Of a stretch of 64,000 nt of DNA, positions 1-64,000 are shown one piece after another. Location: the NCBI RefSeq assembly GCF_947495965.1, contig NZ_CANMBB010000001.1, positions 434,001-498,000 of the forward strand, read 5' to 3'. The DNA comes from an uncultured Maribacter sp. GTDB lineage: Bacteria > Bacteroidota > Bacteroidia > Flavobacteriales > Flavobacteriaceae. The translations under genes and the position numbers were made by a program. The notes under the pieces are model-generated. The model worked only from the letters and a program-made list of their open reading frames with translations. It made no database searches and was not told where the DNA came from. Position 1 is the stretch's first letter, and each line of letters starts with the position of its first letter.

Positions 1-1121
1 CCAAAATAAAAGCAGTACTAGCACAACATAAATCCATTCCTAATTTACCCATTTTTTATAGCGAATATGGAGAAACAAGAAGTGAATCATTAAATCACAC
101 ACAAGATTACACCAAACTCTGGGAACGCTTAGGAAAAGAGTCCTATGTAATTGGTGGTTCGCATTGGACATTTAATGATTATCGAAGTTATTGGCATAAA
201 AGTAATCCTGCTAGTCAAAATAGAGATTGGGGTATTGTGGATGTTTGGAGGAACCCAAAGAAATTCTATTTCCAAATGTCTAGAATGCATTGGCCTGTAC
301 ATAATATAACAGCCAATATAAAAGCTAAAAGTGCTATTATAACTATACAACCAAGAAAAGCTACGGAAATTCCTTCTTTTACACTAAACAACTATACTTG
401 GGTGTATGAACTTAGAGATGCAAACAATAGTACTTTAGAAGGAAATATTTATTCTCTTAAAAAAACAATCCCAGGAGATGCCGCTATTAGTAAAAATATT
501 ACATGGAGTGTAGATGCTAAAACCTTAGCTATCTCCTTAATTTCTAATAATGGATATACTGTAGCCCAAACCAAATTTTTAATTGCAGACGGAAAACGCA
601 CTCCTCTCCCAACCTACCCTGAAGCTAAAAACCCAGAAGTACGTAAAGTACTGCCTTTAGATTCTAGTTTTATGGTTGGTGTTACAAGTTTAGAAGGAGA
701 TACTGGTATTGAGGTACAATACGGATTAAAAAGCGGAAACTATAACAAAATAATTTCTGCTCCAGTTATGGGAGCTATTCGCATTAGAAATGTAAAAAAC
801 GGCAAGCTTTATTACGGAAAAGTAAGAAGACTTCTTGCTTCTGGTAAAAGTCCTTGGTCTAGCGAATTTACTGTTATACCAGATGGTGGTTTAGTACCTA
901 AACCACCTAAAGTATTAGGAATTATAAAAAGTCCTACCAATTTAGCAGTTAGATTAGAAAGTAATGAAAAAACAACCGGATACCAAATAACACTTGAAAA
1001 CGGAAATAAAATAAAGCTGTCTTATGTAAATCCAGGCATATTGCTATTACCAAGAAACACAAAAAGTATAGCAGTAATTAATGCTAATGGAATTTCAGAA
1101 GAAACAAACCTTAATAATTAA
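1..1121 (+). CDS. GH2 family glycosidase, C-terminal part (5' end outside window)
   Basis: The frame is open from base 3, so this is the tail of a gene that starts upstream; the ATG at 237 is internal. The first readable residues form the end of a GH2 TIM barrel: FYSEYG, whose Glu (codon 63-65) is the expected catalytic nucleophile, then GGSHWTFNDYRS and WGIVDVWRNPKKFY, the typical last strand and helix. After it come about 270 residues of beta-rich C-terminal domains, including fibronectin-III-like segments. The layout and motifs match the complete GH2 at 4910-7975, which has GGSLWTFNDYRS, so the two are probably paralogs. The likely role is exo-beta-galactosidase action on galactan oligosaccharides. 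The acid/base region and signal peptide lie outside the window. The next gene begins 2 bp after the stop, so they are co-transcribed. Confidence 0.88.
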   Translation, partial: KIKAVLAQHKSIPNLPIFYSEYGETRSESLNHTQDYTKLWERLGKESYVIGGSHWTFNDYRSYWHKSNPASQNRDWGIVDVWRNPKKFYFQMSRMHWPVHNITANIKAKSAIITIQPRKATEIPSFTLNNYTWVYELRDANNSTLEGNIYSLKKTIPGDAAISKNITWSVDAKTLAISLISNNGYTVAQTKFLIADGKRTPLPTYPEAKNPEVRKVLPLDSSFMVGVTSLEGDTGIEVQYGLKSGNYNKIISAPVMGAIRIRNVKNGKLYYGKVRRLLASGKSPWSSEFTVIPDGGLVPKPPKVLGIIKSPTNLAVRLESNEKTTGYQITLENGNKIKLSYVNPGILLLPRNTKSIAVINANGISEETNLNN

Positions 1122-1123
1122 AA

Positions 1124-2581
1124 ATGAAAATATTTAAAAAAGCCTTGCTAGGCCTTGCCATCCTCCTTACATTAAATTGTACTACAGCACAGAAAAGTGC
1201 AGTAAAGGAAACTTCTGAACGCCCAAATATTATTTGGATAATGTTAGAAGATTGGAGTCCAGATTTAAGTTGTTACGGCACAAAGGGAATAGAAACACCA
1301 GTTACAGATAAACTTACTTCTCAAGGTGTAAAATATACCAATGCCTTTTGTACTGCTCCAGTTTGTTCTGCTTCTAGATCTGCAATGATGACAGGCTTTC
1401 ATCAAGATTATATAGGAGGAGAAGAACACCGATTAAAAAAAGAAGAAAAAAAACCACTTCCATACGGTATTAAACCTATGCCACTTTTACTTAAAGAAGC
1501 TGGTTATTATACCGCATTAATGGCTTCCAACAAAACTGATTGCAACTTTGATGCAGACATGGGGTTTATGGGGAAGGATTGGAAAAATAAAGAAAAAGAC
1601 CAACCTTTCTTTGCGCAAATTACACTTCAGGGAACACATAGGCAATGGGAAAGAGACCCTATTAACCCCATAGACCCAAAGAATGTAGAACTTCCTCCAT
1701 ATTACGTAGATACTCCTTTTGCGAGAAGAGATTGGGCCAATGGTTTAGAGCAAATGCAAATTTGCGATAGAGAAATTGGTGTTCTTTTAGACCGCTTAGA
1801 TAAAGAAAAACTAACTGATAATACCCTTGTGTTTTTAATAGGTGATAACGGAAGGTGTCATATAAGAGGAAAACAATTTTTGTATGACCCAGGATTACAA
1901 GTCCCATTAATTATAAAATGGCCTGGCAAAGTAAAACCAAATCAGGTAAACGAAAACTTAGTACAGACTATAGATATTACGGCAACTATATTAGAAGTTG
2001 CTGGGGTTACACCACCACAAGAATTACAAGGCAAAAACTTATTTAAAGAAGAAGCTAATAACAGAGCATACATTTTTGCTGCTCGTAGTCGTATGGGTTC
2101 TACACATGATGCCATGCGAACAATTAGATCTAAAAAGTATAAGCTAATTCATAACCTAATGCCAGAAAGGGCATGGCTACAATATAGTGGTTATAAAGAA
2201 GATATGTATCCTATGCTTGCTGAAATGAATATACTTAACATGGAAGGAAAACTAAATGATATACAAGCCAAATTCTTTGCTCCAACAAAACCAGAATTTG
2301 AATTGTATGATATTATTAATGACCCATATGAAGTTAACAACCTTGCTATGGATATTAATTATGCAGGTATAAAAGATACTATGCTAGCAGAACTATATAG
2401 TTGGAGAAAAGAAATAAAAGACAAAGGTGTTTCTAAAGAATTTAGAATGGGAGGAACTTCTTCCAAATACCCCACGCGAACTTTAGAAGAGTGGAAAGTC
2501 CGTTATGAAAAATGGAAACCTTGGGTTAATAGAAAACCCAATGAAAAAATAGAGCATCCTTTTGTAAAAAAACACTATTAA
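1124..2581 (+). CDS. S1 family sulfatase (lipoprotein), CxAxR-type active site
   Basis: Family S1 formylglycine sulfatase with a lipoprotein signal (lipobox Cys about residue 19), so likely anchored facing the periplasm or surface. The N-terminal metal motif reads LEDWSPDLSCYG, with Glu where most relatives have the first Asp. The maturation motif is VCSASRSAMMTG: Cys81 is the formylglycine site and Ala83 takes the place of the usual Pro. IGDNGR and the following Lys of GKQFLYD are also present. At 485 aa it is on the short side, with a compact segment between the GHY-type helix and KDQPFFAQITLQGTHR. Overall it resembles the heparan-N-sulfatase-like (S1_8-type) branch, as does 28426-29994. 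It would remove a sulfate ester from galactan oligosaccharides. The exact position cannot be read from sequence. Confidence 0.88.
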   Translation: MKIFKKALLGLAILLTLNCTTAQKSAVKETSERPNIIWIMLEDWSPDLSCYGTKGIETPVTDKLTSQGVKYTNAFCTAPVCSASRSAMMTGFHQDYIGGEEHRLKKEEKKPLPYGIKPMPLLLKEAGYYTALMASNKTDCNFDADMGFMGKDWKNKEKDQPFFAQITLQGTHRQWERDPINPIDPKNVELPPYYVDTPFARRDWANGLEQMQICDREIGVLLDRLDKEKLTDNTLVFLIGDNGRCHIRGKQFLYDPGLQVPLIIKWPGKVKPNQVNENLVQTIDITATILEVAGVTPPQELQGKNLFKEEANNRAYIFAARSRMGSTHDAMRTIRSKKYKLIHNLMPERAWLQYSGYKEDMYPMLAEMNILNMEGKLNDIQAKFFAPTKPEFELYDIINDPYEVNNLAMDINYAGIKDTMLAELYSWRKEIKDKGVSKEFRMGGTSSKYPTRTLEEWKVRYEKWKPWVNRKPNEKIEHPFVKKHY

Positions 2582-2585
2582 AATC

Positions 2586-4907
2586 ATGTTTATGCCTTGT
2601 AGAAAAACAATACGTTTTAATTTCCTAAATGTAATTTTAGGCCTTCTTTTATTCGGGTCTATTTTTACAACAAATGGGCAGAACAATCTTGCTACTACAG
2701 GTACTGCAACATCTAACAACACTATAGATAAAACAAATGAAAAATTTGTAAACGATGGTGATTTAGAAACTGGCTGGGTAAGTGATTCTCAAAGTATTGA
2801 AAAATGGGTAAGTGTTGAACTTCCCGGAAATACCGAAGTCACTAAAATTGATATTCAGATAGATTACAACCCAAACGTTCCTCCAAAATCTTATGCCTTA
2901 CAAACCTATATGAATGGGCGTTGGCGTGAATTTGAAAAAAAAGATTTCAAAAATAATGAGTCAATAAGTGTTACGCTAAAAAAGCCAATGCTTACAGACC
3001 AAATACGTTTTTCCATACATTCTACAGACCAAGTAGTTGTTACAGAATTTGAAATATATGGTATCGCCTATAAAGCCGATTTAACGCAATTAAAGGAAAT
3101 TTTAATAAACCAAAGCGGATATAATTTAGGGCAGCCAAAAAGATTTACAGTTCCAAAAGTTGCTAATAATGTGGCTTTCTTTATTAAAAACCTTACTACG
3201 CAAAAAGTAGTTTTTAAGGGGACAGTTAATAATAACATTGGTGATTTTACAAACTTTAATCCTGAAACTAAAGATGAATTTATAATTACCATTAATGACT
3301 TTGAATCGTACCCTTTTAGAATTGGTCCATATTGGTTAGAGCGTGTATCTTACCAAAATGCCATTGATTTTATGACTGGTGCAAGACATTATGTTGGTAC
3401 TACTAAAAAAATCAGCAAACTATCTTGGGCTTGGAGAGATGGCGATTTTTTTAATTGGGCATTGCAAGGTTTAATTGCACAATATTTATCAAACCCAGAG
3501 GCATATAAAAGTTTAGAAAAGAGAATTAAATATGTAGACAATTCTTCTTACCCAAAGGAATACAAAGGATTTTGGGGAGCTTTAAAACCATATAAAAAAG
3601 ATGCTCCAGACATTGTAAAACTAATCCACTGGGATGTAGATGTTAAGATATCTCAAGCATTAGAGCACGAACATCAAAAAGCAGAATTAGCACATTTCTT
3701 GTATGCTTATCCGTATTTAAAAGAATGGCTACCTCAACAGAATTTTGATGTAGTTTACAATTATCTTATTAATGGTTGGGAAAAAGAAAAGGTAAGAGAA
3801 ACCTCAACAACCAAGTATGACAAAAGTGAAAATCATAATCTTTTGGCTTTAAAAACCAAAATGGGAACCAACAAAGGTGAGCTACCTCCTGCCCACTCTA
3901 TTATTCCTAACCTAATGATGTATGAAGTTGTTAAAACTAAAGAACCTAAAAAAGCGCAAAAGTACTTCGATGCAGCCTTTTCTCAGATGAAATGGATGAT
4001 TGCCAACTTAGATTGGAAAGACCCTATAACCACAAAAGGGCAACGCATGTCGGAACATATTACTATGCGTGCTTTTGCATATTTCTACCACCAATACCCA
4101 GACAAAGCTCCAAAAGGACTTGAAAATAAAATAACACAATGGGCAGAAGTAATGCTTAGTCGCTCTAACAACATGTGGGACTTTAGAAAATATACAAACG
4201 ATAAAGAATGGGCTCCTATTGGTTGGAACGAGACAGGTAATATTTTAGGATTCCCTGCTGCTGCTTTAGCTGCAAAAAGTGTTATTAAAGATTCCATACT
4301 AAAAGAGAAATTAAATATACTTGCTTGGTCACATATAGATAACGCTTTTGGAAGAAATCCTACTGGAAGGCATTTTTCTTTTGATGGTCCTAAAGAAATA
4401 GAAGGTGTAGATTTAGGTTGGTATAATGCTCATGAAGGAGGCATAGGTTTACTAGCTCCTGTACCATTTGTTTTCGATGGTTCTCCAAAAGCCGAGCACT
4501 ACCCCAATCATCCAGAATTGGGAAATATAGGCTGGACAGAAGGATGGGTACAATTTAACACCGCTTTTAATACTAGTCTTGCCTATTTAGCTAATGACAA
4601 TACGGAAATACAATTTATTAAAGAAGAAAATAATACAGTTAAATTACGATTACAAGCACCAATCAATTTTAAAGAAGATACAAGAATAAATATTCCTTTA
4701 AAATTAAAAACCTCTACCGGACAAGAGGTTATAGTAAACTGTACACCAGAAGGGCCTTTCTCTAAATATGTATCTGCAACAATTGTAGTAAAGAAAAATA
4801 AAATTATATACCAAAATCAAATTATAAAAATCAAAAAAGGAGACTTTTTAACGGCTAGTTACGGTTTGGGATATTTTAAAAAAGAAGCTAAATTTTTAGT
4901 ACACTAA
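2586..4907 (+). CDS. GH9-like (alpha/alpha)6 glycosidase with N-terminal F5/8C-like module
   Basis: A secreted 773-residue protein with a signal peptide of about 30 residues; a Met three codons in is an equally good start. Residues 33-160 look like an F5/8 type C (CBM32-like) sugar-binding domain, with FVNDGDLETGWVSD followed by WVSVELPG. Residues 170-250 look like the Ig-like domain that precedes GH9 cellulase barrels (LINQSGYNLGQPKRFTV). The rest is an alpha/alpha barrel. WRDGDFF (Asp285, Asp287) sits where GH9 has its DAGD catalytic base motif. NAFGRNPTGRHF corresponds to the GH9 GxNP..RSF loop, and WTEGWVQFNTAF (Glu652) to the NEVAIDYNAAF acid. Overall similarity to true cellulases is low and cellulose is an unlikely substrate here. 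The activity is therefore unknown; an exo-acting or unusual galactan glycosidase is the best guess. Confidence 0.72.
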   Translation: MFMPCRKTIRFNFLNVILGLLLFGSIFTTNGQNNLATTGTATSNNTIDKTNEKFVNDGDLETGWVSDSQSIEKWVSVELPGNTEVTKIDIQIDYNPNVPPKSYALQTYMNGRWREFEKKDFKNNESISVTLKKPMLTDQIRFSIHSTDQVVVTEFEIYGIAYKADLTQLKEILINQSGYNLGQPKRFTVPKVANNVAFFIKNLTTQKVVFKGTVNNNIGDFTNFNPETKDEFIITINDFESYPFRIGPYWLERVSYQNAIDFMTGARHYVGTTKKISKLSWAWRDGDFFNWALQGLIAQYLSNPEAYKSLEKRIKYVDNSSYPKEYKGFWGALKPYKKDAPDIVKLIHWDVDVKISQALEHEHQKAELAHFLYAYPYLKEWLPQQNFDVVYNYLINGWEKEKVRETSTTKYDKSENHNLLALKTKMGTNKGELPPAHSIIPNLMMYEVVKTKEPKKAQKYFDAAFSQMKWMIANLDWKDPITTKGQRMSEHITMRAFAYFYHQYPDKAPKGLENKITQWAEVMLSRSNNMWDFRKYTNDKEWAPIGWNETGNILGFPAAALAAKSVIKDSILKEKLNILAWSHIDNAFGRNPTGRHFSFDGPKEIEGVDLGWYNAHEGGIGLLAPVPFVFDGSPKAEHYPNHPELGNIGWTEGWVQFNTAFNTSLAYLANDNTEIQFIKEENNTVKLRLQAPINFKEDTRINIPLKLKTSTGQEVIVNCTPEGPFSKYVSATIVVKKNKIIYQNQIIKIKKGDFLTASYGLGYFKKEAKFLVH

Positions 4908-4909
4908 TT

Positions 4910-7900
4910 ATGAATATAGAAAATTACATGAAGCAGTTTTACATCAAAAAAACATGTTTTTTAAACTTAATTTTTGTACTTCTAATTGTAGTTAGTTGTA
5001 CTTCTCAGAAATCTAAAGAAAACCAAAATAAAAGTATTATTTCTTTAAGTGGAACTTGGAAATATAATACCATTTATGGTATGGGTTCTAACCCTTTAAA
5101 TATCCAAATACAGCAATCTGACATTATTATTGATAATAGCAATAAAGAAAGTCTTGAAATAAAAGGAAAATGGAAAATAAAAAAAATTGGAGGAAGAGGT
5201 TCTGTTTTTCATGGAACTGATTATTTAACACATAATTTTAAGGAAAATGAATCTACTACTAATTATGTTCGTTTTAAACCAAACATTAGTAAAACAGGAT
5301 ATTATGAGGCTTTAATCATGTATCCTTTTGCATCGCATTTAACCACTCAAATAAACATAAATAATGCTGAAGGAAGAATGCCAAAATACGTAAGCCAAAG
5401 AACAAACTGCGGGCAATGGATAAGTTTAGGCATATATAAGTTTAATGCAGAAGATGATAATTATGTTGAAGTTACAGCAATTACAGATGGAGAAGTAGCT
5501 GCAGATGCTGTACTATTTAGACCAATTCCTGAAGATGAGTTTTTAGAAGCTAAAAAACAACCAGAACAGGTGTTCTTACCAGAATATGACGATTCAGACT
5601 GGAATAATTTAAAAGTACCAGGGCACTGGGGAATGCTAAACTCTTATTCTAACTACAATGGATTAGGATGGTATAGAAAAGAATTTAAGTTACCAGAAAA
5701 TTGGACTGTAAATGCTAATGAAAAAATTAGATTAAAATTTGATGGTGTTTATCACGTGGCCAAAGTTTATTTAAATGGCATTTTTATTGGTAAACATAGA
5801 GGTGGTTTTACGCCTTTTGAATTTGAAGTTGAACAATATTTAAATTCTAAAGAATTGAACGTACTAGCTTTAGAAGTAGATAATAGTAATGCCGTTGGTG
5901 CAACATGGAACTGGGGAGGAATTATTAGAGATGTGTATTTAGTTAAGAACTCTCTGGCAAGAATTAACAACCAATACATACATGCAACACCAAATTTAGA
6001 AAAAGGAACTGCAACTTTAAAGTTGAAAGTGAAAGTTGAAAATAACTCAGATAAGGCCAAAAGTATTTCCATAAAATCTATCATTTCAAAAGATAAAAAA
6101 ATTACTGAATTAGTTAAAACTGTTGAAGTACCAGCTAATAAAATTTCAGAGGTCGTTTTACAAGAAAAATTAGAGGCTAAAGATGTTACATTATGGCATT
6201 TTGATACACCTGAATTATACCATTTAGAAACTACCATTTCTGAAAACAAAACAGTAATAGATACTAAGAATAATGATTTTGGAATTAGAAAAGTTGAAGT
6301 AACAGCTTCAAAACTGTTATTAAATGGAGAACCTGTTCGCTTAGGAGGTTTTAATAGAGTAAGTGAACATCGTTATTACGGGTCTTCAGAACCTTTAGAG
6401 GTATTAGAAAAAGATGTTGATTTAATGAAAGAAGCAGGTGCTAATTTTATGAGAATTATGCACGGTACTCAAAATGAAAAACTCATTGAATTATGCGATA
6501 AAAAAGGAATACTGCTCTTTGAGGAAGCAAATATTAGAGACTTAACCAACCCTGAATTTACAGCTCCAGAATATCCATTAGCAAAACATTGGCTAAAAGG
6601 TATGGTAGAACGCGATTGGAATCATCCAAGTATAATTGGTTGGAGTGTTGGGAACGAGCTTTCTAATCATTATGAATATGCAAAAACAACTATGAATTTT
6701 GTTCGCGAATTAGACCCTAATAGATTAGTAACTTGTGTAAGTAATAGTGGCCAAAAAAGTTTCTCAAACCGAGAAACAGACCCTAATACTGAAGTAGACA
6801 TTATAATGCATAATATGTACAGATGGCAAGGAGAACCCCAAGAAATCATTGACAAATTAAGAAGTGAATGGCCTGAGAAACCAATCTTTATTTCTGAATA
6901 TGGATTTGACCCTTACCCAACAACATCTTTAGATGGTGACCAACAAATTTTTACAGATTGGAATGAACACTGGCGTGGAAAAAATGAATTTGTTATAGGT
7001 GGCTCATTATGGACTTTTAATGATTATAGAAGTGGCTATGCAGCAACTTCCCAAGAAGAAAATAGGGTTTGGGGATTAATAAATGTATGGCGACAGAAAA
7101 GAAGAATGTTTAGTAGAGTAGCTAAAGAATTTAGTCCTATTAAAGATATTGAAGTTAAAGACCTAAATCTTTCTAAAAACAAAGCCAAAGTAATTATTCC
7201 TATAAGAGGACTAGATGATTATCCAAGTTATGGTTTAAACAACTACAAATTAGAATGGGACTTTAGAGATATAGAAGGAAAAGTAGTTGAAGAAAAGTCT
7301 CTAGAATTACCTTCTATAAAACCAGAAGATAAAACTTGGAAAGGTGAAATTACTTGGAATACTTTACCAAAAAAACTACTGGATTTAAGAATTAGATTAA
7401 TTAGTGCAACTGGTTATGTTAGGTATGAAAAAGTAGTTCCATTTACCACTCCAAAATCTCCTAAAATTTCGGGTGCTAATTTAGGAGATAAATCTGCAAG
7501 AGTCTTCTTTGAAAAAGTACCAGGTGCAACAGAATATTTGGTTCGTTACAAAAATGACAAAGGAGAAATTATTGAGTCATTTAAAACTATTACAAATGCT
7601 ATTGAAGTTGAGAGTTTAACCAACAACAAAGAATACACTTTTAGTGTAGTTGCTATGAACAAAAAGGGAGAAAGTACCCCAGCTAATAGCATAAAAATTA
7701 CACCAAATGGCAAATTACTACCTCCAAAAATTTGGGACACCTTTATAAAAGACAACAAAGTTATAATTGGTTACACAAGTGAGTTTGGAGATACTTTTTA
7801 CAACATAAAATACGGAACGTCAAAAGAAAACTTAGATAAAGTCTTTAAAACTAACGTAAGAGGAATGATGACGATTGATATTGAACATGAAAACACTATG

Positions 7901-7975
7901 TATTTCAAAATACAAAGAGAAAATAATAATGAAAAAAGTAACTGGTCCTTAGTACTAAAAGCCGAAAAGTTATAA
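4910..7975 (+). CDS. GH2 beta-galactosidase-like enzyme with golvesin-like domain inserted in its N-terminal domain
   Basis: A 1021-residue lipoprotein (lipobox Cys about residue 30; Met7 at 4928 is an alternative start giving a more typical signal). The GH2 sugar-binding domain starts at SLSGTWKYNTIYG (residues 45-57), is interrupted, and resumes at YDDSDWNNLKVPGHW (226-240). The intervening residues, about 71-207, resemble the golvesin C-terminal/xanthan-lyase-like module: GYYEALIMYPF, RTNCGQWISLGIYKFNA, VAADAVLFRP. The Ig-like domain follows, then the TIM barrel with WSVGNE (Glu583 acid/base) and FISEYG (Glu663 nucleophile). The C-terminus carries FN3-like domains (about 850-1021). Expected to release beta-linked galactose or related units. 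It starts 2 bp after the upstream stop, so is in the same operon. Confidence 0.88.
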   Translation: MNIENYMKQFYIKKTCFLNLIFVLLIVVSCTSQKSKENQNKSIISLSGTWKYNTIYGMGSNPLNIQIQQSDIIIDNSNKESLEIKGKWKIKKIGGRGSVFHGTDYLTHNFKENESTTNYVRFKPNISKTGYYEALIMYPFASHLTTQININNAEGRMPKYVSQRTNCGQWISLGIYKFNAEDDNYVEVTAITDGEVAADAVLFRPIPEDEFLEAKKQPEQVFLPEYDDSDWNNLKVPGHWGMLNSYSNYNGLGWYRKEFKLPENWTVNANEKIRLKFDGVYHVAKVYLNGIFIGKHRGGFTPFEFEVEQYLNSKELNVLALEVDNSNAVGATWNWGGIIRDVYLVKNSLARINNQYIHATPNLEKGTATLKLKVKVENNSDKAKSISIKSIISKDKKITELVKTVEVPANKISEVVLQEKLEAKDVTLWHFDTPELYHLETTISENKTVIDTKNNDFGIRKVEVTASKLLLNGEPVRLGGFNRVSEHRYYGSSEPLEVLEKDVDLMKEAGANFMRIMHGTQNEKLIELCDKKGILLFEEANIRDLTNPEFTAPEYPLAKHWLKGMVERDWNHPSIIGWSVGNELSNHYEYAKTTMNFVRELDPNRLVTCVSNSGQKSFSNRETDPNTEVDIIMHNMYRWQGEPQEIIDKLRSEWPEKPIFISEYGFDPYPTTSLDGDQQIFTDWNEHWRGKNEFVIGGSLWTFNDYRSGYAATSQEENRVWGLINVWRQKRRMFSRVAKEFSPIKDIEVKDLNLSKNKAKVIIPIRGLDDYPSYGLNNYKLEWDFRDIEGKVVEEKSLELPSIKPEDKTWKGEITWNTLPKKLLDLRIRLISATGYVRYEKVVPFTTPKSPKISGANLGDKSARVFFEKVPGATEYLVRYKNDKGEIIESFKTITNAIEVESLTNNKEYTFSVVAMNKKGESTPANSIKITPNGKLLPPKIWDTFIKDNKVIIGYTSEFGDTFYNIKYGTSKENLDKVFKTNVRGMMTIDIEHENTMYFKIQRENNNEKSNWSLVLKAEKL

Positions 7976-8025
7976 CCTATACTATTTAAAAAAATAACAA
8001 TTAGTCTAACATTACACTTGCAAAA

Positions 8026-9795
8026 ATGATACTATTAAGAAAACTAGCTTTTGTTTTAATCGCATGCGCATTTGCCAATTGCACCTCATCTAACAAAAAA
8101 AATAATTTTAACTCTATTCAGGAAACGCAATCCTTATCAGGAGATTGGGCTTTTCTTGCCTCAAATGAAATATCTGAAGAAGAAATTTTAAAAGAAAACT
8201 ATTCTAATTGGGATACCTTACAAGTTCCAGGGAATTGGGATACTCAAAAAAAATATTCCGAATATGTGGGGAAAGGATATTACCAGAAAACATTTACTAT
8301 TCCTAAAAATTGGAAAGAAAAACAAATAAGGTTAAAGTTTAATGCAGTTTATGAAACCTCTAAAGTTTGGCTAAATGGCGAATTATTAGGAGAACATATT
8401 GGCGGTTACACCCCATTTGAATTTAATATTTCTAAGAAAATAAATTTAGATGCCCCAAACTCAATAGTTGTGATGGCTAATAACACCTATAAACGTGGTG
8501 CCTGGTGGGCATGGGGAGGTATTAGTAGAGATGTATCATTAATAGCAAATAATGATGTAAGAATTGTTTACCAACACATTACTTCCGAACCTGATTTTAA
8601 TAACCAAATAGTAAATTTTACTATTAAATATAAGATTGAAAACAATGGAAATACAGTAGCAACTGCAAGTATTCTTTCAGAAATAGGAGATATTCATAAA
8701 GATTCTATAAAAATAAATGTTGCAAAAGAAACAACTGCAGTTTCATATATAAAGTTTAAAAAACCACTTAAAGAAGTAAAACTTTGGGATTTTAATAACC
8801 CCAATCTTTATAACTTAAAAAGCTCTGTTTTAATTAATAAGGATATTGTTGCCACTGCAACAGATAAATTTGGCATAAGAAAATTTGAAGTTAAAGGCGA
8901 ACAATTCTATTTAAATAATGAAGCTGTTCGTATGAACGGAATAAACCGAGTACATGACCATCCAAATTATGGAAATACAGAACCAGACCATTTAGTTCTA
9001 CAAGACATGCTAGACATAAAGTCTTTAGGATGCAATTTCTCTAGATTAATGCATGCGCCTCTTTCCAAAAATTTACTTAAAGTGTGTGATAGTATAGGCT
9101 TTTTATTAGTAGAAGAAATTCCTGTTTGGGGAGATGATGACCCACAATCCTACCCAAACAATCCACTAACCAAAAAATGGATGAAAGACATGATAGAAAG
9201 AGATTACAACCATCCATCTGTAGTAGCATGGAGCGTTGGTAATGAGTTACGAGAAAATGATTCCATTGCAGCAACATGGCCAGAAAAAAAGATGACCAAA
9301 AACCAGTATGAATATGCAAATTCCATGTTAGATTATGTTAAGGAATTAGACCCTTCAAGATTAAAAACATATGTTACAATAACATCATACCGAAAAGGAG
9401 AAGTAGGAAGTGAGCCATATGAAAAAGTAGACTTTATTTCTATGAACACCTATGGTAAAGCAGTAGAACTTGCTAAAAAAACGCATGAAAAATTTCCTGG
9501 AAAGCCAATTTTTATTTCCGAAATAGGAAAAGGACAAATTGGTCCAGCTCCTGAAGGAAAACTAACAGATGAATTAGTTGCATATCTTAAAGAATTAAAA
9601 CAATATCCATGGATTACTGGTGTATCTCTTTGGAGTTATAATGATTACAGAAGTAATTATCGTGGAACCCCAGAGTCTGGTTTTAGAGAGTGGGGTATTG
9701 TAGATGAGAAACGTAATAAAAAAGAAGCCTATAAGCAGCTAAAAGAAGTATATGATTATTGGCTCACGAAACCTTTACCTCATTCAAAACACTAA
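8026..9795 (+). CDS. GH2 family beta-galactosidase-like lipoprotein (compact)
   Basis: A 589-residue GH2 enzyme with a lipoprotein signal (lipobox Cys about 19). The domain order is sugar-binding (QSLSGDWAF to about 185, including KVWLNGELLGEHIGGYTPFEF), Ig-like, and TIM barrel. WSVGNE places the acid/base at Glu407 and FISEIG the nucleophile at Glu499. VSLWSYNDYRSNY near the end matches the WTFNDYRS motif of the other two GH2 enzymes of this operon, so the three form a local subgroup distinct from the canonical GH2 at 20658. It lacks the additional C-terminal domains of the neighbour and is close to the minimal length for the family. Exo-beta-galactosidase on desulfated galactan oligosaccharides is the likely role; the linkage preference is not visible. 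Confidence 0.9.
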   Translation: MILLRKLAFVLIACAFANCTSSNKKNNFNSIQETQSLSGDWAFLASNEISEEEILKENYSNWDTLQVPGNWDTQKKYSEYVGKGYYQKTFTIPKNWKEKQIRLKFNAVYETSKVWLNGELLGEHIGGYTPFEFNISKKINLDAPNSIVVMANNTYKRGAWWAWGGISRDVSLIANNDVRIVYQHITSEPDFNNQIVNFTIKYKIENNGNTVATASILSEIGDIHKDSIKINVAKETTAVSYIKFKKPLKEVKLWDFNNPNLYNLKSSVLINKDIVATATDKFGIRKFEVKGEQFYLNNEAVRMNGINRVHDHPNYGNTEPDHLVLQDMLDIKSLGCNFSRLMHAPLSKNLLKVCDSIGFLLVEEIPVWGDDDPQSYPNNPLTKKWMKDMIERDYNHPSVVAWSVGNELRENDSIAATWPEKKMTKNQYEYANSMLDYVKELDPSRLKTYVTITSYRKGEVGSEPYEKVDFISMNTYGKAVELAKKTHEKFPGKPIFISEIGKGQIGPAPEGKLTDELVAYLKELKQYPWITGVSLWSYNDYRSNYRGTPESGFREWGIVDEKRNKKEAYKQLKEVYDYWLTKPLPHSKH

Positions 9796-9850
9796 TAAAT
9801 ATAAATAGCAGCTAGTTTATTTTTCTAATAAGAATATATAATTTAAAAAA

Positions 9851-11185
9851 ATGAAAAAGTTAAATTTAATAACTGTAATAATAACTATGATAACTTTTGG
9901 CTTTAGCTTAGAAAGTTGTGGATCATCGTCAGAAGATATACAAGAACCTAAAAAAGAAGAACCAAAAGAAGAACCAAAAGAAGAACTAATCACTTGTACT
10001 GAAGAAACTTATAACACTGTATTGCCTAGTCCAACAGAACAATTTGATATAACCAAATGGGAATTAACTTGGAAAGATGAATTTGATTATGATGATTCTG
10101 AATTAGAGACTAATTGGACATCTCAAAATGGTGCAAGTGGAACTCTTTGTAGTCGTTGGAGAGAAAATGCAGTTGTAAAAGATGGTGTTTTAGAATTACA
10201 AGCAAGAAAAGAAACGAGAGCTGGTCAAGATTGGACTTGTGGTAATATTTGGACTAAAGAAACTTTCGGATTTGGATATTATGAAGCTAAATACAAATAT
10301 GCAGGTGCAAGTGGAACAAATAATTCGTTTTGGTTATTTCCAAGAGATAAAAGCATTAATGACAGTGAATTAATTTGCGAATTAGATATTAATGAAGGTC
10401 ATTTTCCTAATGAAGTGAATACAAATCGTCACCATTGGCAAAACGGAAGCTCAGAGAATAGTCAACAACCTTATACAGAAGGGTTATCTCCAGGGTATGC
10501 GCATAGCTTTGAAAATGCTATAACTACTAAACGCATTCGTTTTTCATCTAATAATGCAAACCATTTTCATATTAGAGAGTTTCGAATCTTCGAAGAGAAT
10601 TCTAGTTGTAAATTTCCTAGTGATATACAAGATAACAATGCTGATATTTCCGTTGATGGCTTAAATAACCTATCCAAAAATAGTGGAATTACAATTACAT
10701 CTAGCGGTACTTTAAATGACACTTATGATGTTTATGATATTGCAGATGGTAGTATTACCACTAGTTGGGTTTCACAAAAAACAGGAGAAAAATGGTTGGA
10801 ATTTGAATGGCCTTCTGAAAAAGATATAGGGCATATTCAATTTATCAATGGTTGGAAAAGTGGTAATAATTGGAATGCCTTAATCTCAGATTATAAAATT
10901 GAAGCAAGGGTAAATGGAGAATGGATTGAAATAGCAAGTTATGATGCAAAAGTAGACTACAACTATGCCGAACAGTATCACTTATATGGAATGAATTGGA
11001 ATGCCGATAGTATTAAGTTTTATTTTGATAATAAACTTATAAAAACAATTCCCAATACTTTATGTGATAAAGAACTTAATATATTTTTAAGCTTGGCCAT
11101 ATTGGAACATGCTGGAGAGGTAACCGATGCTATTAATGGTACAAGTATGAAAATAGATTATGTAAAGTATTATGAACATAAATAA
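9851..11185 (+). CDS. GH16 endo-galactanase-like lipoprotein with a discoidin-like domain inserted in the catalytic domain
   Basis: A lipoprotein (Cys23) with a Lys/Glu/Pro linker at 34-47, as expected of a surface enzyme. The GH16 jelly roll begins near WELTWKDEFDYDD. The active-site motif is ELDINE: Glu177 nucleophile, Asp179, Glu182 acid/base, matching ExDxxE. After HHW (194-196) the fold is broken by about 165 residues. It resumes at YHLYGMNWNADSIKFYFDNK (from 376) and ends with MKIDYVKYYE. The insert has F5/8C features, but its C-terminal strands (ITTKRIRFSS, HFHIREFRIF; about 224-247) come before its N-terminal half (YDIADGSITTSW, DYKIEARVNGEW). The probable role is the endo-acting opening cut on a sulfated galactan. 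Subfamily (kappa-/beta-carrageenase, furcellaranase, agarase or other) cannot be settled by eye. Confidence 0.85.
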   Translation: MKKLNLITVIITMITFGFSLESCGSSSEDIQEPKKEEPKEEPKEELITCTEETYNTVLPSPTEQFDITKWELTWKDEFDYDDSELETNWTSQNGASGTLCSRWRENAVVKDGVLELQARKETRAGQDWTCGNIWTKETFGFGYYEAKYKYAGASGTNNSFWLFPRDKSINDSELICELDINEGHFPNEVNTNRHHWQNGSSENSQQPYTEGLSPGYAHSFENAITTKRIRFSSNNANHFHIREFRIFEENSSCKFPSDIQDNNADISVDGLNNLSKNSGITITSSGTLNDTYDVYDIADGSITTSWVSQKTGEKWLEFEWPSEKDIGHIQFINGWKSGNNWNALISDYKIEARVNGEWIEIASYDAKVDYNYAEQYHLYGMNWNADSIKFYFDNKLIKTIPNTLCDKELNIFLSLAILEHAGEVTDAINGTSMKIDYVKYYEHK

Positions 11186-11192
11186 TTTTAAA

Positions 11193-12497
11193 ATGAAACA
11201 AATTAAAACAAGTCTAAGAATTAGTATTACATTATTGTTAGTTATAATAACTGTTTCTTGTTCTAATACAGAAAGAAAAATAGTAGAAAATAACGAAAAA
11301 GAAGCTGAAGGTGTTTTTCCTTATAAAATGCCTACTAACAAGCCAAACATACCTTTAAGTTCTTCGTCTGAGCGCATGTTTAATTATCCTACACCAAGAG
11401 TCCAGGACAACGAACTTTTTTCTCAATTTAAATATACCCGTTTACAAGGGTTTAATTACAATGGCGGTGATGGCACAATATCTCGTAGAGACCCTTCTAG
11501 ACCAATTTTAGTAAATGATACTTATTATGTTTGGTATACGAAACGGCACACTAAAGTACCTCCTATTGGGTGGAGTAACGCTGCAAAAGCTACAGATGAA
11601 ATTCCTTCAACAGATTGGGATTTAGCAGAAATATGGTATGCTACAAGTAAAGATGGCATTACATGGGAAGAACAAGGTGTTGCAATTTCAAGACCAGAAA
11701 AACCAAAATCTGGATGGCGTTCTGTTGCAACTCCCGATATTTTAGTTTGGAAAGGAAAATACTATTTGTATTATCAAGCTTTTGATGAACCTAGTGGATT
11801 ACGTGGTGATTTATGTCCTGTTTCTATTTCGTATGCAGATTCTCCAAATGGTCCATGGACTCATGGGGGAGATAAAGTAATTCCCTTTGGAAAAGAAAAT
11901 GAATGGGACCATAAAGCAACTCATGACCCACAACCTATTGTTCGTAATGGGAAAATTCATGTATACTATAAAGCAGCCTATAATAAATGGCCTAATAACA
12001 GATCCAATTATGCTGTAGGTCATGGTTTAGCTATTGCCGATAATCCATTAGGGCCATATACAAAACACCCATTAAACCCTGTAATGCAATCTGGTCATGA
12101 AACTACCTATTGGCCATACAAAGAAGGTGTGGCAACTTTAGCCATTAAAGATGGTAACGAGCGCGAAACCATACAATATGCTAAAGATGGTGTTAATTTT
12201 GAAATAGCATCATGCGTTTCATTAGTACCATCTGCAGGAGCACCATTTACTAAAGATGCTTTTACAGACACTAAAAATGGAAGAGGTTTTACTTGGGGGT
12301 TATCGCATTTTATAAATGCAGGAACTGCTAAAAAAAGCTACTCTATTATTGCTCGTTTTGACTGCGACTTAAGCTTAGATTATGATGAGCCTGCTTATAA
12401 AAGCACAGGTGTTTGGCATAAGCCCGAAGTCTATTTTGCACAAGGAACAGAAACTATAAATAAAAACCCTGAAGGTCGTGGTGCCAAACAAAAATAA
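11193..12497 (+). CDS. GH117 family glycosidase (anhydrogalactosidase-like), copy 1
   Basis: The longest frame opens at 11172 inside the GH16 gene. Met at 11193, 7 bp after the GH16 stop, gives a clean lipoprotein signal (Cys23) and is chosen. It is a five-bladed beta-propeller of the GH117 type. SRRDPSRPI carries the first catalytic Asp, THDPQPIV the second, and SGHE the His, by analogy with the Asp/Asp/His set described for GH117. VWYTKR and GWRSVATPDILVWKGKYYLY are further family hallmarks. Characterised GH117 enzymes remove terminal alpha-1,3-linked 3,6-anhydro-L-galactose; relatives in carrageenan loci have other or unknown specificity. It is the most diverged of the three copies here, lacking the KKHPLNP context residues shared by the other two only in part. 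Confidence 0.87.
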   Translation: MKQIKTSLRISITLLLVIITVSCSNTERKIVENNEKEAEGVFPYKMPTNKPNIPLSSSSERMFNYPTPRVQDNELFSQFKYTRLQGFNYNGGDGTISRRDPSRPILVNDTYYVWYTKRHTKVPPIGWSNAAKATDEIPSTDWDLAEIWYATSKDGITWEEQGVAISRPEKPKSGWRSVATPDILVWKGKYYLYYQAFDEPSGLRGDLCPVSISYADSPNGPWTHGGDKVIPFGKENEWDHKATHDPQPIVRNGKIHVYYKAAYNKWPNNRSNYAVGHGLAIADNPLGPYTKHPLNPVMQSGHETTYWPYKEGVATLAIKDGNERETIQYAKDGVNFEIASCVSLVPSAGAPFTKDAFTDTKNGRGFTWGLSHFINAGTAKKSYSIIARFDCDLSLDYDEPAYKSTGVWHKPEVYFAQGTETINKNPEGRGAKQK

Positions 12498-12530
12498 CCC
12501 CTTTTTAATTTAATTTCAAAAGTATAAATC

Positions 12531-13799
12531 ATGAACAAATTGTATTTAATATTTTTATTAGTAGGGGCATTTGCTTGTAAAGAGCAAAAAGAAAACACAG
12601 TAATATTAGAGAATTCAGGACCATTCCCATATACAATTACTGATAGCACTAAAAACAGAAAATTAAGTGCTGCAATGGATAGAAGTTTTAATCATTATAC
12701 AAGCATTCATCCTAAGAATAATGAATTGTATACTAACTTTAAATACACTGAATTAAAGGGATTCGATTATAATAACCATGATGGTACTATATCTAGAAGA
12801 GACCCATCTAAAGTTATTTTTGAAAATGGCAAATACTACGTATGGTATACTAAAAGAAATACTCCTGTTATACCCGTAGGAGCCAAAAATGCAGAAAAAA
12901 GTAATGATACCATTCCGTCTACAGATTGGGATTTATCAGAAATTTGGTACGCTACTAGTAAAGATGGCTTTACTTGGGAAGAGCAAGGTGTTGCTGTTCC
13001 AAGACCCCCAAAACCAGAAGTTGGTTGGCGTGCGGTAACAACTACCGATATTTTAAAGTGGAAAGGTAAATACTATTTGTATTATCAAGGCTTTATGGAA
13101 GCTAGTGGTAAACGAGGAGATTATTGCCCTGTAACTGCATCTTATGCAGATTCTCCAGATGGACCATGGACACCCGCAGGAAAAGTTGTTATTGAAAACG
13201 GTCCAGAAGGTTCTTGGGATCAATATGCCATTCATGACCCCTACCCTCTTGTGCATAATGGTCAAATTTATATTTATTATAAATCTGCCTTTAACAGGCC
13301 AAATCCTGTATGGGTAGGTGGTGGTTTAGTCACTGGAGACAACCCTCTTGGACCTTTTAAAAAACACCCTTTAAACCCCCTTACAAATTCTGGTCATGAA
13401 GTTACAATGTTCCCCTTTAAAGAAGGTTTAGGAGCTATTGTTGCAAAAGATGGAACAGAACACTTTACCATACAATATGCCAAAGATTGGGTAAACTTTG
13501 AAGTAGCTTCTATTTGCGAGTTAGTCCCTGTTGCTACTGGACCTTATGTTCCAGATGCATTTACCGATACAAAGTATGGGCGTGGTATTACATGGGGAAT
13601 GTCTCATTTTGTTAATGCAGGCAAATATGGTGTTAATCCACACTCCATTTTAGTACGCTTTGATTGCGACCTAAGCCTTGATGTAGATGACCCTGAAATG
13701 AAAACTACAGGAATACGTCACGACATAGAGGTATACTACAAACAAGGACTAAGTAAAAACCAACTTAAAAGAATTAAAGAAAATAATCTTACTAAATAA
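12531..13799 (+). CDS. GH117 family glycosidase, copy 2
   Basis: A 422-residue lipoprotein (lipobox Cys16) with a GH117 five-bladed propeller. The likely catalytic set is Asp91 (SRRDPSKVI), Asp236 (IHDPYPLV) and His289 (SGHE). It follows copy 1 by 33 bp, so the two form a tandem. By eye it is far closer to the third copy at 43811 than to its tandem neighbour; for example, PRPPKPEVGWR and TTTDILKWKGKYYLYYQGF are shared with copy 3. The expected role is removal of a terminal anhydrogalactose (or galactose-type) residue from the non-reducing end of oligosaccharides. L- versus D-configuration cannot be told from sequence. Confidence 0.88.
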   Translation: MNKLYLIFLLVGAFACKEQKENTVILENSGPFPYTITDSTKNRKLSAAMDRSFNHYTSIHPKNNELYTNFKYTELKGFDYNNHDGTISRRDPSKVIFENGKYYVWYTKRNTPVIPVGAKNAEKSNDTIPSTDWDLSEIWYATSKDGFTWEEQGVAVPRPPKPEVGWRAVTTTDILKWKGKYYLYYQGFMEASGKRGDYCPVTASYADSPDGPWTPAGKVVIENGPEGSWDQYAIHDPYPLVHNGQIYIYYKSAFNRPNPVWVGGGLVTGDNPLGPFKKHPLNPLTNSGHEVTMFPFKEGLGAIVAKDGTEHFTIQYAKDWVNFEVASICELVPVATGPYVPDAFTDTKYGRGITWGMSHFVNAGKYGVNPHSILVRFDCDLSLDVDDPEMKTTGIRHDIEVYYKQGLSKNQLKRIKENNLTK

Positions 13800-13806
13800 T
13801 ACAACC

Positions 13807-14931
13807 ATGTTAATACCAAAACTAACTACTCTTTTAGTAACCACATTATTTATTTTTTCATGCAAAGAAGAAAAAACAAAAAAAGAAATCACGCAACAAG
13901 TGCCCGATTATAAAATTGAATTTGGTAAAGTATCTAAAAATTCCATTTTTAAAAACGATAGCCTAAGTATTTGGGGCGGGTCTCTAGTAAAGGGAGAAGA
14001 TAATCTTTACCATATGTTTTATTCACAATGGCCAAAAAAAATTGGTTGGGAATGGGTTAACTATTCTGTAATTTCTCATGCCACAGCTACGTCTCCTTTT
14101 GGGCCTTTTACGCCTAAAGGTGATGCATTACCAGACCGTGGTATAGAACATTGGGATGGCTCTACAACTCACAACCCTACAGTACATAAATTCAATGGTA
14201 AATATTACCTCTACTATATGGGGAACATGGGTGATAAAAAAATTGTGAGTGTTCCTGGCAAAGCTAAAATTAATTGGGTACACCGTAACAACCAACGTAT
14301 TGGTGTTGCTGTTGCAGATAATCCTAATGGCCCATGGAAACGTTTTGACAAACCTGTTTTAGATATAACAGAAAACGATTCTTTAGCGCATGATGCATTA
14401 ATGACATCTAACCCTTCAGTCTGTCAAATGGCAGATGGGAAAATTTTAATGGTTTATAAAGCTGTAGGCAAAAAACATAAATTACCCAATGGAGGTCCCG
14501 TAGTACATATGGTTGCCATTGCAGACTCTCCTACAGGGCCTTTTAAAAAATACCCAGCCCCTGTATTCACTTTTAAAGGAGAAACTTTTCCTGCAGAAGA
14601 CCCATACATTTGGTACCAAGATGGAAAGTATAGAGCAATTGTAAAACGTATTAAACATGAAGGAAAAAAACGCGTATTTTCTTTAGTACATTATGACTCT
14701 GAAAATGGTATAAACTGGAATAAAGCTAAACATTTTGAAATATCGGATAGAACAGTTACATGGGAAGATGGATCCTCCTATAGATTTGACCACTTAGAAC
14801 GTCCACAGGTTTTTATAGAAAATAATGAACCTGTTGCATTACTCTGTGCTGCTGACAGTATTGATGCTAATAATGTCCGCCATTCGTTTAACATTCAAAT
14901 TCCTATTACTATTAAAAAGTTTAATGACTAA
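13807..14931 (+). CDS. Five-bladed-propeller hydrolase, GH43/GH117-like, unassigned family (member 1)
   Basis: A 374-residue lipoprotein (Cys19). Repeated blade motifs (DNLYHMFYSQWP, GKYYLYYMGN, DGKYRAIV, and SPFGPF/NPNGPW/SPTGPF turns) show a five-bladed propeller of the GH43/GH117 kind. It lacks the SRRDPS motif of GH117. It shares YHMxxSxWP...GWEW...S.V.HA, an ED pair (AEDPYIWYQDGKYR) and a terminal LERPQVF with the proteins at 23153 and 25618, so the three belong to one family. Conserved acids would be Asp/Glu in these motifs. An exo-glycosidase acting after the GH117 enzymes is the best inference; the substrate is unknown. It is the last gene before a strong terminator. Confidence 0.68.
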   Translation: MLIPKLTTLLVTTLFIFSCKEEKTKKEITQQVPDYKIEFGKVSKNSIFKNDSLSIWGGSLVKGEDNLYHMFYSQWPKKIGWEWVNYSVISHATATSPFGPFTPKGDALPDRGIEHWDGSTTHNPTVHKFNGKYYLYYMGNMGDKKIVSVPGKAKINWVHRNNQRIGVAVADNPNGPWKRFDKPVLDITENDSLAHDALMTSNPSVCQMADGKILMVYKAVGKKHKLPNGGPVVHMVAIADSPTGPFKKYPAPVFTFKGETFPAEDPYIWYQDGKYRAIVKRIKHEGKKRVFSLVHYDSENGINWNKAKHFEISDRTVTWEDGSSYRFDHLERPQVFIENNEPVALLCAADSIDANNVRHSFNIQIPITIKKFND

Positions 14932-14939
14932 TACTACAT

Positions 14940-14982
14940 ACACCATAACCAATTTAAATTTGGTTATGGTGTTCTTTTCTAA
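14940..14982 (+). terminator. Rho-independent terminator of the first operon
   Basis: A perfect 13-bp stem (14940-14952 with 14960-14972, ACACCATAACCAA) around a short AT loop, followed by a T-rich tract. It lies 8 bp after the stop of the propeller hydrolase and closes the 1-14931 gene run. Confidence 0.85.
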
Positions 14983-15080
14983 ATACATTTCTTAAGAATA
15001 AGCACCTATTTCTAGATGGGTAAAATAGAGTAAGCCTCTGTTAATATTCGCCCATAATTCAAGCTCCTAACTAGGTAACT

Positions 15081-15103
15081 TTAAGCCTTGTACCAAGGCT
15101 TAA
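15081..15103. promoter_or_regulatory. Perfect inverted repeat in the leader of GH127
   Basis: TTAAGCCTTG-TAC-CAAGGCTTAA is a perfect 10-bp inverted repeat with a 3-nt centre, 83 bp before the GH127 start. No T-run follows on either strand, so it is more likely an operator or leader hairpin than a terminator. The 254-bp gap 14932-15185 otherwise holds the upstream terminator and presumably the promoter of the GH127 unit. I could not fix a confident -7 box there. Confidence 0.5.
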
Positions 15104-15185
15104 AAATTGGCATTATACACCCTTTTTCAAGAAGTGTATTTCCTTACAAAAGCCAGTTACAACTCATATATAAAACATTATAAAG

Positions 15186-17234
15186 ATGAAAAAACTACTT
15201 TTAGTAGCATTCGCAATTGCAATGCTACAGGTCTCTTATGCACAAGAAAAAGCGGTGTTAAACAATTCTAAAACACCCTATATGCAATTAAAAACTATAG
15301 ATATTGATGAATGTAGATGGACAGATGGTTTTTGGGCGGAAAAACTAAAACAAAACCACAAAATAATGATACCAAATTTGGGTAGATTAATGGACGACCC
15401 AGAGATAATTCATGCGTACGACAACTTTAAAGTTGCTGCAGGTTTAAAAGAAGGAGAATTTAGAGGTTGGTCTTTTCATGATGGTGATTTTTACAAATAT
15501 GTAGAAGCTTTAGCATATGAGTATGCCATGACAAAAGATGAAAAAATTAACACTCAAATGGATGAAATTATTACTGTAATTGCAAAAGCACAAAGGCCAG
15601 ATGGTTACTTACATACAAAAAAACAAATAGGACACGGTATTTCTGGTTTTAAACATGAATCTGAACGTCCTTTTAAAGGTGGTAAAACAGAAGCTTTTAC
15701 TCATGGACCAGAACATGAATTCTACAACTTTGGTCATTTAATGACTGCTGCTTGCGTACATTACAGAATTACAGGTAAAACGAACTTCTTAAACATTGCA
15801 ATTAAAGCAAGTGATTTAATCTATGACAAATTTAAAGAGCCCTCTCCAGAATTAGCACGCATAGATTGGAATCCTCCTCACTATATGGGTCTTGTAGAAA
15901 TGTATAGAACTACAGGCAATAAAAAATATTTAGAAGTAGCTGAGTCATTCATAAACATGCTTGGTACAGGTAAAGCTGAAAAAGGAGATCATAGAGCTAT
16001 GGCTCACAGCCAAAGAGCAACCCCAATTAGAGAAGAAAATGAAGCCGTAGGTCACGCTGGTCATGGAAATTACCTATATGCAGGTGTTGCAGATTTATAT
16101 GCAGAAACTGGTGATAAAGAATTACTAGCTGCTTTAGAGCGAATATGGAAAAATGTTACTACTCAAAAAATGTATCTAACAGGCGCAACAGGTCCGCATC
16201 ATTTTATGGCAACAAGAAAAGGAATGGAAACAGAAGCCTATGGTAAAAACTATGAACTTCCTAATATTAAAGCTTACAATGAAACTTGTGCAAACATTGG
16301 TAACGCTATGTGGAACTGGCGTATGTTCTTACTAAATGGTGAGGGGCGTTTTGCAGATATTATGGAACTTATTTTCTACAATAGTGCGCTATCAGGAATT
16401 TCATTAGATGGTGATCAATTTTTCTACACCAACCCATTACGCTTCATAGATGGTCATGATTTAAACACAAAAGATCAAGGGGAACGCAATGATTTTATGT
16501 CCGTTTTTTGCTGTCCTCCAAACATCATTCGTACTATTGCTAAAATGCATACCTATGCATATTCTAAATCAGAAAATAGTGTTTGGGTAAATCTATATGG
16601 TAGTAATGTCTTAAACACCAAATTAGAAGATGGCACTCCTATAAACCTTACTCAAAAAACCAATTACCCTTGGGATGGTCATATAGAAATCACGACCAAC
16701 AATAAACGCAAAAAAGAATTTGGAATAATGCTTAGAATTCCATCTTGGGCTACAACTGCAAACATCTCTATTAATGGAGAGCCTTATAGTTCTTCCATAG
16801 AATCAGGAAAGTATGTAGAAGTAAAACGCAAATGGAAAAAAGGAGATGTAGTTACGCTAGATTTACCAATGCCTGCTCAATTAATAACTGCAGATCCAAA
16901 AGTAGAAGAAACTAGAAACCAAGTTGCGGTAAAAAGAGGGCCTTTAGTATACTGTTTAGAGTCTATTGATTTACCAAAAGATGTTTCTATATCAGATATT
17001 GTAATTCCTCAAAATATTAAATTAACCCCTATCTCTGGCGCTAATGTACTCTCTGGTATGACTATCTTAGAAGGTACTGGGGAAATGTTACATCATGAAG
17101 ATTGGTCTAATAATTTGTACAAACCTCTTACTGTACAAATTCCAAAAAAGGTAGACCTTAAACTCATCCCTTATTTTACATGGAGTAATCGTAAAAAAAC
17201 GGATATGAGTGTTTGGTTACCTCTTAAATATTAA
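15186..17234 (+). CDS. GH127 family glycosidase (DUF1680)
   Basis: 682 residues with a Sec signal ending ...VSYAQE. It is an (alpha/alpha)6 barrel plus C-terminal beta domains of the GH127 type, at usual family length. The GH127 zinc/cysteine set is visible: Glu366-Thr-Cys368 (ETCANIGN) and the pair Cys442-Cys443 (FCCPPNIIR). This matches in order and spacing the Glu and three Cys that bind Zn and act in bifidobacterial beta-L-arabinofuranosidase. GH127 members of marine carrageenan loci are known as alpha-1,3-(3,6-anhydro)-D-galactosidases. Given the GH16, GH117 and sulfatase context, that is the favoured role, with arabinofuranosidase as the alternative. It begins a new unit after the terminator at 14940. 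Confidence 0.88.
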   Translation: MKKLLLVAFAIAMLQVSYAQEKAVLNNSKTPYMQLKTIDIDECRWTDGFWAEKLKQNHKIMIPNLGRLMDDPEIIHAYDNFKVAAGLKEGEFRGWSFHDGDFYKYVEALAYEYAMTKDEKINTQMDEIITVIAKAQRPDGYLHTKKQIGHGISGFKHESERPFKGGKTEAFTHGPEHEFYNFGHLMTAACVHYRITGKTNFLNIAIKASDLIYDKFKEPSPELARIDWNPPHYMGLVEMYRTTGNKKYLEVAESFINMLGTGKAEKGDHRAMAHSQRATPIREENEAVGHAGHGNYLYAGVADLYAETGDKELLAALERIWKNVTTQKMYLTGATGPHHFMATRKGMETEAYGKNYELPNIKAYNETCANIGNAMWNWRMFLLNGEGRFADIMELIFYNSALSGISLDGDQFFYTNPLRFIDGHDLNTKDQGERNDFMSVFCCPPNIIRTIAKMHTYAYSKSENSVWVNLYGSNVLNTKLEDGTPINLTQKTNYPWDGHIEITTNNKRKKEFGIMLRIPSWATTANISINGEPYSSSIESGKYVEVKRKWKKGDVVTLDLPMPAQLITADPKVEETRNQVAVKRGPLVYCLESIDLPKDVSISDIVIPQNIKLTPISGANVLSGMTILEGTGEMLHHEDWSNNLYKPLTVQIPKKVDLKLIPYFTWSNRKKTDMSVWLPLKY

Positions 17235-17293
17235 AGTAAAAAAGCACTTATAAAACTTAATACTTTTCTTTTGTAATGCAAACAACTTAAATA

Positions 17294-18898
17294 ATGAAAA
17301 TATTATATACTTCTTTACTAATACTTCTGATTTTTAGTTGCAATAAAAAAAAGATAACACCAGAAAAACAAAAGCCAAATGTCTTATTCATTGCTATAGA
17401 TGACCTTAGGCCGGAACTAGGTTGTTATGGTTCTGAAATTGCAATAAGCCCTAATATAGATAAATTAGCAAGCCAAGGGTTGCTCTTTAATAATGCATAT
17501 TGCCAACAAGCTATTTGTGGTCCTTCTAGAGCTAGTGTTATGACTGGTATTCGTCCTGAAAATAGTGGAGTAACTCATAATTATATACGTTTTAGAGAAA
17601 AAAACCCAGAAGTAAAAACTATAGCACAACATTTTGTTTCTAATGGCTACGAGTCTGTTTATTATGGTAAAATATTTCATCATGGAGATGAAGATGAAAT
17701 ATCATGGTCTAGACCCCAACTAAAAGAAATAAAAAACACACCTAAACCAGTTTCTTTTGCAGTACCAGAAAATCAAAAAATAAAAAGCGAAACCCGAAAA
17801 GAAATGTTTGCTAAATATGGAGATGTTGCTAAATATGGCTTAGCAATGGGCCCTGCTTATGAATTTGCTGATGTTCCCGACAACACCTATTCCGATGGTT
17901 ATAATACTGATTTGGCAATTGAAACTATGAAAACTATGGCCACAGAAGGAAACAAACCTTTTTTCTTAGGGTTAGGTTTTCATAAACCGCATTTAAACTG
18001 GGTATCCCCAAAAAAATATTGGGATTTATATAATGAAGAAGAAATTCCAATGTCTACAGTTACCTTGGGACCAAAAGACGGAGCCACAATGGGGCTCCAT
18101 CCTTCTTTTGAGCTTAGAGTACGATCTGGCATTCCTAAAAATGGAGATTTACCCCCAAAACTATCTAAAACATTAAAACATGCCTATTTAGCATGTATAA
18201 GTTATGTAGATGCACAAATTGGAAAAATAATTAATGCACTAGATGATGCAGGTGTAAGAGAAAATACAATCATTATAATATGGAGTGATCATGGATGGCA
18301 CTTAGGAGAAATGGGTATTTGGGGAAAAGCCACCAATTATGAAATTGCAACTAGGGTGCCTATGTTAATATGGACTCCAGACATGCCTAAAAATAGCAGA
18401 GGATTAAAAACCAATGCTTTAGTTGAATTAGTAGATATTTACCCGAGCTTGTGTGATCTAGCAGGAATAGATATGCCTAAAAATATGGATGGAAAAAGTT
18501 TTGCTCCTTTATTAGAAAACCCAAATCAAGAATGGAAAACAGCTGCATTTAGTCAATTCCCATCTCCAGCACTAAGAGAATGGGGAGCTTTTCCAATACG
18601 CCCAGCCATGCGCGAAACCTATTTTGGACCGTTACTCAAAGAAGTTGAAGATAAAATTAAAGAACAACAAGGAGATAAATGGGATAGAGATTTGTTTGAA
18701 AATTACCTAATGGGATACGCAATGCGAACACAACAATATAGACTTATTCTTTGGAAAGATATAAGAGATAAACACTCAAAACCTCTTGCAATTGAACTTT
18801 ATGATCATTTAACGGATCCTAAAGAAACTATAAATATTGCAGAAAGTAATCCAGAGTTAACCAACTCATTACTTAAAAAATTTAATAAACACATGTAA
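17294..18898 (+). CDS. S1 sulfatase, iduronate-2-sulfatase-like (S1_7 type)
   Basis: A 534-residue lipoprotein (Cys16). IDDLRPELGCYG gives the metal Asp pair. AICGPSRASVMTG contains the formylglycine Cys75 in a perfect CxPxR motif. FFLGLGFHKPHLNW and WSDHGWHLGEMGIWGKATNYE are typical of iduronate-2-sulfatase relatives (SulfAtlas S1_7). S1_7 enzymes take part in carrageenan desulfation in related flavobacteria, which supports a similar role here, but the sulfate position is not readable. It lies 59 bp after GH127 and is probably co-transcribed with it. Confidence 0.9.
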   Translation: MKILYTSLLILLIFSCNKKKITPEKQKPNVLFIAIDDLRPELGCYGSEIAISPNIDKLASQGLLFNNAYCQQAICGPSRASVMTGIRPENSGVTHNYIRFREKNPEVKTIAQHFVSNGYESVYYGKIFHHGDEDEISWSRPQLKEIKNTPKPVSFAVPENQKIKSETRKEMFAKYGDVAKYGLAMGPAYEFADVPDNTYSDGYNTDLAIETMKTMATEGNKPFFLGLGFHKPHLNWVSPKKYWDLYNEEEIPMSTVTLGPKDGATMGLHPSFELRVRSGIPKNGDLPPKLSKTLKHAYLACISYVDAQIGKIINALDDAGVRENTIIIIWSDHGWHLGEMGIWGKATNYEIATRVPMLIWTPDMPKNSRGLKTNALVELVDIYPSLCDLAGIDMPKNMDGKSFAPLLENPNQEWKTAAFSQFPSPALREWGAFPIRPAMRETYFGPLLKEVEDKIKEQQGDKWDRDLFENYLMGYAMRTQQYRLILWKDIRDKHSKPLAIELYDHLTDPKETINIAESNPELTNSLLKKFNKHM

Positions 18899-18954
18899 TT
18901 CTAAAGAATTAGATATAAAACTGTAAAAATCACACTCTTTTATCGTAGTATATA

Positions 18955-19017
18955 ACCATTTATTCTACAGACAAGACCATTTGTTTAGCTATTAATAGTT
19001 GTTAAACTATAGATTTG
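18955..19017 (+). promoter_or_regulatory. Promoter region with ACCATTTRTT direct repeat before GH29
   Basis: A -7 element TAGATTTG (19010-19017) fits TAnnTTTG. ACCATTTGTTTA at 18976-18987 lies with its TTTG exactly 30 bp before the -7 start. A second copy, ACCATTTATT, starts at 18955, 21 bp (two helical turns) upstream. The 189-bp gap 18899-19087 contains no other structure I can support. Confidence 0.5.
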
Positions 19018-19087
19018 GCTTTAGATATTTATTACTCTTCAATAATATCTAAAAAAGCATTTATAATTCAATAACACAAATAGTAAA

Positions 19088-20650
19088 ATGAAAGTAATCC
19101 CTTTAAAATTATTATTTTTTTGCACTCTTTTATTCCTATCTAATATAGGTAATTCGCAAAAAAAGCCTTCTAAAAAATTTGAACAAAATTGGGAATCTTT
19201 AAGTAAAGTAAATGAAACTCCTGATTGGTTTTTAGATGCCAAATTTGGAATTTATGCACATTGGGGACCAGTATCTTCTGCTTTTGTTGGTGCGGACCCA
19301 GACAAACATTACGCAGGATGGCATGGCATGAAAATGTATGATAATGGTAAGTTAGATAAAACAAAAAAAGGAAAACCAACAAATAATTACATACACCACA
19401 GAAAAAAATATGGCAATCCGTCTAAATACGGATACAAGCATATCATAGAACAATTTGATCCTTCTGGATTTAATGCAAAAGAATGGGCTAGATTATTTGC
19501 ATTATCTGGAGCTAAATTTGCTGGCCCTGTTGCCATGCACCATGACAATTTTGCTATGTGGGATTCTAAAGCAACCCGATGGAATTCTATGAACTATGGA
19601 GGTATAGACCCATCTGCAGAACTTAAAAAAGAAATTGAAGCTACTGGCTTAAAATATATGGGTTCTTTTCATCATGCATTTACATGGAAATATTTTTCTA
19701 CAGCACATGCCTATGGAGGAGTTAAAGCAGAAGATTACGATTTATATACTAACCCACATAGCTTAGATTCTGATACACCTGATGAACAATTCTATAACGA
19801 TTGGTGGGCTAAATTAAAGGAGTTTATAGACGTTTACCAACCAGATTTAATTTGGTTTGATTGGTGGTTAGAAAATATGACCGATGAGTCTAGACAAAAA
19901 TTCTTAGCATACTACTACAATAAAGGAATAGAATGGAATAAAGAAGTTGCCGTATGCTATAAAGAAAGTACTTTTCCTGAAGATACTGCCATAAAAGATT
20001 ATGAGCGTGGACGCCCTAACCAACCAAAAGAACAAGCTTGGTTAACTGATACTTCACCAGGAGCATGGTTTTACAGACCAAATGCTAAATTTAAAACTCC
20101 AAATGAATTAGTAGACATTCTTGTAGATATTGTTTCTAAAAACGGGAATATGCTACTAAATGTACCACCAAACCCAGATGGATCTATACCGCCTGTAATG
20201 GTTAACTTATTAACCGAAATGGGAGAATGGCTTAAAATAAATGGGGATGCTATATATGGTACTCGTTCGTGGACTGTATTTGGAGAAGGCCCTACTCGTT
20301 TACCAGAAGGCGGCCATAAAGTAGAGAAAATAAAAATTGAATATACCAATAAAGATATACGTTTTACCAAAAAATCGGATAAGGAATTTTATGCGATTGT
20401 AATGGATAAACCAAGTAACGAAACCGTGATAAAAACCTTAAGCACAGATATTGGTGTGCTTAATTCTAAGATTACAGAAATTACACTTCTTGGTAGCTCT
20501 GAAAAAATAGAATGGGAAAGAAATAGTAAAGGGCTAGTAATTAAAGCGCCTAAAAATGTTCCATCTAGTTATGCACACGCCTATAAAATAGTACTTGAAG
20601 GCTACACAGAGAATAATATTGGAGGAGACGAAAATGCACATACAGAATAA
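19088..20650 (+). CDS. GH29 family exo-alpha-L-glycosidase (fucosidase/galactosidase)
   Basis: 520 residues with a Sec signal ending near IGNSQ. The GH29 barrel motifs are clear: WFLDAKFGIYAHWG, GAKFAGPVAMHHDNFAMWDS and LIWFDWW, where Asp258 is the expected nucleophile. Next come VSKNGNMLLNVPPNPDGSIP and a C-terminal beta domain. The family removes alpha-L-fucose, and some members in algal-galactan loci act on alpha-L-galactose. The context here (no fucoidanase, many galactan enzymes) makes the latter worth considering. The next gene starts 7 bp downstream, so it is in an operon with GH2. A second, diverged GH29 lies at 59521. Confidence 0.9.
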   Translation: MKVIPLKLLFFCTLLFLSNIGNSQKKPSKKFEQNWESLSKVNETPDWFLDAKFGIYAHWGPVSSAFVGADPDKHYAGWHGMKMYDNGKLDKTKKGKPTNNYIHHRKKYGNPSKYGYKHIIEQFDPSGFNAKEWARLFALSGAKFAGPVAMHHDNFAMWDSKATRWNSMNYGGIDPSAELKKEIEATGLKYMGSFHHAFTWKYFSTAHAYGGVKAEDYDLYTNPHSLDSDTPDEQFYNDWWAKLKEFIDVYQPDLIWFDWWLENMTDESRQKFLAYYYNKGIEWNKEVAVCYKESTFPEDTAIKDYERGRPNQPKEQAWLTDTSPGAWFYRPNAKFKTPNELVDILVDIVSKNGNMLLNVPPNPDGSIPPVMVNLLTEMGEWLKINGDAIYGTRSWTVFGEGPTRLPEGGHKVEKIKIEYTNKDIRFTKKSDKEFYAIVMDKPSNETVIKTLSTDIGVLNSKITEITLLGSSEKIEWERNSKGLVIKAPKNVPSSYAHAYKIVLEGYTENNIGGDENAHTE

Positions 20651-20657
20651 GAAAAAA

Positions 20658-23111
20658 ATGAAAAAAACACTATTATTTTGCTATTTACTACTTAGCACTT
20701 GTGGCCTAATCAATGCTCAAGATATAAACTTTAATGCCAATTGGAAATTTTATCACCAAGAAGTAGAAGATGCAGAGAAACCAAACTATAATGACTCTTC
20801 ATGGAGAAAACTAAGCTTGCCTCATGACTGGGCAATAGAAGGTCCTTTTGATGTAAAATATAATGCAAGAGCTGGCGGATTACCTTTTCATGGAACAGGA
20901 TGGTATCGTAAACACTTTACTATGGATTCTAAAAACAAAGGAAAAGTAGTTACCCTAGAATTTGAAGGAGCAATGTATGATGCCTATGTATGGGTAAATG
21001 GTACATTGGTAGGGAATAGACCTTATGGCTATATTGGTTTTGAATTTGATATTAGCGAACATTTAAAATATGATGGTTCAGACAATACAATAGCCGTTCG
21101 TTTAAGACCGCAGGATTTATCTTCTAGATGGTATCCTGGTGCAGGCTTATACCGATCTGTTTGGTTAAAAATTGACAACCCTATTCATGTTGGTCAATGG
21201 GGAACTTATATAACTACGCCTACAGTTACTAAAGAAATAGCCGTGGTACAAAACGAAACTACTGTTGTAAACAAAAACAACAAAGAGGTAGTTGTAAATG
21301 TAAAGCAAGAATATGAATCTCCAGAAGGTAAAATTGTTGCTACTGTAGATGAAAATATAACTATAAAACCAAATGCAACAGCGGTTTCTCAATTATATGC
21401 AAAAATTGAAAACCCAAAACGTTGGGATACCGAAAATCCTCATTTATACAAAACAATAACTACTATTACAGAAAATGGTGAAGTTGTAGATGTCTTTTAT
21501 AGTAAAATAGGTTTACGAACAATTTCCTATACCACTGAAGGTTTCTTTTTAAATGGTAAAAAAGTACGTTTTAATGGAGTTTGCTTACACCACGATAATG
21601 GTTCTTTAGGCTCTGCAGTATACAAAAGAGCAGATGAGAGAAAATTACAAATCATGAAAAGCATGGGGGTAAATGCCATACGTACAAGTCATAACCCACC
21701 ATCTAGAGAGTTTTTAGAAGCTTGTGATGAACTAGGGCTTCTTGTACAAGATGAAGCTTTTGATGTTTGGAAAATGGAAAAAGTTCCAAATGGATATAAT
21801 GTGTTTTTTGAGGAATGGGCAGAAACAGATTTAAAAGACATGATTCGTAGAGATAGAAACCACCCTTCTATTGTTATGTGGAGTATTGGCAATGAAATTA
21901 TAGAACAAAAAGATGCCAAAAACGGTTGGAAAGTTGCAAAACAACTAAACAGCTATTGCAAAGAAATAGACCCTACTAGACCAACCTCAGCAGGATTTAA
22001 TCATTACCCTGGACCCTACAAAAACAATATGGCACAACAGGTAGATATTGCGGGAGTAAATTATAAACCTTCTAGTTATAAAACTTTAATAGATACTTAC
22101 CCAAATTTACCACTTTATGGCTCTGAAACTTCTAGCTGTACAAGTAGTCGTGGAGTATACCACTTGCCTATTAAAAAATATAAAACACATGAGTCTCTTC
22201 ATGTTACTAGTTATGATTTAATTGGCCCACCATGGGCATATCCTCCAGATATTGAATTTCATTTTCAAGAACAGAACCCTAACATTATGGGTGAGTTTAT
22301 TTGGACAGGTTTTGATTATTTAGGAGAGCCCACACCTTACGGAGGAAAAGACAATTCTACCAATGGATATTGGAATGCAGACTGGCCATCTCATAGCTCC
22401 TATTTTGGCGCAGTTGATTTGGCAGGTTTCCCTAAAGATAGGTTCTTTTTATACCAAAGTCATTGGACCACAAAACCAATGATTCACTTATTACCACATT
22501 GGAATTGGAAAGGGATGGAAGGTAAAAAAATTCCGGTTTACTGCTATACAAATTGTGATGAAGCTGAGCTTTTTGTAAATGGAAAATCCATGGGAAGAAA
22601 AGTAAAAGGAAAAGATTTAACAGACCTTATCATAGATTTCTCAAGGTATGAACCTAAAACTTTTGCTTCTAAATACAGGTTATCTTGGAATGTCCCATAT
22701 AAAGCTGGAAACATAAAAGTAATTGGTTACAAAAATGGAAAGCAAGTACTAGAAAAACAGATTAATACTGCCGGAAAACCAGCTAAAATTAGTTTAAAAG
22801 TAGATAGAAAAGAAATTAATGCTAATGGGGAAGATTTAGCCTACGTAACCGTTCGTATTGAAGATAAAAACGGTAACCTATGCCCTAACGCAGATAATTT
22901 AGTAAACTTTACTGTAAAAGGAGCTGGACAATTATTAGCTGTAGATAACGGAAACCAAATAAGTTTAGAATCTTTTCAAGCAAACCATAGAAAAACGTTT
23001 AGTGGTATGTGCTTAGCTATAATTAAGTCTTCCAAAAAACCAGGAAAAATAACACTAACTGCAAAATCGAAGGGATTAAAAAGTGCACAAACCTTTACGG
23101 TTTCAAAATAA
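20658..23111 (+). CDS. GH2 beta-galactosidase, canonical multidomain type
   Basis: The frame opens at 20595 inside GH29, but Met at 20658, 7 bp after that stop, starts a good Sec signal (MKKTLLFC...INAQ), so it is chosen. Domains: sugar-binding (LSLPHDWAIEGPF to about 175), Ig-like, TIM barrel, then a DUF4982-like domain (YTNCDEAELFVNGKSMGR) and a C-terminal Big-type Ig domain (about 725-817). Catalytic residues by motif are Glu413 (WSIGNE) and Glu490 (YGSETS). GVCLHHDNGSLG and RTSHNPPSREFLE are typical of Bacteroidota beta-galactosidases. It is more conventional than the three GH2 enzymes at the left end and likely works on desulfated beta-galactosides in the periplasm. Confidence 0.93.
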   Translation: MKKTLLFCYLLLSTCGLINAQDINFNANWKFYHQEVEDAEKPNYNDSSWRKLSLPHDWAIEGPFDVKYNARAGGLPFHGTGWYRKHFTMDSKNKGKVVTLEFEGAMYDAYVWVNGTLVGNRPYGYIGFEFDISEHLKYDGSDNTIAVRLRPQDLSSRWYPGAGLYRSVWLKIDNPIHVGQWGTYITTPTVTKEIAVVQNETTVVNKNNKEVVVNVKQEYESPEGKIVATVDENITIKPNATAVSQLYAKIENPKRWDTENPHLYKTITTITENGEVVDVFYSKIGLRTISYTTEGFFLNGKKVRFNGVCLHHDNGSLGSAVYKRADERKLQIMKSMGVNAIRTSHNPPSREFLEACDELGLLVQDEAFDVWKMEKVPNGYNVFFEEWAETDLKDMIRRDRNHPSIVMWSIGNEIIEQKDAKNGWKVAKQLNSYCKEIDPTRPTSAGFNHYPGPYKNNMAQQVDIAGVNYKPSSYKTLIDTYPNLPLYGSETSSCTSSRGVYHLPIKKYKTHESLHVTSYDLIGPPWAYPPDIEFHFQEQNPNIMGEFIWTGFDYLGEPTPYGGKDNSTNGYWNADWPSHSSYFGAVDLAGFPKDRFFLYQSHWTTKPMIHLLPHWNWKGMEGKKIPVYCYTNCDEAELFVNGKSMGRKVKGKDLTDLIIDFSRYEPKTFASKYRLSWNVPYKAGNIKVIGYKNGKQVLEKQINTAGKPAKISLKVDRKEINANGEDLAYVTVRIEDKNGNLCPNADNLVNFTVKGAGQLLAVDNGNQISLESFQANHRKTFSGMCLAIIKSSKKPGKITLTAKSKGLKSAQTFTVSK

Positions 23112-23152
23112 TAATATAAATTAAACTAGGGTAGTTATAAACCAATCCCATC

Positions 23153-25594
23153 ATGAATAGAGAGGTAAAATATCAAATTTGGATATTATCAATCATGATG
23201 GGATTTGTATTACCCCTCCAAGCTCAAATTGTTCTACTTGGAGATAATACTCCATATGCAAATGTTAACGATGGTAATTTTGAAGCCGTACACGGATATT
23301 GGCGTCAATCTAAACAATCCCCATTTTGGACAACCAAAAATGTAAAAGGATTAGGAGAATATGGAATGGGAATACATTATGGTACCTTGTTTAGTAATAA
23401 TGATTTAGGCATTGCTGAGTCTAAGTTATTAAATACAAATCCTAAATATCAGAATCCCAAAAAAGGGGATATTTTACAATGGAGTTTTGGTGCAGATTTA
23501 GAATACATTAGCCAAGGAAGTATTTCATTAAGTCTTGTTTTTGGGAAACATGAACGTAAAGTTGCAGATAAAGTAAAACTAATTGGCTCTGATAAAGTAG
23601 TTGAACATTTTAATGGACAGTATGTAATTAATGAAGAAGATGCTAATGCAGGTTTGCCATTTGTTAGAGTTACTTTTTATTCTGAAGATGAAATTAAAGT
23701 ATTTCTGCATTATGTAAATATTAGTATTATTGATGAAAAAAATAGTGGCCCAAAATTAAATGCCTTAGTAAAAGAAAATGGGATTAAACTAAGTTGGAAA
23801 GATAAACTCGCGGATAAAAAAAGTCTCTTTAATGTTTACCGACAGTATGCTAAAAAAGGAGCTTACAAAAAGATTGGAGAATCCTATAGCAGTTCTTTTC
23901 TTGACACTACCTTGATCAATGGTGTAGCCTACACTTACGTAGTTACACGTTTTAATCAAAAAGAATCTGGAGCATCAAACAAAATAGTAATTAGCAAAAA
24001 AGATACTATTGCCCCTAAACCACCTACCGATTTAACAGCCGAAATTTACGATTCTGAAATACAAATTTCTTGGAAAAAAAGTGTTTCTAAAGATGTAAAA
24101 AACTACACTGTTTATAGAGGAGATGAAAATGGAAATAATCTTCAAAAAATTGCACATAATATCACTAAAAATTTCTTTTTAGATTTTACTCCAGCTAAAG
24201 ACATTAAAAATACGTATATAGTTTTAGCAGAAGATTTCAGTGGTAACAAAAGCATAGCATCAAAACCATTAAAAGCTAAAGTAAAAATGGTTTCTGGAGC
24301 GTCGTTTAGCGATGTAATTTTGCCTATGCCTATACACCACAAACTAACTTCAAAAGCTTGGGGAGCCAATGGAGTTTTACCACGAGATATTAGTAATGGT
24401 ATAGAAGATTCCGAATGGAGTTATTGGGGAGGACGTCCTGTAAAAGATAAAGACGGCAAATATCATATGAATGTTAGCCGTTGGCCTGCTAATGCAACAA
24501 AAGGCCATTGGGAGTGGCCACGTTCTACAGTTGCCTATACTGTTTCAGATAAACCAGAAGGTCCTTATAGGGTAAAAAAAGATATAGCTTACAACTACAA
24601 TAATGGCTTAGGGCATAACCCAGATATCATCCTATTAAATGACGGGACTTACTTAATGTATTCTTTAATAAATTGGGAAGCTACTTTGTTTTCTGCCACG
24701 TCCATGAATGGTCCTTGGAAGCGATTGGGAATTATGAAAGTTAATAAAAATACTCCTTTAGAAAAACCGCAACTCCAATATCGTTTTGAAAGAAACCTAT
24801 CTGGAGTGCATTTAGAAGACGGTCGTTTTTTATTTGTTACTAAAGGTGGTGCTATGATGCTTAGTGAAGGAACCAACCCATTAGGACCTTATACTATTAA
24901 AACAGGCCCATTACAAGGAAATACAATAATCCCAGAAAAATATAGAAATTCTAATTTTGAAGACCCAGTTCTCTGGAAAGATGAAGTACAATACCATATG
25001 ATGATTAATGCTTTTATTGATTATCGCGCCATCTATTTGCGTTCTCCAGATGGCATACATTGGAAGTTTAATCCCGGAACCGCTTATACCCCTAATAATA
25101 CATTTTATGAAGATGGCACCCAAACACACTGGTACAAATTAGAAAGACCACATGTTTTAACAGACGAATATGGGCGCGCCACACATCTTTCTTTAGCTGT
25201 TATAGATGTACCTAAAGCAGATGATTTAGCAAAGGACAAACACAGCTCTAAAAACCTTATTCTTCCATTAATAGTGCCTAAAAGAATTAAACTTTTAAAT
25301 AAGAATAAAATTTCTAAAACAACCAAAAAAATAAAAATCCTAATCCAATCCGAAGTTGGTTTTAATGCTCAAGAAGATATAGATCTAAGTTCCTTGCGTT
25401 ATGGAGCCTGCGAAGAAGTAGATTATGGTCGTGGCGCAAAACTTTTAAAGACTAACAAGAAAGGAAAAAATCTAATCCTAATTTTTAATGGCGAAGGAAA
25501 CGGAATTACTGAAAGAAATTTTGCTGGTAAACTTTTAGGAAGAACAAAAGAGGGTAAATTGCTAATTGCCTTTTCAAAATTAAGTGCAGATTAA
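23153..25594 (+). CDS. Multidomain five-bladed-propeller hydrolase with two FN3 domains (member 2)
   Basis: 813 residues with a Sec signal ending ...PLQAQ. Residues 25-190 form a beta-rich module resembling a carbohydrate-binding or adhesion domain (DGNFEAVHGYWRQ). About 195-285 and 290-378 are FN3 domains (GIKLSWKD, YTYVVTRFN, PPTDLTAEIYDSEIQISWKK). About 390-690 is a five-bladed propeller with DGKYHMNVSRWP, GHWEWPRSTVAY, SDKPEGPY, FEDPVLWKDEVQYHM and LERPHV. The last 110 residues are a further small beta domain. The propeller is homologous to the whole of the proteins at 13807 and 25618. The function is inferred only as a glycoside hydrolase of the GH43/GH117 superfamily. It follows GH2 by 41 bp. 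Confidence 0.65.
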   Translation: MNREVKYQIWILSIMMGFVLPLQAQIVLLGDNTPYANVNDGNFEAVHGYWRQSKQSPFWTTKNVKGLGEYGMGIHYGTLFSNNDLGIAESKLLNTNPKYQNPKKGDILQWSFGADLEYISQGSISLSLVFGKHERKVADKVKLIGSDKVVEHFNGQYVINEEDANAGLPFVRVTFYSEDEIKVFLHYVNISIIDEKNSGPKLNALVKENGIKLSWKDKLADKKSLFNVYRQYAKKGAYKKIGESYSSSFLDTTLINGVAYTYVVTRFNQKESGASNKIVISKKDTIAPKPPTDLTAEIYDSEIQISWKKSVSKDVKNYTVYRGDENGNNLQKIAHNITKNFFLDFTPAKDIKNTYIVLAEDFSGNKSIASKPLKAKVKMVSGASFSDVILPMPIHHKLTSKAWGANGVLPRDISNGIEDSEWSYWGGRPVKDKDGKYHMNVSRWPANATKGHWEWPRSTVAYTVSDKPEGPYRVKKDIAYNYNNGLGHNPDIILLNDGTYLMYSLINWEATLFSATSMNGPWKRLGIMKVNKNTPLEKPQLQYRFERNLSGVHLEDGRFLFVTKGGAMMLSEGTNPLGPYTIKTGPLQGNTIIPEKYRNSNFEDPVLWKDEVQYHMMINAFIDYRAIYLRSPDGIHWKFNPGTAYTPNNTFYEDGTQTHWYKLERPHVLTDEYGRATHLSLAVIDVPKADDLAKDKHSSKNLILPLIVPKRIKLLNKNKISKTTKKIKILIQSEVGFNAQEDIDLSSLRYGACEEVDYGRGAKLLKTNKKGKNLILIFNGEGNGITERNFAGKLLGRTKEGKLLIAFSKLSAD

Positions 25595-25617
25595 AGCATT
25601 TACAAAATAGTACATGT

Positions 25618-26724
25618 ATGTTAAAACAAATAATTATAAATCTCTGCTTAATAACAATAGTTTCTTGTAAAACTAGCATAAATCAAATAGAGTACAAAGA
25701 CTATAAAAGTTTAAGTTTTACATCCTTATCTCCTGCAATTGTCAAAAATTTTCAAAACACTTCTAAAGTAGCGCAAGTTTTAGTAGAACCAGGTTATTAT
25801 GTTTGGGGATTAAGCGTTGTGCCTTGGAAAGGAAAATACCACGCCTATTATTCTAGATGGAAGAAAAAATACCAACATAAAGGTTGGATGACTAATTGTG
25901 AAATTGCACATGCAGTATCTGACAAACCTGAAGGTCCTTTTAAATTTGTGAATGTTGTTTTAAAAGACAAGAAAGTTGGTGGCTGGGATATAAACAATTC
26001 TCACAATCCATATGCTACTATTGCCGAGGGAAAAATTTGCCTGTATTATATAGCAAACGACATTAAACAATTACTAGAAAAAGAAAACATTGAGTTACCA
26101 TCAGAAAAATGGTTTAATGATAATAGACAACCCATTAGAGAAAGCCAACGTATAGGTGTTGCTATCGCTAATAATCCTAATGGTCCTTTTATACGTTCTA
26201 AAAAAGTGGTTGTAGAACCAGATAACATCAAGTTCAGAAAAATTGCGGTAAACCCAGCAGTCATATATCGTAATAATGAATATTACATGGTTATGAAAGG
26301 TGATGATTTACAACATGAAAAACCATTTAGAATACAATTAATAGGGAATTCTAACAAACCTGAAGGCCCTTATAATTTTAAAGAAAAACCAGTGTATGCA
26401 GAAGCCCAAACGGAAGATGCGTGCATTTGGTTTGATCAAGTCATGGGCAAATATTATATGGTTTGTCATGTAATGGGAAAGAGTGAGTTAGCTCTTTTTA
26501 ATTCCGTTAATGGTTTCGACTGGCAACCCGATGAAAGAAAGCTTTTTATGAAAAAAGAATTCGTACTTTCGGATGGCACTTTATGGAAACCTAAACGAGT
26601 AGAACGTCCTTTTGTATTAACTAACGAAAAAGGACAACCAATTATGCTGTATGTGGCGGTTTATGATAAAAATGTAAATGGTAATATCGCCATTCCAATT
26701 GAATTTAAATCGGATGCTAAATAA
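25618..26724 (+). CDS. Five-bladed-propeller hydrolase, unassigned family (member 3)
   Basis: A 368-residue lipoprotein (Cys17). WKGKYHAYYSRWKKK, GWMTNCEIAHAVSDKPEGPF, GVAIANNPNGPF, TEDACIWFDQVMGKYYMV and VERPFVL align with the proteins at 13807 and 23153. The middle of the protein has an additional helical stretch (IKQLLEKENIELPSEKWF) also hinted at in member 1. It lies 23 bp after member 2, so two family members are adjacent. It probably acts on the same oligosaccharide with a different linkage or sulfation preference. I do not recognise an experimentally defined family, so no gene name is given. Confidence 0.66.
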   Translation: MLKQIIINLCLITIVSCKTSINQIEYKDYKSLSFTSLSPAIVKNFQNTSKVAQVLVEPGYYVWGLSVVPWKGKYHAYYSRWKKKYQHKGWMTNCEIAHAVSDKPEGPFKFVNVVLKDKKVGGWDINNSHNPYATIAEGKICLYYIANDIKQLLEKENIELPSEKWFNDNRQPIRESQRIGVAIANNPNGPFIRSKKVVVEPDNIKFRKIAVNPAVIYRNNEYYMVMKGDDLQHEKPFRIQLIGNSNKPEGPYNFKEKPVYAEAQTEDACIWFDQVMGKYYMVCHVMGKSELALFNSVNGFDWQPDERKLFMKKEFVLSDGTLWKPKRVERPFVLTNEKGQPIMLYVAVYDKNVNGNIAIPIEFKSDAK

Positions 26725-26730
26725 AATTAT

Positions 26731-28332
26731 ATGATAAGAATAATCTCCTTTTTCGCCCTAATATTTCTTGTATTCACTTCTTGCAAAAACAAAAAGGTAG
26801 AAACAACTAAAACTGTTACAACAGAACCAGAAAAGAAAAACATTCTATTTATTCTAGCCGATGATTATGGTTATAATGACATGAGTTATAGAAACGATTC
26901 CTTTTATGAAACCCCAAATATTGATGTAATAGCAAAAGAAGGAATTGTTTTTAATAATGGTTATGCTACTTGCCAAGTATGCAGCCCATCTAGAGCAAGT
27001 ATCATGAACGGTAAGTTTCCTGCAAGACATGGAATTACAGATTGGATTGGTGCTCGCGAAGGAGAAAAATGGCGAGAAAAAAAGAGGTACAACAAACTTT
27101 TACCACCAACATATAGGCACAATTTAGCACATGAAGACATTACATTACCAGAGGCTCTAAAAGAAGAAGGCTACAAAACATATTTTGCTGGCAAATGGCA
27201 TCTTGGAGAAAAAGGCTCTTGGCCTCAAGACCATGGATTTGATATCAATATTGGTGGTTGGGACGCAGGAAGTCCTCGAGGAGGTTATTATGCCCCATAT
27301 GATAATCCTAATTTAAAGGATGGTGAAAATGGCGAAAATCTTAGTATACGTCTAGCCAAAGAAACTGTAGAATTTATGAAAGAGAACAAAGATGAAAAAT
27401 TCTTTGCCTATTTATCTTTCTATGCAGTACACGGCCCTATTCAATCTACCAAAGAAAAATGGGCAAAGTATCGTAAAAAAGCGGAGCAAAATGGGATTAC
27501 AGAAAGTTCTTTTAAAATGAAGAAATTTTTACCCATGCGAGAAACCCAAGACAATCCTATTTATGCAGGTTTAGTAGAAACTATGGATGATGCCGTTGGA
27601 ACTGTTTTAAAAGGATTAAAAGATTTAGGATTAGATAAAAATACTATTGTTGTTTTTACATCAGATAATGGCGGAGTATCTGCAGGCGATGCTTTCTCTA
27701 CCTCTAACTTACCATTAAGAGGTGGAAAAGGGTACCAATACGAAGGTGGAATTAGAGAACCCTATTTTATTAAAGTTCCTTGGTTAAAAAATGAAATAAA
27801 AGAGAGCAATTCCCCTGTAACTGGAGCCGACTTTTACCCTACTCTACTAGATTTAGTTGGAGCGGATTTAAAACCTAACGAGCATAAAGATGGCGTAAGC
27901 TTAGTTCCTTTGCTAAAAGGGCAAGACATTGAAGAACGCGCCCTTATATGGCATTATCCACATTATGGAAACCAAGGAGGAGAACCTTCTTCTATTATCC
28001 GAAAAGGAGATTGGAAATTAATTCATTACTACGAGGACAACAGGGTAGAATTGTTTAATTTAAAAAACGATATTGCAGAAAAGAATGAAATAGCTAAAGA
28101 AAATGAAGAAATAGCTAAAACTTTAAAAGCAGAACTTTTTAATTATTTAAATAAAGTAGATGCAAGGTTCCCTGTAAAGGATCCTTTATATAATGCAGAT
28201 TTAGAAGCCAAACATATACAAAAGATGGCAACAACAAAATTAGAAAGTTTAGAGAAGCAAAGAAGCCTTTTTTTATCTGCAGATTTTGACCCTCAAAATA
28301 ATTGGTGGGGGAGTCTACAAACCAAAGATTAA
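26731..28332 (+). CDS. S1 sulfatase, arylsulfatase-A-like lipoprotein
   Basis: 533 residues, lipobox Cys18. The metal motif is LADDYGYNDMSY and the formylglycine motif QVCSPSRASIMNG has Cys84. FAGKWHLGEKGSWPQDHGFD, TSDNGG and LRGGKGYQYEGGIREPY are the usual arylsulfatase signatures, so all active-site elements are intact. PPTYRHNLAHEDITLPEALK resembles the S1_16-type branch. The C-terminus has a polar extension of about 60 residues. It starts 6 bp after the propeller hydrolase stop and is in the same operon. Confidence 0.9.
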   Translation: MIRIISFFALIFLVFTSCKNKKVETTKTVTTEPEKKNILFILADDYGYNDMSYRNDSFYETPNIDVIAKEGIVFNNGYATCQVCSPSRASIMNGKFPARHGITDWIGAREGEKWREKKRYNKLLPPTYRHNLAHEDITLPEALKEEGYKTYFAGKWHLGEKGSWPQDHGFDINIGGWDAGSPRGGYYAPYDNPNLKDGENGENLSIRLAKETVEFMKENKDEKFFAYLSFYAVHGPIQSTKEKWAKYRKKAEQNGITESSFKMKKFLPMRETQDNPIYAGLVETMDDAVGTVLKGLKDLGLDKNTIVVFTSDNGGVSAGDAFSTSNLPLRGGKGYQYEGGIREPYFIKVPWLKNEIKESNSPVTGADFYPTLLDLVGADLKPNEHKDGVSLVPLLKGQDIEERALIWHYPHYGNQGGEPSSIIRKGDWKLIHYYEDNRVELFNLKNDIAEKNEIAKENEEIAKTLKAELFNYLNKVDARFPVKDPLYNADLEAKHIQKMATTKLESLEKQRSLFLSADFDPQNNWWGSLQTKD

Positions 28333-28380
28333 TTTTTTTTGTATTAAAAAAATAAAAAATGAGAGCATTTTTATCAAAAA

Positions 28381-28396
28381 ACGTTAACGATAACGT
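28381..28396. promoter_or_regulatory. Operator-like palindrome before the CSPSH sulfatase
   Basis: ACGTTA-ACGA-TAACGT is a perfect 6-bp inverted repeat with a 4-bp centre, 30 bp before the start at 28426. The form resembles LacI- or GntR-type operators. It occurs once in the window as far as I could see. Confidence 0.4.
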
Positions 28397-28425
28397 AAAT
28401 TTAAAAAATAGATAATTTATTAAAA

Positions 28426-29994
28426 ATGAACAGGTTAATATATATATACAAAACACAAATAAGAATGCCCCAAAAAGCATATTCTTTAGTTTTTATATCT
28501 ATAATTATACTTTTTTGTTCATTTCCATCACTAAGTAGTTGCAACTCAAAAGTTCCTACTAAAACGCAACAAAAACCAAATATCTTATTACTGTTTTTGG
28601 ATGATTTAGACCCTGATTTTGGTTGTTACGGAAATCCATATACAGTAACACCAAATATAGATAAATTAGCTACAGAGGGAACATTATTTACAAGAGCTTA
28701 CGCATCTGCACCAGTATGCAGCCCTAGCCATAGTTCTATCCTTACAGGTTGTTACCCAAGTACTATTGGAGCACAGCATCACCGAAGTAGTTATGCCAAA
28801 GATTTACCTAAAGGATATACTATTTTAACAGAGTTATTATCTAATGCTGGTTATTTCACGGTTAATTTTAAAAGTAATGGTGACCGTATGTTTAATAAAA
28901 TTTACGGCGCAACAGCAAAAACAGATTTAAACTTTAATCGGGGAAAACCAGAAAACAATTTGGAAAGTGGTAAAGAAGTCTTTGAACACTTACAAATAAT
29001 AGACCCCTTTAATACAACAACATATTTTAAAAAAGGAGAATGGGATAAGAAAAAAGAAGGACAACCATTTTTTGCATATGCTAATATTGAAACAGGAAAA
29101 AAACATGGTTTTATACCTGGAAGAAAATGGGCAAAAGAGCAAGGCATAGCCGTAGACTCTTCTAAATTAAATATTCCGCCATATTATAAAGATACAGATG
29201 AAGTACGTAGTACTTTGGCAGCCAGTTTAGATGCAGTCTCACATACCGATGTTGAAGTTGGTAAATTCTTATCTGCCTTAAAAACTTCTGGCTATGCGGA
29301 CAATACTATGGTAATTCTATTATCAGACCATGGGGCAACGCTACCTAGACATAAACAATGCCTTTGGAAAACAGGTTTGCATATTCCAATGCTAATTCGC
29401 TGGCCTGGAAAAGTAATCGCAGGTGTAAAAAATGTAGAACTTGCTAGTATTATAGATATTGCTCCTACAATTCTTGCTGCAGCCAAACTTCCTATTCCAA
29501 AAACTATGGAGGGTATAAATCTATTAGGAAATATGCCTTCTGAAAGGAAACATATTTTTGCAACTAGAGATGGAATGAATAATTTTTTTGATGCCTCAAG
29601 AACTATAATCACTAAGAAATACCATTACATTCATCATTTTTTTCCTGAACTGGGATATAGAGAAAACAACTATGCTAAAAACGCTTTGACTTTTAAAAGT
29701 ATGTTGCCCTTATATAAAAAAGGAAAACTAAATGCCTTACAAGAAATGTATTATAAGCCAACTAAACCTTCCGTGGAATTATACGATTTAGAAAAAGACC
29801 CTCAAGAAATAGAGAATTTGGCTAACAATGCAAACTACCAAAATGTGGTAGCTCAATTACAAACAGAACTATTTCAATGGCAAAAAACATCTGGCGATAT
29901 AATTTTAGATGCAAGAACTATTCTTGGAGTAAAAGAAGTTCCTGTAGGTACTCAAGTAGATAACATATTAAACAAAAAAGAAACTAAATTTTGA
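28426..29994 (+). CDS. S1 sulfatase homolog with altered maturation motif CSPSH
   Basis: A 522-residue lipoprotein of the heparan-N-sulfatase-like branch (lipobox Cys39; starting at Met14, 28465, would give a shorter signal). FLDDLDPDFGCYG supplies the metal Asp pair, LLSDHGATLPRHK the second metal site, and GLHIPMLIRWPGK the family core. The formylglycine motif, however, reads VCSPSHSSILTG: Cys98 is present, but the invariant Arg of CxPxR is His102 (codon CAT, 28729-28731). Arg there takes part in recognition by formylglycine-generating enzyme and in the active site. The protein may therefore be poorly matured, inactive, or altered in function. All other parts look intact, so it is not annotated as a pseudogene. 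A G-to-A transition of CGT would explain it. Confidence 0.85.
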   Translation: MNRLIYIYKTQIRMPQKAYSLVFISIIILFCSFPSLSSCNSKVPTKTQQKPNILLLFLDDLDPDFGCYGNPYTVTPNIDKLATEGTLFTRAYASAPVCSPSHSSILTGCYPSTIGAQHHRSSYAKDLPKGYTILTELLSNAGYFTVNFKSNGDRMFNKIYGATAKTDLNFNRGKPENNLESGKEVFEHLQIIDPFNTTTYFKKGEWDKKKEGQPFFAYANIETGKKHGFIPGRKWAKEQGIAVDSSKLNIPPYYKDTDEVRSTLAASLDAVSHTDVEVGKFLSALKTSGYADNTMVILLSDHGATLPRHKQCLWKTGLHIPMLIRWPGKVIAGVKNVELASIIDIAPTILAAAKLPIPKTMEGINLLGNMPSERKHIFATRDGMNNFFDASRTIITKKYHYIHHFFPELGYRENNYAKNALTFKSMLPLYKKGKLNALQEMYYKPTKPSVELYDLEKDPQEIENLANNANYQNVVAQLQTELFQWQKTSGDIILDARTILGVKEVPVGTQVDNILNKKETKF

Positions 29995-29998
29995 ACTA

Positions 29999-31417
29999 AT
30001 GAAAAAAATAACAATTCTCTTATTCATCGTACTAGCATTTATTAGTTGCAGCAAAAAAACCACCTGGAACATAAATGAATTTGGCGCCAAAGCAGATGGG
30101 AAAACTGTAAATACGCTAGCAATACAACAAGCCATCGATGCTTGTAGTGAAGCTGGTGGAGGAACAGTAACTATAGAAGGTGGTACTTATATTTCTGGAA
30201 CTATTCTACTAAAAGATAATGTAAACCTTCATGTTGCAGAAAACTCGACGTTAATGGCAAGTATTAATCCAAACGATTTTTATAGTATAGACCCATTCAT
30301 AGATGCGACAGGGCAATATCGTGGGCAATGCCTGGTTGGCGCGGCAGATGTAGAGAATATTTCTATCACTGGTAAAGGAATCATAGATGGGCAAGGGAAA
30401 ATGTTTACTCCTGCAAACGCAAAAAAGACATTAAAAGAATTGGGCCTTACAGAAAAAAAAGAAGATTTCTCTAGTTTAATTGCCAAAGACAATAAATATG
30501 TAAATAAAAATATTCGCTATTCTAACAGACCTTTTTTAGTACGCTTAGTAAGAGTAACGAATAGCAAACTAAAAGATATTACTTTAAGACAACCAGCCGC
30601 TTGGACACTTCACTTTTTTCAGTGTAATACTTTTGAAGTAGATGGCATAAAAATTTACAGCAAAGCAAATAGGAACAATGACGGAATTGATATAGATTCT
30701 AGTACTAACGGTATTATTAAAAACTCTTTAGTAAATTCTGATGATGATGCTATTTGTTTTAAATCAACAAGTCCCCTAGCTACAAAAAATGTTATTGTAC
30801 AAAATTGTAAGTTAAGTAGTGGTTGGGGTGCCATTAAGTTTGGCACAGAATCTATGGGTAATTTTGAAGATATTACGGTAAAGGACTGCCATATTTTTGA
30901 TACTCGCGGTGGTGGAATTAAAATTCTAAGTGCAGATGGAGCGAATGCTAAAAACATCCTTATTGATAATATTGATATGGTAGATGTTGAAATGCCAATA
31001 TTTATTCGTCTATGCGAAAGAAGACTAACCTATAGAGGTGCAGAGCAATTACCAACAGGAAGTATTACTAACGTAACCATCTCTAACATTAAAGCTGTTT
31101 CTAGAAAAAAAGAAGACTTACGCATGTTCCCAACAGTAGGTTTTTACTTTTCAGGAACACCTAACCACAAATTAGGCACTATAAATTTAGAAAATATAGA
31201 TATAACACTTCCTGGTGGAGGAACAGAAGAACATACTAAAGTTGTTGTCCCAGAAAACATAACGGAATACCCAGAATTCACCAAATTAGGTATAACTCCT
31301 GCATATGGTATGTATGCACGTCATATTTCTAACTTAGCAACTAAAAATATTTCTTTTAAAGTAACATCTAAGGACGCAAGAGAAGAAATTATTACAGATA
31401 ATGTAAATGGTAAATAA
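29999..31417 (+). CDS. GH28 family right-handed beta-helix glycosidase, copy 1
   Basis: A 472-residue lipoprotein (Cys17), starting 5 bp after the previous stop. Parallel beta-helix of the GH28 type: GAKADGKTVNTLAIQQAIDAC at the N-terminus, ITGKGIIDGQG, then NNDGID (Asp228, Asp231) and SDDDAICFKS (Asp248-Asp250), giving the catalytic Asp set. In place of the classical GHG it has GWG, and in place of RIK it has GIK. The missing His and Arg are those that shape the site for galacturonate in polygalacturonases. A neutral or sulfated galactan substrate is therefore more likely than pectin, in keeping with the locus. Confidence 0.85.
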   Translation: MKKITILLFIVLAFISCSKKTTWNINEFGAKADGKTVNTLAIQQAIDACSEAGGGTVTIEGGTYISGTILLKDNVNLHVAENSTLMASINPNDFYSIDPFIDATGQYRGQCLVGAADVENISITGKGIIDGQGKMFTPANAKKTLKELGLTEKKEDFSSLIAKDNKYVNKNIRYSNRPFLVRLVRVTNSKLKDITLRQPAAWTLHFFQCNTFEVDGIKIYSKANRNNDGIDIDSSTNGIIKNSLVNSDDDAICFKSTSPLATKNVIVQNCKLSSGWGAIKFGTESMGNFEDITVKDCHIFDTRGGGIKILSADGANAKNILIDNIDMVDVEMPIFIRLCERRLTYRGAEQLPTGSITNVTISNIKAVSRKKEDLRMFPTVGFYFSGTPNHKLGTINLENIDITLPGGGTEEHTKVVVPENITEYPEFTKLGITPAYGMYARHISNLATKNISFKVTSKDAREEIITDNVNGK

Positions 31418-31550
31418 GATGAAGAGCAAATTATTAAAAAGAACTATATTCTATAACAAACCTAACGCAGCCATAAAGAAGTAACCTACTACCCCTATAA
31501 AACATATGTGTTAGGGATTTACCTATTTGTAAACAAATTAAAGAACTAAC

Positions 31551-31579
31551 CCTTGTATTTTTACAAGGCTCTCTTTTTT
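31551..31579 (+). terminator. Hairpin with T-run between the two GH28 genes
   Basis: CCTTGTA-TTTT-TACAAGG (31551-31568), followed by CTCTCTTTTTT, is a terminator-like structure. It lies 134 bp after the first GH28 and only 17 bp before the second GH28 start. It could act as a leader attenuator as well as a terminator. The 179-bp gap also holds TTTGTAAAC at 31526 with TATTTTTA 30 bp downstream, a weak promoter-like pair that overlaps the hairpin. Confidence 0.5.
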
Positions 31580-31596
31580 AACACTATATATTAAAA

Positions 31597-33012
31597 ATGA
31601 AAACACATTTTAAAAAACAAAACTCATATACTATTATTCTTATATTATTTATCCATTTTACGGTCTTTGCAACAGATTTTAATGTTATAGATTATGGAGC
31701 TAAGGCAGATGGTGTAACTATAGACACCAAAGCAGTGCAAGATGCTATTGATGCTTGCACCAAAAATGGAGGCGGAAAAGTAATTATTCCATCTGGTAAA
31801 ACTGTAGTTATTGGCACTATTTACCTTAAAGATTTTGTTACCTTGCATATAGAAAATGGTGGCACATTATTAGGCAGTCCTAACTATAGTGATTATAACA
31901 CAGACACGCATAAAAACATGTACAAGAATGAGCCACATATGAACCGCTGTCTCATTTTTGCTAAAGATGCTAAAAAATTTGCCATTGAAGGGTTTGGAAG
32001 TATAAACGGTAATGGTTATATAAAAAACTTCACCAAAAAGAAAGGTGGCAGACCCATGCTCCTTAGATTTTTAAACTGTGATAAAATTCAACTAAAGAAC
32101 ATTACACTTAAAAATCCTGCGGCATGGACCTCAGCTTGGTTATATTGTAATGAAATTACTGTGGAGGGAATTAAAATTCTTAGCCGTGTTAATAACAATG
32201 GTGACGGTTTAGATTTTGATGGTTGTACCGATGTTAGGGTCTCTAACAGCTCTTTTGACACTAGTGATGATTCTATTTGCTTACAAGCGTCTATGCCTAA
32301 TAAACCATGTAAAAATGTTGTGGTTACTAATTGCACATTTACAAGTAAGTGGGCAGGAATGCGTATTGGTTTACTTTCTAGAGGAAATATTGAATCTGTA
32401 ACCGTTACCAATTGTACTTTTAATGATATTCAAGATTCTGGACTAAAAATTCAGTTAAATGAGGGAGGAATTATGCAAAACATGGTGTTTTCTAATCTTG
32501 TTATGAAAAATGTACCAAGACCAGTCTTTATGACTTTTACACAACAAAAGGCCTGTGTAGATGCTCCAGAAGAAATGTACCCAATGCAATCTATGAAGAA
32601 TTTTATTTTCCAGAATATTATAGCCGACAACACCGCATTAGATAAAAACTCGGCCTTCTTTATTACAGGAATGCCTAAACACTATATAGAAAATATTAAT
32701 CTAAAAGATATTCAGTTTTTAGTATCTGGAGGTGGTTCTAAAGAAGATGCCCAAAAAACAGAATTTAAGGAATACACTTTAGAAGTACTAAAAGGCTGGT
32801 GGCCAGAATTTAGTTTAGTGGGTACTTTACCGGCATCTGGCCTTTTTGCAAGACATGTAGACGGTTTGTTTGTTGACAATTTTAATTTAATTATTACAAA
32901 CAAAGACCATAGAAACCCTATAGAACTACATGATGTTAAGAATGATTATTTAAAAAACATTTTTCTTAACAAAAAACCAATATTACAAACTCAAATTAAT
33001 AGAAAACAATAA
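31597..33012 (+). CDS. GH28 family right-handed beta-helix glycosidase, copy 2
   Basis: 471 residues with a Sec signal ending near VFATD. The GH28 beta-helix motifs are GAKADGVTIDTKAVQDAIDAC, NGDGLDFDG (Asp203, Asp206) and TSDDSICLQAS (Asp224, Asp225). As in copy 1, the classical GHG and RIK motifs are altered (SKWAGMRIG and SGLKI), so galacturonate binding is not expected. It differs from copy 1 in lacking the lipoprotein signal, which may place the two enzymes in different compartments. Its stop overlaps the ATG of the next sulfatase by one base (TAATG), implying coupled translation. Confidence 0.85.
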   Translation: MKTHFKKQNSYTIILILFIHFTVFATDFNVIDYGAKADGVTIDTKAVQDAIDACTKNGGGKVIIPSGKTVVIGTIYLKDFVTLHIENGGTLLGSPNYSDYNTDTHKNMYKNEPHMNRCLIFAKDAKKFAIEGFGSINGNGYIKNFTKKKGGRPMLLRFLNCDKIQLKNITLKNPAAWTSAWLYCNEITVEGIKILSRVNNNGDGLDFDGCTDVRVSNSSFDTSDDSICLQASMPNKPCKNVVVTNCTFTSKWAGMRIGLLSRGNIESVTVTNCTFNDIQDSGLKIQLNEGGIMQNMVFSNLVMKNVPRPVFMTFTQQKACVDAPEEMYPMQSMKNFIFQNIIADNTALDKNSAFFITGMPKHYIENINLKDIQFLVSGGGSKEDAQKTEFKEYTLEVLKGWWPEFSLVGTLPASGLFARHVDGLFVDNFNLIITNKDHRNPIELHDVKNDYLKNIFLNKKPILQTQINRKQ

Positions 33013-34553
33013 TGAAGGTATTTACAAAAAGAATAATCCTCCTGATATTTATAGCTTACAGTATTAGCACCACTGCGCAAAAAAACAAACCAAATATTGT
33101 AGTTATTTATACAGATGATCATCGTTTTTCTGGAGTACATGCACTTGGAGGTATGACGGTACAAACACCTAATATAGACTCTTTAATTGCAAATGGTGTA
33201 TCTTTTTCTAATGGCTATTTAATGGGTTCCTTTTCTGGAGCTACATGTGTGCCTAGCAGAGCTATGCTAATGACCGGAAGAAATGTTTTTGAATTACAAG
33301 GACAAGGAAATACCATTCCTTCGGAACACAAAACCATGGGCGAAATTTTTAAAGAAAATGGATATCACTCCCAAATTGTTGGAAAATGGCATCAAGATAA
33401 TGCCTCTTTACATCGTTCTTTTAACGATGGAGAAAAAATAATGGGCAGAGGAGTCTATTTAACAGATCACTTTAGAATGCCATTATGGGACTGGGACAAA
33501 AAAGGTAAGTTTTCAAAGGAAGATGCCTATCTCTTAACCTATAATGAAGAAGGAAAAACGGTTAGAAGACCTTTAAATAAAAATGATAAAAGAGGACCAA
33601 CGGGAACAGAAGAAGATGGTCCGCACACTTCTGAAATTTTTGCAGAAGACGCATCTAAATTCATCAAAAAATATAAAAAGAAAAAACCATTTTTTATGTA
33701 CTTGGCTTTCCATGCACCGCATGACCCAAGACAAGCCCCACAGGAGTATAGAGATATGTATCCACCAGAAAAAATAGAGCTACCCCCCTCCTATTTAGCA
33801 CAACATCCTTTTGATAACGGACATATGGTTTTACGTGATGAGGAACTTGCAGCATGGCCAAGAACACCAAAAATTGCAAAACAGCAATTAGCAGATTATT
33901 ATGCAATTATCACACATCTAGATGTGCAAATAGGAAAAGTAATTACCGCTCTAAAAGAAAGTGGTGCTTATGACAATACCTTAATTGTATTTGCCGGAGA
34001 TAGTGGTTTAGCAGTTGGGAACCATGGTTTACTAGGGAAACAAAACATTTATGATGAGGATGGTGTTCATATCCCATTTGTTTTCTCCGGAAATTTAATA
34101 AAAGATAAAGGTTCTAAAAGAGATGCTCTAGTTTATAATTTTGATATTTTACCTACCTTATGTGAGTTTACCAATACTCTAAAACCAGCATCGGTTACCG
34201 GAAAAAGTTTATTACCAGTAATTAACAAAGAAACCAATTCTGTTAGGGACTATACCTTCCATGCTTATAAACAATTCCAAAGAGCATATAGAAAAGGAGA
34301 CTATAAACTTATTGAGTATGTAAGAGCTAAAGATTTTCATAAGAAAAACGGGGAATCTATAAGAGGCTCTAGGGTAACACAACTCTTTAATATTACAAAA
34401 GATCCTTGGGAAGTATATGACCTTTCTTTCTTTCCTGAATATGCAGAAACCGTTAAAGTTATGCGCAAAGAAATGAAAGAAAAAGCACAAGAGCTAGGGG
34501 ACAAAAAAGCTAATATAGAAGGTGAAAAATATGGCTTTTGGGAATTTTATTAA
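33012..34553 (+). CDS. S1 sulfatase, choline-sulfatase/arylsulfatase-like
   Basis: 513 residues with a Sec signal ending ...ISTTAQ. YTDDHRFSGVHALGG gives the metal Asp pair and ATCVPSRAMLMTG the formylglycine Cys79. VGKWHQDN, MYLAFHAPHDPRQAPQEY and FAGDSGLAVGNHGLLGKQNIYDEDG follow, so the active site is complete. In the second metal motif the usual Asn/His after Asp is Ser (GDSGLA), which occurs in some branches. The start codon overlaps the GH28 stop by one base, so a functional partnership with GH28 copy 2 is likely. Confidence 0.9.
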   Translation: MKVFTKRIILLIFIAYSISTTAQKNKPNIVVIYTDDHRFSGVHALGGMTVQTPNIDSLIANGVSFSNGYLMGSFSGATCVPSRAMLMTGRNVFELQGQGNTIPSEHKTMGEIFKENGYHSQIVGKWHQDNASLHRSFNDGEKIMGRGVYLTDHFRMPLWDWDKKGKFSKEDAYLLTYNEEGKTVRRPLNKNDKRGPTGTEEDGPHTSEIFAEDASKFIKKYKKKKPFFMYLAFHAPHDPRQAPQEYRDMYPPEKIELPPSYLAQHPFDNGHMVLRDEELAAWPRTPKIAKQQLADYYAIITHLDVQIGKVITALKESGAYDNTLIVFAGDSGLAVGNHGLLGKQNIYDEDGVHIPFVFSGNLIKDKGSKRDALVYNFDILPTLCEFTNTLKPASVTGKSLLPVINKETNSVRDYTFHAYKQFQRAYRKGDYKLIEYVRAKDFHKKNGESIRGSRVTQLFNITKDPWEVYDLSFFPEYAETVKVMRKEMKEKAQELGDKKANIEGEKYGFWEFY

Positions 34554-34596
34554 CCTTTAAAAATTTTATTTAACTACTCATAAAAACTAACTAAAA

Positions 34597-36018
34597 ATGA
34601 AAAACTTAAGTCGTAGAAATTTTATAAAAACTACAGGGAAAGCTACTGCTGGAATAGCAATTCTTCCTAATCTATTAAGTGCTTCGCCAAATAGCACTGT
34701 TAATGTAGCTGTTATTGGTGTTGGTGGAAGAGGAACAAATAATTGGACACAAATTCAAGGTTTATACCCAATTTCTAAGGAAGATAAAACAAAACTTAGA
34801 AAACCTCATAAGCATGTAAATATTGTTGCTTTATGTGATGTAGATGATTTTGCGTTAGACAAAGCTTCCTCTCTAATCCCAAAAGCAAAAAAGTTTAAAG
34901 ATTTTAGAGTTATGCTAGATAAGATGCATACGCAAATAGATGCGGTAATAGTTTCTACTCCAGACCACACACATTTTGCGGCTACCATGGCAGCTATGGA
35001 AATGGGAAAACATGTCTATGTGGAAAAACCGCTAGCGCATAATATTTGGCAATTAAGAACCTTAAAAAAAGCAGAAAAACACTATGGCGTTATTGCGCAA
35101 ATGGGAAACCAAGGGCATGCATCAGATGGTATACGAAATGTAAAAGAATGGTATGACCAAGGATATTTAGGTGAAGTAAAAGAAGTATTAGCTTGGTTTA
35201 ATGGCCCTAGATTTGAATGTGGTACTAAAGGATGGTTCTGTAAACCAGATTCTTTCCCACCTGCAGCGCAACCTATTCCTGAGAATATGGATTGGGATTT
35301 ATGGTTAGGCCCTGCTAAAGATAGACCTCATAACACACAATATACAAGAAGATTTTGGCGCTCTTACTACGAATTAGGAAATGGAATGTTAGGAGACTGG
35401 GGATGCCATACCTTAGATGCCCCATTTTGGTCGCTAGATTTAGGTATGCCTACAACTGTAGAACCTTTACACGCTAAACTTAGTCAGGCTCCAAATTCTT
35501 TTTTGTCCGATGAATCTATTTTACGCTATCAATTCCCTGAAAGAGAGAATAAACCACCAGTTACTCTAACCTGGTACGAAGGAGGTAAAAAACCAGAAAT
35601 ACGCCCAGAATGGGGAATGGAAAAACTTGGAGGTAATGGAATGTTAATGATTGGGGAAAAAGCTACTGTAATGACTGGCGGAAGACCTAACGATGCCAGA
35701 ATTCTTATGCCAAAAGAAGATTGGCAAGCTTTTAATAAGAAAGGATGGGATAAAACTATTCCAAGAATCCCAAGAGAAAGTCCGCATGATGAGTTTATTG
35801 CTGCTATAAGAGGCAAAGGCCCAAAACCAGGTTCTAATTTTGCATATGGAGCAGACTTAACTGAAATGTCTTTACTTGGTGTTTTTGCACAAAGATTTAA
35901 CACCAAAATAGAATACGACGCAGCTACCATGAAGGTTACTAACCAACCAGGATTACAAGCCTATATTAAAGAAGAGGTTAGAGATGGTTGGGCATATGGA
36001 GAAAACTTGTGGAAATAA
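34597..36018 (+). CDS. Tat-exported Gfo/Idh/MocA family oxidoreductase
   Basis: 473 residues beginning with a twin-arginine signal (SRRNFIKTTGKATAGIAIL). The N-terminal Rossmann domain has VAVIGVGGRGTNNW. STPDHTHFAATMAAMEMGKHVYVEKPL is the classical Gfo/Idh/MocA substrate/cofactor motif with the EKP lysine. WGCHTLDAPFWSLDLG and a large C-terminal alpha/beta domain follow. Export by Tat means the NAD(P) cofactor is loaded before export. Some exported members of this superfamily use the cofactor for redox-neutral glycoside cleavage (GH109 type), which would suit a PUL. The activity here is undetermined. It lies between two sulfatase genes and is probably co-transcribed. Confidence 0.88.
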   Translation: MKNLSRRNFIKTTGKATAGIAILPNLLSASPNSTVNVAVIGVGGRGTNNWTQIQGLYPISKEDKTKLRKPHKHVNIVALCDVDDFALDKASSLIPKAKKFKDFRVMLDKMHTQIDAVIVSTPDHTHFAATMAAMEMGKHVYVEKPLAHNIWQLRTLKKAEKHYGVIAQMGNQGHASDGIRNVKEWYDQGYLGEVKEVLAWFNGPRFECGTKGWFCKPDSFPPAAQPIPENMDWDLWLGPAKDRPHNTQYTRRFWRSYYELGNGMLGDWGCHTLDAPFWSLDLGMPTTVEPLHAKLSQAPNSFLSDESILRYQFPERENKPPVTLTWYEGGKKPEIRPEWGMEKLGGNGMLMIGEKATVMTGGRPNDARILMPKEDWQAFNKKGWDKTIPRIPRESPHDEFIAAIRGKGPKPGSNFAYGADLTEMSLLGVFAQRFNTKIEYDAATMKVTNQPGLQAYIKEEVRDGWAYGENLWK

Positions 36019-36055
36019 TAGTTTTTAATTACTCAAAAACCTTCAAAAAAATACT

Positions 36056-37534
36056 ATGAAAAACTCACAAGTTATATGGATATTATTTCTAATACTTCCA
36101 TTAACCATCTTAGCGCAGGAAACTAAGCAAAATATTGTATGGATATTTTCTGATGACCATTCCTACCAAACTATAGGAGCATATGGTGGCAACCTGCAAT
36201 TCCTAAACCCTACTCCCAATATAGACAAACTAGCAGAACAAGGAATGCGGTTTGAAAGGAGTTATGTAGAAAATTCTATTTGCGCTCCAAGTAGAGCAGC
36301 ATTGCTAACTGGTAAAATGAGCCATTTGCATGGTAAAACTATAAATAGGAAAGAAGCAGTTTTTAATCATGACCAACAACAATTCCAAAAAATATTACAA
36401 CAAAATGGATACCAGACAGCTATGATTGGTAAAATTCATTTGGATGGAAAAATGCAAGGTTTTGATTATTGGGAAGTTTTACCTGGGCAAGGAAAGTACT
36501 ACAATCCCCAATTTATTACAGAAGAAGGAGAAACCAATTATAAAGACCGTTATGTTACCGAAGTTATAACAGAACGTGCCTTAAATTGGTTAGAAAAAGA
36601 ACGTGATAAAAGCAAACCATTTATGGTAATGATACATCACAAAGCACCACATCGTAATTGGGATCCTGCTAAACAACATATGGATTTGTATGAAGATATA
36701 AAAATACCTGAACCCAATAATTTGTTTGATGATTATAGCACAAAAGCTACGCCAGTGCATAATCAAGAATTAGATATTGCTACAAGCATGAATTTAACTT
36801 CGGATTTAAAGGCCTCGGGAGATCGTTACAAAAATGATAATCGATTTACTGCACGTTACCAAAAAATTGCAAGTGGAGAATTAAAGGGTAAAGATTTAGT
36901 ACGTTGGAAGTATCAAACCTATATGAAAGATTACCTACGCTGCATTAAATCTGTAGACGAGAGTGTAGGGCAAGTAGTAAAATCTCTTAAAGAGCAAGGC
37001 TTAGATAAAAATACAATTGTAATATACTCCTCGGACCAAGGCTTTTACATGGGAGAACATGGTTGGTTTGACAAACGTATGATGTATGAAGAATCTTTTA
37101 GAACTCCACTAATAGTAAAATGGCCTGGAAAAATTAAACCCGGTAGCGTTAATACAGATTTAGTACAAAATATTGACTTTGCAGAAACATTTTTAGATAT
37201 AGCTGGAGCTCCTATTCCTAAGGACATGCAAGGAAAAAGTATTGTTCCATTATTAGAAGGAAAAAAACCAAAAGATTGGCGTAAATCATTGTACTATCAC
37301 TATTATGAATATCCTGGTGCGCATGCAGTAAGAAGACATGAAGGAGTTGCAACAAAAAAATACAAACTTATAAGATTTTACGGGCCTGATGTACTAAACA
37401 ATGAGGAATGGGAATTTTATGATTTAGAAAAAGACCCTTCTGAAATGAATAATATATATAGTAATACCTCCAAAACGGTATCTAAACTAAAAAAAGAACT
37501 CACTAAACTTCGTAGAGAATACAAAGTAGAATAA
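36056..37534 (+). CDS. S1 sulfatase, N-acetylglucosamine-6-sulfatase-like (S1_11 type)
   Basis: 492 residues with a Sec signal ending ILAQE. FSDDHSYQTIGAYGG, ENSICAPSRAALLTGK (formylglycine Cys76), IGKIHLDGKMQGFDYWEVLPGQGKY, MIHHKAPHRNW and SSDQGFYMGEHGWFDKRMMYEESFRTPL are complete. The LPGQGKYYNPQF segment and overall order resemble glucosamine-6-sulfatase-like enzymes, which act on 6-O-sulfates. By analogy a galactose-6-sulfate target is possible, but this is inference. It is the last gene before a weak hairpin and a new promoter. Confidence 0.9.
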   Translation: MKNSQVIWILFLILPLTILAQETKQNIVWIFSDDHSYQTIGAYGGNLQFLNPTPNIDKLAEQGMRFERSYVENSICAPSRAALLTGKMSHLHGKTINRKEAVFNHDQQQFQKILQQNGYQTAMIGKIHLDGKMQGFDYWEVLPGQGKYYNPQFITEEGETNYKDRYVTEVITERALNWLEKERDKSKPFMVMIHHKAPHRNWDPAKQHMDLYEDIKIPEPNNLFDDYSTKATPVHNQELDIATSMNLTSDLKASGDRYKNDNRFTARYQKIASGELKGKDLVRWKYQTYMKDYLRCIKSVDESVGQVVKSLKEQGLDKNTIVIYSSDQGFYMGEHGWFDKRMMYEESFRTPLIVKWPGKIKPGSVNTDLVQNIDFAETFLDIAGAPIPKDMQGKSIVPLLEGKKPKDWRKSLYYHYYEYPGAHAVRRHEGVATKKYKLIRFYGPDVLNNEEWEFYDLEKDPSEMNNIYSNTSKTVSKLKKELTKLRREYKVE

Positions 37535-37537
37535 AAC

Positions 37538-37568
37538 TATGCCATACCACAAAATAAATAATGGCATA
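37538..37568 (+). terminator. Weak hairpin after the sulfatase
   Basis: TATGCCAT (37538-37545) pairs with ATGGCATA (37561-37568) across a 15-nt loop, 4 bp after the stop. No real T-run follows, so termination would be weak or the hairpin may protect the 3' end. Confidence 0.4.
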
Positions 37569-37606
37569 ACTATTTGTTAGGACTAGACATATACTATAAA
37601 AACAAA

Positions 37607-37648
37607 ACCATTTGTTTACGTAGTACTTATTTTCATGAAATAACTTTA
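37607..37648 (+). promoter_or_regulatory. Promoter with ACCATTTGTTTA element before the Asp-box protein
   Basis: ACCATTTGTTTA (37607-37618) is identical to the element before GH29 at 18976. The -7-like box TAACTTTA (37641-37648) starts exactly 30 bp after the start of TTTG, the same spacing as at 18980/19010. The gene starts 28 bp after the box. Confidence 0.5.
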
Positions 37649-37675
37649 CGATTATACTAATAGTAAAATATAATC

Positions 37676-40276
37676 ATGTTAAAATTAACATATACTAGTC
37701 TCTTAATTTTGTTAGTTATTTTTCAGTTACAGTGTCAAAATAAAGAAACCTCAACAAGTTCTTTTTTTAAAAAAATAAAAACAGAAAAAACACTTTCCGA
37801 CCCTTCGGTGGAATGGAAAAATTTTGGTCCAGGAATGTCGGGCTATAATGAAGAGTTCTGGTGCCACCCAACAGATGAAAATGTGATGTTCATGGGGCCA
37901 GATATGCACGTTTCTTACGGAACATGGGATAACGGAAAATCATGGCATTCTATTAAAGACTATGATGGCGACGGCAAAGATTTGGAGCGTGTTCTAGACA
38001 TTGTTTTTTCTACTCAAAACCCAGATTTTGGTTTAGCATTAGAACGTAGAGGAAAAATTTTTAAAACTACGGACAGAGGTCGAAGTTGGAACTTAATTTA
38101 TACTATTCCTGGAGCAAATAAATCTAGTTATAATGCACACACCAAAATGGCTATTCATCCAACTAATGATGATATATGGTTTGTAGGAGCTGGAGATTTT
38201 TGGAATGTAAAAAACAACCATCGTTCTAAAGAATTTATTCATGGTAAAAAAAACGATAGAGCAAGTTACGGTTATGTTTTAAAAACTGTTAATCATGGTA
38301 AAACATGGAAAAAAGTAGCTCATAATATTTCCAAAGATTTAGATGTTGCCAGAATTATTGTTAACCCTGCAAAACCAAATAACATATACATTGCTACAAG
38401 TCATGGTTTTTTTGTGAGTAAGGATACTGGAGACACGTGGAATCCTAGCAAAAAAGGATTGCCTAATAATTTACCTAGAGATTTAACATCTTACTACAAC
38501 CCTAAAACTAAAGAGTTTATTTTATACTTGGTAGAACAAACTGTATATGAACCAAACGGAAAAAGTATAACAACAAAAGGTGGGGTTTATAAAAGCATAA
38601 ATGGTGGAGAAAGTTGGGAAAATATAACAGGAAATCTTGGTGTAAATTACAATAAAATTACTGACAAATCTCATAGAAGTAATTACCACAAAATGCTCAG
38701 TTATTGGTTTGGAAAAAACTCAAAAAGTACTTACCCAAAATTTCCAGAAAACACTTATTCCATATTTAATAGAATTGTAGTAAACCCATTAAATAAAGAT
38801 GAGATTTATTTAGTTGCTAATCAGCGTCATGATAAAAGTTTTGGGCCAGGAGATGCCTGGAAAACAGAAGATGGTGGAAAAAGTTGGAAAATATGTGCTC
38901 GCGCAGGAAACTATTGGAACCAAAATAAAGATAAAGCCTATTGGGTAAGTAAAGGTTTTGAAACTGGTGCTAACGTAGAATTTTCTCATGTAGGCATAGC
39001 TAATGCAGAACAAAATGAAACAAGATTTGGAAGTAGAAGTTTAGCAATAAATTCTAAAGGAGAAGTTTTTATTGGTGTACAACAACAAACACAACGATCA
39101 AACGATGGTGGTAAAACTTGGAAACAAGTAGATGATTATGAAACGGAACCAGGTAGTAATACTTGGGTAGGTCGTGGAGATAGTAATTTACCTGGACGTT
39201 TTATGTTGTTAGAAACAGGTATTAAAGATCGTTACTTACTTTGTAGTGGAGAACATGGTTTATGGGAGACTGCCCCATTAGGAAAGTATCCAGATAAAAA
39301 TGCGGTAGCAGTAAAACAAATAGAAGGTCAGGTACACGACCACAGCGGAAATCATGGAGCACATTCAATTTCTACCGTTGCCGTTCATCCAAAAGATCCA
39401 AATACTATTTACATTTTAATGTGGCGTCAAGAACATAGAGGCAAGTTTAGAAGAAGTACTGATGGCGGAAAAACTTGGGAAAATATAGCCACAATTTTTG
39501 AAGCAGATAATGGACCTTGGGAAGATTTAGGATACCAATATTCTTTAACTATTGATCCTGTAAACCCTGAAAATATTTATTTCTGTGCTATTAGAAGACC
39601 AATTCAAGAAGTTGGAGGAGGAAGTAAAGGGAAACTAACCAAAGGTGATTATGGGGTGTATCATTCATCTGATGGAGGTTATACTTGGAACTTAAAAAAT
39701 AATGGCCTGCCAAAGAATGCAAGTGTACGAAGAATTGCAATGCACCCAGATAACCCAAATACATTATACGCTTGTTTAAATAAAAGAGAAAAAAAAGACC
39801 CTTCGGGGTTATACATTTCAACAGATAAAACAAAATCATGGAAAAAGATGAGAATTCCTTCAGAAATTGAAGGTGTTAATAATATTTTCATTGATAGAAA
39901 CACTAAAGACATGTATTTATCTGCGGGTTATAGAGTAGGCTCTATTGAAACAGGTGGAGTTTGGAAAAGCACAAACAATGGTAAATCTTGGAAAAAATTC
40001 TTTAACGCGCCTTACGTATGGCAAACAGAAGTCTCTCCAATAAATCCAAAATTAATTATGGTAAATGTTCCTGCTCAAGTTAGTACTATGTTTAATCAAT
40101 TTAAAAACCCTGGAATTTATTTAACAAAAGACGGAGGAAAAAGTTGGGCCAAGATTAATAAAGGAATAGGACAACCAGATAAAATGGTGGATATAAAATT
40201 TGACCCTTATAATAAAAATATTATTTGGTGCGCCGGATGGGGAAGCGGTTGGTTTAAAGCAACTTTAAATAAATAA
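37676..40276 (+). CDS. Asp-box (BNR) double beta-propeller lipoprotein, GH74/VPS10-like
   Basis: An 866-residue lipoprotein (lipobox Cys20). At least twelve Asp-box motifs of the form S/T-x-D-x-G-K-x-W are visible along its length (TWDNGKSW, TTDRGRSW, SKDTGDTW, SINGGESW, TEDGGKSW, SNDGGKTW, STDGGKTW, SSDGGYTW, STNNGKSW, TKDGGKSW and two variants). That indicates two seven-bladed propellers side by side, as in GH74 xyloglucanases and VPS10-type proteins. IHPTNDD, VNPAKPNNIYIAT and HPKDPNTIYILM between the boxes are the usual companion strands. It may be an enzyme of a GH74-like or lyase type, or a glycan-binding protein. No catalytic pair could be assigned. It opens a new transcription unit. 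Confidence 0.75.
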   Translation: MLKLTYTSLLILLVIFQLQCQNKETSTSSFFKKIKTEKTLSDPSVEWKNFGPGMSGYNEEFWCHPTDENVMFMGPDMHVSYGTWDNGKSWHSIKDYDGDGKDLERVLDIVFSTQNPDFGLALERRGKIFKTTDRGRSWNLIYTIPGANKSSYNAHTKMAIHPTNDDIWFVGAGDFWNVKNNHRSKEFIHGKKNDRASYGYVLKTVNHGKTWKKVAHNISKDLDVARIIVNPAKPNNIYIATSHGFFVSKDTGDTWNPSKKGLPNNLPRDLTSYYNPKTKEFILYLVEQTVYEPNGKSITTKGGVYKSINGGESWENITGNLGVNYNKITDKSHRSNYHKMLSYWFGKNSKSTYPKFPENTYSIFNRIVVNPLNKDEIYLVANQRHDKSFGPGDAWKTEDGGKSWKICARAGNYWNQNKDKAYWVSKGFETGANVEFSHVGIANAEQNETRFGSRSLAINSKGEVFIGVQQQTQRSNDGGKTWKQVDDYETEPGSNTWVGRGDSNLPGRFMLLETGIKDRYLLCSGEHGLWETAPLGKYPDKNAVAVKQIEGQVHDHSGNHGAHSISTVAVHPKDPNTIYILMWRQEHRGKFRRSTDGGKTWENIATIFEADNGPWEDLGYQYSLTIDPVNPENIYFCAIRRPIQEVGGGSKGKLTKGDYGVYHSSDGGYTWNLKNNGLPKNASVRRIAMHPDNPNTLYACLNKREKKDPSGLYISTDKTKSWKKMRIPSEIEGVNNIFIDRNTKDMYLSAGYRVGSIETGGVWKSTNNGKSWKKFFNAPYVWQTEVSPINPKLIMVNVPAQVSTMFNQFKNPGIYLTKDGGKSWAKINKGIGQPDKMVDIKFDPYNKNIIWCAGWGSGWFKATLNK

Positions 40277-40301
40277 TTAAAAAACACTAAAATTTAAATT
40301 A

Positions 40302-41900
40302 ATGAGAATAAATCTAGTTTTAATGGTTTTTGTACTGTCTTTTTTAACAGGGCATGCGCAAAAAAAGCCAAATATAGTACTGCTTTTTGCAGATGATATT
40401 AGTGCCAGAGAATTACCAATTTATGGTTCAACAGTTTGGAGTCCGCCAGAAGGAGGAACAACATCTAACTTAAAATATAAAGCGGAAACACCAGTTTTAG
40501 ATAAAATAGCTAATGACGGTTGTTATATTAAAACTGCATGGGCATCTACCGTTTGCGGTCCAAGTAGAGCTATGATGATGACTGGCCGTTATGCCCATTT
40601 GCATAAATGGTGGCATAACAAAGACAAAGGAAAAGCACCTAACGGAAAAGGAAGTTGGAATTTGTATGATAGTTCTCCACATTCTATTGCTCATGTTGCA
40701 AAAGCTGGAGGGTATGCCACTTTTTGGGCAGGAAAAACGCAAATGAATATTGATGGGTTCCCTTTTGATGAAGGTTGCTTTACTCCTGGCGAAGGCTCTT
40801 ATAACACACCAATACCTACCACAGATTTTAGATTAGAAACAAGAAAAATAAATGGCAAGAAAAAGATTTTTAATGCGGACACCAATAAACCAATTCATAA
40901 AAAAAGTTATGTACAATCTGGTTGGTATTGGAAACCTCATGTACAGTTAATGAATTACCCTAAAACGGAAGAAAAGTTTGTGTGGTGGCCAAATGATGAA
41001 AAATCTAAAAAAAGGTTTGGATTAAAAACTTTTGGTCCAGACATAGAATTGGAATTTACCTTTGATTTTATGGAAAGAAAAGCCAAAGAAGGCAAGCCTT
41101 TTTTCATATACCACACAAGTCATTTAGGTCATGATGCTTGGGATTTTTTAAACCCGAGTACTAAGGGTAAATGGCCAGGGACACCAAAGATTAATTGGGA
41201 TGGCAAAAAATATACACGTACAACACCTAAAGTAACTGGAGATAATGGTGTTTACAATGATTATGGTACTATAACTATAAATGGAATTCACACCCATGTT
41301 AATTATTTAGATTATCAAGTATGGCAATACCTTAACAAATTCAAAGAATTGGGTATTGAAAACAATACTATCTTCATTTTTTGTGCAGATAATGGCACTA
41401 GTGGTTACGGTAAGTCTAGTCCCGTTTCTCAAAAAGGAACACATGTACCACTAATTATTTATGCTCCAGGAATGAACTTAACCAAAAAAGGGATGCAAAA
41501 TGCACTAGTTAATATTGCCGATTTAGTACCTACAATTGCTGAATTTGGTGGTGTTACAATTCCAGATTCATATGAAATTAATGGAGAAAGCTTAGTGCCT
41601 TTTTTAACTACAAATAAACCTAATCACAGAGAATGGGTATATGGATATCATAAAGAAACTACTATTATTCGGGGAGATTTGGTTATGAAAGATGGTAATG
41701 ATGTTTGGTATGATGTAAGTGAGTACCCAAAAGATTTAATTAGTTTTCCAAAAATCAAAGATTGGAACATGGTATCTGCTGCTCATAGAAAAGAGCGTGA
41801 TGTACTAAAAAAAGTTATTCCAAATTTTGATTTACATGCAACAGAGCATGATGCTCCTAAAGGAGGTTATGGTAAAGTAGAAAAGTTACAAGTAAATTAA
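40302..41900 (+). CDS. S1 sulfatase, arylsulfatase-like
   Basis: 532 residues with a Sec signal ending TGHAQ. LFADDISARELPIYG has the metal Asp pair, STVCGPSRAMMMTGRY the formylglycine Cys85, and CADNGTSGYGKSS the second metal site; the active site is complete. It carries insertions relative to simple arylsulfatases (WSPPEGGTTSNLKYK after the metal motif, and a long segment around PGEGSYNTPIPTTDF), pointing to a distinct subfamily that I cannot name. It starts 26 bp after the propeller gene and is probably co-transcribed. Confidence 0.88.
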   Translation: MRINLVLMVFVLSFLTGHAQKKPNIVLLFADDISARELPIYGSTVWSPPEGGTTSNLKYKAETPVLDKIANDGCYIKTAWASTVCGPSRAMMMTGRYAHLHKWWHNKDKGKAPNGKGSWNLYDSSPHSIAHVAKAGGYATFWAGKTQMNIDGFPFDEGCFTPGEGSYNTPIPTTDFRLETRKINGKKKIFNADTNKPIHKKSYVQSGWYWKPHVQLMNYPKTEEKFVWWPNDEKSKKRFGLKTFGPDIELEFTFDFMERKAKEGKPFFIYHTSHLGHDAWDFLNPSTKGKWPGTPKINWDGKKYTRTTPKVTGDNGVYNDYGTITINGIHTHVNYLDYQVWQYLNKFKELGIENNTIFIFCADNGTSGYGKSSPVSQKGTHVPLIIYAPGMNLTKKGMQNALVNIADLVPTIAEFGGVTIPDSYEINGESLVPFLTTNKPNHREWVYGYHKETTIIRGDLVMKDGNDVWYDVSEYPKDLISFPKIKDWNMVSAAHRKERDVLKKVIPNFDLHATEHDAPKGGYGKVEKLQVN

Positions 41901-41944
41901 AAGAACTTTCAAAATAATAGAAAATCTAAACTAAAATAAAGACT

Positions 41945-43780
41945 ATGCGTTCACATAAAATATATATTTTAATACTTCTATCATTCCTTTATGGAAAAGC
42001 TACATTAATAGCACAACAACAACCAAATGTTCTATGGGTGTTAACAGATGACCATCGTTATGATGCTATTCGTTCCTTTAACAAAATGCTTACTAATAAT
42101 GAAATGAGTGGTTTAGGTTATGTTGAATCTCCAAATATTGACCGTTTAACCAAAATGGGAACAACTTTTTTAAACACCTACTCTCAGGCTCAAGGTTGTG
42201 CTCCATCTCGCGCTTCTATACATTACGGGCGTTACCCTTTCCGATCTGGTGTTTATGAATTTGAGTATCATAATAATAACACAGAAAACTCATATCCCCA
42301 TTTACCTCAACAAATGGAAAAACTAGGTTACCAAACAGTTCATATTGGAAAATTAGGAGTTAGGTTAAGAACTATTAAAAATGGTAAAGCTGTTGACCCC
42401 AAAATGTATCAAACAGATATTAGTGCAAAAATTCTTGCAAATGAAGGCCTTGCAGAATGGGGTAAAATTTCTTTACTCAAAGAAATTGATGGGCAAAAAT
42501 TAGCGAAACCTTTTAGAAACATTAAATACTTAAAAACTGAAGATGGAAAATTTCATTACTTCACAAAAGAATTGGAAGAGCAAAATCCGCAATTCGCAGG
42601 CATGGCAAAAAATATATATGAAAAGTTAGATTTACTGCGTAAGCATACCCCAAAAAAACCAGAAACGGAATTTAGTGATGGTATTTTAGGAGGCATAAGC
42701 CCAAGACCTGCTGGAAAAACACGTGACGGATACTATACTTCTTCTTTTATAAAATTCTTAGAAAATGAAAACAACACCTTTACATTAGGAACAAAAACAT
42801 TTGATGGAATTGACACTTCTAAACCTTTATTTTGTCATATTGGCTATGATTTTCCACATACACCAGTTTTACCTCCAAAAGAATATAGGGAACGTTTTAA
42901 AAAACATAAATATAAAATACCTGAAATGACAAAAGAGGAATGGGCTAAAATGCCAGCTCAACTTAAAAAACAGGTAAATAATTCTTATTCTAATGATTTT
43001 ACTGATGCGCAAAAATTAAAAATGATTCAGGATTATTATGCCTTTTGTGCTTACGGAGATGCTCTGGTAGGAGAATCTATTAATGCTTTTATTAACTATA
43101 GTAAAAGTAAAAAACAACCTTGGTTAGTTGTTTATGTTAACGGAGATCACGGTTGGAAATTAAATGAACACGGTGCATATTCAAAATTTACTCCTTGGGA
43201 TATTGATGCACACAATCCAATTGTTGTAGTATCATCAGACAAAAAAGCATTTCCAGAAGGAAAAGTTATTACAGATTATACAGAATTTGTAGACATTGCG
43301 CCTACTATTTTAAATGCTGCAGGAGCAAATATTAATACCAAGAAATTTAGTTACTTAGATGGGTTAGATTTAGCAAATGTAGTATCTGGGAAAGCACCTA
43401 AAAGAGACTACGTAATAGGAGAAAGCCATGCAGTAACTGGCCCCCGTGCATTTATTAGAACTAAAGACTATGCCTTCTCAATGCAAACACGTCCAAATAA
43501 AAAAAGAGGTGTAAATATGTTATGGGCTCAAAACGCTTCATACAAAGAGTTAGATCCAGCATTGTATGATATGAATAAGGACCCTAATGAAAAAGAGAAC
43601 TTAGCTTTTGATAAAAACTACAAAAAAGTTGTAGAAAAAATGAAGGCAAAATTGATAAACATTGTTCTAGGAGATAATAGAGCCGAGGTTCTTTGGGGTA
43701 AAGGAACAAAAGTAACTGGAATAAAAATAATTAAAAGTAATTTTGCACCTGGTGCTCATGATTATAAATTAAAACTCTAA
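41945..43780 (+). CDS. S1 sulfatase, large variant
   Basis: At 611 residues this is the longest single-domain sulfatase here, with a Sec signal ending TLIAQ. LTDDHRYDAIRSFN has the metal Asp pair, AQGCAPSRASIHYGRYPFRSG the formylglycine Cys85, and VNGDHGWKLNEHGAYSKFTPWD the second metal site. The long central part (about 150-290, rich in Lys, with KLRKH and ILGGISPRPAGKTRDGYY) is inserted before the conserved GYDFPHTPVLPPKEY strand. It may shape a pocket for a longer oligosaccharide. The maturation motif is intact. It lies between another sulfatase and GH117 copy 3. Confidence 0.88.
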   Translation: MRSHKIYILILLSFLYGKATLIAQQQPNVLWVLTDDHRYDAIRSFNKMLTNNEMSGLGYVESPNIDRLTKMGTTFLNTYSQAQGCAPSRASIHYGRYPFRSGVYEFEYHNNNTENSYPHLPQQMEKLGYQTVHIGKLGVRLRTIKNGKAVDPKMYQTDISAKILANEGLAEWGKISLLKEIDGQKLAKPFRNIKYLKTEDGKFHYFTKELEEQNPQFAGMAKNIYEKLDLLRKHTPKKPETEFSDGILGGISPRPAGKTRDGYYTSSFIKFLENENNTFTLGTKTFDGIDTSKPLFCHIGYDFPHTPVLPPKEYRERFKKHKYKIPEMTKEEWAKMPAQLKKQVNNSYSNDFTDAQKLKMIQDYYAFCAYGDALVGESINAFINYSKSKKQPWLVVYVNGDHGWKLNEHGAYSKFTPWDIDAHNPIVVVSSDKKAFPEGKVITDYTEFVDIAPTILNAAGANINTKKFSYLDGLDLANVVSGKAPKRDYVIGESHAVTGPRAFIRTKDYAFSMQTRPNKKRGVNMLWAQNASYKELDPALYDMNKDPNEKENLAFDKNYKKVVEKMKAKLINIVLGDNRAEVLWGKGTKVTGIKIIKSNFAPGAHDYKLKL

Positions 43781-43810
43781 AAACTACCCCACTATTAAAT
43801 AATATAAAAA

Positions 43811-45127
43811 ATGCAACTAAAAAACACTCTTTTAAGAACATTATATTTTACACTAATTGGATGTACAATAGTATCCTGTTCAGAACAACCAAAACAGGAA
43901 TCAAAACAAAAACCTATAGCAAATCAAGAAAATACAGGTAAATTTCCTTATATAATTCCAAAGGAAAAGCCAAATTTTAAATTAAGTGCTGCTATAGAAA
44001 GAACATATAATAATTATAAAACAGCCAGACCAGATAGTAATGAGCTGTATACGCAATTTAAATATACAGAACTAAAAGGGTTTGATTATAATGGTAATGA
44101 CGGAACTATTTCTCGAAGAGATCCTTCAAAAGTAATTTTTGAAAACGGAAAATATTACGTTTGGTATACACATAGAGATACAAAAACAGCTCCCGTTGGC
44201 GGAAAGAATGCTCATTTATCTACAGATGAAATTCCTTCTGCAGATTGGGATTTAGCCGATATTTTTTATGCTACATCAAAAGATGGTTTTACTTGGAAAG
44301 AAGAAGGCGTTGCTGTACCAAGACCGCCTAAACCTGAGGTAGGTTGGCGTTCCGTAACTACAACAGATATTCTTAAATGGAAAGGAAAATATTATTTATA
44401 CTATCAAGGTTTTAGTGAAGCAAGTGGAAAAAGTGGTGGAGATAATTGCCCTGTAGCAGTTTCCTACGCAGATTCTCCAGATGGCCCATGGACTGCAGCA
44501 AATAAAATTGTTATTCCAAATGGTAACGAAGGAGAATGGGACCAATACTCTATTCATGACCCTTACCCTCTTGTTCATAACGGTAAAATATACCTCTACT
44601 ATAAATCTGACTTTGACCGTAACCCAAATTTAAGTCGTATGCATGGGCTTGCTATTGCAGATAACCCATTAGGCCCCTTTAAAAAACACCCTTTAAACCC
44701 TATCATGAACTCTGGTCATGAAACTACTTTGTTTCCATTTAAAGAAGGGGTTGCTGCTTTAGCAATAAGAGATGGGGTAGAACATAACACTATACAATAT
44801 GCTAAAGATTGGGTAAATTTTGAGATTGCATCTGTAGTTACATTAATGCCAAATGCCGGAGGACCTTTTATTCCAGATGCATTTACAAATACTACTAATG
44901 GTAGAGGAATTACTTGGGGAATATCTCATTTTACAAATGCGGCTGGAAATTATAAAAAAAACCACGGGATTTTAGCTCGTTTTGATTGCGATTTAAGTCT
45001 AGATGTTCATGATGAGCAAATGAAAAAATCGTATATTAATTACAACCCAGAATTTCATTATAAACACGGCTTAAGTAAAGAGCAAAAAAAACGTATTGAT
45101 GAAGAAAATAAAAAATTAATAGAATAA
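43811..45127 (+). CDS. GH117 family glycosidase, copy 3
   Basis: A 438-residue lipoprotein (lipobox Cys23). The GH117 motifs are SRRDPSKVIFENGKYYVWYT (Asp104), IHDPYPLVHNGKIYLYYK and NSGHETTLFPFKEG, giving the Asp/Asp/His catalytic set by analogy. By eye it is the near twin of copy 2 at 12531 across the whole propeller. The main differences are near RNPNLSRMHGLAIADNP and ASGKSGGDNCPV. It is the last gene before a very strong terminator and the one nearest to SusCD. It probably removes the same terminal sugar as copy 2 but with different tolerance of sulfate. Confidence 0.88.
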   Translation: MQLKNTLLRTLYFTLIGCTIVSCSEQPKQESKQKPIANQENTGKFPYIIPKEKPNFKLSAAIERTYNNYKTARPDSNELYTQFKYTELKGFDYNGNDGTISRRDPSKVIFENGKYYVWYTHRDTKTAPVGGKNAHLSTDEIPSADWDLADIFYATSKDGFTWKEEGVAVPRPPKPEVGWRSVTTTDILKWKGKYYLYYQGFSEASGKSGGDNCPVAVSYADSPDGPWTAANKIVIPNGNEGEWDQYSIHDPYPLVHNGKIYLYYKSDFDRNPNLSRMHGLAIADNPLGPFKKHPLNPIMNSGHETTLFPFKEGVAALAIRDGVEHNTIQYAKDWVNFEIASVVTLMPNAGGPFIPDAFTNTTNGRGITWGISHFTNAAGNYKKNHGILARFDCDLSLDVHDEQMKKSYINYNPEFHYKHGLSKEQKKRIDEENKKLIE

Positions 45128-45150
45128 GTAACATTCTTAATCCTTGATTT

Positions 45151-45202
45151 AAAAAATCAGAGCATTGAGTATTAAAATACTCAATGCTCTGATTTTTTTT
45201 TT
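45151..45202 (+). terminator. Very strong rho-independent terminator upstream of SusCD
   Basis: A perfect 23-bp inverted repeat (45151-45173 with 45176-45198) around AA, starting with an A-run and ending in ten T residues, 23 bp after the GH117 stop. It isolates the SusCD unit from the upstream operon. Confidence 0.93.
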
Positions 45203-45425
45203 ATACAATCTAGTAAAGAAACAACCATTTTAAATGCTCATGCCATTGAATTTTTTCAGAACGAAGAAGGACCATGATATATTTCAAGTATAGTATGGCC
45301 TATGGTCTGAGTATATGTACGTTAGAATGGGCTAAAAAGGAATAAAAAACACCTTTCAAATTGAAATTAATTTTTTATTAAAAACCTATTCCTTAGAAAT
45401 AAAACCTTCACTTTTTTAACCAAAA

Positions 45426-45643
45426 ACCATTTGTTTTCATCATTTTTTAAATTATAAATACATAATATACACCCTAAAAACCCTTATTATCACAATAAAT
45501 ACGATGTAAAATTAAGAATTCTTCATAAATATTTGTTTTTCAAAAAAATTCCCTCAGAAACCATATGTTATCCATTTTTAAATATCTGTTTCCCAAAACC
45601 AATAATATCAAAAATATATTTGTCATACAACATACAAATTGTT
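45426..45643 (+). promoter_or_regulatory. susC promoter and regulatory region
   Basis: The 535-bp gap 45128-45662 contains no gene. After the terminator it holds ACCATTTGTTTT (45426), ACCATATGTTAT (45560), a perfect -7 box TATATTTG (45615-45622) with TCTGTTT starting 30 bp before it, and immediately after the box two head-to-tail CATACAA half-sites (45624-45637). These end in CATACAAATT, the reverse complement of AATTTGTATG before the gntR gene. ATTTGT and ACAAAT at 45618 and 45634 form an inverted repeat. This placement over the start region suits repression by the FadR-type protein. Confidence 0.6.
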
Positions 45644-45662
45644 TAACTAACTTAAACTCGAA

Positions 45663-48600
45663 ATGCTTATGAAATTAGTAAAGTTTATTAAAAAGAAATG
45701 CCAACCGCGCACTTTTCTACTTGCGTTGTTTTGGATTGCAGGCTCTTCACTGGGTCTTGCACAAGATGCCACTTTAAGTGGTGTAGTAAAAGACAACACA
45801 GGGCAACCATTACCAGGTGCTAATGTTCTTGTAAAAGGTACTACCAACGGAACACAAACAGATTTTGATGGTAATTTTACCCTTAACGCTCCTAGTAATG
45901 GAACAATATCAGTAAGTTACATAGGTTTTGTAACCCAAGAAATTGCAATTAACAACCAATCTAGTATTACAGTAACTCTTGCAGAAGATGCTAGCCAATT
46001 AGATGAGGTTGTTGTTATTGGTTATGGTTCTCAAAAGAAATCAGATTTAACCGGTGCAGTGGCTACAGTAGGTTCTAAGGATATTGAAAAATATACTTAT
46101 AATGATGCTTCGCAAGCATTACAAGGTAGAATGGCCGGTGTAAATGTACAAGCACAAGGTGGTGCTCCAGGAGCTGGTTCTGTAATTACTATTAGGGGTA
46201 CTGGAACATTTAGTAACAATGGCCCGTTATATGTAATTGATGGGATGATTACTGGTAGCATGAATACTGTTAACCCTGGTGACATTGCTAGTGTTTCTGT
46301 ATTAAAAGATGCTTCGGCAACTGCAATATATGGTTCTAGAGCAGCTAATGGTGTAGTAATAATAACTACCAAAAAAGGAAAAAAAGGAAAAGTTAGTATT
46401 GATTTAGATACTAGTTACGGATACCAAAAAGCTATTAACCAAATAGACTGGGCAGATGCTACACAATACGCTGCAATAGTTAATAGAGCAAATGATGCAG
46501 ATGGTGTTCCAAGATACCCAGCAAATGATACAGAATTTGACCCAAACTATAGCAGTAATTTATACGATGATTCATTTAGAACTGCATCTATAAGTAATAC
46601 AAACCTTAGAGTTTCTGGAGGTGGTGAAAATAGTGTTTATAGTCTTTCTTTAAATCAATTTGACCAAGATGGTGTTATTAAGTATTCAGATTTTAAAAGA
46701 ACTACCGTAAGAGCTAATTTTGGATTAGATAAAGGAAAGTTTAATTTACAAAGTACAATTGGGTTAACAAGAACAGTAGATAACCCAAACCCATACTTTA
46801 ATAAAGAAAGAAACTTATTACCAACTATTAGACTAAGAAATGATGCTGGAGAATGGAGTGCAGATGATAGAGCAGACAGAGGTATTACAACTGCCTATGG
46901 TGCTTTTTATGGCCCTGGTACAATAGCAAATGAATTAGCTATAGCAGCTTTAGAGGATAGAACTAATACGTTAAATACTGTTATTGGTAATGTATCTGGT
47001 TCTTATGAATTATTTGATGGATTAACATATAAGTTAAACTTAGGTATGGAATCCTCTTCAAGAAATAACTATACTTTTAGTCCAGATGAACAAGTAATTT
47101 ACAATGGCTCTAATAAAGCAACATCAGAATTAAGAGAAACAAATACAAACCGTTTAAATACTTTAGTAGAACACACTCTTAACTACAAGAAATCTTTTAA
47201 TAAACATAATGTAGATGTATTAGCTGGTTTTACAGATCAAAAAAATAATTCTAGATCTTTAGGTATTGTTGCTCTTAATGCAATTAATAATATTAGTGTA
47301 GCCGGTGCATTTAGTTCTGAAAATTTACAAAGTGCTCCTTCACAAGATATTACTTCTACTATTCAATCTTATTTTGGTAGATTAAATTATACATTTGATG
47401 ATAGGTATTTATTAACGGCAAGTTTACGTCGTGATGGTTCTTCTTTGTTTAAAGAAGATTTAAGATGGGGTACTTTCCCTTCTATGGCAATAGGTTGGAA
47501 TATTAGTAACGAACCATTTTTAGAAGATTTTGATGCTGTATCTAACATTAAACTAAGAGCAGGTTATGGAGAAATAGGATCTAATAATGTAAATCCTTAT
47601 GCTATAGATCCTTCTATAAACCTTTTTAGCACATATATTTTAGGGGACACACAAACCAGACAATCTGGTTATGCGGTAACAAGAGGTGTAAATAGGAATA
47701 TTTTTTGGGAGACTACTAAAACTACTAATATTGGTTTAGAATTTACTACTCTAAATAATAAGTTAAATGTAACTATGGATTATTTTATAAAAAAATCCGA
47801 AGACATTTTAGTAGACATTCAATTACCACTTTATTCTGGATTTGCAAATACAATCCCTTTTAATAGAGGAAATATAGAAAATAAAGGTTTTGAATTCTTA
47901 GCAACCTATGCGGATCAAATAGGAGATTTAAACTTTAACGTAACAGCTAACTTTTCTACCTTAGACAATGTAGTAACTTCTTTAGGAGGGCAAGCCCCTA
48001 TAGTTGGTGGTGGTTTTACTTCTAATGGTTTACGAGGTACAAGAACTGATATTGGACAGCCCATTGGTTCTTTTTATGGTTATGTAACAGACGGTATTTA
48101 CCAAACAGATGCAGAAGCTACCGCTGCTAATGACCAAGAAGGTAACCCTAGAGCTGGTGACCTGAAGTTTAAAGATTTTAACGGAGACGGCGTAGATCCT
48201 GATGATAGAAGATACCTTGGCTCATCGATTCCTAATTTTGAGTACGGATTTAACCTAACGGCAGACTATAAAGGTTTAGATTTAAGTTTATTTTTTAATG
48301 GTGTCGCGGGTAATAAAATTCTTAATTCTACTATATATAGAGGATATTTTGATTTTAATGGTAACTATTTAGCAGATGCTGCAAATGCATGGACACCAAC
48401 TAATACGAACACTAGTGTTCCTAGAAATACACAAGTTGACCCTGGGTTTAACCGTAGAATGTCTGACTTTTATTTAGAAAGTGGAGCATATTTTCGTTTA
48501 AGAAATGCACAAATAGGATATACACTTCCTGATAATGTATTAGAAAAAATAAGAATCCCTAAAGTAAGATTATACGTTTCTGCAACAAACTTATTTACTA

Positions 48601-48737
48601 TTAGCGATTATTCTGGTTACTATCCAGAAGTTGGTAGAAACAGTAGAGGTGGTACTAGCCAATTTAACAATGGAGTTGATGAAGGAAACTATCCTACTCC
48701 AAGAACGTATCAATTAGGTTTACAAGTTTCTTTTTAA
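45663..48737 (+). CDS. susC: SusC-like TonB-dependent outer-membrane transporter
   Basis: 1024 residues; Met3 (45669) is an equally possible start. Signal peptide to about residue 34 (SSLGLAQ), carboxypeptidase-regulatory-like domain 37-112 (LSGVVKDNTGQPLPGANVLV), TonB-box-like DEVVVIGYGSQKK, plug domain about 120-235 (ALQGRMAGVNVQ, VLKDASATAIYGSRAANGVV), then the beta-barrel ending in the C-terminal aromatic strand TYQLGLQVSF. It imports oligosaccharides produced at the surface, together with the SusD that starts 8 bp downstream. It is the only complete transporter in the window and so probably the main importer of the locus substrate. Confidence 0.97.
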   Translation: MLMKLVKFIKKKCQPRTFLLALFWIAGSSLGLAQDATLSGVVKDNTGQPLPGANVLVKGTTNGTQTDFDGNFTLNAPSNGTISVSYIGFVTQEIAINNQSSITVTLAEDASQLDEVVVIGYGSQKKSDLTGAVATVGSKDIEKYTYNDASQALQGRMAGVNVQAQGGAPGAGSVITIRGTGTFSNNGPLYVIDGMITGSMNTVNPGDIASVSVLKDASATAIYGSRAANGVVIITTKKGKKGKVSIDLDTSYGYQKAINQIDWADATQYAAIVNRANDADGVPRYPANDTEFDPNYSSNLYDDSFRTASISNTNLRVSGGGENSVYSLSLNQFDQDGVIKYSDFKRTTVRANFGLDKGKFNLQSTIGLTRTVDNPNPYFNKERNLLPTIRLRNDAGEWSADDRADRGITTAYGAFYGPGTIANELAIAALEDRTNTLNTVIGNVSGSYELFDGLTYKLNLGMESSSRNNYTFSPDEQVIYNGSNKATSELRETNTNRLNTLVEHTLNYKKSFNKHNVDVLAGFTDQKNNSRSLGIVALNAINNISVAGAFSSENLQSAPSQDITSTIQSYFGRLNYTFDDRYLLTASLRRDGSSLFKEDLRWGTFPSMAIGWNISNEPFLEDFDAVSNIKLRAGYGEIGSNNVNPYAIDPSINLFSTYILGDTQTRQSGYAVTRGVNRNIFWETTKTTNIGLEFTTLNNKLNVTMDYFIKKSEDILVDIQLPLYSGFANTIPFNRGNIENKGFEFLATYADQIGDLNFNVTANFSTLDNVVTSLGGQAPIVGGGFTSNGLRGTRTDIGQPIGSFYGYVTDGIYQTDAEATAANDQEGNPRAGDLKFKDFNGDGVDPDDRRYLGSSIPNFEYGFNLTADYKGLDLSLFFNGVAGNKILNSTIYRGYFDFNGNYLADAANAWTPTNTNTSVPRNTQVDPGFNRRMSDFYLESGAYFRLRNAQIGYTLPDNVLEKIRIPKVRLYVSATNLFTISDYSGYYPEVGRNSRGGTSQFNNGVDEGNYPTPRTYQLGLQVSF

Positions 48738-48744
48738 TAAAAAA

Positions 48745-50328
48745 ATGAGAAAAATGAAAAAAAATAAAATCACAATAAAGGGAATACTTGCAATGTTTGC
48801 ATTATTAGCCCTTAACCTAAATTGTTCCGATGATGCATTAAATCAGGACAATCCAAACATTCTTGTACCTACATCATTTTGGGGTACAGCAGAAGATGCA
48901 AATAAAGGTATTCTAGGAGCATACAGCCCTTTTATAGCCATAACTTATTATTCTAGATTTGAAATTTTCTTATCGGATTATAGAGATGATGTTGTGAATG
49001 GTTTTAATTCTTCTGACAGAACTGCTGCAGGAGCATTTAATGCTACCGCAGATCGTAATGCACCAAAATGGATGTGGGAAGCACAATTTAGAGGTGTTTC
49101 TAGAGCTAATGATGTTCTTTTTAACGTTCCAAATATAGAAATGGATGCAACTGAAAAAGAAAATATTCTTGGAGAAGCATATTTTATTAGAGCATTTAAC
49201 TATTTTAATCTTTTAAATAATTTTTTAAATGTACCTCTAATTACAGTTCCTTTTGATCAAATGGAGGCTCCAGATTTAATACCACAAGCACCTCCGGCAG
49301 ATGTTTGGACATTAATTGAAGAAGATTTAAAGAAAGCACAAACAATGCTTCCAGACTCGTGGTCAGCAAGCCAAACAGGTAGAGCAAGAGCTAAGGCTGC
49401 TACTGGTTTATTAGGTAAAGTTTACTTATACCAAGGTAAATACGGCCCTGCTAAAACGGAGTTCGCAAAAATTATGGACGGTAGCTTTGAGTTAATGGAT
49501 GATTATGCTGCTAACTTTTCTGAAGAATTTGAAAATAACAAAGAATCTCTTTTTGAAATTCAACTTATTTCTGATGGTCAACAAGGTTGGGGAGCAGATA
49601 ATGCAAATAGTGGTTCTGGTTCTGCTTTCCAAGCAGATTTAGCTCCTGTAGGTTATACAAACCAAAACACTATGAGAGTTAATCAGTGGGCATTAGATTT
49701 ATTTTTAGATGAGCAAACTATTAACGGAGAAATTGATCCTAGAACCTACACAACCTTTTTCTGGAATACAAATGAAACTACAGAGTACGAAGGAAAAACA
49801 TTAGCTTCTAGAACTTACCTTAACACATCGTATGCAGATGCCTTTGATGCTGCTGGTACAAACATATTTGGTAATAAATATGCCGATTGGGAATTTAATG
49901 GTAAAGAAGAGTCTAGAGATGGCGGATGGCATAGCTCTGGAAACAACTTAAGAATATTAAGATATGCAGATATTCTTTTAATGTTTGCTGAAGCTGACGT
50001 AATGGCTAATGGTGGCAACTCTACGCAAGAAGCAGTAGACGCTGTAAACGAAGTAAGAAGAAGAGTAGACATGCCAGAATTTACAACAGTTACAATGCAA
50101 GACATTGAAGATGAACGTGTAAAAGAATTAACTTTTGAAAGAACACGTTACTTTGATCTTTTAAGATGGGATAGAGTAAAATCTAGAATTGTTGATAACC
50201 CAGATTTAAAATCTGAAAGCGGCGGAACTAGTTCTTACAAACCAGGAAGAGAATATTTAGCTATTCCTCTTTCAGAATTAGATGGTAACAATAATGACGA
50301 AGGGTTTAAGCAAAATCCAGGTTACTAA
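48745..50328 (+). CDS. susD: SusD-like surface glycan-binding lipoprotein
   Basis: A 527-residue lipoprotein with Cys27 followed by SDD, acidic residues typical of surface-exported Bacteroidota lipoproteins. The alternative Met4 (48754) changes only the n-region. The SusD signature is visible: GEAYFIRAFNYFNLLNNF in the TPR-like helices, RARAKAATGLLGKVYLYQGKY, and ILRYADILLMFAEADVMANG and ELTFERTRYFDLLRWDR near the C-terminus. It caps the SusC barrel and selects oligosaccharides. It is followed by its own terminator, so SusC and SusD form a two-gene unit. Confidence 0.97.
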   Translation: MRKMKKNKITIKGILAMFALLALNLNCSDDALNQDNPNILVPTSFWGTAEDANKGILGAYSPFIAITYYSRFEIFLSDYRDDVVNGFNSSDRTAAGAFNATADRNAPKWMWEAQFRGVSRANDVLFNVPNIEMDATEKENILGEAYFIRAFNYFNLLNNFLNVPLITVPFDQMEAPDLIPQAPPADVWTLIEEDLKKAQTMLPDSWSASQTGRARAKAATGLLGKVYLYQGKYGPAKTEFAKIMDGSFELMDDYAANFSEEFENNKESLFEIQLISDGQQGWGADNANSGSGSAFQADLAPVGYTNQNTMRVNQWALDLFLDEQTINGEIDPRTYTTFFWNTNETTEYEGKTLASRTYLNTSYADAFDAAGTNIFGNKYADWEFNGKEESRDGGWHSSGNNLRILRYADILLMFAEADVMANGGNSTQEAVDAVNEVRRRVDMPEFTTVTMQDIEDERVKELTFERTRYFDLLRWDRVKSRIVDNPDLKSESGGTSSYKPGREYLAIPLSELDGNNNDEGFKQNPGY

Positions 50329-50353
50329 TAATCGAGAGTTAGTAATTTTAAAG

Positions 50354-50382
50354 GGAACCGTTTTATAGCGGTTCCTTTTTAA
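50354..50382 (+). terminator. Rho-independent terminator after susD
   Basis: GGAACCG (50354-50360) pairs with CGGTTCC (50369-50375), followed by five T residues, 26 bp after the susD stop. Confidence 0.85.
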
Positions 50383-50400
50383 TTATATTTATATTTAACT

Positions 50401-53400
50401 ATGAAAAAGATAATTACACCTTTTATTATTTTATTTATAGTTTTTTCTTGCACTAAAGAAAGCACTATAGATAAGAAATTTATAGCGCTAGACAATACTA
50501 AATCTGGTGTAAATTTTTCTAATAATATAATAGAGAATGATACTTTAAACTACTTCTCTTTTCCATATTTATACCTCGGAGCTGGAGTATCTGTTGGAGA
50601 TATTAATAATGACGGATTATCCGATATTTACTTTACAGGTAACCTTACCCCAAATAAATTATATCTTAATAAAGGAAATTTACAGTTTGAAGACATTACA
50701 GAAAAAGCTGGTATTACGGGAGATAATAGATGGTATTCTGGAACCACAATGGCCGATGTAAATAATGATGGTTTTTTAGATATTTATTTAAGCGTTTCTG
50801 GTAAGTTTAACACCACAGCAAACCAACTGTTTATTAATAACGGGGACAATACTTTTACAGAAAAAGCAGCCGAATACGGTATTGCCGATGAAAGTATTTC
50901 TATACAATCTACTTTCTTTGATTATGATAATGACGGTCTTTTAGATCTGTTTGTTGCTAATTACCCTAACGTTTTAGTTAGCATGGGTAATCAATATTAC
51001 AAAAACAAAATGGATCTTAATGCTCATAAGGATTCTGGGCATTTATATAAAAATAACGGAGACGGAACCTTCTCCGATGTTACTGAAAAATCTGGATTAC
51101 AAAATTTCGGATTAACACTAGGTATAGTTGCATCAGACTTTAATAATGATGGTCATAAGGATTTATATTTAAGTAATGATTTTAATGTGCCAGACTATTT
51201 ATACCAAAACAATGGCGATGGTACTTTTACCGAAATTTCAAAAAAAGCAGCAAAGCATACCTCCATGTTTGGGATGGGCTTAGATGTAAATGATTTTAAC
51301 AATGACGCTCTAGCAGACATACTTCAAGTAGATATGACGCCTTCAGATTATAAGCGCTCTAAAACCAATATGGCTAGTATGAGTCCTGAAACATTTTATG
51401 AGTCAGTTGCTTTGGGTTTTAATCACCAATACATGCAAAATTCTTTGCAATTAAACAACGGCATTTCTAGCAATAACACTCCTATTTTCAGTGAGCTTTC
51501 TAGATTTTCTAACATGTCTAACACAGACTGGAGCTGGGGAGCCTTATTCGCAGATTTTGATAATGATGGATGGAAAGATGTTTTTATATCTAACGGTGTA
51601 AAAAGAGATGTAAATAATAACGATGTAAACGTAAAATACAAGTCTGAAAACTTCTTTGGAGAAAACAAGAACAAAGACTTTAGATTAATGCCTAGTACTC
51701 CTATTGGCAACTTTGCTTTTGCTAATAATAAAAATCTTTCTTTCTCTAACGTAAGTAAAGAATGGGGATTAGATACACCAGGATTTTCTAATGGTTTTGC
51801 ATATGCAGATTTAGATTTAGATGGTGATTTAGATTTAATTATAAATAATTTAGATACCCCAGCATCTATCTATGAAAATAAAAATAGTAGTACTAGTAAT
51901 TATTTAAGAATACAACTACAGGGAACAAAAAATAATCCATTTGCTTTAGGTGCAAAAGTCATTATTAATGAAAGTAGAACAAAACAAAGTCAAGAATTAA
52001 CTCTAACAAGAGGATATCAATCTAGTGTAGAACCTATACTACATTTTGGATTAGGGGAGTCCAAAGAAAAAAACAAAATCAAAGTTATTTGGCCCAATGG
52101 AAAAATACAAGTTGTTAAAAATGTAAACCCCAATCAGCTTCTTAAAATAAAATATGACTCTCTACATGTTCGGGAAGAAACATCCATAAAAGAGAATCAT
52201 GATTTTGTAAATATATCTTCCAAAATAACCCCGTTATTTAACCATACGGAAGACGTGTATAATGATTTTAAAACGGAACCTTTATTACCACATAGATATT
52301 CACAACTTGGTGCAAAAATTGCAGTAGGAGATGTAAATTTAGACGGATTAGAAGATTTTTTTATTGGGAATGCCAAGGGGAGTTCTGGTGCTATGTATAT
52401 TCAAAATAAAAATGGAGAATTTACATTAGAAACTGGTCCTTGGGAACAAGACTCACAATATGAAGATACTGGTGTTTTACTTTTTGATGCCGATAATGAT
52501 AAAGATTTAGATTTATATGTTGTAAATGGCGGTAACCATAACAATACCAAACAAAGTTACTATCAAGATAGGCTTTATATAAACACTCCTTCTGGTTTTA
52601 TAAAAAGTACTAAAACACTACCCGAAATTACAGCTAGCGGACAAGAAGTTATTAGTGCAGATTATGATAATGATGGAGATTTAGATTTATTTATTGGAGG
52701 AAGAATTACGCCTGGAAAATATCCATTCCCTGCAGAAAGTTATATTTTAAGAAATGATGGAGGAAAAGATTTAGACATAAAGTACACTAATGTAACTAAC
52801 AAAGTAGCTCCCGAGCTTTCTGAAGCAGGAATGATTACTTCTGCCATTTGGGACGATTTTAATAACGATACTAAAATTGATTTAATAGTAACTGGAGAGT
52901 GGATGCCAATTAGGTTCTTTAAAAACAATGGAGAAACTTTTAGCGAAGTAAGCAATCAATTAGGATTTTCTAACCAAAAAGGTTGGTGGTATAGCTTACA
53001 AAAGGTAGATATTGATGCCGATGGCGATATGGATTATTTAGCTGGCAACTTAGGATTAAATTACAAGTATAAGGCTAGCAAAAAAGCTCCTTTTGAAGTA
53101 TTTGCCAATGATTTTGATGAAAATGGTAGTATGGATATTGTTTTAAGTTATAAAAAATACGGCACACAACTTCCTTTACGCGGTAGAGAATGCTCTTCAC
53201 AACAGGTTCCTGCTATTAAAAAAAGATTCGAAACTTTTGAATCTTTTGCGAATGCAGATTTAAATGATATTTATGGAGAAAAAATGCTAAACTCCTCTTT
53301 ACACTATCAAGCCCAGACCTTTGCGCACCAATGGATAGAAAATTTAGGAGACGGCACTTATAAAACTCATAAACTTCCAAATAGAGCACAAACTTCTTCT

Positions 53401-53685
53401 ATAAATAAATTTCATATTTTTGACTATAACGGAGATAAATACCCCGATGTTCTATTGGCTGGTAATTTATATCAATCCGAAGTGGAAACCCCCCGTAATG
53501 ATGCTAGTATAGGATTAATTCTTATAGGAAATGCAAATGGCTATACCATTGTAAATCCTACAGAAAGTAATTTGTTTTTAGATGGTGATATTAGAGACTT
53601 ATCTAAAATTAAATTACATAATCAGGAGAAAGCTTTTTTAGTTGCCAAAAACAATGAAAAGTTACTCTTATTAAAACATAATTAA
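50401..53685 (+). CDS. VCBS/FG-GAP repeat lipoprotein with UnbV/ASPIC domain
   Basis: A 1094-residue lipoprotein (Cys17). About thirteen calcium-binding-type DxDxDGxxD motifs are spread over it (DINNDGLSDIY, DVNNDGFLDIY, DYDNDGLLDLF, DFDNDGWKDVF, DLDLDGDLDLI, DYDNDGDLDLF, DIDADGDMDYL and others), indicating FG-GAP/VCBS propellers. An ASPIC/UnbV domain lies about residues 515-590 (RGYQSSVEPILHFGLG, VIWPNGKIQVVKNV), between an N-terminal and a C-terminal propeller. Proteins of this size and architecture often follow SusCD pairs in marine Bacteroidota. Their role is not established; glycan binding or an auxiliary part of the surface complex is a guess. It starts 18 bp after the susD terminator, so readthrough or a compact promoter must drive it. 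Confidence 0.9.
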   Translation: MKKIITPFIILFIVFSCTKESTIDKKFIALDNTKSGVNFSNNIIENDTLNYFSFPYLYLGAGVSVGDINNDGLSDIYFTGNLTPNKLYLNKGNLQFEDITEKAGITGDNRWYSGTTMADVNNDGFLDIYLSVSGKFNTTANQLFINNGDNTFTEKAAEYGIADESISIQSTFFDYDNDGLLDLFVANYPNVLVSMGNQYYKNKMDLNAHKDSGHLYKNNGDGTFSDVTEKSGLQNFGLTLGIVASDFNNDGHKDLYLSNDFNVPDYLYQNNGDGTFTEISKKAAKHTSMFGMGLDVNDFNNDALADILQVDMTPSDYKRSKTNMASMSPETFYESVALGFNHQYMQNSLQLNNGISSNNTPIFSELSRFSNMSNTDWSWGALFADFDNDGWKDVFISNGVKRDVNNNDVNVKYKSENFFGENKNKDFRLMPSTPIGNFAFANNKNLSFSNVSKEWGLDTPGFSNGFAYADLDLDGDLDLIINNLDTPASIYENKNSSTSNYLRIQLQGTKNNPFALGAKVIINESRTKQSQELTLTRGYQSSVEPILHFGLGESKEKNKIKVIWPNGKIQVVKNVNPNQLLKIKYDSLHVREETSIKENHDFVNISSKITPLFNHTEDVYNDFKTEPLLPHRYSQLGAKIAVGDVNLDGLEDFFIGNAKGSSGAMYIQNKNGEFTLETGPWEQDSQYEDTGVLLFDADNDKDLDLYVVNGGNHNNTKQSYYQDRLYINTPSGFIKSTKTLPEITASGQEVISADYDNDGDLDLFIGGRITPGKYPFPAESYILRNDGGKDLDIKYTNVTNKVAPELSEAGMITSAIWDDFNNDTKIDLIVTGEWMPIRFFKNNGETFSEVSNQLGFSNQKGWWYSLQKVDIDADGDMDYLAGNLGLNYKYKASKKAPFEVFANDFDENGSMDIVLSYKKYGTQLPLRGRECSSQQVPAIKKRFETFESFANADLNDIYGEKMLNSSLHYQAQTFAHQWIENLGDGTYKTHKLPNRAQTSSINKFHIFDYNGDKYPDVLLAGNLYQSEVETPRNDASIGLILIGNANGYTIVNPTESNLFLDGDIRDLSKIKLHNQEKAFLVAKNNEKLLLLKHN

Positions 53686-53724
53686 TTTTTTAACCAAATA
53701 TTAAAAAAAAGATACATTATTACA

Positions 53725-53742
53725 TAAATTTGTATGATGTCT
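53725..53742 (+). promoter_or_regulatory. gntR promoter with overlapping TTGTATG half-site
   Basis: TAAATTTG (53725-53732) is a perfect -7 element 40 bp before the start. AATTTGTATG (53727-53736) overlaps it and is the reverse complement of CATACAAATT at 45631-45640 before susC. Over 14 bases the two sites match except for one position. This arrangement suggests autorepression. Confidence 0.6.
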
Positions 53743-53771
53743 TATAAATTTATATTTTAATAACAAAAAAA

Positions 53772-54503
53772 ATGTTTTCACCAATAGGAAATTCAAAGTC
53801 ATTATCACAACAAATTGAAGAGGAGATTACTGTTGCTATACGTAAGGGACAATACCTACCGGGCCAAAAAATACCAACAGAAAAAGAACTTTGCGAAATA
53901 TTTAAAGTTAGTAGAACTGCAGTAAGAGAAGCTATAAAAACCATGGCTGCTCGCGGTATTATTGTTGTAAAAAAAGGAAGTGGCGCATATGTTTCTGAAG
54001 TTAGTATTCAAAATGTTTCTGAAAGTTTAAATATGTTTTTTGAACTTTCTTCTAACAAAGATTTAATCTTACAAACTATTAAAACTAGACAATTAATAGA
54101 GCCTATTATAGCTTCTGAAGCTGCAAAATATAGAACTAAAAAACATATTACATTACTTCAAAAGAATCTTGAAGACATAAAAAAATGTGATTTATTAGAT
54201 TCTAAAACAGAGGCAGAGTTAGATAATGCATTCCACAAAATACTTGTATCCATACCACAGAATAATATTTTAGAGCTTTTACTTAGTCCCATCTTTAATC
54301 TTATGCCAAAATTTAAAGAAAGTGTTTTTGCAAAACCTACAGATGGAGATTTACTTAAAGAAAAAGAAAAAATGATAATTCATCATACTAACATCTTAAA
54401 TGCCATTATAGATCAAGATGGAGATTTAGCATCAAAATCTATGAAAAACCATTTAGCAACTACCCATGCTAATTATATTAAATCACAAGAACTGAAAAAA
54501 TGA
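53772..54503 (+). CDS. FadR-subfamily GntR transcriptional regulator
   Basis: 243 residues. An N-terminal winged helix (about 8-75) contains GQYLPGQKIPTEKELCEIF, VSRTAVREAIKTM and KGSGAYVSE, the GntR signature. The all-helical C-terminal FCD domain (about 95-235) has LIEPIIASEAA, ELDNAFHKIL and HHTNIL, whose Asp/His residues usually bind a metal and a small acid effector. FadR-type regulators beside sugar-acid dehydratases typically respond to the sugar acid, so galactonate or 2-keto-3-deoxygalactonate is the likely signal. The TGA stop overlaps the ATG of dgoD by 4 bp (ATGA), so regulator and enzyme are translationally coupled. It is the only DNA-binding protein in the window. Confidence 0.93.
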   Translation: MFSPIGNSKSLSQQIEEEITVAIRKGQYLPGQKIPTEKELCEIFKVSRTAVREAIKTMAARGIIVVKKGSGAYVSEVSIQNVSESLNMFFELSSNKDLILQTIKTRQLIEPIIASEAAKYRTKKHITLLQKNLEDIKKCDLLDSKTEAELDNAFHKILVSIPQNNILELLLSPIFNLMPKFKESVFAKPTDGDLLKEKEKMIIHHTNILNAIIDQDGDLASKSMKNHLATTHANYIKSQELKK

Positions 54504-55657
54504 AAGACCTAAATATTGAAAAAATAGAACTCTTTAAAGTTCCTCCTAGATGGTTATTCCTAAAAATAACCACCAAATGTGGTATTATAGGCTGGGGAGA
54601 ACCGGTTGTAGAAGGCAAAGCAGACACTGTAGCTGCTTGCATTAAAGAACTAGAACAATATATAATTGGCAAAGATGCAAGTGCAATAGAAGATATATGG
54701 CAAATACTTTATAGAGGTGGTTTTTATAGAGGTGGTCCTATTTTAATGAGTGCCATATCTGGTATAGATCAAGCTTTATGGGACATTAAAGGAAAACACT
54801 TAAATGTTCCTGTTCATCAGTTATTAGGAGGTGCTGTTCGTAATAAAATGAAAATGTATTGTTGGATTGGGGGGGACAATCCTGATGTTATCTTAGAACA
54901 AGCACAAGAAAAAGTAAATGCTGGGTATAAAGCTGTTAAAATGAATGCCACTGGCGGCATGGAATGGGTATCCTCATTAAAAGACATAAAAACAGTTGCC
55001 AATAACATTAAATTATTAAGAGAAGAATTTGGGTATGATTTAGATATAGGTTTAGATTTTCATGGTAGAGTGCATAAGCCTATGGTAAAAAAACTAATTT
55101 CTGAGTTAGAACCATACGAACCTATGTTTATAGAAGAGCCTGTTTTAAGCGAAAACAATGACGCCTTAAAACATATATATTCTTATACCAACATCCCTAT
55201 TGCAACTGGAGAGCGCATGTTTTCTCGATGGGATTTTAAAGATATTTTACACCAAGGTGTTGTAGATATAATTCAGCCAGACTTAAGCCATGCTGGTGGT
55301 ATTTCTGAGGTAAGACGTATTGCTGCAATGGCAGAAGCTTATGATATTACTCTTGCTCCACACTGCCCATTAGGACCTATTTCTTTAGCATCTGCATTAC
55401 AAGTAGACTTTGTATCTGCCAACGCTATTATTCAAGAAAGTAGTTTAGGCATTCATTACAACCAAGGTTGTGACCTTCTAGATTATATGGAAAATCCTGA
55501 GATTTTTAATTTAGAAGATGGATATATTAAACTATTAGAAAAACCTGGATTAGGAGTAAGTATTAATGAAGAAAAGCTCAGAGAAGGTAATAAAATAGGC
55601 CATAATTGGTCTAATCCTATTTGGCGTAACAAAGATGGTAATTTCTCAGAATGGTAA
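54500..55657 (+). CDS. dgoD: D-galactonate dehydratase
   Basis: A 385-residue cytoplasmic enolase-superfamily protein. It matches E. coli DgoD along its full length as I remember it: PPRWLFLKI, FYRGGPILMSAISGIDQALWDIKGK, GLDFHGR, MFIEEPVL, GERMFSRWDFK, QPDLSHAGGISE, LAPHCPLGP and the C-terminal NPIWR..DG..SEW. The Glu/Asp metal ligands and both catalytic His (in FHGR and APHCP) are present. It converts D-galactonate to 2-keto-3-deoxy-D-galactonate. This implies that the sugar released by the locus is D-galactose oxidised through galactonolactone, or an anhydrogalactose route converging on the same product. The upstream dehydrogenase and downstream kinase and aldolase are not in the window. 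Confidence 0.95.
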   Translation: MKDLNIEKIELFKVPPRWLFLKITTKCGIIGWGEPVVEGKADTVAACIKELEQYIIGKDASAIEDIWQILYRGGFYRGGPILMSAISGIDQALWDIKGKHLNVPVHQLLGGAVRNKMKMYCWIGGDNPDVILEQAQEKVNAGYKAVKMNATGGMEWVSSLKDIKTVANNIKLLREEFGYDLDIGLDFHGRVHKPMVKKLISELEPYEPMFIEEPVLSENNDALKHIYSYTNIPIATGERMFSRWDFKDILHQGVVDIIQPDLSHAGGISEVRRIAAMAEAYDITLAPHCPLGPISLASALQVDFVSANAIIQESSLGIHYNQGCDLLDYMENPEIFNLEDGYIKLLEKPGLGVSINEEKLREGNKIGHNWSNPIWRNKDGNFSEW

Positions 55658-55683
55658 TCTTACCAGTAAAATAAAAAATTAAA

Positions 55684-57972
55684 ATGAAAAGAAATATTAT
55701 ATTCTACACCTCAACTTTTGCAATACTTTTTGGTTTATTTTTAATAAGTTGCACCACAAAATTAACTGCACAAAAAGAAAATACAAAGCCTAACATTATC
55801 TTAATTATGTTAGATGATTTAGGCTCCGAAGCCATAGGAACATACGGAGGCACATCGTACAACACACCAAATTTTGATAAACTTGCTGCTACAGGTATAC
55901 AATTTAACCAGGCATATGCGCAACCCCTTTGTACACCATCGCGTATAAAAATAATGACTGGCAAATACAACTTTAGAAACTGGGAAGCTTTTGGAATTTT
56001 AAATAAGAAGCAAAAAACTTTTGGCCACCTAATGCAAGAAGCTGGTTATGCTACCTGCATGGTTGGTAAATGGCAATTACAAAGTTATGATCCTGAAGAT
56101 TACCCTGGAGCAGAGTACCGAAGAGGCACGGGAATGAAGGTAGAAGATGCAGGATTTGATGAGTATAGCATGTTCCATGCATTTCATACAGAAGATAAAG
56201 GTTCTCGTTTTGCAAACCCTACTATATATCAAAATGGAGCTTATTTAGAAAATACAAAAGGAAAATATGGTCCAGATATTTTTTCTGACTATTTAAATGA
56301 ATTTGTAAACAAACAGAAAGACAAACCATTTTTTGTGTATTACCCTATGGCACTTACACATGACCCTTTTTCCCCTACCCCAGATAGTGACATATGGAAA
56401 AACGAAGAAAGAAGATTAGATGATGACCCTATTTATTTTAAAGATATGGTTGCTTATTCTGATAAAATTATAGGGAAAATTATAAAAAATCTTGAAGAAA
56501 AAGGAATTCGTGATGAAACATTAATTCTAATTTATTCTGATAACGGAACACACCAAAAAATAACCTCTAAAATTGGGGATAAAATTATACAAGGCGGCAA
56601 AGGTTTAACCACAGAAAATGGCATAAAAGTACCTTGCATTGCCAACTGGCCAAGTGTAATTAAAGAAGGAATGGTCTCCAACGAATTTGTAGATGCTATA
56701 GATTTTTTACCAACATTACTAGAAGTTAGCGGTACCCCTATACCAAATAATTTTAAAACTGATGGAGAAAGTTTACTACCTATAATGAAAGGACAGCCAA
56801 TAAAACGTAGAGATTGGGTATACATAAGCTACAACCCAAAACCAGGTGTAGGCAAAGACCATTTTCATCCAGCAGAATTTGTACTAAATAAAAAATACAA
56901 ACTATATGGAGATGGAAGATTTTATGATATAGAAAATGATTCCTCAGAAAAAGACACACTTATACTATCTAAAAATGATAAAGAAGTTTTTAAAATAAAA
57001 AAACGTTTTAAAAAGATAATAGATTCCTTAAAAAAATATCCATCTTTTGGGTTTATAGAAAGACTAGACCCTTCTTTAGATACTATAATATCTAAACATG
57101 CAAGAATAGATTTAGTTGCAGAAGGCTTTAATTGGTCTGAAGGTCCTGTATGGCAGCCTAAAGGGCAAAAACTACTATTCTCTGATGTGCCAGAAAATAA
57201 AATGTATCAATGGAATGATATAGATGGATTAAGTCTATACATGTCACCTTCAGGATATACTGGAGATAATAAAAAAATAACTAAAGGCTCTAACGGCTTA
57301 ACATTAGATTCAGATGGTAATTTAATAATATGCCAAGTTGGGGATAGAAGAATTAGTAAATTGGTAAGCTTAAAAGATTCTTTAAATCCTGTTTTTGAAT
57401 CCATTACAACAAATTATAAAGGAAATGCTTTTAATTCTCCAAACGATTTAGTTTATGACTATAATGGAAACCTATATTTTACAGATCCATCTTTTGGTTT
57501 AGGAAAAAAGAAAAGTGCTATTGGGTTTAATGGCGTATATTTCTTAAGTAAAGGCGGAAAATTAACGCTATTAGATAAAACAATACAGGCTCCAAACGGT
57601 ATTGCAGTATCACATGACAATAAAACACTTTACGTTGCGGATTCTCACAAAACTAAACCTTCTATATGGGCTTATGATATAATAAAAGATGGGAAAGTAA
57701 AAAACAAAAGAATATTTTTTGATGCAACTAAACTTAGAGAAAAAAGTATTGACAAACAATCGCCTGATGGTATAAAAATAGACAAAAACGGAAATCTATT
57801 TTTAGCTGGCCCTGGAGGTGTACTTATTATCTCTCCTTCTGGAAAACATTTAGGAACTATACGTACTGATAAAAATACCGGAAATTGTGAATTTACAGAT
57901 GATGGTAGGTTTTTGTTCATTACCTGCGATGATTACCTTTTAAGAGTTAACCTAAGACCTTATGCAAAATAA
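55684..57972 (+). CDS. Fusion of S1 sulfatase and SMP-30/gluconolactonase domain
   Basis: A 762-residue lipoprotein (Cys23). Residues 35-460 are a complete S1 sulfatase: LDDLGSEAIGTYGG metal pair, PLCTPSRIKIMTGKY with formylglycine Cys83, VGKWQLQ, and IYSDNGTHQKI. From about 470 (HARIDLVAEGFNWSEGP) to the end is an SMP-30/gluconolactonase/LRE-like six-bladed propeller. It has the metal-binding pattern: Glu in SEGP, Asn in NSPNDLVYD and Asp in LYVADSH, with NGLTLDSDGNLII and DGIKIDKNGNLFLAG repeats. Lactonases of this type open sugar lactones. The frame is continuous with no internal stop or start near the junction. Beside dgoD, a desulfation-then-lactone step on oxidised galactose is conceivable, though the protein is exported. 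It overlaps the next gene by 11 bp. Confidence 0.9.
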   Translation: MKRNIIFYTSTFAILFGLFLISCTTKLTAQKENTKPNIILIMLDDLGSEAIGTYGGTSYNTPNFDKLAATGIQFNQAYAQPLCTPSRIKIMTGKYNFRNWEAFGILNKKQKTFGHLMQEAGYATCMVGKWQLQSYDPEDYPGAEYRRGTGMKVEDAGFDEYSMFHAFHTEDKGSRFANPTIYQNGAYLENTKGKYGPDIFSDYLNEFVNKQKDKPFFVYYPMALTHDPFSPTPDSDIWKNEERRLDDDPIYFKDMVAYSDKIIGKIIKNLEEKGIRDETLILIYSDNGTHQKITSKIGDKIIQGGKGLTTENGIKVPCIANWPSVIKEGMVSNEFVDAIDFLPTLLEVSGTPIPNNFKTDGESLLPIMKGQPIKRRDWVYISYNPKPGVGKDHFHPAEFVLNKKYKLYGDGRFYDIENDSSEKDTLILSKNDKEVFKIKKRFKKIIDSLKKYPSFGFIERLDPSLDTIISKHARIDLVAEGFNWSEGPVWQPKGQKLLFSDVPENKMYQWNDIDGLSLYMSPSGYTGDNKKITKGSNGLTLDSDGNLIICQVGDRRISKLVSLKDSLNPVFESITTNYKGNAFNSPNDLVYDYNGNLYFTDPSFGLGKKKSAIGFNGVYFLSKGGKLTLLDKTIQAPNGIAVSHDNKTLYVADSHKTKPSIWAYDIIKDGKVKNKRIFFDATKLREKSIDKQSPDGIKIDKNGNLFLAGPGGVLIISPSGKHLGTIRTDKNTGNCEFTDDGRFLFITCDDYLLRVNLRPYAK

Positions 57973-59470
57973 AAACATAATACTATATACTTTTCTATTA
58001 AGTATTTTAGTTACAAGTTGTAATTCTAAAAGCAAAAAGGCAATTGAGAAAAACACCCCTCCTAATATCATTTTAATCCTTGCAGATGATATGGCTTGGG
58101 ATGATAGTGGCGCTTATGGGCATCCTAAAATAAAAACGCCAAACATAGACAAACTTGCAGAAGAAGGCATGCGGTTTGACCAAGCTTTTTTAACAGCTAG
58201 CTCTTGTAGCCCAAGTAGAACAAGTATTATTACTGGTTTATACCCCCATAACACAAATGCAGAACAACTACATTGGCCATTAACACCCGATAAGGAAACT
58301 TTTGTAGAACATTTAAAAGCATCTGGATATTGGACAGCTCAAGCAGGAAAATGGCACTTAGGAGATGCCATAAAAGATAGGTTTAATAAAGTGTATGATG
58401 TTGGTACTTCTGGATTTCAGCTTGCTCCTGATGGTAAAAAAGCAGTTCAAAAAGGAGATGGTAGCGGTTGCGAAAATTGGGTCCCCCTAATAAAAGAAAC
58501 ACCAAAAAACCAACCTTTCTTCTTATGGTTAGCAGCCGTAGATCCACATAGACCATACACAGATAGTATAATTAGTAATCCTCATGAATTACATGATGTT
58601 ATTTTACCTCCATATTTTCCGGATACTAAAGAAGCTCGTAAAGATTTTGTGTATTACTATAATGAAATTACAAGACTAGACAATTATGTTGGCAAAGTAG
58701 TTACACAATTAGAAAAGCAAAACCTTACTGAGAATACTTTAATTTTATTTATTAGTGATAATGGAAGACCATTCCCTAGAGATAAAACTACGTTATATGA
58801 TGGCGGTATAAAAACCCCATGGATTGTAAAATGGCCTAAAAAAATAAAACCAAACTCTGTTTGTAAAAATCTGGTTAGTTCCATTGATATTGCTCCAACC
58901 TTTTTAAAACTAGCTGACTTAGAAGCAAGGCAAAATTTTAAAGGCAAAGACTTTTCCATACTCCTTACTAATCCTGAGGAAAATATTAGAGATAATATTT
59001 ATGCAGAAGACCATTGGCATGATTATGAAGATTACACTAGAGCTATTAGAACCAAAGAATATAAATACATAAAGAATTTTTATCCAGATTTACCCAATAC
59101 ACCTTCTGCAGACGCTTTTACCAGCGGCACATTTAAGAGCATGATGAACTTAAAAGAAAAAGGAGAATTAAATGAAGCCCAATTAGCTTGCTTTAAAACA
59201 CCAAGAGCAACAGAAGAGCTTTACAATACTGTCATAGACCCTTATGAATTAAACAATTTGGCTTTAAATCCAGAGTACAAAACGGTTCTAGAAAACTTAA
59301 GAGTTAAAATGAAAAAAATTAGAACTAATACTAATGATAGCCTTCCTGCATTTAGAACACCAGATGAGTTTGATAGAATTACAGGAAAACCTAACTCTTT
59401 TAGAAAAAGGCCAAGACCCTCTAAAAAAGAAATGGCCAAGATTATTTTAAATATGCATGAAACCAAATAA
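57962..59470 (+). CDS. S1 sulfatase, heparan-N-sulfatase-like (S1_8 type)
   Basis: A 502-residue lipoprotein (lipobox Cys20). LADDMAWDDSGAYG holds the metal Asp pair and SSCSPSRTSIITGLYPHNTNAEQLHWPL the formylglycine Cys82. AGKWHLGD, FFLWLAAVDPHRPY and ISDNGRPFPRDKTTLYDGGIKTPWIVKWP complete an intact active site. It belongs to the same broad branch as 1124-2581 and 28426-29994, but with a standard CxPxR motif. The ATG lies inside the end of the fusion gene (11-bp overlap), so translation is probably coupled. It is the last plus-strand gene before a bidirectional terminator. Confidence 0.92.
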   Translation: MQNKNIILYTFLLSILVTSCNSKSKKAIEKNTPPNIILILADDMAWDDSGAYGHPKIKTPNIDKLAEEGMRFDQAFLTASSCSPSRTSIITGLYPHNTNAEQLHWPLTPDKETFVEHLKASGYWTAQAGKWHLGDAIKDRFNKVYDVGTSGFQLAPDGKKAVQKGDGSGCENWVPLIKETPKNQPFFLWLAAVDPHRPYTDSIISNPHELHDVILPPYFPDTKEARKDFVYYYNEITRLDNYVGKVVTQLEKQNLTENTLILFISDNGRPFPRDKTTLYDGGIKTPWIVKWPKKIKPNSVCKNLVSSIDIAPTFLKLADLEARQNFKGKDFSILLTNPEENIRDNIYAEDHWHDYEDYTRAIRTKEYKYIKNFYPDLPNTPSADAFTSGTFKSMMNLKEKGELNEAQLACFKTPRATEELYNTVIDPYELNNLALNPEYKTVLENLRVKMKKIRTNTNDSLPAFRTPDEFDRITGKPNSFRKRPRPSKKEMAKIILNMHETK

Positions 59471-59481
59471 CCAAAACCAAG

Positions 59482-59514
59482 AAAAAAAGGAGGCCTTAAT
59501 TGCCTCCTTTTTTT
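59482..59514. terminator. Bidirectional terminator between convergent genes
   Basis: AAAAAAAGGAGGC (59482-59494) pairs perfectly with GCCTCCTTTTTTT (59502-59514) around 7 nt. It has T-runs on both strands and sits between the stop of the plus-strand sulfatase and the stop of the minus-strand GH29. Confidence 0.93.
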
Positions 59515-59520
59515 CATCTA

Positions 59521-61044
59521 TTATTCTAGTTCAAACTTAAACACTGTAGCTATAGTATCCATTTTAGCATTAGGTACCGTTAACTCAAAATATTCATCAT
59601 TTAAATCATATGCAACTTCTTGTTCTGAACCTAAAAGAACTATCCTCTTTATTTTAGAATGAGGGCTGTATCTATGCTTTGCAAGTAATCTTAAATTTAT
59701 TTTCTTACCAACTTCTGGTTTTCCTAGACAAATTAAATACAAACTCTTTTCGTCTTTAGATTGCGTAAACCTAATATCACTAGCGGTATACTTTACAGTA
59801 GCAGATTGCCCTCCAAAATGTCCTTCTCCAGCATCTGCATCCCCAAAACCAAATAAATCCCATGGTTTTGTATTATATATTGCTTCTCCGTATTTAGAAA
59901 ACCAATCTCCCATTTCATGTAAAACAACTCTTTGCTCCTTAGGAATACTGCCATCTGCTTTAGGGGATACATTTAATAAAACTACTCCATTTTTACTAAC
60001 AACATCTATAAGGTTCCTCATAACCAAACCAGCAGACTTGTATGTTTGTCCCTGAATATAGCTCCAAGATTTAGTACTCAATGTAATATCCGTCATCCAA
60101 GGTCTTTCTGTAATATCTCTTCTTCCCCCTTGTTCTATATCTTGTACACCAACCTCATTAGGTAAGTCCCATTGCTTATAGCCAATTAAAACTTCTTGCT
60201 TATTTCTCTGAGCAGCATTAAAATAGTCTGCACACATTTGTTGCACTCTTTCCTCTGGAATAAAATTAAACCAAGAATCAAACCAAATAGCATCTGGCTT
60301 ATATTGCTCTACTACCTCTGTTATTTGATCCGACCAATATTTATGAAACTCATCCGCTGGAATATTACCATATAATTTACGCAACTCAGGGTCTGTTGAA
60401 GAAGTATGGTATTTTGGATTATATGTAAAATGACTATCAAACTTTCCCCAATTTTTAGGAGTATCTGCATTTCTCTGTAAGTTGCGAGCATGATGAAAAG
60501 TTGTAATTAATTTCATGTCATTATTTCTTACAGCACTAGCTAACTCTCCCGTTATATCTCTTTTAGGACCTTTTTTAACAGAGTTCCATGGGTTAACTTT
60601 ACTATCCCACATAGCAAAACCATCATGATGTTGTGCTACAGGCCCAGCAAATTTTGCGCCTGCACGTTTAAAAAGTGCAACCCATTCTTCTGCATCAAAG
60701 TTTTCTGCAGTAAATTTTGGAACAAAATCATGATACCCAAATTCTTCTTGAGAACCATATTTTTTTTTATGAAATTCATACTCTTTAGTTCCTTTTATAT
60801 ACATTTTACTTGGGTACCATTCACTTCCAAAAGCTGGAACAGAATATACTCCCCAATGAAAATAAATACCCAATTTTGCATCCTGAAACCATTGCGGGGC
60901 TTCTTCATGTTTTGATAAAGATTCCCAATTAGCAACATATTCCTTCTCTAGTGCATCATTTTTTTCTATTTTAACTCCTTTAGACTCTTTACAAGAATAT
61001 ATTTGTATTGAAATAATAATTGCAAGCGTAATTTTTTTTAGCAT
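59521..61044 (-). CDS. GH29 family exo-alpha-L-glycosidase, second copy
   Basis: The only minus-strand gene in the window: a 507-residue lipoprotein (Cys18). The GH29 barrel motifs are WFQDAKLGIYFHWGVYSVP, GAKFAGPVAQHHDGFAMWDS and AIWFDSWFNF, with Asp256 the expected nucleophile. VVSKNGVVLLNVSPKADGSIP and a C-terminal beta domain follow. It is closer to classical alpha-L-fucosidases in length and motifs than the copy at 19088, which has additional loops, so the two probably differ in substrate (fucose versus galactose-type). It is transcribed away from the second susC and shares the 782-bp intergenic region with it. Confidence 0.92.
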   Translation of the reverse strand: MLKKITLAIIISIQIYSCKESKGVKIEKNDALEKEYVANWESLSKHEEAPQWFQDAKLGIYFHWGVYSVPAFGSEWYPSKMYIKGTKEYEFHKKKYGSQEEFGYHDFVPKFTAENFDAEEWVALFKRAGAKFAGPVAQHHDGFAMWDSKVNPWNSVKKGPKRDITGELASAVRNNDMKLITTFHHARNLQRNADTPKNWGKFDSHFTYNPKYHTSSTDPELRKLYGNIPADEFHKYWSDQITEVVEQYKPDAIWFDSWFNFIPEERVQQMCADYFNAAQRNKQEVLIGYKQWDLPNEVGVQDIEQGGRRDITERPWMTDITLSTKSWSYIQGQTYKSAGLVMRNLIDVVSKNGVVLLNVSPKADGSIPKEQRVVLHEMGDWFSKYGEAIYNTKPWDLFGFGDADAGEGHFGGQSATVKYTASDIRFTQSKDEKSLYLICLGKPEVGKKINLRLLAKHRYSPHSKIKRIVLLGSEQEVAYDLNDEYFELTVPNAKMDTIATVFKFELE

Positions 61045-61826
61045 AATTTTTTCTTTAAAAAAGTAATCTAATTCATCTTAAAAATGAATTTTACCTAATA
61101 CTCAAAGGTTTAAAAAATAAAAAAAAATCCTAGCGTTATTTGATTTATTTACTATCATAAATGATCTTAAACTACTATATTCCCCTATACACCCTAGTTT
61201 TTAAAGTATAAAATACAAACACTTCACAAATATCATATCAATAAATAATAAGCGTAAATTTTACGTATTTAAAAAAAATAACCTATATTTAAATTATTTT
61301 TATAAAATAATTGCGTCTTTTAACTCGAAAACGCAATTTGCGACACTCAAACATACAATCGATTGTATGGTATTTAAAACTCAAAACTATTATTAACTCA
61401 AAACAAAAATTCTTATGAAAAACTACCCAACAAAAACTTGAGAAAAACTCTCACAAAAGCTATAATTTGTTGAAAAAAATTGACTTTAGGTAGAATAGTG
61501 TCAACTTAGGTTAAAATTAGCCCATACCATTTTACTCCTAATTTTATAAATTTAGATAGTAGATTCCAATAAGAGTCTATTATACTATACAATTTTTTGA
61601 ATCCTAAAAATTAGCTTTAAAAATTCATTTTATTTAAGTATCAAGTACATTACTTAATTGGTATAGATAGCTAAAAAATTAACAAGCTATATCTATAGGC
61701 TGGATTCCTATGTCTTTTTTTATCTAAAAAATATGCTAGATAAATAGTACTACTCCACCTCTCAATTAGTTTTAAATGACTTGATGTTATTAACTCAACC
61801 TATTTTTAACTTAAAATTAAAGAATT
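61045..61826. promoter_or_regulatory. Divergent regulatory region of GH29 and the second susC
   Basis: 782 bp without a credible gene, very AT-rich. CATACAATCGATTGTATG (61352-61369) is a perfect 18-bp palindrome made of two CATACAA half-sites, the same half-site found before susC and gntR. Upstream of it three TTGCG half-sites cluster: TTGCGT at 61311, and CGCAATTTGCG (61332-61342), itself palindromic; AATTGCGT (61309) and ACGCAATT (61331) are also an inverted pair. ACCATTTTACTC at 61526 weakly resembles the ACCATTTGTTTA element. I could not place a confident -7 box for either gene. Small open frames here have no coding character. Confidence 0.55.
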
Positions 61827-64000
61827 ATGAAAAAACGAATTAAAGAACTCATAAGAAAATGCTTCCTTTCTGGGCTTTTTCTTTTGTTTATGGGAATACA
61901 ATATTCGTATGCTCAACAAACCATATCAGGGGTTGTCACTGATGAAAATAACCAGCCAGTTCCTGGAGCAAACATTGTTATTAAAGGAACAACCAATGGT
62001 ACTCAAACAGATTTTGATGGTAATTTCAATATTACTGCTGCTGCTTCAGATGTACTTGTTATTTCCTATTTAGGGTATGCCACAAAAAGTATAACTATTG
62101 GCAATCAAACCACAATTAATGTTCAATTGGTAGAAGATGCTAGTCAGCTAGAAGAAGTTGTTGTTATTGGTTACGGTACTTCCAAAAAGAGTGATGTAAC
62201 CGGAGCTGTTGCGCAAGTAACAGCAAAATCATTTGAAAACCAACCTCTAACTCGTGTTGAAGATGCACTACAAGGTAGAGCTGCTGGTGTTACTGTTGCT
62301 GGTTCTGGGCAACCAGGAGCTGGTATGAAAGTAAGAATTAGAGGGGTAAACTCTATTACAGGTAGTAATGAGCCTTTAGTTGTAGTTGATGGTGTCTTTG
62401 GTGGAGATTTAAGAACAATCAACCCTAATAATATTCAATCAATGGAAGTCTTAAAAGATGCCTCTGCTCTCGCAATTTATGGTTCAAGAGGATCAAATGG
62501 GGTAATTTTAGTAACTACAAAAAAAGGTTCTGGTAAAGCTAAAATAAGTATTGATCAGTTTGTATCATTCTCTACAGTTAACAAAAGGTTAGAAACATTA
62601 AGTTCTGCACAATTTGCCCAGCTTGAAAATGATGATTTTATTGCCGACCCGGTAAATGATCCCGCAGATGCACCTTATACTACAGCAGAAATAGCTGATT
62701 TTGAAGCAAATCCGATAAGGTATCAAGATTTGATATTTCAAACAGGAATAACAAACAACACGCAGGTTTCTGTTAGTGGTGGAAGTGACGATGGAGTTCG
62801 CTATTTTGTTTCTGGAAATTATATAGACCAAACAGGAACGCAGATTACTTCTAAGTATAACAGATACTCATTTAGATCAAATTTAAGTAAAAAATTTAAC
62901 GACAAATTTAGTCTTGCGGCCAATGTAACGTTAAGCAGGGAAATAGTTACAAACAACCAAGATGCTTTTGGTGGAGGAGATGGATCAGGTATTCTTCGTG
63001 CGATAACTTGGGATCCTACGGCGCCAGTTCGTGATTCAGAAGGTAATTATATTTTAAGATCACCTAGAGAGGTTGCCAATAATAACTATAATCCTATAAG
63101 AAGATTAGAACTTAGTAATGATGAGGAAACTACAGATCGTTTAAATTTAACCTTAAATGCAAAGTATAACTTTTCGGATAATTTTAGTTATACTTTAATC
63201 GGATCAATTGCTACACAAAATCAGTCGGACGAGTCATATCGGGTTGAGGGTGATTTCGATGCCACTGGATTTAACAACTTCGGCTACCGTAATTTCAATA
63301 ATACCTTTTACCAAGTAAGTAATATACTAAATTGGAACAAAGAATTTGGAAAAAACAATTTTGATGTTACTGGTGTATATGAAGTACAAGGAGATCGTGG
63401 CGTTACAAATGGGTATAATGCATCAGATATACTGCAAACCAGTCTTTATTTAGCCGATGAAACTACTGCAGAAAATTTCTTTAATAATGGTAACGTTAAA
63501 TCCATTCAGTCGTACTTAGGTCGTGTTCAATACAATTATGATAATTTTGTATACCTCACAGGTTCATTAAGAATTGATGAATCCTCCAAATTTACAAAAG
63601 GTAATAGAACCGGTTATTTTCCATCTGGCGCTCTAGCTTTTAATTTTGCAAACAAACCATTCATTCAAGATAGCGAAGTCTTTTCCGCTTTAAAGATTCG
63701 AACAGGTTGGGGACAAGTGGGTAATGAAAATATTGCTGTGGGTGCTGGTGACCCCCAAAGAGTACGTAATTTGGGAGCATATTTCGGAGGAGAGCGATTA
63801 AACGGTGATAGAGACACTCAGGTAGGTAATCCTGACTTAGTATGGGAAACAACTACACAAGCTAATGTAGGACTTGATTTTGGATTCTTAAATAATCGTA
63901 TCTCCGGTTCAATAGATTATTTTAATAAAGACACTGATGACCTACTATTGAGAATACTCGTTCCAAACACTAGATTTGATAAATACATAAATGCTGGTTC
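61827..64000 (+). CDS. susC: Second SusC-like TonB-dependent transporter (3' end outside window)
   Basis: The frame is open from ATG 61827 to the last base, 724 codons plus two bases, so the gene is cut by the window edge. It has a signal peptide ending IQYSYAQQ. A carboxypeptidase-regulatory-like domain (ISGVVTDENNQPVPGANIVI) is followed by EEVVVIGYGTSKK, a plug domain (VEDALQGRAAGVTVAG, VLKDASALAIYGSRGSNGVI) and the first two thirds of the barrel. It is clearly diverged from the SusC at 45663 in plug and barrel, so it probably imports a different oligosaccharide. A SusD partner is expected just outside the window. Confidence 0.95.
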   Translation, partial: MKKRIKELIRKCFLSGLFLLFMGIQYSYAQQTISGVVTDENNQPVPGANIVIKGTTNGTQTDFDGNFNITAAASDVLVISYLGYATKSITIGNQTTINVQLVEDASQLEEVVVIGYGTSKKSDVTGAVAQVTAKSFENQPLTRVEDALQGRAAGVTVAGSGQPGAGMKVRIRGVNSITGSNEPLVVVDGVFGGDLRTINPNNIQSMEVLKDASALAIYGSRGSNGVILVTTKKGSGKAKISIDQFVSFSTVNKRLETLSSAQFAQLENDDFIADPVNDPADAPYTTAEIADFEANPIRYQDLIFQTGITNNTQVSVSGGSDDGVRYFVSGNYIDQTGTQITSKYNRYSFRSNLSKKFNDKFSLAANVTLSREIVTNNQDAFGGGDGSGILRAITWDPTAPVRDSEGNYILRSPREVANNNYNPIRRLELSNDEETTDRLNLTLNAKYNFSDNFSYTLIGSIATQNQSDESYRVEGDFDATGFNNFGYRNFNNTFYQVSNILNWNKEFGKNNFDVTGVYEVQGDRGVTNGYNASDILQTSLYLADETTAENFFNNGNVKSIQSYLGRVQYNYDNFVYLTGSLRIDESSKFTKGNRTGYFPSGALAFNFANKPFIQDSEVFSALKIRTGWGQVGNENIAVGAGDPQRVRNLGAYFGGERLNGDRDTQVGNPDLVWETTTQANVGLDFGFLNNRISGSIDYFNKDTDDLLLRILVPNTRFDKYINAG

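Follow-up and report, generated by a model that had tools for sequence, protein, structure and literature searches.

A GH16 hydrolase from an uncultured Maribacter with a probable circularly permuted discoidin-like domain nested in its catalytic fold

In the window analysed here, a stretch of 64,000 nucleotides from a contig of an uncultured Maribacter sp., we identify a gene for a family 16 glycoside hydrolase (GH16), the catalytic fold of which is split by an insert of some 170 residues (aa ~203-372). On our best reading, this insert is a discoidin (F5/8C, CBM32-like) domain nested in the GH16 fold in circularly permuted order, such that the equivalent of the C-terminal discoidin strands precedes that of the N-terminal half. 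The arrangement is not unique to the window, as 80 further aligned proteins have the same layout. The features referred to below are as follows, with the basis of each in brackets.

9851..11185, forward strand: GH16 glycoside hydrolase gene, 444 aa (open reading frame; Pfam GH16, 2e-15)
9851..9919, forward strand: probable lipoprotein signal, ending in lipobox-like LESC at aa 20-23 (sequence, motif scan)
10028..10444, forward strand: GH16 catalytic fold, first part, aa 60-198 (Pfam and PDB matches, AlphaFold2 model)
10379..10396, forward strand: catalytic motif ELDINE, aa 177-182 (alignment of 81 proteins)
10457..10618, forward strand: first segment of the insert, aa 203-256, equivalent to the discoidin C-terminal strands (hhalign, controls)
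10619..10666, forward strand: linker, aa 257-272 (best cut points of the cut scans lie in or beside it)
10667..10963, forward strand: second segment of the insert, aa 273-371, equivalent to the discoidin N-terminal half (Pfam, hhalign, PDB chains)
10964..11182, forward strand: GH16 catalytic fold, closing part, aa 372-444 (PDB sequence matches at aa ~366-442; alignment)
2703..3068, forward strand: ordinary, unpermuted discoidin, aa 40-161 of the 773-aa product of ORF 2586-4907 (Pfam F5_F8_type_C, 47.2 bits, aa 40-147)
45663-48737: SusC-like receptor (Pfam)
48745-50328: SusD-like protein (Pfam)

A GH16 fold in two parts

In common with GH16 (PF00722), the 444-aa protein is a jelly-roll hydrolase bearing ExDxxE, the catalytic motif of the family, and it differs in that its fold is interrupted. 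Pfam recognizes GH16 in two stretches on either side of the insert, with 57.1 bits in all (cut-off 22), which bears out the earlier note's claim of an interrupted catalytic domain. The catalytic motif occurs as ELDINE, followed by HHW (aa 194-196) and, beyond the insert, by YHLYGMNW (aa 376-383); E177, D179 and E182 are invariant in all 81 aligned proteins. From HHW to YHLYG we count 179 residues, compared with 30 in a close relative without the insert (L034:6127-6912), so that the separation of about 180 residues given in that note, and its coordinates, were right. Sequence matches in the PDB are mostly to GH16 enzymes and fall within aa ~60-214 or ~362-444, with a few stretches starting near 311; those listed include GH16-type glucanases, agarases, porphyranases and carrageenases. 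With regard to GH16 subfamilies 13 (furcellaranase) and 17 (kappa-carrageenase), the protein, at 36 bits against a cut-off of 350, lies outside the NCBIfam K_carrageenase model. Within its own genome the ORF is the only full-length match to itself, accompanied by one weak, partial GH16 match of 28% identity. The LESC at the N-terminus is what we take to be a lipobox, according to a simple motif pattern rather than a trained predictor.

Relatives with and without the insert

When each species was represented by a single genome, scanning yielded 191 candidates and 164 relatives, from which 79 loci were kept; from these and some additional loci, 98 distinct ORFs matching the window protein at E<=1e-8 were collected. 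Ninety of these match across the insert (some partially) and eight lack it; the insert profile scores 237 bits in L056:85-1068, and at most 1.9 bits in the eight. Among 397 genomes of the family, at least 11 full-length genes spanning the insert occur in seven genomes, the window gene included. The alignment comprises the window protein and 80 of the 98 ORFs. Outside it are the eight insert-less ORFs, L034:6959-8293, the partial L072, L108 and L056:85, the long L068, L069, L088 and L105 (>600 aa), L058:7337 (501 aa) and L094. Every one of the 81 proteins carries 170-192 residues between the alignment columns that hold residues 197 and 374, a uniformity due in part to this selection. The 72 source loci of aligned proteins, many of them metagenome assemblies, are distributed over Bacteroidota (42), Verrucomicrobiota (11), Pseudomonadota (11), Planctomycetota (5) and Lentisphaerota (3).

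Two of the insert-less enzymes, L034:6127-6912 (261 aa) and L045:10369-11169 (266 aa), adjoin insert-bearing genes and match the window protein only at aa ~58-194 and 371-444; L055:3491-4582 likewise adjoins an insert-bearing gene. Further off are L096:6182-8299, L071:4390-6099 and L076:1-1758, and more distant GH16s are L050:15006-15863 and L078:2691-3428. A tree of the core places the L034/L045 pair and L055 inside the insert-bearing set, with the exact place of one supported at 0.40, and requires at least three changes of insert gain or loss. Such a placement would mean secondary loss, with the alternatives left unrejected by AU tests, whether these unite all insert-bearing proteins in a single clade (p 0.24) or place just the L034/L045 pair (p 0.44) or just L055 (p 0.42) outside the insert-bearing set.

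Several clusters contain two insert-bearing paralogs (L032, L033 and L035, also L039, L041, L044 and L046), and the window genome has one such gene. In L032, L033 and L035, one paralog has a lipoprotein-like signal and the other an ordinary-looking signal sequence, which suggests a surface and a periplasmic form. A further match, G002:C12:156739-157500, has 11 internal stops; two intact insert-bearing genes lie close to it, and it seems to be a degenerate copy. RsCgk of Rhodopirellula sallentina was considered as a characterised member; it is of 369 aa in the part of the source consulted, compared with 432 aa for the protein of the same strain at L062, and the two are therefore not equated. 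Two plasmid records annotate relatives solely as 'family 16 glycosylhydrolase', and the nested, rewired nature of the module may explain why annotation misses it.

Likeness of the insert to discoidins and sugar-binding modules

In the whole protein, the Pfam F5_F8_type_C profile matches aa 282-392 with 23.0 bits, below its cut-off of 28.2, and the end of this match overlaps the GH16 part; within the insert alone, positions 80-161 correspond to positions 2-82 of the profile. A search of PDB sequences with the insert profile in native order returned 18 distinct sequences up to E 1, led by 2jd9 (YeCBM32). All 81 aligned proteins share R230, S233, K314 and W358, so that the two halves follow each other in one order throughout the alignment, and Q330, F331, N333, G334 and W335 are conserved in 72-79 of the 81 rows.

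These observations bear on whether the insert, though of discoidin fold, could be a structural spacer or a dimerisation element without sugar binding, which we hold to be rather unlikely. Discoidin domains also bind proteins and lipids, and the insert-less relatives retain the GH16 motifs, both of which are in keeping with such a role. However, the consensus of reference discoidins is weak at the five residues from Q330 to W335 listed above and at K314, and several PDB matches of the insert are, by name, carbohydrate-binding modules or chains of carbohydrate-active enzymes, which argues against such a role.

Permuted order of the two halves

Exchange of the halves yields a modest gain in single-sequence comparisons. 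With HMMER, the insert in native order scores 25.9 bits, under the F5_F8_type_C cut-off, and in swapped order 29.7, over it; the numbers of members recognized by Pfam at E<=0.001 are 14 of 17 native and 15 of 17 swapped. With a local discoidin model the window protein improves from 33.5 to 37.9 bits, and its span from positions 7-95 to 7-143 of 148, and the family mean moves from 33.0 to 33.4-33.5 bits (81 rows). The gain exceeds 1 bit in 15 of 81 rows, as against 13 of 81 for trivial cuts near 203; indeed, the commonest best cut is 203 itself (15/81 rows), which leaves the halves unseparated, and 257 is best in five. We therefore turned to profile-profile alignment, in which the cut point was scanned and controls were included, and to a reverse test.

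The reference profile comprised 26 ordinary discoidins drawn from 30 loci in the genomes of relatives, after L138 (an insert-bearing family member), L121 and L135 (both truncated where their contigs end) and L140 were dropped; it includes the discoidin of the window (L133) and three close relatives thereof. The hhalign filter retained 69 of 81 rows of the insert alignment, which was rotated in steps of four residues. Both discoidin halves are found in the insert, and their order is inverted relative to an ordinary domain: in native order, aa 272-364 align to reference positions 10-99 (score 75.4), and aa 209-256 to positions 102-151 (48.5). Rotated with cuts at 253-273, a broad optimum, the insert gives one alignment of 133-137 columns with a score of 110.4-111.0, and E falls from 4.6e-12 to as low as 3.4e-18. 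Ordinary discoidins, compared 13 against 13, behave as a control should and align best uncut, dropping from 169.8 to a low of 84.1 when cut in mid-domain.

In the reverse test, an insert profile built from 78 rows (the shorter inserts L102, L111 and L115 being excluded) was compared with 34 ordinary discoidins. On swapping, the mean best score rises from 13.3 to 16.7 bits and the mean span from 63 to 82 positions, both peaking when the cut falls within the linker, at residue 264. Swapping improves the score for 27 of 34 discoidins, by at least 1 bit in 17; the count of wins is unspecific, because cuts at 208-240 fail to part the halves and also give slightly higher scores for 23-27 of 34. For the discoidin of the window, the score increases from 27.2 to 35.9 bits. 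This domain, some 7 kb upstream, contains the same two halves as the insert in the opposite order: profile positions 79-166 align to aa 41-124 of the product of ORF 2586-4907 (23.5 bits) and positions 8-48 to aa 121-161 (15.6 bits). Among the three PDB matches of the native-order profile for which alignments were inspected, 7rga is inverted likewise (profile 89-163 to chain 23-103 and 11-44 to 110-145; 15.5 + 8.3 bits), as are two pieces in 4a42, the second of them very weak (1.8 bits). E-values in the PDB search are about equal for native and swapped profiles, and with the latter 7rga and 2w1q each align as one longer stretch. The earlier note had proposed that the C-terminal discoidin strands come first and the N-terminal half second, and the inversion recurs in hhalign, in 7rga and in the discoidin of the window; its forecast that swapped halves would score much better holds for profile-profile alignment (75 to 111), and fails for single sequences. 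By sequence, the linker of ~16 residues is best read as joining what are the C- and N-termini of ordinary discoidins.

It might be objected that the insert is a new beta-sandwich, in which kinship with discoidins is confined to the second part and the likeness of the first is a coincidence between short strands. The small gain from adding the first part in single-sequence HMMER comparisons, and the lack of a discoidin among Foldseek matches of the insert at E<=0.001, would be in line with this. Against it, the first segment by itself reaches 44.8 where a match is expected (discoidin positions 103-149), compared with 8.4-14.0 for 14 equally long GH16 windows and a maximum of 13.9 over 40 column shuffles, and its resemblance to discoidins exceeds chance; the joint alignment reaches ~111 as opposed to 75; and the second pieces in 7rga and in the discoidin of the window are located as predicted. 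We accordingly regard a new fold as improbable, and retain the reading of a permuted discoidin.

Predicted structure

AlphaFold2 models the whole protein with confidence from the 81-row alignment (pLDDT 91.8, pTM 0.84; insert blocks 88-98). The model has the beta jelly-roll of GH16: the best 50 of its 129 Foldseek matches at E<=0.001 are, to judge by their titles, GH16-type enzymes (best E 3.9e-12), and GH16 structures are aligned to it with long gaps. These 50 are of 212-310 residues, except for the multidomain glucanase chains 7ww4 and 7wwc (479-480), in which the GH16 part is continuous and has no such gap. The isolated insert, modelled from 78 rows, is mostly beta and equally confident (pLDDT 92.2, pTM 0.88), and in prediction it confidently folds as an autonomous unit. 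The insert could otherwise represent the seam of former tandem discoidins, a C-terminal half and the N-terminal half of the next which do not together form one domain; the order of C-half, linker and N-half is that expected of a trimmed tandem array, which as an origin of the permutation is compatible with our preferred reading, but the prediction of one confident unit, and the invariance of R230, S233, K314 and W358 from both halves in 81 proteins, make a mere seam very improbable.

Foldseek, a sequential aligner used here with no positive control, returned no PDB match for the insert model at E<=0.001. We read this null as a consequence of the permutation, which is expected to defeat a sequential aligner, and absence is no proof. 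The best match of the insert is 6eon, the galactanase BT0290 (E 0.026, TMq 0.58), which is the sole match of probability 1.00 among those listed and may share the permuted topology. A GH35 precedent by way of 6eon was set aside, as neither the insert nor the discoidin profiles match the sequence of one GH35 from a relative (L148), though L148 may represent BT0290 poorly.

Gene cluster and candidate substrate

Among window ORFs up to 50400, Pfam identifies three GH2, five GH43-like, one GH127, one GH29, two GH28 and eight sulfatase genes, in addition to the SusC-like and SusD-like genes. The carrageenan-induced genes ZGAL_3629-3638 of Zobellia comprise one GH2, one GH29, two GH28, two sulfatases and a SusCD pair, and other Bacteroidetes loci are described in the same source, in the part consulted, as holding GH16 genes which are distant from cgkA and most likely form a new subfamily (PMC5698469). 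A carrageenan-like sulfated galactan is a fair guess, no more, as the substrate in the window organism. Relatives from lakes and ponds, to judge by titles, occur among the loci, which argues against one marine substrate for the whole family.

Three other proteins of the cluster deserve mention in their own right. The GH2 enzyme at 4910-7975 (forward strand) has a Golvesin_C match at aa 72-203, upstream of its GH2 sugar-binding match at aa 233-347; as the preceding SLSGTWKYN reads like the start of that GH2 domain, this stretch may be another nested module. The 813-aa ORF at 23153-25594 (forward strand) has no Pfam match at E<=1e-5, and an 866-aa protein with BNR/sortilin-type repeats is encoded at 37676-40276 (forward strand), within the utilization locus.

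Discussion

Both halves of the F5/8 type C (discoidin, CBM32) domain match the insert, whose halves are reversed, and which is nested where the ordinary domain is appended. A circularly permuted glucanase is reportedly the subject of an earlier study, by the title of which the glucanase itself was permuted, and not a nested binding module. In most multimodular enzymes the modules are arranged in series (PMC7848910). SusG, with CBM58 in GH13, and Xyn10C/Pm25, with CBM4 pairs in GH10, are likewise enzymes of Bacteroidota utilization loci with a carbohydrate-binding module inside the catalytic domain; they involve other catalytic and CBM families, and the part of the source consulted describes no permutation (PMC7848910). 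GH16_8 enzymes with CBM32 are described as linked, and the words 'insertion', 'inserted' and 'permut' are absent from the main text, the part of the source consulted (PMC6827312). RoCBM21 CP90 is a permuted carbohydrate-binding module with changed binding, but, unlike the insert, it is a starch-binding CBM21 permuted in the laboratory and not nested in GH16, according to the portion of the source at hand (PMC3511584). Nesting of a CBM in a hydrolase is thus already known, whereas a permuted discoidin inside GH16 was not found described in our limited searches of the open-access literature, which covered titles and the beginnings of abstracts, with most subscription papers outside their scope.

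Building on the split GH16 fold, the catalytic motif, the inverted halves and their conservation, and the confident autonomous fold in prediction, we consider it likely that the protein is a GH16 of a sulfated-galactan locus in which a complete, nested and circularly permuted discoidin/CBM32-like domain may help to bind the galactan. The gene product would be an endo-acting hydrolase that is secreted and probably anchored by a lipid, and that belongs to a utilization locus of the sulfated-galactan type, presumably cleaving with retention through E177 and E182, assisted by D179, as in GH16 chemistry generally. Its discoidin-like domain would be seated between two GH16 strands, NTNRHHW, which comes after the catalytic motif, and YHLYGMNW, and the opening of the domain would lie between the TTKRIRF strand (from aa ~215) and one that terminates near ASYD (aa ~365). 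Held at two points beside the active site, the module might bind the galactan chain and present it to the cleft, and the enzyme might then supply the SusC/SusD pair (45663-50328) with oligosaccharides formed on the cell surface. As the earlier note also proposed, the module may lie at the edge of the cleft and could govern substrate recognition.

The retention of this nested, rewired layout in five phyla suggests selection for its geometry. Three clusters, L034, L045 and L055, in which an insert-bearing and an insert-less enzyme stand side by side, constitute a natural experiment on the nested module and substrate choice. A more tentative, and on balance doubtful, proposal is that the permutation is itself functional: with its opening flanked by the aa 357-365 and aa 215-233 strands, and with fixation at two points, the barrel might turn its ligand face to the GH16 cleft, so that both domains form one composite binding groove. 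If this is true, these proteins would make up a widespread and hitherto unrecognised class of GH16 galactan hydrolases, in which a rewired CBM supplies extra subsites.
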